The notes beneath the pieces were generated by a model. It was not told where the DNA came from. It was given only the letters and a program-made list of their open reading frames with translations, and searched no databases. Position numbers and translations under genes: made by a program. Shown piece by piece: positions 1-64,000 of a stretch of DNA of 64,000 bases (within the stretch, counting starts at the first letter, position 1; the number at the start of each line of letters is the position of its first letter). This DNA is from Chrysomallon squamiferum (lineage: Eukaryota > Mollusca > Gastropoda > Neomphalida > Peltospiridae). The DNA lies in the NCBI GenBank assembly GCA_012295275.1, contig CM022672.1:35637732-35701731 (forward strand). The letters run 5' to 3'.

Positions 1-531
1 TATAGATATTTCAGAGAATGAAGTAAGACACACATTTTATCCAAGTTTATAGATATTTCAGAGAATGAAGTAAGACAAACATTCTATCCAAGTTTATAGA
101 TATTTCAGTAAATGAAGTAAGTCAAAGTTTATAGATATTTCAGAGAATGAAGTAAGACAAACATTGTATCCAAGTTTATAGCTATTTCAGTAAATGAAGT
201 AAGTCAAAGTTTATAGATATTTCAGAGAATGAAGTAAGACAAACATTGTATCCAAGTTTATAGCTATTTCAGTAAATGAAGTAAGTCAAAGTTTATAGAT
301 ATTTCAGAGAATGAAGTAAGACAAAGTTTATAGATATTTCAGAGAATGAAGTAAGACAAACATTGTATCCAAGTTTATAGCTATTTCAGTAAATGAAGTA
401 AGACAAACATTCTATCCAAGTTTATAGATATTTCAGAGAATGAAGTAAGACAAACATTGTATCCAAGTTTATAGCTATTTCAGTAAATGAAGTAAGACAC
501 ACATTTTATCCAAGTTTATAGCTATTTCAGT
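1..531. repeat. Tandem repeat, ~47-bp unit with shortened variants
   Basis: The unit reads roughly TTTATAGATATTTCAGAGAA then TGAAGTAAGACAAACATT and a short link; some copies lack the ACATT..CCAAG part (about 27-29 bp). The array runs off the left edge of the window. Each copy holds an acceptor-like TATTTCAG and, eight bases later, a donor-like GTAAGA or GTAAGT. No coding function is visible. Confidence 0.93.
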
Positions 532-556
532 ATGATAATACTATTTGCATACATAC

Positions 557-745
557 TCATACACATATAGATTCACCAATATACACATATTTAGAGAGTG
601 TCACATTAATGTTACATCCAGCTTCAATCCAGTTGGTTGAGACTTCAGTGTGACTGGCCATTAAATCAGTTACAGTACTTGATGCAGTGAGACTGCTGTC
701 AGATCCTGTGACAGATTGTACTGTAGTCCCAGCCGTCAATCCTAG
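557..745 (-). other. Possible minus-strand coding exon, unassigned
   Basis: About 50 codons stay open on the minus strand with a composition that looks protein-like (Ser/Thr-rich, including TASSTVTDLM and NWIEAG) and unlike the surrounding AT-rich DNA. A CCTAG acceptor-like site stands at its upstream end near 744, and GTGTAT near 582 could be a donor. I could not link it to a second exon, and it would lie on the opposite strand to the gene whose exon begins at 1340. It may be a fossil or chance. Confidence 0.2.
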
Positions 746-1339
746 GACTTTTCTTTAATGCTTAAAATATCACAATTTACTGTGATGCCATTCATTAACA
801 TGACCTAAGAAATCTTAACTTTTCTCTAGAGTAGTTTCAGGTGATTTTGCACTTTCTGAATGCAGGAAATAGCAAAGAAACATCATCAAATACCGCACTT
901 TTTGAAGTGTTGTCATGGAAAGAAAATATTTAAAAGAGAAGATTGCATTGTGAAATGATGATAAATTACTGAAATAAAAATGATTAAAAATGAAACTTTT
1001 TGTTTTCATAATTCACCATTCTTACCAGTGTACATTGTCAGTAGATGAAGGCAGTTTATAATGACTGTTCACTCATCTTTGATTACAACTTGGAAACTGT
1101 ACAGACTGCTGTTAACACCTTAATATTTCATCTCTTGATAACTGGAAATCTTGACACTGAAATAGCACTGACCATTAAGCCAGCCTCATAAAACAAGGGT
1201 AAAAACATCAAGTTAAAGTCTCAGCCTACAGTGAACTCAGATCTACTTTTGTATATGTTTTTTTTTTTTCTGAACACTTCAGAGTAAGTCACAAAAAATA
1301 GTGTTTTGTTAACTTTATTTTATTAACTGTTTTCTTCAG

Positions 1340-1395
1340 GTCGTTCGACACTCGGCGAATTCAGTCAGCTGCCCTAGCTGCAGAAAGAGAACACA
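1340..1395 (+). CDS. Unrecognised gene, exon a
   Basis: Acceptor TTTTCTTCAG precedes it. Read with one base completing a codon, it gives SFDTRRIQSAALAAEREH and ends in phase 1 at donor GTAGGT. The 32-bp satellite begins within a few bases of this donor. Confidence 0.5.
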
Positions 1396-4300
1396 GTAGG
1401 TAGACCTAGTTTATAGTACACCAGTGTGTATAGTATACCTAGTTTATAGTACACCAGTGTGTATAGTATACCTAGTTTATAGTACACCAGTGTGTATAGT
1501 ATAACCTACTTTATAGTACACCAGTGTGTATAGTATAACCTACTTTATAGTACACCAGTGTGTATAGTATACCTAGTTTATAGCACACCAGTGTGTATAG
1601 TATACCTAGTTTATAGCACACCAGTGTGTATAGTATACCTAGTTTATAGTACACCAGTGTGTATAGTATACCTAGTTTATAGTACACCAGTGTGTATAGT
1701 ATACCTAGTTTATAGTACACCAGTGTGTATAGTACACCTAGTTTATAGTACACCAGTGTGTATAGTACACCTAGTTTATAGTACACCAGTGTGTATAGTA
1801 CACCTAGTTTATAGTACACCAGTGTGTATAGTACACCTAGTTTATAGTACACCAGTGTGTATAGTATAACCTAGTTTATAGTACACCAGTGTGTATAGTA
1901 TAACCTAGTTTATAGTACACCAGTGTGTATAGTATAACCTAGTTTATAGTACACCAGTGTGTATAGTATACCTAGTTTATAGTACACCAGTATGTATAGT
2001 ATAACCTAGTTTATAGTACACCAGTGTGTATAGTATACCTAGTTTATAGTACACCAGTGTGTATAGTATAACCTAGTTTATAGTACACCAGTGTGTATAG
2101 TATAACCTAGTTTATAGTACACCAGTGTGTATAGTACACCTAGTTTATAGTACACCAGTGTGTATAGTATACCTAGTTTATAGTATACCTAGTTTATAGT
2201 ACACCAGTGTGTATAGTACACCTAGTTTATAGTACACCAGTGTGTATAATACACCTAGTTTATAGTACACCAGTGTGTATAGTATACCTAGTTTATAGTA
2301 TACCTAGTTTATAGTACACCAGTGTGTATAATACACCTAGTTTATAGTACACCAGTGTGTATAGTATAACCTAGTTTATAGTACACCAGTGTGTATAGTA
2401 TACCTAGTTTATAGTATACCTAGTTTATAGTACACCTAGTTTATAGTACACCAGTGTGTATAGTACACCTAGTTTATAGTACACCAGTGTGTATAGTATA
2501 CCTAGTTTATAGTACACCAGAGTTTATCAAACAAAACTGTTTTATAATTTTACTTATTTATTTAGTTAAAATGAATCAAAAGTCTAGAAATATATGATAT
2601 AGCACACCTAGTTTATCAAACAAAACTGTTTTATAATTTTACTTATTTAGTTAAAATGATAAAAAAATGCACAAATATATGATATAGCACACCTAGTTTA
2701 TCAAACAAAACTGTTTATAATTTTACTTATTTATTTAGTTAAAATGAATCAAAAATCTAGAAATAGATGATATAGCACACCTAGTTTATCAAACAAAACT
2801 GTTTTATAATTTTACTTATTTATTTGGTTAAAATGAATCAAAAATCTAGAAATAGATCATATAGGTACACCAGTGTTAATCAGGCAGACAGAATTATTGT
2901 ATAAATGGACATATGACTTTGTTTTCGAATTTTATGTGGATCAGAGATCTAGTTTATGTATTTCTGTTAGAACATGGACCAGAGCACTACTTTCAGAGTA
3001 TTTATAAAAAAAAACATTATTAACATTTAATTTAATTTATTTTCTTTTTTAAGTGAAATTATCATGAGCAGAAGACAGTAATCACTTTGAAAAATATTGA
3101 ATTTTCATTAAGAGAAGCATTATATAATTTGAAACATATTTATTTTTTGTTAAAGAAAACATATAATTTGCAAAATGCTGATTTTTTGTTAATGGAATGG
3201 AGGTGTAAAATTTTAAATGTTTACTTTAAAGGGAAATATGCTGTGTACACGCGGTCGTTTGCTCGACGCCAGATCATGCAGAGTCCTCCTCCACCAACAG
3301 ACGTCGTTTACCTCAACACCAAGAAACATCCAGTAAGTAGTTGTTTACCTCAACACCAAGAAACATCCAGTAAGTAGTTGTTTACCTCAACACCAAGAAA
3401 CATCCAGTAAGTAGTTGTTTACCTCAACATGAAGAAACATCCAGTAAGTAGTTGTTTACCTTAACACTAAGAAACATCCAGTAAGTAGTTGTTTACCTCA
3501 ACACCAAGAAACATCCAGTAAGTAGTTGTTTACCTCAACACCAAGAAACATCCAGTAAGTAGTTTTATACCTTAACACCAAGAAACATCCAGTAAGTAGT
3601 TGTTTACCTTAACACAAAGAAACATCCAGTAAGTAGTTGTTTACCTCAACATGAACAAACATCCAGTAAGTAGTTGTTTACCGTAACATGAACAAACATC
3701 CAGTAAGTAGTTGTTTACCTCAACACCAAGAAACATCCAATAAGTAGTTGTTTACCTTAACACGAAGAAACATCCAGTAAGTAGTTTTTTACCTTAACAC
3801 CAAGAAACATCCAGTAAGTAGTTGTTTACCTTAACACAAAGAAACATCCAGTAAGTAGTTTTATACCTTAACACCAAGAAACATCCAGTAAGTAGTTTTA
3901 TATCTCAACACAAAGAAACATCCAGTAAGTAGTTGTTTACCTTAACACAAAGAAACATCCAGTAAGTAGTTTTATACCTTAACACCAAGAAACATCCAGT
4001 AAGTAGTTTTATACCTCAACACAAAGAAACATCCAGTAAGTAGTTGTTTACCTCAACATGAAGAAACATCCAGTAAGTAGTTGTTTACCTTAACACTAAG
4101 AAACATCCAGTAAGTAGTTTTATACCTTAACACCAAGAAACATCCAGTAAGTAGTTGTTTACCTCAACACCAAGAAACATCCAGTAAGTAGTTGTTTACC
4201 TCAACACCAAGAAACATCCAGTAAGTAGTTGTTTACCTCAACACCAAAAAACATCCAGTAAGTAGTTTTATACCTTAACACCAAGAAACATCCAGTAAGT

Positions 4301-7300
4301 AGTTGTTTACCTTAACACAAAGAAACATCCAGTAAGTAGTTTTATACCTTAACACCAAGAAACATTCAGTAAGTAGTTGTTTACCTTAATACCAAGAAAC
4401 ATCCAGTAAGTAGTTTTATATCTTAACACCAAGAAACATCCAGTAAGTAGTTGTTTACCGTAACACAAAGAAACATCCAGTAAGTAGTTTTATACCTTAA
4501 CACCAAGAAACATCCAGTAAGTAGTTGTTTACCTTAACACGAAGAAACATCCAGTAAGTAGTTGTTTACCTCAACATGAACAAACATCCAGTAAGTAGTT
4601 GTTTACCTTAACACGAAGAAACATCCAGTAAGTAGTTTTATACCTTAACACCAAGAAACATCCAGTAAGTAGTTGTTTACCTTAACACGAAGAAACATCC
4701 AGTAAGTAGTTTTATACCTTAACACCAAGAAACATTCAGTAAGTAGTTTTATACCTTAACACCAAGAAACATCCAGTAAGTAGTTTTATACCTTAACACC
4801 AAGAAACATCCAGTAAGTAGTTTTATACCTTAACACCAAGAAACATCCAGTAAGTAGTTGTTTACCTCAACATGAAGAAACATCCAGTAAGTAGTTTTAT
4901 ATCTCAACACAAAGAAACATCCAGTAAGTAGTTGTTTACCTTAATACCAAGAAACATCCAGTAAGTAGTTGTTTACCTCAACATGAAGAAACATCCAGTA
5001 AGTAGTTGTTTACCTCAACACCAAGAAACATCCAGTAAGTAGTTGTTTACCTCAACATGAACAAACATCCAGTAAGTAGTTGTTTACCTCAACATGAAGA
5101 AACATCCAGTAAGTAGTTGTTTACCTCAACACCAAGAAACATCCAGTAAGTAGTTGTTTACCTCAACATGAACAAACATCCAGTAAGTAGTTGTTTACCT
5201 CAACATGAAGAAACATCCAGTAAGTAGTTGTTTACCTCAACACCAAGAAACATCCAGTAAGTAGTTGTTTACCTTAACACAAAGAAACATCCAGTAAGTA
5301 GTTGTTTACCTTAACACGAAGAAACATCCAGTAAGTAGTTGTTTACCTTAACACCAAGAAACATTCAGTAAGTAGTTTTATACCTTAACACCAAGAAACA
5401 TTCAGTAAGTAGTTTTATACCTTAACACCAAGAAACATCCAGTAAGTAGTTTTATACCTTAACACCAAGAAACATCCAGTAAGTAGTTTTATACCTTAAC
5501 ACCAAGAAACATCCAGTAAGTAGTTGTTTACCTTAATACCAAGAAACATCCAGTAAGTAGTTGTTTACCTCAACATGAAGAAACATCCAGTAAGTAGTTG
5601 TTTACCTCAACACCAAGAAACATCCAGTAAGTAGTTGTTTACCTCAACATGAACAAACATCCAGTAAGTAGTTGTTTACCTCAACATGAAGAAACACCCA
5701 GTAAGTAGTTGTTTACCTTAACACCAAGAAACATCCAGTAAGTAGTTGTTTACCGTAACACGAAGAAACATCCAGTAAGTAGTTGTTTACCTCAACACCA
5801 AGAAACATCCAGTAAGTAGTTGTTTACCTTAACATGAAGAAACATCCAGTAAGTAGTTGTTTACCTCAACATGAAGAAACATCCAGTAAGTAGTTGTTTA
5901 CCTCAACACCAAGAAACATCCAGTAAGTAGTTTTATATCTCAACACAAAGAAACATCCAGTAAGTAGTTGTTTACCTTAACACAAAGAAACATCCAGTAA
6001 GTAGTTTTATACCTTAACACCAAGAAACATCCAGTAAGTAGTTTTATACCTTAACACCAAGAAACATCCAGTAAGTAGTTGTTTACCTCAACACCAAGAA
6101 ACATCCAGTAAGTAGTTTTATACCTTAACACAAAGAAACATCCAGTAAGTAGTTGTTTACCTCAACACGAAGAAACATCCAGTAAGTAGTTTTATACCTT
6201 AACACCAAGAAACATCCAGTAAGTAGTTGTTTACCGTAACACGAAGAAACACCCAGTAAGTAGTTTTATACCTTAACACCAAGAAACATTCAGTAAGTAG
6301 TTTTATACCTTAACACCAAGAAACACCCAGTAAGTAGTTTTATACCTTAATACCAAGAAACATCCAGTAAGTAGTTTTATACCTTAACACCAAGAAACAT
6401 CCAGTAAGTAGTTGTTTACCTCAACATGAAGAAACATCCAGTAAGTAGTTTTATACCTTAACACCAAGAAACATCCAGTAAGTAGTTGTTTACCTCAACA
6501 CCAAGAAACATCCAGTAAGTAGTTGTTTACCTCAACACGAAGAAACATCCAGTAAGTAGTTGTTTACCTCAACATGAAGAAACATCCAGTAAGTAGTTGT
6601 TTACCTTAACACAAAGAAACATCCAGTAAGTAGTTTTATACCTTAACACCAAGAAACATCCAGTAAGTAGTTTTATACCTTAACACCAAGAAACATCCAG
6701 TAAGTAGTTGTTTACCTCAACACCAAGAAACATCCAGTAAGTAGTTGTTTACCTCAACACCAAGAAACATCCAGTAAGTAGTTGTTTACCTCAACATGAA
6801 GAAACATCCAGTAAGTAGTTGTTTACCTTAACACAAAGAAACATCCAGTAAGTAGTTTTTTACCTTAACACCAAGAAACATCCAGTAAGTAGTTTTATAC
6901 CTTAACACCAAGAAACATCCAGTAAGTAGTTGTTTACCTCAACACCAAGAAATATCCAGTAAGTAGTTGTTTACCTCAACATGAAGAAATATCCAGTAAG
7001 TAGTTTTATACCTTAACACCAAGAAACATCCAGTAAGTAGTTTTTCTTGTTTGAATATTTTATTTGAAGTGCAATATGTTGTTATATGAATTAAAATTTG
7101 AAAAATATGTTGTTTCTATTTTATTCTCAATATTCAAAATTAAAAATTATAATTATATTCATTAAAATTAACAAATACAATTTTGCTCTTTTATTTTCAT
7201 TCTTCAAGATACAGATATTAATTACAGTCATCATATTTAATTTGTTTTAATTAAAATGTTTCCAGGATGTGGATACTGAGGAAAGTCTTGCCTGTCAGGA

Positions 7301-10174
7301 AATGCAGAACAAACTTGCCTCCCTTGGTCTGAACATCAGAAAAGAAACACTAGAAAGGTTTTCTGCTTTACTTTGTAGACTGTCACTGAGTGTCAAACTG
7401 AATTTTATTTCTTTCAGCTGTTAATTTGTAAATTGTCATCTTGTACTGAATAAAACCTAACTTTATTTACTTTGGCAGTTACCATTTATATTTTAATTCT
7501 TCAATCTGTCAATTTCAAAATTATCATTATATTGTTACCCATTGAACAAAATTAATCTTGGCTAATTAATTTCTATATTACTTGTGTATGTCCATCTACT
7601 GAATTAACATGAAGATTTAACTTTTTCTTGAAAATATTGTTATTTCAAAAAAACTTTTTTTTTTTTTTTTCTTTTTTGTCAAGATAGTCTTTGTTAGAAG
7701 TGGATTGTATATATATTTTTTTTATACACAAATTATTTAATATTTTTTGGAAAGCAGCATAAAACAAAAACTATAGAGCATTTTATCAATAAATCTGTTT
7801 ATGTCTACTTAGAACATTAAATACAAACTAAGCTTTATAATATTTGATTTGTACGTTTTAGACATTTTACGAAAAAAGTTTGAGACAAATAGATTGTTAT
7901 TTTTATTTTTTTTATGGTATTTTTTTTTTATCCTTTACATTAATAAGTTTCTACATCTGCTGTTCAGCCATATATTGATTCTGGTTGAAACCAAATTTAT
8001 CATGTCTATTAATACATTGTTTATGCCTATATGGAAATAAAATACAAAAAACTTTTTTCGCTTTCATTTTTAAATCAGATGTAATATAACTAATAATAAA
8101 TAATTAAGTCATTGTTTGGGATTAATCAAAATTTGATTCCATTTAGCTACAAAACATTTTATACAGATTTTCATAAAGCAGCATACAAATATTATGGCTT
8201 GCGATCTCAGTTGAAAATGTAGTTACAAATTAATGTTTATTGTCTCTAAAAGTTAGAATTACAAATTATGATAACAGTTTACATTCATATTACTCAGCAT
8301 GTTAAAGCATGATGACATTTTTAATATATATATTTTTTTTTTATATTCAATGAAATCATTTTAAAATTTAATAAAATATTAAAGTTACAAGAATACAATC
8401 TAAATATGGAGAATAACAATACAATGTGTGACAATATGAAATAGAGTTATATTTCTTGTAAATCATGGATTAATATATAATAGAATATCTAACTTTTAAT
8501 AATTTAGATTTGTGATGTTCTCACTGTTATTAAATGTTAATGCTTGTTTACAGAGCTCTTTTTCCGCCGTCTGGTAAAACTCTTCATTACGAAATATCTC
8601 GAGACGTCATTCGTTCTCCTGCGTCAGGGTAAATGTTACACTTATTAGTACATGTTTATTTAATTTTTACATTTATTAGTACATGTTTATTTAATTTTTA
8701 CATTTATTAGTACGTTTATTTAATTTTTACACTTATTAGTACATGTTTATTTAATTTTACACTTATTAGTACATGTTTATTTAATTTTACACTTATTAGT
8801 ACATGTTTATTTAATTTTACACTTATTAGTACATGTTTAATTTTTACACTTATTAGTACATGTTTATTTAATTTTTACACTTATTAGTACATGTTTATTT
8901 AATTTTTACACTTATTAGTACATGTTTATTTAATTTTACACTTAGTACATGATGTTTATTTAATTTTACATTTATTAGTACATGATGTTTATTTAATTTT
9001 ACATTATTAGTACATGATGCTTAATTAATTTTACATTGATTAATACATTATGTTTATTTAATTTTACATTTATTAGTACATGATGTTTATTTAATTTTAC
9101 ATTTATTACAAATAATAAATTATGTTTATTAAAATGTTACATTTTTACAAATAATACATTCTTTAATTAGAAAAAGAAAGAAAAATAACAAAATAAATGC
9201 CATTAATTATTATATTTAGAAAAAAGATTATTTTGTTATCATAGTGATTTGAAAGAAATTAATAAAATAAATAATATTCAAAGTGAACAGTTGTTTTATC
9301 TTATTTTATTTTTAGACTTCTAAGTCATCCAAAGTTCTGGCTTCCTACAGAATACATGAAAGTGAAAATAGCAGAAAAACAGCTAGGTAAATGATAATCA
9401 TTGTCATTATCTATTATTGTTATCATTTTTGTTATTGTTACCATTAATATTTTTATTTTTATTATTTTTTTTTGTTTTGTTATTATTATTGTTATTGTTA
9501 TTGCTAGTGTTATTATTATTATCATCATTTTGTAATTATTGTTGTTGTTAATACCCTTATTATTATTATGGTTATTATTACTATCATTGTCCTATTTTTA
9601 TTTTTATTCAATATCATTATCATCACTATTATTATTATAATCATCAGTTATAAATTGCTAAATTACAGATATTTAGGACTTTATTTCATACACTAATTGT
9701 CAGTATTTTATACAATAATTTATATTATAGTTGTTATTTTATATATCAACTGCTAATATTGTATATAACAGTCAATATTTTTTGCAAATGACAATATTTT
9801 ATATGATAGTTGATATTTTATACAATAGCTGACATTTTATAGGCTAGACAGTATTTTATACAATAACTGTTTAATAGTTGATATTAATATTACAGTTAAT
9901 ATTTTTATGTAAGTGTTCATTGCTGATATTTATAATATTTTTATGTAAGTGTTCATTGCTGATATTTGTAATATTTTTATGTAAGTGTTCATTACTGATG
10001 TTTGTAATGTATAAAAATGTGATTGCAGCGAGAGCAGAACACACGATGTGGTTGCAGAAGAGGGAGGAGGAAAGAGAAGTGAAATCAGCGCTGGGACTCA
10101 CAACATCCGCGCAACAAAAACAAAGAAAAACAAAAAGAAAGGAAAGAAGAAAACAAAACGACCTGCGAGTGTGA
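1340..10174 (+). CDS. Unrecognised protein, C-terminal part, six exons
   Basis: I join exons 1340-1395, 3232-3332, 7266-7357, 8554-8628, 9316-9386 and 10029-10174 (TGA at 10172). Phases agree at every junction and give 541 coding bases after an unseen 5' part. The protein has a basic, partly helical segment (TRRIQSAALAAEREH), a PPPPTDVVYLNTKKHP linker, an acidic-to-helical stretch (DVDTEESLACQEMQNKLASL), the turn FPPSGKTLHYEISRDV, LSHPKFWLPTEYMKVKIAEK, and a highly basic tail rich in K, R and Q. I do not recognise the family. The tail could be a nuclear localisation or RNA-binding region, but that is only composition. The joins after exon 1 (donor GTAGGT at 1396; acceptor AAAG at 3231) are the weakest; the last four exons are solid. 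The introns are filled with minisatellites that touch or include the donor sites. Confidence 0.6.
1400..2519. repeat. Minisatellite, ~32-bp unit, about 33 copies
   Basis: Unit GTATACCTAGTTTATAGTAC then ACCAGTGTGTATA, with ATACC/ATAACC/ACACC variants and shorter partial units near 2180, 2290 and 2410. It starts immediately after the exon donor at 1396. Open frames through it on both strands are a by-product of the periodicity, not genes. Confidence 0.97.
2520..2870. repeat. Tandem repeat, ~87-bp unit, four copies
   Basis: Copies begin near 2525, 2614, 2700 and 2788 with ATCAAACAAAACTGTTT and end with a piece of the preceding satellite (CACACCTAGTTT). The unit therefore fuses unique intron sequence to the 32-bp satellite, and was amplified after that array existed. 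Confidence 0.93.
3232..3332 (+). CDS. Unrecognised gene, exon b
   Basis: Reads KYAVYTRSFARRQIMQSPPP then PTDVVYLNTKKHP and ends in phase 0 at the strong donor CCA|GTAAGTAG. The last 26 or so exon bases are the first copy of the 37-bp minisatellite. The acceptor used here (TTTAAAG at 3231) is weak, so the exon start is uncertain; an upstream acceptor is possible because the frame stays open back to about 3087. Confidence 0.55.
3306..7041. repeat. 37-bp minisatellite containing an exon-donor junction, ~100 copies
   Basis: The unit is GTAAGTAGTTGTTTACCTCA followed by ACACCAAGAAACATCCA. The period is 37 throughout, so 3.7 kb hold about 100 copies, with two main flavours (GTTGTTTACCTCA and GTTTTATACCTTA) and variants ATGAAG, ATGAAC, ACAAAG and ACGAAG. 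The first copy lies across the real exon end (…AAGAAACATCCA|GTAAGTAG), so almost all copies keep a perfect U1-type donor. Reading past the true donor meets an in-frame TAG at 3375. Confidence 0.98.
7266..7357 (+). CDS. Unrecognised gene, exon c
   Basis: Acceptor TTTCCAG; encodes DVDTEESLACQEMQNKLASL then GLNIRKETLE and ends with AG, completed as Arg by the next exon. Donor GTTTTC is imperfect. Codon pattern and phase agree with both neighbours. Confidence 0.75.
7358..8553. other. AT-rich intron, no feature
   Basis: About 1.2 kb of very AT-rich intron with T runs. The open frame at 7849-8040 is Phe/Leu-rich low-complexity sequence without coding character. I see no RNA gene or mobile element here. 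Confidence 0.7.
8554..8628 (+). CDS. Unrecognised gene, exon d
   Basis: Acceptor TTGTTTACAG; encodes ALFPPSGKTLHYEISRDVIR then SPAS and ends with GG at donor GTAAAT. It contains four CpG-containing codons in otherwise CpG-poor DNA, which supports coding status. Confidence 0.78.
8632..9112. repeat. Minisatellite, ~31-bp unit, ~15 copies
   Basis: Unit TTACACTTATTAGTACATGT then TTATTTAATTT, starting three bases after the donor of the exon ending at 8628. Later copies diverge (ACATGATG insert, loss of CTTA), so the array is cleanest near the splice site. Confidence 0.95.
9316..9386 (+). CDS. Unrecognised gene, exon e
   Basis: Acceptor TTTATTTTTAG; encodes LLSHPKFWLPTEYMKVKIAE then KQL, and ends in phase 1 at donor GTAAAT. 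The aromatic, mixed-charge sequence is clearly coding. Confidence 0.78.
9387..9660. repeat. Degenerate TTA/TTG/ATC trinucleotide tract
   Basis: Imperfect ATT, GTT and ATC runs start directly after the donor at 9387 and fade near 9660. The minus-strand open frame here (Ile/Thr-rich) is a repeat artefact. Confidence 0.85.
9897..10011. repeat. Tandem repeat, ~40-bp unit, three copies
   Basis: Three copies of ATATTTTTATGTAAGTGTTC then ATTGCTGATATTTGTA. Each includes ATGTAAGT, a donor-like string. It lies just before the acceptor of the last exon. Confidence 0.9.
10029..10174 (+). CDS. Unrecognised gene, last coding exon
   Basis: Acceptor GATTGCAG. With the phase from exon e it reads ARAEHTMWLQKREEEREVKS then a short ALGLTTSAQQ link and a K/R/Q-rich tail, with TGA at 10172. 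One other frame also stays open to a TGA nearby and is also Lys-rich, but only this frame fits the upstream exons. Confidence 0.75.
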
Positions 10175-11130
10175 GCTGATGATACAAGAAAATTACTGTC
10201 CACAGATTTGTGTGCTTTGTGAACTTTTTTTTATGCATTTATTACTAATGAAGATATGTGCAACATGCATGCATGCATTTTTATGTGTAACTATATACAA
10301 ACATGTGCAACAAACATTAATTAAAACAGATGCATTCTTTCCTTTCATACAAATACAGGCAAAAGTAAATTTCTTGTTGTTTATTTGCTTTTATTGAAAT
10401 ATATATATATATATATATATACAGAATCCGGCAATATTGTAAGTATTTTATAAACAATACTTACACTATATGTATGTATATATATATATATATACATTGT
10501 GTTTTTGTATTGTTTATAAATTAATGATAAAATTTAATTTTTTTACAAAGTTATGCAGATATAAAATGATTAATAATATAAATGCTTTCAATGTTGCTCA
10601 AACATACAAACATGGACGTACACACACACACAAATGCTTTTACCTGTAACCTATATCGCTGTCTCTACTGCTGATTCTGTCTCAAAGACTGTGATATGTT
10701 CAACTCCTGACTTTTTTTTATCAAACTGTGATAACTGAGTAAAAAACAACAAAGTTGTGATAGACCTTGACATCCTTTAGAGGCTTTGTTTCATTTTCTT
10801 ATTTTTATAATTTGTTCTTTATTTTAATAGTCTATGCTTATTTTTAAGCAATTATTGAATTAAAAAAAATAAAAATAAAACATTTGTGATAGATAAAATA
10901 AAAGTTGATATCTTTTTCAGAGGATTTATTTTAGTTTCTTATTTTTATAACTTATTCTTCATTTTAATAGCTTATGCTTCTTTTTAAGCAATTGTTTGTA
11001 AAAATGCTTTTTGTAGTATTATTACGTGGTTGTGTCTGAACCTCATGTATGGTGCTAGAAACTTTTGTTAGTTTGATTTTTACTTATTTTTCATCTTGTA
11101 GACCAATAAAAGGAATAACAAAGAATGTTT
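10175..11130 (+). other. Probable 3' UTR of the unrecognised gene
   Basis: No further splice donor is needed after the stop. The stretch is AT-rich with TA microsatellites at 10400-10422 and 10478-10494 flanked by the inverted repeat TTTATAAACAATAC / GTATTGTTTATAAA. Confidence 0.45.
11105..11110 (+). terminator. Candidate polyadenylation signal
   Basis: AATAAA in CCAATAAAAGGAATAAC, followed 20-30 bases later by a T/GT-rich stretch (TGTTTGTTTTATTC). This is the best-shaped signal after the stop at 10174; an earlier A-rich match near 10867 is an alternative. Confidence 0.4.
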
Positions 11131-12129
11131 GTTTTATTCATCCTATTTACAAAAATCACCGTGGATTATGAAAACGGATTATATTTTTATGATAATCTGC
11201 TGAGGCAAAGGGTTGATTTCAGTTCTGAAATCTGTTGAATTTATTTATTTGAAGGTGCAAACAGTCTCAGAGGAAAAGTTGATTAATAAAAGAAAAATTA
11301 AGTTTTATTACAGTTTTACATCACCTTCAGTGTGAACTTTAGTGACTGGTAGGAATTGCTGCTTGGAAATTTTGACAAAAACAAAATATACATAAATAAA
11401 AGTGGTTAAAACCAGGATTGATACTGGTATATAGAGAAATCAATTAATGCAAATAAAAATTATTAATCATATTAATAAAATTATAAAAGTATATATATTA
11501 TTAAAATGTAATAAAAATGTGAAGATATTAAAAATATGTTGATGCTTTATAAACATATCCCACACATTTTACTCACTCATACACATATTAAACACACTCA
11601 GCTGCATTTAGTCTGTCATGTTCATATATAAACATAATAAATATATGTGTTCTGTGTATGGTGTGTAGTATCTCTGTGTTTTCTTTTTACCCACACATAC
11701 ACATACTATGGGTATGTGTAGGTGTCTGTCTGTATCTATGTGAAAGTAATCTTTCTATAATGTTAAGTTTCTGTTTAATCGTTTAAATCTTGAATGATGA
11801 AGTCTAGATCCATCTCTGTCCATAATGATATTACAACAAATGGAGAACAGAGCTTGTTTTAAACACTTTTCTTTTGTCCTGAAATATTTTTATATCACAA
11901 AAGTGATATCTAGTAATAATGAAAGATTCATTTTATAGTTTATTTCATTTTGATATCAGAATGGTTACAGTTAATAACCTATATGAATAAATCGTAAATA
12001 ATGGTAGAGATATTCCTGTTTATTGCCAGATTCTGTTTGGAGAAATTACAGTAATCAACAGTTCTTAATGAGGTTTCTTATTGACACGAAATCTGTCAAA
12101 CAGTAATGTCCAGTCAGTATTCAAAGCAG

Positions 12130-12320
12130 AACTGGTTTAACTGTGATATGTTTAGTGTTTAATTGTGATTTGTTTAGTGTTTAATTGTGATATATAGGGT
12201 TTAATTGATTTTAGTGTTAATTGTGATTTGTTTATGTTTAATTGTGATTTGTTTAGTGTTTTGTTTATAGGGTTTAATTGTGATATGTTTAGTGTTTAAT
12301 TGTGATTTGTTTAGTGCTTA
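12130..12320. repeat. Imperfect ~21-bp tandem repeat
   Basis: About eight copies of TTTAATTGTGATTTGTTTAG with GATATG/GATATA variants. Confidence 0.85.
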
Positions 12321-12439
12321 GCTGTCAGAACAAAGTTATAAAGTTATCTTTGATAATTTATTAGTATATGGTTTTGAATGAATGAATATTGAACAGACAT
12401 TTATATCTGTTAATAATTATTTGATATGTATGTGTATAG

Positions 12440-12520
12440 AGGGGGTGTGTGTGTGTGAGAGTGGAATGGATGGGTGTGTCTATGGGGGATGGATGAATAT
12501 GAGTGGATGCTGTGTTCTGT

Positions 12521-12552
<32 letters not shown>

Positions 12553-12642
12553 AGAGAGTGGGATGGATTGGTGTGTCTGTGGGTGATGGATGAATATGAG
12601 TGGATGCTGTGTTCAGTTGTGTGTGCTTTGCATGGTTGATAA

Positions 12643-12680
<38 letters not shown>

Positions 12681-12682
12681 AC
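12440..12682. repeat. GT microsatellite with duplicated GGATGAATATGAGTGGATGC block
   Basis: Two ~107-bp copies of a GT-rich block (starting near 12444 and 12551) each contain GATGGATGAATATGAGTGG, followed by a pure GT run at 12643-12678. Confidence 0.9.
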
Positions 12683-13166
12683 AAATGCATTACAGCTCTT
12701 TACCATCCACATGGCATCAATGTTTCATTAAAAAAAATGTGAATAATTTATAATTATAACCTTTGTGTCATGACCTTCGTGTTGTGAAGAAATCATCTTT
12801 TATCTACACTTCAACAAATCTTCAGCAAGACAGACTGAATAGAAACAGACCAGTATGTGAGTATTGGATTTCTTCTCAGATGTCAGGTAGTCCAGCATCA
12901 TTTTGGCTATGTGGGAGACAGATGTTTTAGTTTTGGACTTGTCACAGTGATGTAAAGAAGTACGTTTTTAAAATATCAGCTTTGATGTCAAGAAAATCAC
13001 ATCTAGTTTCAACAATATCTGATCATTTCAACATTACTGCCGTTCATAATACTTCAGACTGAGATATATTCTTTCTCTAACACATTTTACAAGAGGTAAA
13101 AATTCAAATCTCAGAAACCAGTTGCTGTATGTTACATTAAAGTATAACAATTCAACTTGTATAAAT

Positions 13167-13182
13167 TTTATTCAAATTTATT
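13167..13182 (-). terminator. Candidate polyadenylation signals of the kelch gene
   Basis: Two AATAAA hexamers on the minus strand, at 13177-13182 and 13167-13172, about 310 bases past the kelch stop codon. The stretch between is AT-rich and has no other use that I can see. Confidence 0.4.
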
Positions 13183-13487
13183 TCACACAACACTGCAGGC
13201 TATGTACATTTCGTTTTCAGAGCAAAAACAAACAAAAATATACAAAAGTTCAAAAACATTTAAATACATCTGCACATTTATATAAAGTTTTAACTTGTCT
13301 ATGTACATCAGATACATTAACTTTCTAAAGAAAACAAATATACACTTAAAAATAGTTATTCATAATAATACGATATATGGCATCCTTCTAATTATGTCAA
13401 TATTATTAAAGACAAAATATTTTTTAAATTTTTTTAAAATGTTAATTTTTCTTTATAAATTCTGAGCTGAAGATGTTTGTCGTGTTT

Positions 13488-15236
13488 TTAACTTCCGTTG
13501 CCGTTGATTTGGTTCTTGCTTCCTCGCGGGTACTCTTGACGTAAGTGATGACTGTTGATGACTGATTTCACGCATGCGTCTATCACGTTTGGGAAGGGCA
13601 TCCTGTCTGGCAGAGTTTCTGCCCCTGCTTTGAGCGGGTCGAAGCACAGCATGGTATCACATGCACTGTCATTTCGCTTCTTGCCGCCAATTAAGATGAT
13701 GTTTCCTCGGAACTGAACCGCCCCGAAATGAACTCGCCCAAAATTTTCCACTTTACCGATGGTGCGACATCCTCCGTCCTCGGAGAATTCAATGACGTCA
13801 CCATCGGTGGTGATGACGAAAACTGCCGAATCACAAACGACTGTCCTGGTGAGGCGACAGGCGAACGGGAGGTCAGTGAAGTGTGACGACTGACCAACTC
13901 TCGTGTCGAAACACTGGATCGCTGGCGTGTTCCGGTTGTTACGCTGAGCACCACCGAAAGTGAAAATCTTCTCGCCAATCACAGAGGACGACACCATTTC
14001 CACCGGGATGGGCAGATCTCCAGCCGTGGACCACTTGCCGGTGTTGATGCTGTATTTCTCTATTGACGAGATCACTTTGTTTCCCACTGGCAGGTTTCTG
14101 TTGTAGCCGCCGAGGACGTAGATGGAGTCTCTGACGGCCACCATTCCGTGACGAGACCGGCCCTGAGCCATCTGTTCACACTCTCGCCAGTCGTTGCTTT
14201 CGTTGTTGTACTTGAACAGTTTCGGCCATTTTCTGCTTCCTCCTGACAGATAGATATTGTTGGCATAGGTGCAGGCAGAAAACTCGACTCCTGGGTCATA
14301 TGGAAGCGGTGCCAGGTAAAACCATTTGGACTGTCTGAAGCTGTAACACAGGACTTCTGTCGGTTTGGTCTGTGTCGATCCTCCGGTCAGCACGACGATC
14401 ACCTCGTCTGGGTCAAACGAATTGCGATAGGCCGCCCGCTTCGACGTGAACTCCTGTCTGCGCGCGGGCAGCATGTGGTAGCGCTTGGCCTCCTCCAGCA
14501 TCACCCGGCAGACGATGTCGTCCTTCAGCAGGCTTTTGTTGTGGCTGATGCTGAGCAGGTACTCCGGGCTGACAAGCGGCAGGCGCAGGTGCTCGATGAT
14601 GTAAGCGAGGTGGATGCCTCTGTTGTCAGGGTCGATGTCGATCCACCTGAACACCGCCTCGCACACCATCTCCTCGTTAGGCACGACGAGGTCGTCGTCT
14701 TTGATCACTGCCGCCAGCTCGTCCACGTTCATGTCCTTGAAGTCATCAGACCGTGACAAGTCGAGGAAGTGGTCGAGGATGAGTGGCCACGCCTTGTCCT
14801 GCAGCTCCTCGCAGTTGTGAGTCCTGCCCAGCCTCCACATTCGTATACAGTTCTCCGGGGTGAGCACCTGCACGAGGAACTCGCCGCACATGTGAATGAG
14901 ACCTTTCACCTGAAGAGTCGTCGCCGCGCGAAGCAAACTTTCTGCATTCTCTTCGCAGACGACGTTTTTCCCTGTGTATATGAAATTAAGGACGCTGTCG
15001 AAGGTGCAGACGTCTATGTTAAGCAAGGTCAAGGTCCCGTCAGGGCTGTCTCTCATGCCGGAGGAGAATGTGGCGTCGAAGTGAGCAGACATGGCTGCTA
15101 GGACTGACCGGTGACATCGGAACCGCTTGTTCTGCACGATTATACTCGCGTCTGCAAAGTGTCCGCTCGTCCACAAGTACTTGATTCCTTCTGACAGAGT
15201 CTCCAGGTACTTCTGATGCCAGCCGCTTGATGTCAT
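13488..15236 (-). CDS. BTB-BACK-Kelch protein (kelch-like family, KLHL6/24/35-like)
   Basis: This 582-residue protein fits a Cullin-3 substrate adaptor. The BTB domain is at about residues 18-125 (FADASIIVQNKRFRCHRSVL, FIYTGKNVV), BACK at about 130-240 (ending LRLPLVSPEYL), and a six-blade kelch propeller at about 285-560. Gly-Gly blade pairs are visible in VVLTGGSTQ, IYLSGGSRK, IYVLGGYNR, IFTFGGAQR and IILIGGKKR; the fifth blade has VFVITTDG instead, so its GG pair is lost. I start at the Met at 15236: it follows a TTTTTGCAG|G acceptor by one base, whereas the longer open frame to 15302 adds only low-complexity intron sequence. The coding sequence is one exon and visibly GC-richer than everything around it. 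The last blade resembles KLHL24, but the exact subfamily and substrate are inference. Confidence 0.95.
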   Translation of the reverse strand: MTSSGWHQKYLETLSEGIKYLWTSGHFADASIIVQNKRFRCHRSVLAAMSAHFDATFSSGMRDSPDGTLTLLNIDVCTFDSVLNFIYTGKNVVCEENAESLLRAATTLQVKGLIHMCGEFLVQVLTPENCIRMWRLGRTHNCEELQDKAWPLILDHFLDLSRSDDFKDMNVDELAAVIKDDDLVVPNEEMVCEAVFRWIDIDPDNRGIHLAYIIEHLRLPLVSPEYLLSISHNKSLLKDDIVCRVMLEEAKRYHMLPARRQEFTSKRAAYRNSFDPDEVIVVLTGGSTQTKPTEVLCYSFRQSKWFYLAPLPYDPGVEFSACTYANNIYLSGGSRKWPKLFKYNNESNDWRECEQMAQGRSRHGMVAVRDSIYVLGGYNRNLPVGNKVISSIEKYSINTGKWSTAGDLPIPVEMVSSSVIGEKIFTFGGAQRNNRNTPAIQCFDTRVGQSSHFTDLPFACRLTRTVVCDSAVFVITTDGDVIEFSEDGGCRTIGKVENFGRVHFGAVQFRGNIILIGGKKRNDSACDTMLCFDPLKAGAETLPDRMPFPNVIDACVKSVINSHHLRQEYPRGSKNQINGNGS

Positions 15237-15240
15237 CCTG

Positions 15241-15355
15241 CAAAAACAACAACAACGATAATAATAATAATCATAACGATGTAGCAGTAGTAGCAGTAGC
15301 AATAATAGTAGTAGTTAAAACTAATTAACCAGCAACAACAAAAATAGTAATATAA
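15241..15355. repeat. AAC/AAT/AGT trinucleotide tract
   Basis: Mixed trinucleotide repeats directly at the acceptor of the kelch coding exon. Read on the minus strand they give the Leu/Tyr/Cys run that falsely lengthens the open frame. Confidence 0.85.
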
Positions 15356-16219
15356 TATTATTATTATTGAAATAAAAGTTCAGTGTTATTTAAAAACATA
15401 CTATAATCGACAATCTATTTTCCAGCGAAGTCGTTTAGTTAAAAAGTCTTACTACAGAAAGATTAAAAAATAAATAAATAAAAGTAATCAGACGACCACA
15501 CGATGTTGTTTCTAGCATTAGCCAATCAGCGATGAGATCTCAAAGCAGCAGATCTGGTATTTTTAGTATCAATACGTCACAATTACATCCCATTCATTCA
15601 TAAAGTACCAGTTTCGTCGAAGGTGTTCAGTTAAAGTTAAAGTGCATGGGTGGTCATTGAATCTGATTTTACAGTCGTCTGCCAAGGGTATTCAAAATAA
15701 AATAAACCTAAAACTCGCCAGAATAAATTCGTCTTCCATTTGAAAACATACCAATTCCTGTATTTTACTTTTTATAATTAATTAATTAATTAAGGGTTTT
15801 TTTGGTGAGATTAGTTAATATTTTATTGTAATATAATAGCTAATTTAAATATTTCAGTTTTTCATTGTTATTGCTGTTGCTTCTATTATTATTATTATTA
15901 TTTCTCTATTTTATACATTTTTAAATTAGTAGGCCTACTTATTTAATTATTTTGTTGCCATTAAGCAAAAATATAAAGTTATTTTGACTATTATATAAAT
16001 GTGTATATGTGTGCGTGTACGTGTGTTATTTATTTAACTTATTTATTATAGTTTCGGGCAATCTGTAATATCACATAACAGAGTTTAAAATTAATTAAGT
16101 TAAAAATGCAAATATGTTTCGACTATTTCTTTGTACACGAAAAGCATACTTTGAATAACTGTCGTTTCTTTTTTTTTTGTTTTGTTTTAATTGTTTGTGC
16201 TTCTTTTCTTCTTTTCTAA

Positions 16220-16221
<2 letters not shown>

Positions 16222-16281
<60 letters not shown>
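16222..16281. repeat. (GA)n microsatellite, ~30 units
   Basis: Pure GA run of about 60 bases inside the kelch 5' intron. Confidence 0.98.
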
Positions 16282-16285
<4 letters not shown>

Positions 16286-16515
16286 AGTGAAACCAATATC
16301 CTAATTTTTGAACACGAAGATTCACAATAGCTTTTTTCTTTTTCTTTAGTGGAAAAAACTAAAATTAAATATTAAGAAACAAGAAAGGATAACTTTTATT
16401 CTGTACATAAGTAACATAGCTTCATTATTCAGTTAAATATTAATATGAAGGAATTTACGACATAATATGTACATCTATGTCTTCTTGTTATTTAGCTGTT
16501 GTTGTATATAATATT

Positions 16516-16582
16516 ATTGTTATCATCATCATCATAATCATCATCATCATCATCATCATCATTATTATTATTATTATTATTA
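16516..16582. repeat. (ATC)n/(ATT)n microsatellite
   Basis: ATCATC runs into ATTATT; interrupted only at the start. Confidence 0.95.
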
Positions 16583-17184
16583 ATAGATCGACTTTACTGA
16601 ACTAAATATATGATTTCTGAAACAGATAAAAAATAAAAGTAATATTTGTTTGGTTTTGTTTTATTATTTTTGTTCAATTTATTAATTATTATTATTTTTG
16701 TAATGGAATAATTAACTAAAATTGAAAAACTTATTATATATTAATGAATAAGAAAAATAAACGGAATAAACAATTTAAAAGTAAATAAATTGTTTCACAG
16801 TAATACTACTCTCTTAACGAATTCTAGAAATAACAAATATTATTTCTATTCAAATATATATATATATGTGAATACATTGATATTTGAAACTAATAAAATT
16901 ATTATTATATATATGAAACGAAATTTTAAAGTTATATATCAGTTCTTTTTGTAAATGGGCAAGGAGTGAAATCTAGTAACACTTTCTGTTACATTTGATT
17001 ATAACAAAACATTTATAGTTGTAAAATAACTAAAGAGACCGTCACAACAAAGAACACTTGTTAAAGACAATAATTAATATATTTTAGTACAAAAAAGTGA
17101 AAGACAACACGTTTTAAAAGATTTTTAAAAAGTATATCTGTGAATATATTAAATAGATAAAAGTATATCTGAAACAAAACTTAC

Positions 17185-17230
17185 CTGTATATTTCCAGCG
17201 ACCATTCACTCACTTCATGTGTTCACTTAA
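17185..17230 (-). other. Kelch gene 5'-UTR exon (3' boundary supported)
   Basis: The minus strand reads GGAAATATACAG|GTAAGTTT, a near-perfect donor, about 1.95 kb upstream of the coding exon's acceptor. The start of transcription is not determinable; 17230 is a guess. Confidence 0.5.
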
Positions 17231-19309
17231 AGCTCCAACCTGCACTTGTCACCTAGGCTGCAGTAACCATGACAACTACTGATTAGGATTAGCTAATAAA
17301 CCAAGGGGGTAATGTTAATCCTGAGTTTTCTGCTTATCCAGATTAATCCTATACGTTCAATATGGTTATGTGTCTTTACATCTCGTGAGAAGAAACCAGC
17401 AGTGAGGATCTGCACGTAAAACGCTTTTTAATTATTCTGTCTTATTTTATTATTTATTGTTATTATTTATTTATTTATTTATTTTATTTTATTTTATTTT
17501 TTAAGAGAGAGAGAGGGGGATAATGAAAAAAAGAGAGAAAAAAGAAGAAAAGCCTAATTAGATTATTCATCCTACTTTATCCGAAAATAAATAATCATGT
17601 ATATGATGCATATTAACATAGAAACATACATTGTTTGCGTGTATGGATGTGTGTGTGTCTTCATATGGGTGTGTTGGTATATATATACGTTTGTTTGTAT
17701 TGCGTTTGGTTTAATAACTGCAAAGCGGTAGAATGAAGCTTGATTAATCAAAACTGAATGCCCATCCTATAGTCAGTTTTCACAGAAACGTTATACACGA
17801 AGTTTAGCTATGGTAAAAAGCCAATAAAATATTATTGGCTGTAAATCGAAAAAGATTAGACTCTGGCTAAAAAAAAAATCCTGAAGTTAACAGGTGCAGT
17901 TTGATATTGTAAATCAAAATACTTCCTTCTTCTTTCATTCTCTGTTTATATTTACCTGATATCTATATCTGTGTGTGTGTATGTATGTGTGCGTGTGTGT
18001 GTGTGTGTGTGTGTAATTAATATATAAAAAGTAATTATGATACATATATTAACCTGCAAATGCTGCCATAAATCTACAAACTGTACTGCAAGTTAAATTA
18101 TTAACCCGGCTTTGTTTCTGAGAAATTTTATTAAGTGAAACGAGAAATAAACATAATTAACTGTCACTTTAAATAACAAGCATTTGTATTTAGTTTGTGT
18201 TTGTATTTTCACTTCTGTGTTCGCATGGAAAAATTAAGAGAATCAAAATAAACAAACACACAAACACACAAACAAACAAACATACAAATAAGTAAATAAA
18301 GGAAAAACAAATTATCTGATTTATAATTTAATATTTCGCAAAAAGGTGTTTTTGGTTTTTTCTTATTTTAAGATTTACTGAACGTTCGTTAGATATTTGA
18401 AAATAATTAATTCTCTGTATAATATTATTCTAAAAATTCAAGAGTTTATTTTGATCTTTCAATAATATGTATTCACCATATATAAAAAAAAATATATATA
18501 TATAAAAAAATAAAATAACCTTTTGTTTAAAAAAATTCAAATCGGTCAGTCTATGAAATAAAAAAGAAAAAAAATAAGGAAAAAAAACCCAAAACAAACA
18601 GCTAATTAAATTAAAAACTTTAAAAATAAAGAAAAACAAAGGAAAAAAGAAAAAAGAAAAGAAAAGAAAAAAAAAACAAAACAACAACAACAAGCCAGAA
18701 AAACCTCTCCAATATATATTAAATAATAGTTTCTATTTCCAATTTAAAAATTAATATATCAATCAGTCTTCGACACAGATTTTTCTAAAACATATATATT
18801 TTTTTTTAATTATTCTTCTTATATTTTTTATTTAGAAATATTAACCTATTCTTATAAAATTTAAACGAATTAATTTATGTGGGAACGACTGATTAACAAA
18901 AACGTGTTTCGTTTATCCTGAGCTTGAAAGGTATTAAAAGAGTTATTTACAAGATTTTCACAGTGTAGCACGGTGATACTGGTAAAATTCTCCATTAGTT
19001 TAAAGTCATGATAATCTAACGTGATTTAACAGATCGAAAATGATCAATTTTGGCACAATATTTTAGTCACATGATTGATATATGACGCCATTGAATTATC
19101 TCCCTTAGACGACAGTTAATTTCGAACTGTATTATAACACAATCAAAAATAGTTTCCGTATTTCTCTACCATAAATCATGAACTTGAATTCACATATTAT
19201 TAAACAAATTAAAAATCGAATGTATATTGATTCTTTGTTCACCTTTTTGTTTTTCATTCTTTGTTATTTTCTTTTTTGTTTTATTGTGTTAAATAGCCAC
19301 ATATAACTG

Positions 19310-19775
19310 AATTCAGAATAGTATAATACATATATGTCAATGTTACAGACTAACATAATACATATATGTCAATTTTACTGACTAACATAATACAAATATG
19401 TCAGTGTTACAGACTAACATAATACACATATGTCAATGTTACAGACTAACATAATACACATATGTCAATGTTACAGACTAACATAATACAAATATGTCGA
19501 TGTTACAGACTAACATAATACACATATGTCAATGTTACGGACTAACATAATACAAATATATCGATGTTACAGACTAACATAATACAAATATATAGATGTT
19601 ACGGACTAACATAATACAAATATGTCAATGTTACGGACTAACATAATACACATATGTCAATGTTACGGACTAACATAATACAAATATGTCGATGTTACAG
19701 ACTAACAATACAAATATGTCGATGTTACGGACTAACATAATACATATATGTCAATGTTACAGACTAACAATGTCT
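19310..19775. repeat. 32-bp minisatellite, ~14 copies
   Basis: Unit ACAGACTAACATAATACACA then TATGTCAATGTT, with CACATATG/CAAATATG/CATATATG and AATG/GATG variants. One copy has lost ATA of CATAATAC. Confidence 0.96.
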
Positions 19776-20100
19776 CTTCATCTATTTTGTTTCTCTTTCA
19801 CTACTAGGTCCGTTTAACAGATAACACACTGTATCATCAGTGTACGTTATATTATTCAGAATATAGACCACCTGCGTATTAAACCTTTTTACGTTTCTGT
19901 TTGAGGGGAATTCAAAATATCAGTCATATCGGCGGTCATGTGATAACTCGCCAACTTTGCAGTTATCACAAATTCATGACCAAATTATTTCTTTATCAGA
20001 GATGTTTCCAGACCTGCGTAGTCATAATGTGGATGTCTGATCAAATGTATAATTCATTTTGATTCAAACCTAAACAGAAAGAAAAATAAGTGAAATGAAT

Positions 20101-20101
<1 letters not shown>

Positions 20102-20147
<46 letters not shown>

Positions 20148-20195
20148 CAACAACAACAATAATAATAGTAATAATAATAATACTTTTTAAGTAGT
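20102..20195. repeat. (AAT)n/(AAC)n microsatellite
   Basis: Uninterrupted AAT units pass into AAC and back to AAT/AGT. Confidence 0.97.
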
Positions 20196-21492
20196 AGTAA
20201 ATAAATAAATAAATATAAATAAATTCTTTTCAGTGCAGAATAAAGATATTTTGGCATCTATCTTCAGGACTCTCATAAAAAATTTAATATTTCAAATAAA
20301 TGGTTTAACTGGTGGATTGTGTTCTGTATTATTACATTATTACACTATTTTTATTACATTATTAAAACCGCGTACTTTTACGTTAAGAAAATATCGTGAA
20401 AACTACATTTTAATTTGACTAATAATTAGCAAAGTATTTTTGATTGCTGCATAATATTAAGTATGCTAGCATTATTTTTGACGTCATCATTTCTATAATT
20501 AAAAACAGACGTCAACAACTGATTCGTCATTAACAACAAATTCACAGACTGCGGTTCGGGCAGGACAGAGAGGTTTATGCAGAAAGTTGTAAGTCAAATA
20601 TTTCATTATATAGGAATATTATAAACTGTTTTATATTCTTTTATAATAATTAATATTCAATTATAATTCTTCGACAACCTTTTTTTTCACGAAACGTTAT
20701 GACATCATAAAACAACAAAGAAGTCGAATGTGTATGTGGATTTGTGTGTGCGTGTGTGTGAAATAATAAGAAAAAAAACCTGATGCTTCTTAAAATCACT
20801 TTTTTAATCACACAATATTAATATATGTATCAACAGTAAATCTAATTTGACAATCCTTGATCATTTATCCTTGGACAGGAAGTGTTTCGGAATGCGGAAT
20901 TTTTCGGATTTTGTAATATAATGATAAAAGTCTAAATGCGAATTCCTTTATATTTCATATACAGTTTATTGAAATATTCTGCAGGATTCCTTTCTTTTCT
21001 TTCTTTTCTTTTTAAAAAAAAAAATATATTTAAAATAATTTTGTGCATAACATACAATTTCTAAACCAAAACAATCCTCGAACTGTAAGATATCATAACT
21101 ACTACCAGGAAAAAGTTTTGGATTTGGGAATTCCGGAAAAGGTATGTTGAGCCTGTATTGTAATACTGGTAAATGTCAGATATTATTTTTAATTAGGATT
21201 TTAATTTGTATATTCAACTCTCAGTTAATATTTTACTTGTATTACTAATAGAGTAAGGATATGTATCTCCGAACGCTATTTTTAGAGAGAGTGGGTATGT
21301 ATGCAAATGTTAAAGGGGTGGTGATGGATATATATCTATGCATATGTGTGAGAAAGGCAGTGGATGTATGTGCGTGTACATTAAGAAAAGAATAGTTGTA
21401 TGCACGTGCCTATGAAAGAGAGTATGCACAAGACAGACAGTTTGTATGTGCATATTAGAGTGATGGCTAGGTATGTGTGTATTTCTTAAATA

Positions 21493-21713
21493 GAGTGAAT
21501 GTTTGTGATGTGTGCAACGACTGTGAAAGTTTGTTATTTTTTAAATAAACAGAGTGAATGTTTGTGATATGTGCAACGACTGTGAAAGTTTGTTATTTTT
21601 TAAATAAACAGAGTGAATGTTTGTGATATGTGCAACGACTGTGAAAGTTTGTTACTTTTTAAATAAACAGAGTGAATGTTTGTGATATGTGCAACGACTG
21701 TGAAAGTTTGTTA
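21493..21713. repeat. 58-bp tandem repeat, four copies
   Basis: Copies start near 21493, 21551, 21609 and 21667 with AGAGTGAATGTTTGTGAT and include GTGCAACGACTGTGAAAG. Copies 2-4 differ by about one base, so the expansion is recent. Confidence 0.96.
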
Positions 21714-22100
21714 GTGAGACAGTAGTCAAGACTGATTATAATAATAAACAGTGTTAGATATAGCTGTTGATTTTTATTATTACTATTATTAGTTATTATT
21801 ATTATTATTGTTGTTGTTGTTGTTGTTGTAGTAGGAGCAGCATCTGTAGAAGTATCACATGTTTGTTTAATGTTTGTTTAATGTAACATTTCACACACAG
21901 GCACAAACATACACACTCACTTGTATGTGTGTATATATATATACACATACACACTCATACTTGTATGTGTATATATATATTAAAATGAGTATTAATATAA
22001 CATACATACTTAAGAATATATTTGTTTTATTTATAGAGTGCTAAAATAGTCTGGACTGTCATATCCTTGATGTGTTGAATAAACATCTTACAAACAAATC

Positions 22101-24134
22101 AGCCTCGTTGTACTGCAAACAAAAGAACAGTTACTTGGAGCAACATAAGTAGCAATACATTTTATTTAAAAACATCATTTAGCATGAAGGGATAATAATT
22201 ATTATTAATACTGATAACATATAATTAATTTTTTATAAATACAAATAGGAAGAGGACTAGTGTATAATTATCACAACTTAAGTCCAAATACCACACTTCA
22301 GCATGTTGTTAAAGGTAAATTATTTTCATGTTTCAGTATATATAACTGGGACTGATTATTTATTTCCTTTTTCATGTTTTGGTTTCACTTATTTACTTCT
22401 TGTATTATTATTATTTATTTATTTATTTTATTATTATTTTTATTTTTTGCAAAATCTAATATTAATATGAAAATATGACTCTTGATTAACCAAACCCAAC
22501 AACTCAGTTAACTGTTTCAGTAAAATTATTTACAAAGTAAAACAATAAAACTTTATTAATATTTTCAATGCGTTGTTGTGATTGACTGATACATTGATGA
22601 GACATAGCTGGAAGTTAATTCTGTCCCAGTTTCAATAAAAAAAATTGTGAATTAATCATAAGAGAGAAACTTTTGTAACATGTTAGTCCAATAAAGATAG
22701 TTTTAAAATCTGAGGTTACAACTTTTTAATTTGTTAGGTAATTTGACAAAGTATCATCCAGTATAATGATGAAGATGATGATGATAAATAACTATTAAAA
22801 GGTGCAATGTTTTAATCTTTATTCAGACTGTCAGACATTCACATAAATGTAGTTTATAACTTAAACATACAGAAGAAAATAATATTCAAACAAGTCACCA
22901 CTATATCCGTGATGAATAATCAAATGATTACATACATTCATTCACATACATTTTTCTGTCACATTATCATTGCATTTAAAATAATAATAATAATCATTTT
23001 TCTAAACTAAATTTAACTAGCAGTTCTGTGAAATATTTAAGTGAACAATTTTTCATCAATTTGAAATAAACATCTCTCATGCTTAGTGATAAATATATAT
23101 TATTTAACAAGAATTAATTATTTATTTTTGGTTATAAGCATACTGGTTTAATGTTTTTTTAATAGTATAATTAAAAACATTACTTTGACAGCTGAATATT
23201 TATTTTTTGACAAAACATTCACAAATTTGTTAAAACATACACAATGTCCTTTAATAGGATCTGAACCAAGATCCTAAGTATGAGCATAAAATTAGCTGTT
23301 TTATTTAGATAATCAGCTTATAGTTACTTAGTACATCATCTTCTGGTTCAAATAAACAGTTGTTTAAATCAAGAATTATCCTGTGCAAAAACAAATTGGA
23401 ATAGTTTTCTGGACATTTCAATTTACAGTGTGGTAATGAAGATTATTTATTATAAATATTGGAATGTGTGACTAGGTGCAGATAAATTAATTAGCTTAAA
23501 GATTCTAGCACGAAATCTGCACATTATTTGTATTAGTAGTTTTACAAATAAACAAGAAGAATGTTAATCAGCAGAGTCTATGAATTACTTCTATTTGACA
23601 TCATATTTCTGCTTTCACAAACACATTTACATATAGATTTCCTTACACATACCCCCACCCACCCACACACACACACACAAACTTTGCTTAACTGTAACCA
23701 TACTCATAAAAAACAAAATAATCACATACTCTCCTCACACAGACATTACTGTAAATCTCTTTCAAAACAAAAACATTTTTTTCTCAATCACTATTTTGAA
23801 TCTGCTTTCACTTAAAATTGCAAATAAAACAATTGCCATTCTGAGGAACACGTCTGTAACTAACTAATAATGGCTACAACTCTTCCAAATGTGGGCCAAA
23901 CAGTGTGGAAGATCTGGCAGAACAAGAATAAATTTGTACTTGTTTTTGAAAACTGTGTGAAAATTTTCAGGCAAATCAACTCCTCAGTCTATTTAACCAA
24001 AACATACTTGCAGTTTTCAAGAACACAAGAACAACAATGAATACTACTTAAATGCATGGAAAGTGGTGGTAATAGGGGAACATGTCATATCTTTTCTTAA
24101 CATAAGGATTTCTGGAATCTTGTTTATGTTCTAA

Positions 24135-24169
<35 letters not shown>

Positions 24170-24194
24170 GATACATATACTTACACATATACAT

Positions 24195-24260
<66 letters not shown>

Positions 24261-25640
24261 GAAATAAACCCCATTGACCTTTTATCCACTCTTTAAAGGT
24301 TGTTTCCATTCTGCCCAGACATGATAAAACATGATAATGTAAGAATCTTTGGGAGGATGCTGTGTGGGAACTTCTTACTGCCTTCAGTTAAAACATCTGA
24401 TTGATCCTCAGTAATATTTATTAAAAAAAAAATAATAATAATAATAATAATAAATAAATAAAAAAATAAATAAAATTATTATAATTATTATTATTACAAC
24501 AAAAGTTTACTATCAACAAGGAAAAACTTAGTGGGATTCAGAAATGATACCAATAATTTTACTTTTATTTTACTACTTTTTTTAATAAGTTAAAAATAAC
24601 ATCCCCAGTAATTATACATGAATTGTAAAATAAAAATTTACAAATGACTTGTTCAGCTATGGTTCTATTTAGAGTCATTATATGCAGGTGGTAATTTATT
24701 TCTAGGAATAAAATCTATATCAGTTTGCCAGGTCATCCATATATATAACACATATACAATTATTTTACAAAAAAGAGAAAAAACTGATGTGAGCAATATT
24801 TATGATGGATATTTTTAGCAATTGTAGTAAATATAATTATAAACTTATTGCATGTAATTATTATTCTACTTTCTTTTTTTTCAAATAGCAGCAAATTACT
24901 GAACTAGCCATCACAATGTTTATACTAATAATGTAATATACACATCTAATTTAGAAAAGAATTTAGACATTTCAGAACAACAGAAATTTTAATTACAGGA
25001 ACAAATACAAGTGGTAACAGAGAACTGTTAAATTTAAAAATATAATTTTAAAACTGTTACAAAATGAGAATGTATGACACAACAATGCACGATACACTTT
25101 GTAAAAAAATCATAAAAATATTATAATAAATAACAAACTAAATAGATGAAAAAACTAAAATTATTATTTGGATTAATAATGGACTTAAAAACTGTTGTAG
25201 TAACTGTAAAATTAACATAATTCCCCAAGAGAAAAAATAATTATACTGTCCACATCAAACCCACACCAAAATAAATGGAAAATGTTGTACAGAAATTGAA
25301 AAATAATAAATAATAAGCCCTCCATTACAAAAGTTTTTTCCAGAGATTTTAATTTCACCAAATTTAATTATATTTTGTTTTAAATGTGGTAAAAATGTTT
25401 CCTATTCACATTAAATATGTAAACAATAATAATCTCTAGCAGCCTGCACCAGTACACAACAAGTTCCCTGTTTTACTTTTGTCACAAAGAAATGTGTTTA
25501 GTCAACATTTCACAGTGTTAAGAACACTTTTCATTACACAATCATCTTTTCAGCAGTCACATTATTTAAATCTGTAAAAACATGTAAATGTCATTCTTCA
25601 AACCAATTTTCCATGAATCAGATATAAAAAAACTAATGTT
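22101..25640 (-). other. Sec22 3' UTR and flank, boundary unknown
   Basis: No coding exon is visible. The first part below 25640 should be Sec22 3' UTR. It holds an ATACAT/AC/AT compound microsatellite at 24138-24260 and AAT runs near 24430-24500. Many minus-strand AATAAA hexamers occur in this AT-rich DNA, so I do not choose one. Confidence 0.5.
24138..24260. repeat. Compound microsatellite ATACAT-AC-AT
   Basis: ATACAT units pass into about 20 AC units and then AT units. The minus-strand Cys/Val open frame over it is an artefact. Confidence 0.96.
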
Positions 25641-25795
25641 TTAAAAAAACCAGTACCGGAAGAAGAGGAGAAAAACCACCACCAGAATGACTCCAATAGC
25701 AATTTTGAAATACGAAGACCTCAAGTTGAGATACTTTGCATCTTTCTTGTACTTCTGAGAAAGAGTTGATAAATTACTGGCTTTGCTGTCTAACA
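25641..25795 (-). CDS. SEC22B: Sec22 exon 5
   Basis: Second half of the SNARE helix ([20 protein letters not shown]) and the hydrophobic anchor ending at TAA, 25641-25643. Acceptor TTTTCAG at 25796-25797. Confidence 0.96.
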
Positions 25796-28700
25796 CTGAA
25801 AATATAGAAAGTAAATAATTTTTGTTTAACATTCTTAGAAATAATATTTTCAAATAATTTGAAGATACTTGAAGCACTCCAAATTTAGAAAACATTTTAT
25901 GTCAATTCATAACAATTCTGAACTACTGAAATCAATTTGAAACAAAGGTAAGTAAGAACACTATCGTTCCTATTTGAAAATCATTTTCAGTAGACTATAT
26001 AACTAAAAATAGTAACTGAATTATGTCTTAAATAACAAAAGAGAAAAAGGTTTTTATAAACTTAAAATTAATTTGTGGATATATCTTGTTGAGGGGAGAT
26101 AACTGCAATCACCTCCATTGTTTCTGAGGTTTTTGATGCTGTTTGTTTAGAAACTCTGCAACTGTTTTAATTAATAGTAATGATTTAAATAATTTATTTG
26201 TATGACATTTTTCAAAAATATTGTATATAACAGTAATATGTAATTATTATTATTGTTATTTATTTTTTTAGATATACACACTACTGTTAGAAATCTTGAC
26301 ATTATCAAGCAGGCAAAGTATACTGCTATGCTAAGATTAAAGTAACAAATTATTAAAATAAATCAGTTTTAAACCTGATAAAGCTTCGCCTCTCTGTAAC
26401 ACATCGTCAATGTTCTGCACCATTATCCGCTGAACATCCTGCAACTCGGTGTTGATGTGTGACAGGTTTCTCCTCGCTCTTGAGTCCATGTACGAACGTC
26501 TACACTTCTGGATATAAGTATCTGATGAAAAAATACAAAACCATTCAACTATAAATAAGTAACTGATAAATTATTTTTTGTTTCATTATCATGAATAAAT
26601 ACTTCTGGATGAAAGTATCATATATATATATATATATATACTCTGAAAAAAGAAATTTAAACAAAAATATTGTAATCTAGATAAATAAAAAAAAGGTTTT
26701 CCCCTTAAATCATGTCCTTTTAAATCACAAACACAGAGACATTATAATTTAAATTTTTTATAATTCTGATCTATGCATGATAGAACTGATATGTAAAAAG
26801 GTTAAAAAAAAATAATTTTTGAATTTTTAAATATATTTAGTTAAAATTCTTAATTTTCAACATAATCATCCTCATTATGGTATAACTCAAAATCAGCAAC
26901 AAAATGCATTTCTAGAACTTCAGAATGATTTTTACTTATGATAGCTGTCATGTTGGAATTAAGAATCAACTATAAATATATATTTATCAGAACTGTTATT
27001 AAGTGAACATAAAGCTAATTCCTATTTTATCATTTTTAGCTATGCCCATCCTTCTTAAGACCACAAGAGGATAATAAGATAAATAAAAAATAAGTTTACT
27101 TCTTTACTGTAACAGTATACTGCAGTGTACATACACATATGGTAACCATATAAACAGATGAAGGAAGACACAGAAATAGACAGCATGTTGTCAGATATAG
27201 TTAAAAGGTTACAAATATATTTTTCTAGTGTGACTGTTATTTTTATATTTTTCCATTTTCATTTTCCTTTAGTTTTCCTAATAGTTATCTATGTAAATTT
27301 GTTGAGAAGGTACTTACAAGTATATATATTATATATTAAATAAAATTGTGAATTCATTTTATGTTAAAAATATTTTGATCTCTATAAAAGTTGTTGCTTT
27401 ACTGTTATTATGAGCAGTTTTAAGTATGAAGGTAAAAACAAAAGTGCATGGGACACTAAGTGTGTGTTTCTTTGATTTCTTTCTGCCATGGCCACTGCAA
27501 GCAGCCCAGCACTGAGGTGTAAATATCCTGTTTTACAGATTTCATTTGATCAGTAAAAAGTGTTTTCACAGTTATGTATGAATTTAAAACATATATTAAA
27601 ATTAAAAATAATGAGATTGGTGTGCTTCCTGCTATAATTTTTTTTTATAAAATCAGCACTATAAAAAATGTACAGAACAGTTTACAGACAAAACTATTTT
27701 GAAGATTACCACCTACAATATTAAAATATAAGCTGTTACCAATAATCTCTTTCAGAACATCTCCAGCAGAATATTAAACACTCATCTATTTTAGTGCACA
27801 TTAATTAGTCAAGAAATGTACTCAAGCCACGGTTTCACTGCTCCACTGGAACACTTTGATGATATTTGTATTCACTGTACTTACCAAATTCTATGAAAGT
27901 ATACGGTCTTGAGACAGTTTCTACTCTTGATCCATACTGCGCAGTAAATTCTCCTTGTAAATCTTCCAAATATGTGTAAGCTAAGCGTCTTGAAAATGAT
28001 TTATCACACAGAACTAAATACATGACTCCACGTTCTATGATATAACTGAAAAATAAGGTAAATAGATTATTATCACTAGCTTCTGAAATTATTTCAGATA
28101 TCTGAATTTAATGTTTTTGGCTTTCTTTTTATGAGCTATACAGACACACAAACATACTTACTCACACAAATAACATATATAACATATATATATCTGTAAT
28201 TTATAGCTGAAATATTAAATTTACTGTTAAATTAACTTTATTGATATTATTCACTATTTTGTAATGATTCATATTATTTTGTTCTTACTGAGTTATAAAA
28301 ATACTTTATCAGAGTTAATGAAACAGAGGGATAATATATGAGACTTGATTTAATTATACAGTTTATAACATACTGAAAAATATATGGTCCTGATTCTAAA
28401 CTGCATCTTGCTGGTGGTTGGGGGTCATTGGAAAGTTTACGGAATAACTGTTTGGCCTGATTCTGGTAGTCCATTAAACTTCTTCCAGCCTAGTGTAAAA
28501 AAAATTAATGTTTCAGTAACAATAACAGATTTTAAATTCATTTCAAGCATTTTTTTTTCTCTACATATAAATATCTGTAAAAATTATTACTTTATTTTTT
28601 CTCATTTTGTTGTTGCTGTTAGTGTTATTGTTGTTTCTTTTGTTGTTTTAATGCCTTTATGGCTGTAAGTGTAAAATATATTTAAAATATGCGAGAATGT

Positions 28701-29101
28701 TTACAAATTTACTTTTAGCATTTTTTATTTTATTTTTATGCGACCAAATCAATTAATAATTCTTGTGTATATCGAGTTACTCGGTTAGACTGACAATGAA
28801 AGAAATGCAATTGTTTCAGTTACTAGTTAGTTGTATTAAATATTAAAATGAGTTAGTTTCACTATAAAATAATTAATCTTTTTATAGCTACAATAACTGT
28901 CACCATCTTACCGATATATATTATCATCATATGCATGTTTCAAAGTTTCGGCATTCAGTACAGAGTACTCGCTATACTCAGAGTCAGATACTGAGATAGC
29001 ATCATACTCAGATACTGTGATCTCACCTGTTCATCTTCTTGGACTGATGCAGCCAACGGCAAACCATCTGCTACTCTCGCTATCATTGTCAACAAAACCA
29101 T
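25641..29101 (-). CDS. SEC22B: Sec22 R-SNARE, vesicle-trafficking protein (SEC22B type)
   Basis: A complete gene of five coding exons: 29027-29101, 28374-28489, 27885-28045, 26375-26521 and 25641-25795, with phases 0, 2, 1, 1 and a total of 654 bases (217 residues; vertebrate SEC22B has 215). It encodes an N-terminal longin domain (about 1-120; [17 protein letters not shown] at the start), an R-SNARE helix (about 134-194) with the zero-layer Arg161 in VLQRGEAL, and a C-terminal membrane anchor (about 197-217, ending FFRYWFF). Family knowledge: Sec22 drives fusion in ER-Golgi transport in both directions and is packed into COPII vesicles. It stands head to head with Sec16, the COPII scaffold. 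All introns except the longest are plain AT-rich; I see no defect. Confidence 0.97.
26375..26521 (-). CDS. SEC22B: Sec22 exon 4
   Basis: Encodes the longin-SNARE linker (MDSRARRNL) and the first half of the SNARE helix, [20 protein letters not shown], then QRGEALS with the zero-layer Arg. Confidence 0.96.
27885..28045 (-). CDS. SEC22B: Sec22 exon 3
   Basis: Longin domain core, [20 protein letters not shown] through [12 protein letters not shown] and SRPYTFIEF; acceptor TTTTTCAG, donor G|GTAAGT. Confidence 0.96.
28374..28489 (-). CDS. SEC22B: Sec22 exon 2
   Basis: Longin domain part with [14 protein letters not shown] and [12 protein letters not shown]. It ends in phase 2 at donor CA|GTATGT; the next base to use is the T of exon 3, giving His as in the vertebrate FHY motif. 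Confidence 0.95.
29027..29101 (-). CDS. SEC22B: Sec22 exon 1
   Basis: Start codon at 29101; encodes [20 protein letters not shown] then QEDEQ and stops at donor CAG|GTGAGA, phase 0. This matches the known SEC22B amino terminus. Confidence 0.96.
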
Positions 29102-29454
29102 TTTGACTTGATTTCGTTCCTGTTTTACTTGTTACAAAATTAATTATTTGTTAGAACATTGCACACAAACTAACCCCTTGAATCTATGACACACTGATGA
29201 AAATAAAATAAGCTGTCTGCAAAATATGACGTGGCTACATTTGTCGTATACGGTAAACAGCAATCACGAATTTTGATGTTTATAGTTATATGAATAACGA
29301 AGCATAAATTGAAATAAATATAAAAATGGATTCAGAAATGTATATCTGTTTTACACACTTAGCCACCTGTATTTTGTTATCTTCATAAAACTTAGCATAT
29401 ATATTTACAAATAAGTAAAACACGACTTGTCTTTTTGATTCTCGTTTTAATGAT

Positions 29455-29680
29455 TTCTTTACGCGCATGCTCTGACCTAATTGCGGAAATGTGTTTATGC
29501 AATTAGTTTAGTATTTGCTTTAAAATCTATTAATGTGAGCATTGAAAATAAATACAAATATTATATTTATAAATATTGAAATTAAATTTTTTAGATGATT
29601 ATTTTAACTGACTACCTAAATTGGATTATTATTTGTTAGTTTCGTAATCCCACGTAATCAGCTGAATTCACAACATGGCT
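29455..29680. promoter_or_regulatory. Candidate bidirectional promoter between Sec22 and a plus-strand leader exon
   Basis: ACGCGCATGC at 29460-29469 resembles an NRF-1 site, and CAACATGGCTACC at 29671-29683 resembles a YY1 initiator element, in a CpG-poor background. It lies 360-580 bases upstream of the Sec22 start codon and directly before a plus-strand exon-like segment with a strong donor at 29838. The function is inferred from motif shape and gene orientation. Confidence 0.4.
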
Positions 29681-29837
29681 ACCGCAGGATGTTGTTGCCA
29701 GTTTTGTGTGAAAAACTGATAGAAACCTTGTTTATATATTGTAATTGATTGTTCTTTACGAAAAAAAAGTTTTATATACGTAGGCTATTTTCCAGATTAT
29801 TGTAATATTTTTGTTTTGAGAAAGTGATTTCATTTAG
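29670..29837 (+). other. Candidate non-coding first exon (possibly Sec16)
   Basis: The segment ends at CATTTAG|GTAAGTATT, a perfect donor. It contains a 14-codon upstream open frame from ATG 29675 to a TGA. No other plus-strand gene lies between here and Sec16, so it may be a distal Sec16 leader exon; a separate non-coding transcript is the alternative. Confidence 0.4.
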
Positions 29838-30261
29838 GTAAGTATTTATTCTCAAATATGTTAATTCTGGTTTTAGACAAGAGCATGAAGATGATTATAT
29901 TATTTAATTTATTATTAACATGATACAGACTGCAGGCTACAGACTCTGAAATCTGTGGTTTAGACCTTATCTTACACAACCACTCCATTCGGCAGAATAC
30001 GAAAATATATACACAGTTAAAACTGGCTTTTAGAAAGTATTCCTAATATTAGTAATAATAATAATGTTATACATAACTAACATATGCAGATAAATATGAC
30101 ATTGAGTCGATTGACGTTTTATCATTTATGTCACGTATTTTATAACAAGTTAATATAGATGATAATGTTTTAATAATAATAATGGAATTGTTTTCAACAA
30201 GTAGATCTATAAAAAGGAAAAGTCTGATAAATGTTTTATCAACCAAAGTATGGCACCTTTC

Positions 30262-30262
30262 A

Positions 30263-30320
<58 letters not shown>

Positions 30321-30365
30321 GTAGTAGTAGTAGTAGTAGTAGTAGTACTAGTAGTAGAAGTAGTA
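30262..30365. repeat. (TTA)n then (TAG)n microsatellite
   Basis: About 19 TTA units followed by TAG units; gives a spurious poly-Tyr/poly-Ser open frame. Confidence 0.97.
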
Positions 30366-30469
30366 ATTTAGTTCTAGGTCATTTTTAACAGAATTATATT
30401 ACTATATTTTTTCTTCACTGATATTTTTTTTTTTCATTTTTTTTCTGTTAATACATAATGGAGAAGCAT

Positions 30470-31140
30470 ATTAAGTAGGTATGTGGACAAATTTTTCAAA
30501 CCCCACTAATCTGAAAATAAATAAGACAATTGGGTAGAGCTTGTAAACCACTTTAAAATGATACCAAGATCAAGTGAATATGTAAAAAATTAAGGAAGTA
30601 GCAGCAATTTTAAACCCCCTGAAAAGCAATTTTTTTCTTCCGATTAAACGCTATATAAGTCATTAGAGGTTTGTGACCAAAAATAGTAATATTTTAACAT
30701 TTTCCCCTCTATCTTTGTTAATAAGCAAGCTTTCTTGATGAAATTTTCAGTGAAGACCAATGCCAATCTCTGCTATCGATTATATTTGTAAAAATTAAAA
30801 AGAAGTTATTAATTAAGGTACCAGCAACCTAACAAACAATAATTTATGTGGACAAAAAATTCAAACACTACCAACTTCAACATAAATAACATTGCTGAAA
30901 AGAACTCTGAAAACCCTATAAAAGACAACAAACATCATGTGATTCTGTTGAGTATTAAGGAAGTTACAGCATTTTAACGTTTTCAATTAACACTAATTAA
31001 TTGTCCTATTATTTAATGCATTTGCATTACAATGGCGTGACCAAAATCCTATTGTTTTTCACTAAAATGCATGTAACTTTCTTAATAATGAAATTTTATT
31101 AGTGAAATTTGGACTGAAGATAGATGGTAACTAGTCCTCT
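30470..31140. repeat. Diverged ~360-bp tandem duplication
   Basis: The halves beginning TATGTGGACAAATTTTTCAA (30480) and TATGTGGACAAAAAATTCAA (30845) share further landmarks in the same order (AATTAAGGAAGT / ATTAAGGAAGTT, CTTTCTTGATGAAATTTT / CTTTCTTAATAATGAAATTT). Similarity is partial, so this is an old duplication or two copies of a dispersed element. Confidence 0.5.
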
Positions 31141-31204
31141 CAATTCAAGCTATTAAAAATGCAAGCTATTAAAAATCGAGGGTAGAAATCACTTCAGTTT
31201 CACT

Positions 31205-31663
31205 CGAATTTTCATCCGCCATGTTTGATTTTGAAGCCATTTCGATGTTACAGCTCCTCTTTCCGGCGTGTGTAATTTTTCTCAGCTGTGTCAGATTTCA
31301 ATATAAATTCACATATAATAAAATTAAATGTTGTTCTTCGCCTCCATCTACCTTAGATTATCCTCCGATATTGAAAACGACTGATTTTAACGTGTTGAAT
31401 ACGAAACAAATTTTCGAACTCTCCTCCGAAACGAACCAATTGACCGAATTGAAAAATTCGAAAACGAGTGAGTATACGGGAATTTCCCACTAATTATACC
31501 ATCAGGGATAACCGAAACTCCCAACCCCTGACTAACGAGAAGAGATTTACGCAGAGACACCACTCGCCATCGGGGAAATCCCGATCACACGGATTTGGCA
31601 GAAAATGGCGGACGCAGTTCCGGCAGAAATACACATACCTATATTAAGCCCTTAGAGTAAGAG
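31205..31663 (+). promoter_or_regulatory. CpG-enriched promoter / 5'-UTR exon, probably of Sec16
   Basis: The stretch is clearly richer in CpG than its surroundings. It carries two YY1-like ATGGCGG sites in opposite orientation: TCCGCCATGTTT (31215-31226) and AAAATGGCGGACG (31602-31614). A splice donor GAG|GTAAAT follows at 31664. The Sec16 start codon sits one base after an acceptor at 32765, so a leader exon is required, and this is the nearest good candidate. A 90-codon open frame (31221-31493) starts at the first YY1-like site; I treat it as an upstream frame, not a gene. Confidence 0.5.
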
Positions 31664-32765
31664 GTAAATAAAAACACACACACACAGACACACTTTATAA
31701 ATCTGCTCTTCATGTTATTCCAGAGCAGGTATGTCATGTATTAAAATAATGAAGATTTAAATTCAGATTCATGCTGTGTGTCAGAGCATACTCTATAACA
31801 ATGATTCTCAGGGTAGGAATTTGAGTCAAAGATGGATCTCCACTCTATGTTACAATAATTCTGTGTAATATGCTTGTTGACAGCCTGTATTTTTACAACA
31901 AGCTGAATTTAAAATAATTTGGATTCTGCTATTTTGCACAGACTGAATAAAAATATCAGGTATATCAGAAAAATGCATGTAATTTTAATGACTAAACAAT
32001 AATTACATTTAAAGTTTAATAGCTTTTATTCATTGTATATTCCACTCATTGTTTTTCACCATCTTCTTGAATTACTAATTATTATGATGGGTCTGGGATG
32101 GGTAGGTAATAAGTTATTCAGCACTTTTTATATTATTTACTCCCTGAATATAAAAAAAACTTCATTTTTACATTACATTTTTTTTTTTTTAGTTAGGTCT
32201 TCATTTCCATGTCTGTTTGTCATATGTAATGCCTGGTTTCACAGACTTATTTTAACATGTAAATAAACACAACTGTAAGACAATAATTAACAATGCTCAC
32301 AAATTAATTGATTTTGGGACTGTTCAGTTAGTGAGGTTTGAGAAACATGCTTGTGATTCAATATGGTGCTCTGGTGACTTTGAAAACTGCAGCTGTTACA
32401 AGAAGGCAACAACTGCTGGTCTGGACATGATTATCAAACAAATCAAAATGGGAGAGGAGTTTAGCAAAACTCTGATCATTAGGGGAGGAATTTCAAAAGA
32501 AATCTCGGAATCATTAAACATTTATTTTTGTATCAGATCTGAGAATGAATGGGTGTAGATTGTAATAAATAAGGATTCCTGTTTGGAACAGCCATTTTGA
32601 ACCATTCTTTTATAATAATAATAATAATACTATATGTGTCTGTTGTGTTTACACGCACACACACACACTCAAAAACACACACATACATTCACATATGTAT
32701 ACACGTGTATTTGTATGTTCATTTATTTTTGCTGACAGGTAACAGTCATGTTGATTATTTTACAG
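31664..32765 (+). other. Probable Sec16 leader intron
   Basis: Ends with two alternative acceptors, GCTGACAG (near 32740) and ATTTTACAG (32765). The open frame 32331-32558 (75 codons) inside has a mildly protein-like look but no splice sites that I can pair with the gene. Confidence 0.45.
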
Positions 32766-32766
32766 A

Positions 32767-62342
<29,576 letters not shown>

Positions 62343-64000
62343 GTAATTATTTAATTGTTATCTATGATTTTCCTAGCTGTACATATATTTTAATTTTTAG
62401 TTCTTTAAAAAAATGTTTCTTGAATGCAAAAGAATTTAATAAATTTTCTATAAATTTTTCATTTTTCTAAATATTTATACCCACAAAATATTTAGTTAGG
62501 GAACCTTCAGAATAGAATTTTTATCTTAGACAGTACAGAGGATAATTAACTGATGGAATTTTTTCATGGAGGGGTTGTTATATTCATTCATTGCTTTTTG
62601 GTGGTGTGCATACATTTCTTAACTTTGTAGAAAGCCACTGCAGTTTTTTAATATGAACTGCTTTCAATTAATTAATACATCTGGAATATTCAGTTTATAA
62701 ATTTTGAATCAAACCACATGTCTGCATCATAGAATTTTCTCAGTTTAATTAACCAGCTTTTATTTTTAATGTTGCAATTTTATCCATTTGAAAGGGAGTT
62801 TCTTATTTTATACTTGCCAGTCATACATTTCATGTCTTACTTACATAGCTTCTTTTTGTTACTGTTGTTTACTTTGTTTATTGCATTTTGTTGTTTTTGA
62901 GTTGTGTGAATCTTTGTGAGGTAGTGATGATTAATTTAGCTTTGTTTTTAGTATAATGCATAAATTTTGTTAATTTTGCCTTAAAAGTAGATTATAAATA
63001 TAAGTCATTCATGAAATACAACAATAAAAACAATCACTGATTACTTTAGCTTGCAGTTTGTTTTATTAAATAAAAATATTTAGAAAGTTTGTGTTAATAG
63101 ATGAATTGAGAAATATTGTAAGGTTACAGCTGACTAAATAGGTGCTGCAGTGTTGGTACAGTCAAAGCTAGATGCAGCTGTTTGCTATGTCTGTGGTTGT
63201 TTACTGTGTTGAGGAGATCAGGCACAAAATGAAATTAGAAACACCAGGTTTAAATATAAGATCTCGTTTTATTTATTTATTTATTTGTTTGTTTATTGTT
63301 GTTGTTTTTTAACATCCGTTTTTACTGCATAATGAATGTTTTTATTTATTTATTACACATTCAAAATGTGCTAGGTTTGTCATTTCTACATATACCAGGA
63401 TGAAATCTGATATACTTAATGTACTTTTAACTGAAGAGATAAAATTACTATATTTTAGTGTATAATGAATGTTTTTATTTATTTATTACACATTCAAAAT
63501 GTGCTAGGTTTGTCATTTCTACATATACCAGGATGAAATCTGATATACTTAATATACTTTCAACTGAAGAGATAAAATTACTGTATTTTGCGAAAATGCT
63601 CAGTGTGATGATTGCTCTCAAACATTAGATTTCATTGTTGATGTTAACAAGGCAGGAAACAAAAGAAAGAAATAAACAACATCATTATTATAAAAACAAC
63701 ATATTATTGTATGTGCCGTTTGTTTATTGAGAAATACTTTTGTTACTTTTTTGACTTTTGACAATCATGATGTCATTCTGTTTGATTCCCTTGTCAAAAT
63801 GAGGCCAGTTTATTGGCTGGACAAATGCAGACAAAATGACGTATAACCAAATGAAATTTATAATTCTCATATACAAAAATCTATGCCACTGAGTTGGAGG
63901 GGAAAAAATAAATAAATAAAAAATTAAATAAAAAATTAAATTTAAAATAATACTAAAAATTTTAGTGTTGAAAGGAAATTTTTGTTAATGTTAAAATGAG
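62343..64000 (+). other. Sec16 intron 25, open at the right edge
   Basis: I found no further coding exon before the end of the window. The only structure is a 133-bp tandem duplication at 63329-63590. Confidence 0.6.
63329..63590. repeat. Tandem duplication, 133-bp period, two copies
   Basis: Copies start at 63329 and 63462 with ATAATGAATGTTTTTATTTA and differ at only a few bases, so the event is recent. Confidence 0.96.

Follow-up and report, generated by a model that had tools for sequence, protein, structure and literature searches.

A 101-unit minisatellite in register with a predicted splice donor, and related arrays at other splice sites, in a vent-snail genome

The window analysed here, a stretch of 64,000 nucleotides from the gastropod Chrysomallon squamiferum, carries a predicted gene (called gene X below) together with KLHL, SEC22B and SEC16 genes. 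Its GC content varies between 20 and 44% in 2-kb bins. The KLHL gene lies on the minus strand at 13488-15314 as one open frame and is 95% identical to kelch-like protein 24 (KLHL24) of Gigantopelta aegis; the Haliotis protein is 83% identical and those of Lottia and Nucella 78%. Gigantopelta aegis belongs to the peltospirid gastropods, in the subclass Neomphalina. With gastropods as the closest KLHL24 relatives, amphioxus was rejected as host, and the match pattern points very strongly to a snail near, yet distinct from, G. aegis. SEC22B (25644-29101, minus strand) and SEC16 were recognised by tblastn with human protein queries. SEC16 is on the plus strand, where 17 consecutive exons between 42948 and 61858 give a single open reading through.

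Gene X can be read over six predicted plus-strand exons with a continuous frame, consistent phases and a terminal stop codon (Table 1). The exon boundaries were picked by hand, and any earlier exons would lie to the left of the window. The exon at 3232-3332 has a coding score of 23.7, a value matched by 8 of 1441 open-frame background windows (5630 windows examined). A second frame of the same exon scores 21.4, and the three frames of gene X as a whole score 78.6, 60.2 and 37.1. With another frame of the exon scoring nearly as well, the coding score is only mildly frame-specific and reflects exon-like composition more than frame. Pfam searches with 66 and 179 residues of gene X gave no match at E 1, a PDB search gave nothing better than E 0.62, and two rounds against a large protein set, with 540 and 814 candidates compared, found no homologue at E 1. 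Rfam gave no match at the gathering threshold. With no homologue of gene X detected, the exon at 3232-3332 is regarded as a prediction.

Table 1. Predicted exons and tandem arrays of gene X and SEC16 in the window (a slash marks an exon-intron boundary)
Feature	Position	Strand	Evidence or remarks
Gene X, upstream predicted exon	1340..1395	+	Six-exon frame; followed, 4 nt into the intron, by a 33-bp array
33-bp and 89-bp arrays (merged), near donor 1396	1400..2864	+	Gene X; starts 4 nt into intron
Gene X, predicted exon (reading KYAVYTRSFARRQIMQSPPPPTDVVYLNTKKHP); its last 27 nt gave rise to the repeat unit	3232..3332	+	Acceptor TTTAAAG/GG, donor CCA/GTAAGT, frame, coding score
101 x 37-bp array	3306..7042	+	Unit with 27 bases from the exon and 10 from the intron; GTAAGT intact in 100, the true donor among them
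Gene X, next predicted exon	7266..7357	+	Acceptor TTTCCAG/GATGTGG, six-exon frame
Gene X, predicted exon	8554..8628	+	Six-exon frame; followed, 3 nt into the intron, by a 30-bp array
30-bp array, near donor 8629	8632..9108	+	Gene X; starts 3 nt into intron
Gene X, predicted exon	9316..9386	+	Six-exon frame
Gene X, last predicted exon, with stop codon	10029..10174	+	Six-exon frame
SEC16 exon ending LIKQNG, whose tail founds the 75-bp unit	42948..43086	+	tblastn with human SEC16A, 52% identity, E 6e-11; frame
75-bp array over SEC16 exon donor	43074..44898	+	24 GGTACTG, spacings 43-87 nt
49-bp array over SEC16 acceptor	51869..52675	+	16 copies, 15 with TTTCAG/ATG
SEC16 exon whose start founds the 49-bp unit	52673..52780	+	Weak tblastn match (E 0.065) and continuous frame
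31-bp array, ending 4 nt before SEC16 exon at 53502	53216..53497	+	
33-bp array, 7 nt inside the SEC16 intron whose first base is 55330	55337..55987	+	

The initial annotation of this DNA had described about 100 tandem copies of an exon-donor junction with a stable period. This description has been borne out. Tandem Repeats Finder reports a period of 37 with 101 copies, 92% matches and 0% indels, and when the array is cut into 37-mers all 101 units fall in register, head-to-tail and without an indel. The unit was also said to straddle the junction with about 26 exonic and 11 intronic bases. It does straddle it, but the split has to be corrected: the unit consists of GTTTACCTCAACACCAAGAAACATCCA, the 27 exonic bases of the predicted exon end, followed by GTAAGTAGTT, the first 10 intronic bases. 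Unit 1 is the junction itself and forms the exon tail, while the rest of the array extends into the intron. The donor at 3333, the acceptor at 7266 and the in-frame TAG at 3375-3377 that ends the open reading frame are all where they had been placed.

The copies have retained the splice signal. GTAAGT is intact in 100 of the 101 units, the true donor among them, as against 19 occurrences on the plus strand elsewhere in the window. As donor 9-mer, 95 units have CCAGTAAGT, five have TCAGTAAGT and one has CCAATAAGT. Scored with a small matrix built from the 28 other donors of the window, the true donor and 94 identical copies reach 8.4 and five further copies reach 7.8, compared with a leave-one-out median of 6.6 over the 29 modelled donors. 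There are 29 distinct unit types among the 101, and the sequence of unit 1 is common to 17 units (16 besides unit 1). These types are interspersed and the longest shared run of units is only 5, inside the shuffle range (maximum 6), so the array has no long copied blocks. A higher-order repeat was considered and rejected, there being only a weak similarity of neighbours at lags 1 and 2 (58 and 42 of 1000 shuffles were as low; 20 lags inspected).

Sibling arrays lie at other splice sites of the window, and these were absent from the initial annotation. Boundary-spanning units occur at both ends of introns, as donor ladders (3306 and 43074) and as an acceptor ladder (51869). In the 75-bp donor ladder of SEC16, ACAGAACAGGG is present in 22 of 24 copies whereas ACAGAACGGGG is found in the exon copy and one other, which indicates that the ladder copies have been homogenised apart from the exon. 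The end of this exon reads KQNG where human SEC16A has RQNG. Given this conservation, the ladder copies probably derive from the exon. The acceptor ladder has TTTCAG in 15 of its 16 copies and TTTCAC in one. The spacings given by a motif search (43-87 nt in the donor ladder and 42-59 nt in the acceptor ladder) leave no room for a missed copy inside either SEC16 ladder. Four more arrays (1400, 8632, 53216-53497 and 55337) begin or end no more than 8 nt from a splice site without repeating the junction.

What would happen if one of the extra copies were used in splicing? In gene X, each of the 100 later donor copies leads to a premature stop (99 of them have an intact GT), in keeping with the earlier claim that only the first donors can give sense protein. 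The same is true of all 23 later donors in the SEC16 donor ladder, which have intact signals in all 23 cases, and of all 15 upstream copies in the SEC16 acceptor ladder, 14 of which have an intact AG. Thus all 138 extra copies (136 with intact signals) would introduce a premature stop if spliced, and making these proteins requires the exon-proximal site in all three ladders. The idea that decoys supply extra peptide into the next exon is ruled out by the same result. Could the decoys be concealed by RNA structure? Not in the region 3232-3500, where each of 200 shuffled sequences folds better than the real one (z +3.96 for the latter). GC content is 55% in the unique part of the exon at 3232-3332 against 34% in the 37-bp array. 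With decoys that equal the true donor in strength and are not hidden by RNA structure, a preference for the first of about 100 sites has to be assumed.

Arrays gather at splice sites in this window more often than chance placement predicts. The test set was made of arrays with a Tandem Repeats Finder score of at least 200 and a period of at least 10 that lie in gene X or SEC16 introns with both ends known, which retained 13 of 20 arrays merged by hand. Dropped were the arrays at 1-530 and 63320-63589 (intron end outside the window), at 33091-33334 (coding) and at 12153, 12445, 19323 and 21487 (outside modelled introns); the SEC22B introns have no such array and were left unscored. Under the null, every array was collapsed to one unit and placed anywhere, with straddling freely allowed. 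Seven of the 13 intronic arrays lie over or within 8 nt of a splice site, where 2.09 are expected (P = 0.0014), a result that applies to one 64-kb window with hand-made gene models. Tolerances of 5, 12, 15 and 20 nt give 6, 7, 7 and 8 of 13, with P = 0.006, 0.003, 0.004 and 0.001, respectively (range 0.0011-0.0061). Since the window was chosen for the array at 3306, the test was redone without it; 6 of 12 arrays then qualify at 8 nt (P = 0.004) and 5 of 12 at 5 nt (P = 0.016).

Directly observed are the array and its fit to the predicted junction, the sibling donor and acceptor arrays and the fact that the frame is kept only from the exon-proximal site. The reading that seems to account for these observations best, with a probability of roughly 0.8, is that the array is a junction-spanning minisatellite of the kind known from amphioxus as 'mirages', and that it is near-neutral and would be tolerated because the exon-proximal site is used. 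A short stretch across the 5' splice site, 27 exonic plus 10 intronic bases, may have been duplicated in tandem, after which the intronic copies could have expanded to 101 by slippage or unequal exchange. The copies would be near-neutral because splicing presumably uses the site beside the true exon. Exon definition might pair that site with the one acceptor that lies upstream, at the far end of 101 nt of GC-rich exon sequence, and nonsense-mediated decay could clear mis-spliced transcripts. Arrays would then gather at splice sites because a duplicated junction adds only intron, whereas a comparable duplication within an exon would be eliminated. Mutation that favours splice sites possibly adds to the clustering.

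What if the ladder is instead a selected landing pad for U1 snRNP, which stores or competes for U1 or guards the intron from premature cleavage and polyadenylation? The initial annotation had offered these roles beside a neutral option. The 100 intact GTAAGT motifs, the 95 of 101 identical donor 9-mers and the unstructured RNA are what such a pad would look like, and the longest invariant run in the unit, 9 positions, is on the intron side. However, this invariance is not significant. The donor core takes up 11 of the 37 positions and holds two of the 16 extra alleles, for a shuffle P of 0.11; for the invariant run the value is 0.18. There is thus no convincing signal of selection on the decoy donors. 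A post hoc comparison (P = 0.045) does show less variation in the intron-derived part than in the exon-derived part: the former, 10 positions out of 37, holds a single one of the 16 extra alleles. This is a weak hint of constraint. The sibling arrays also fit poorly with a U1 pad, as one SEC16 ladder consists of acceptors and four nearby arrays repeat no junction at all. An acceptor junction offers no U1 site. As for a shield against premature polyadenylation, in 5 of the 13 introns counted (24 were modelled with both ends) polyA-signal-like hexamers are, per kb, at least three times as frequent as in the array intron, and these five manage without a donor ladder. Neither U1 storage or competition nor such a shield is therefore supported, and a selected pad is very unlikely. 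Without significant donor conservation neutral turnover suffices for the 37-bp array, and among the options of the initial annotation the neutral one fits best.

Two other explanations concern how the array arose and whether it is real. Perhaps mutation itself seeds the minisatellites of this lineage at splice sites, for instance through breaks linked to transcription or to the spliceosome, and introns grow from their ends. The seven of 13 arrays that touch splice sites are consistent with this, as are the non-straddling arrays, 4 of 10 of which lie within 8 nt of a splice site (expected 0.38, P = 0.0003). Moreover, 47% of the combined length of the 24 scored gene X and SEC16 introns is array sequence. 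Yet these are few events in one window, 6 of the 13 arrays sit away from splice sites, and a neutral filter requires no new mutational mechanism. This makes mutational seeding an unlikely explanation. The array could also be an inflated repeat in the assembly, or the exon a chance open frame. There is a single assembly, gene X is without homologues and its coding score is not strongly frame-specific. On the other hand, the 29 interspersed unit types and the lack of long copied blocks speak against this, and so do the sibling arrays that SEC16, which has homology behind it, carries. An artefact or a chance frame is very improbable. The near-neutral minisatellite remains the preferred reading; there is also a bolder one. 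In this gastropod lineage, junctions may be preferred birthplaces of minisatellites, introns may lengthen at their ends by junction copying, and the spliceosome may reliably take one exon-proximal site among up to a hundred equals, at donors and acceptors alike. This is a tentative generalisation, and a rather doubtful one.

Several mirage-type arrays in one molluscan window suggest that such arrays originate in distant animal lineages. In the 37-bp array, moreover, a single true donor is followed by 99 decoys that are strong and unstructured, which would offer a clean test of exon definition among identical sites. A natural donor ladder would at the same time be a test of how introns lengthen.

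Precedents for arrays near or across splice sites exist, and the closest one, the amphioxus 'mirages', had gone unnamed in the initial annotation. Literature searches by title or abstract start, in a body of literature that leaves out most subscription journals, found no molluscan case among the hits listed (15 of 66 and 15 of 16 for two of the queries). In two vent-snail genome papers (PMC7142155, PMC7895826) the passages matched by a word search do not mention such arrays, and in a paper on Conus introns (PMC3862624) the word minisatellite occurs once. The C. elegans repeat CeRep25B is, like the arrays here, an intronic minisatellite near splice decisions, in its case near alternative exons (PMC4039745). 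Unlike the 37-bp units, however, its units are not presented as copies of a splice junction in the abstract of that paper. A different kind of precedent is the gain of introns through tandem duplication at AG/GT proto-splice sites, for which PMC3087553 cites Rogers 1989. It shares with the present arrays the copying of splice signals by a tandem duplication. In the window sequence, by contrast, the copies lie inside an intron at the exon edge and there is no sign of a new intron within an exon.

The mirages themselves are tandem repeats across exon-intron boundaries. Passages of PMC3087553 describe them for amphioxus Adh3, where units measure 10-72 bp, and report such repeats at 5' and 3' boundaries of the globin genes BflGb6 and BflGb9. 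According to the same passages they differ in length between haplotypes, while Adh3 and RT-PCR data suggest regular splicing, and boundary-spanning minisatellites may be general in cephalochordates. Mirages are also mentioned for TnC and PGBD5 in a passage of PMC3902484. As far as these descriptions go, the likeness to the arrays reported here is close: the unit spans the exon-intron boundary, a genuine junction lies at the edge of the array, and the intronic copies keep their splice signals. The mirage kind is thus already known, and the gastropod case is apparently the first in its phylum. What differs is the host, a gastropod as opposed to a cephalochordate, with two genes in one window carrying several arrays, and the scale. 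For the two BflGb6 haplotypes the relevant passage of PMC3087553 gives unit counts of 6 and 3, at 150-160 bp per unit, against 101 units of 37 bp in gene X, which is far more units than in the amphioxus globin cases described there.

A 47-bp array at the left edge of the window could be another donor ladder, that is, a minisatellite that repeats an exon-donor junction, with its exon to the left of the window. The donor-like site GAAGTAAGA occurs nine times in this array and GAAGTAAGT three times, with donor scores of 6.6 and 8.2, respectively, by matrix scoring. Within gene X, a predicted plus-strand gene, three copies of a 36-bp unit with TATGTAAGT stop 20 nt upstream of the acceptor of the last exon.

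Repeats and the SEC16 intron discussed, in window coordinates
Feature	Position	Basis
47-bp array	1-530	tandem repeat with donor-like sites
36-bp repeat	9897-10008	
39-bp repeat	33091-33334	
SEC16 intron	37467-40529	
TG-rich microsatellite	47195-47583	

SEC16 begins with a large open frame, and a 39-bp (13-codon) repeat within it preserves the reading frame. Further into this gene, the phases of the exons flanking the tabulated intron are mismatched, as judged by eye. Therefore, a small exon within that interval may be absent from the model. The microsatellite starts 9 nt inside another SEC16 intron, the first base of which is 47186.
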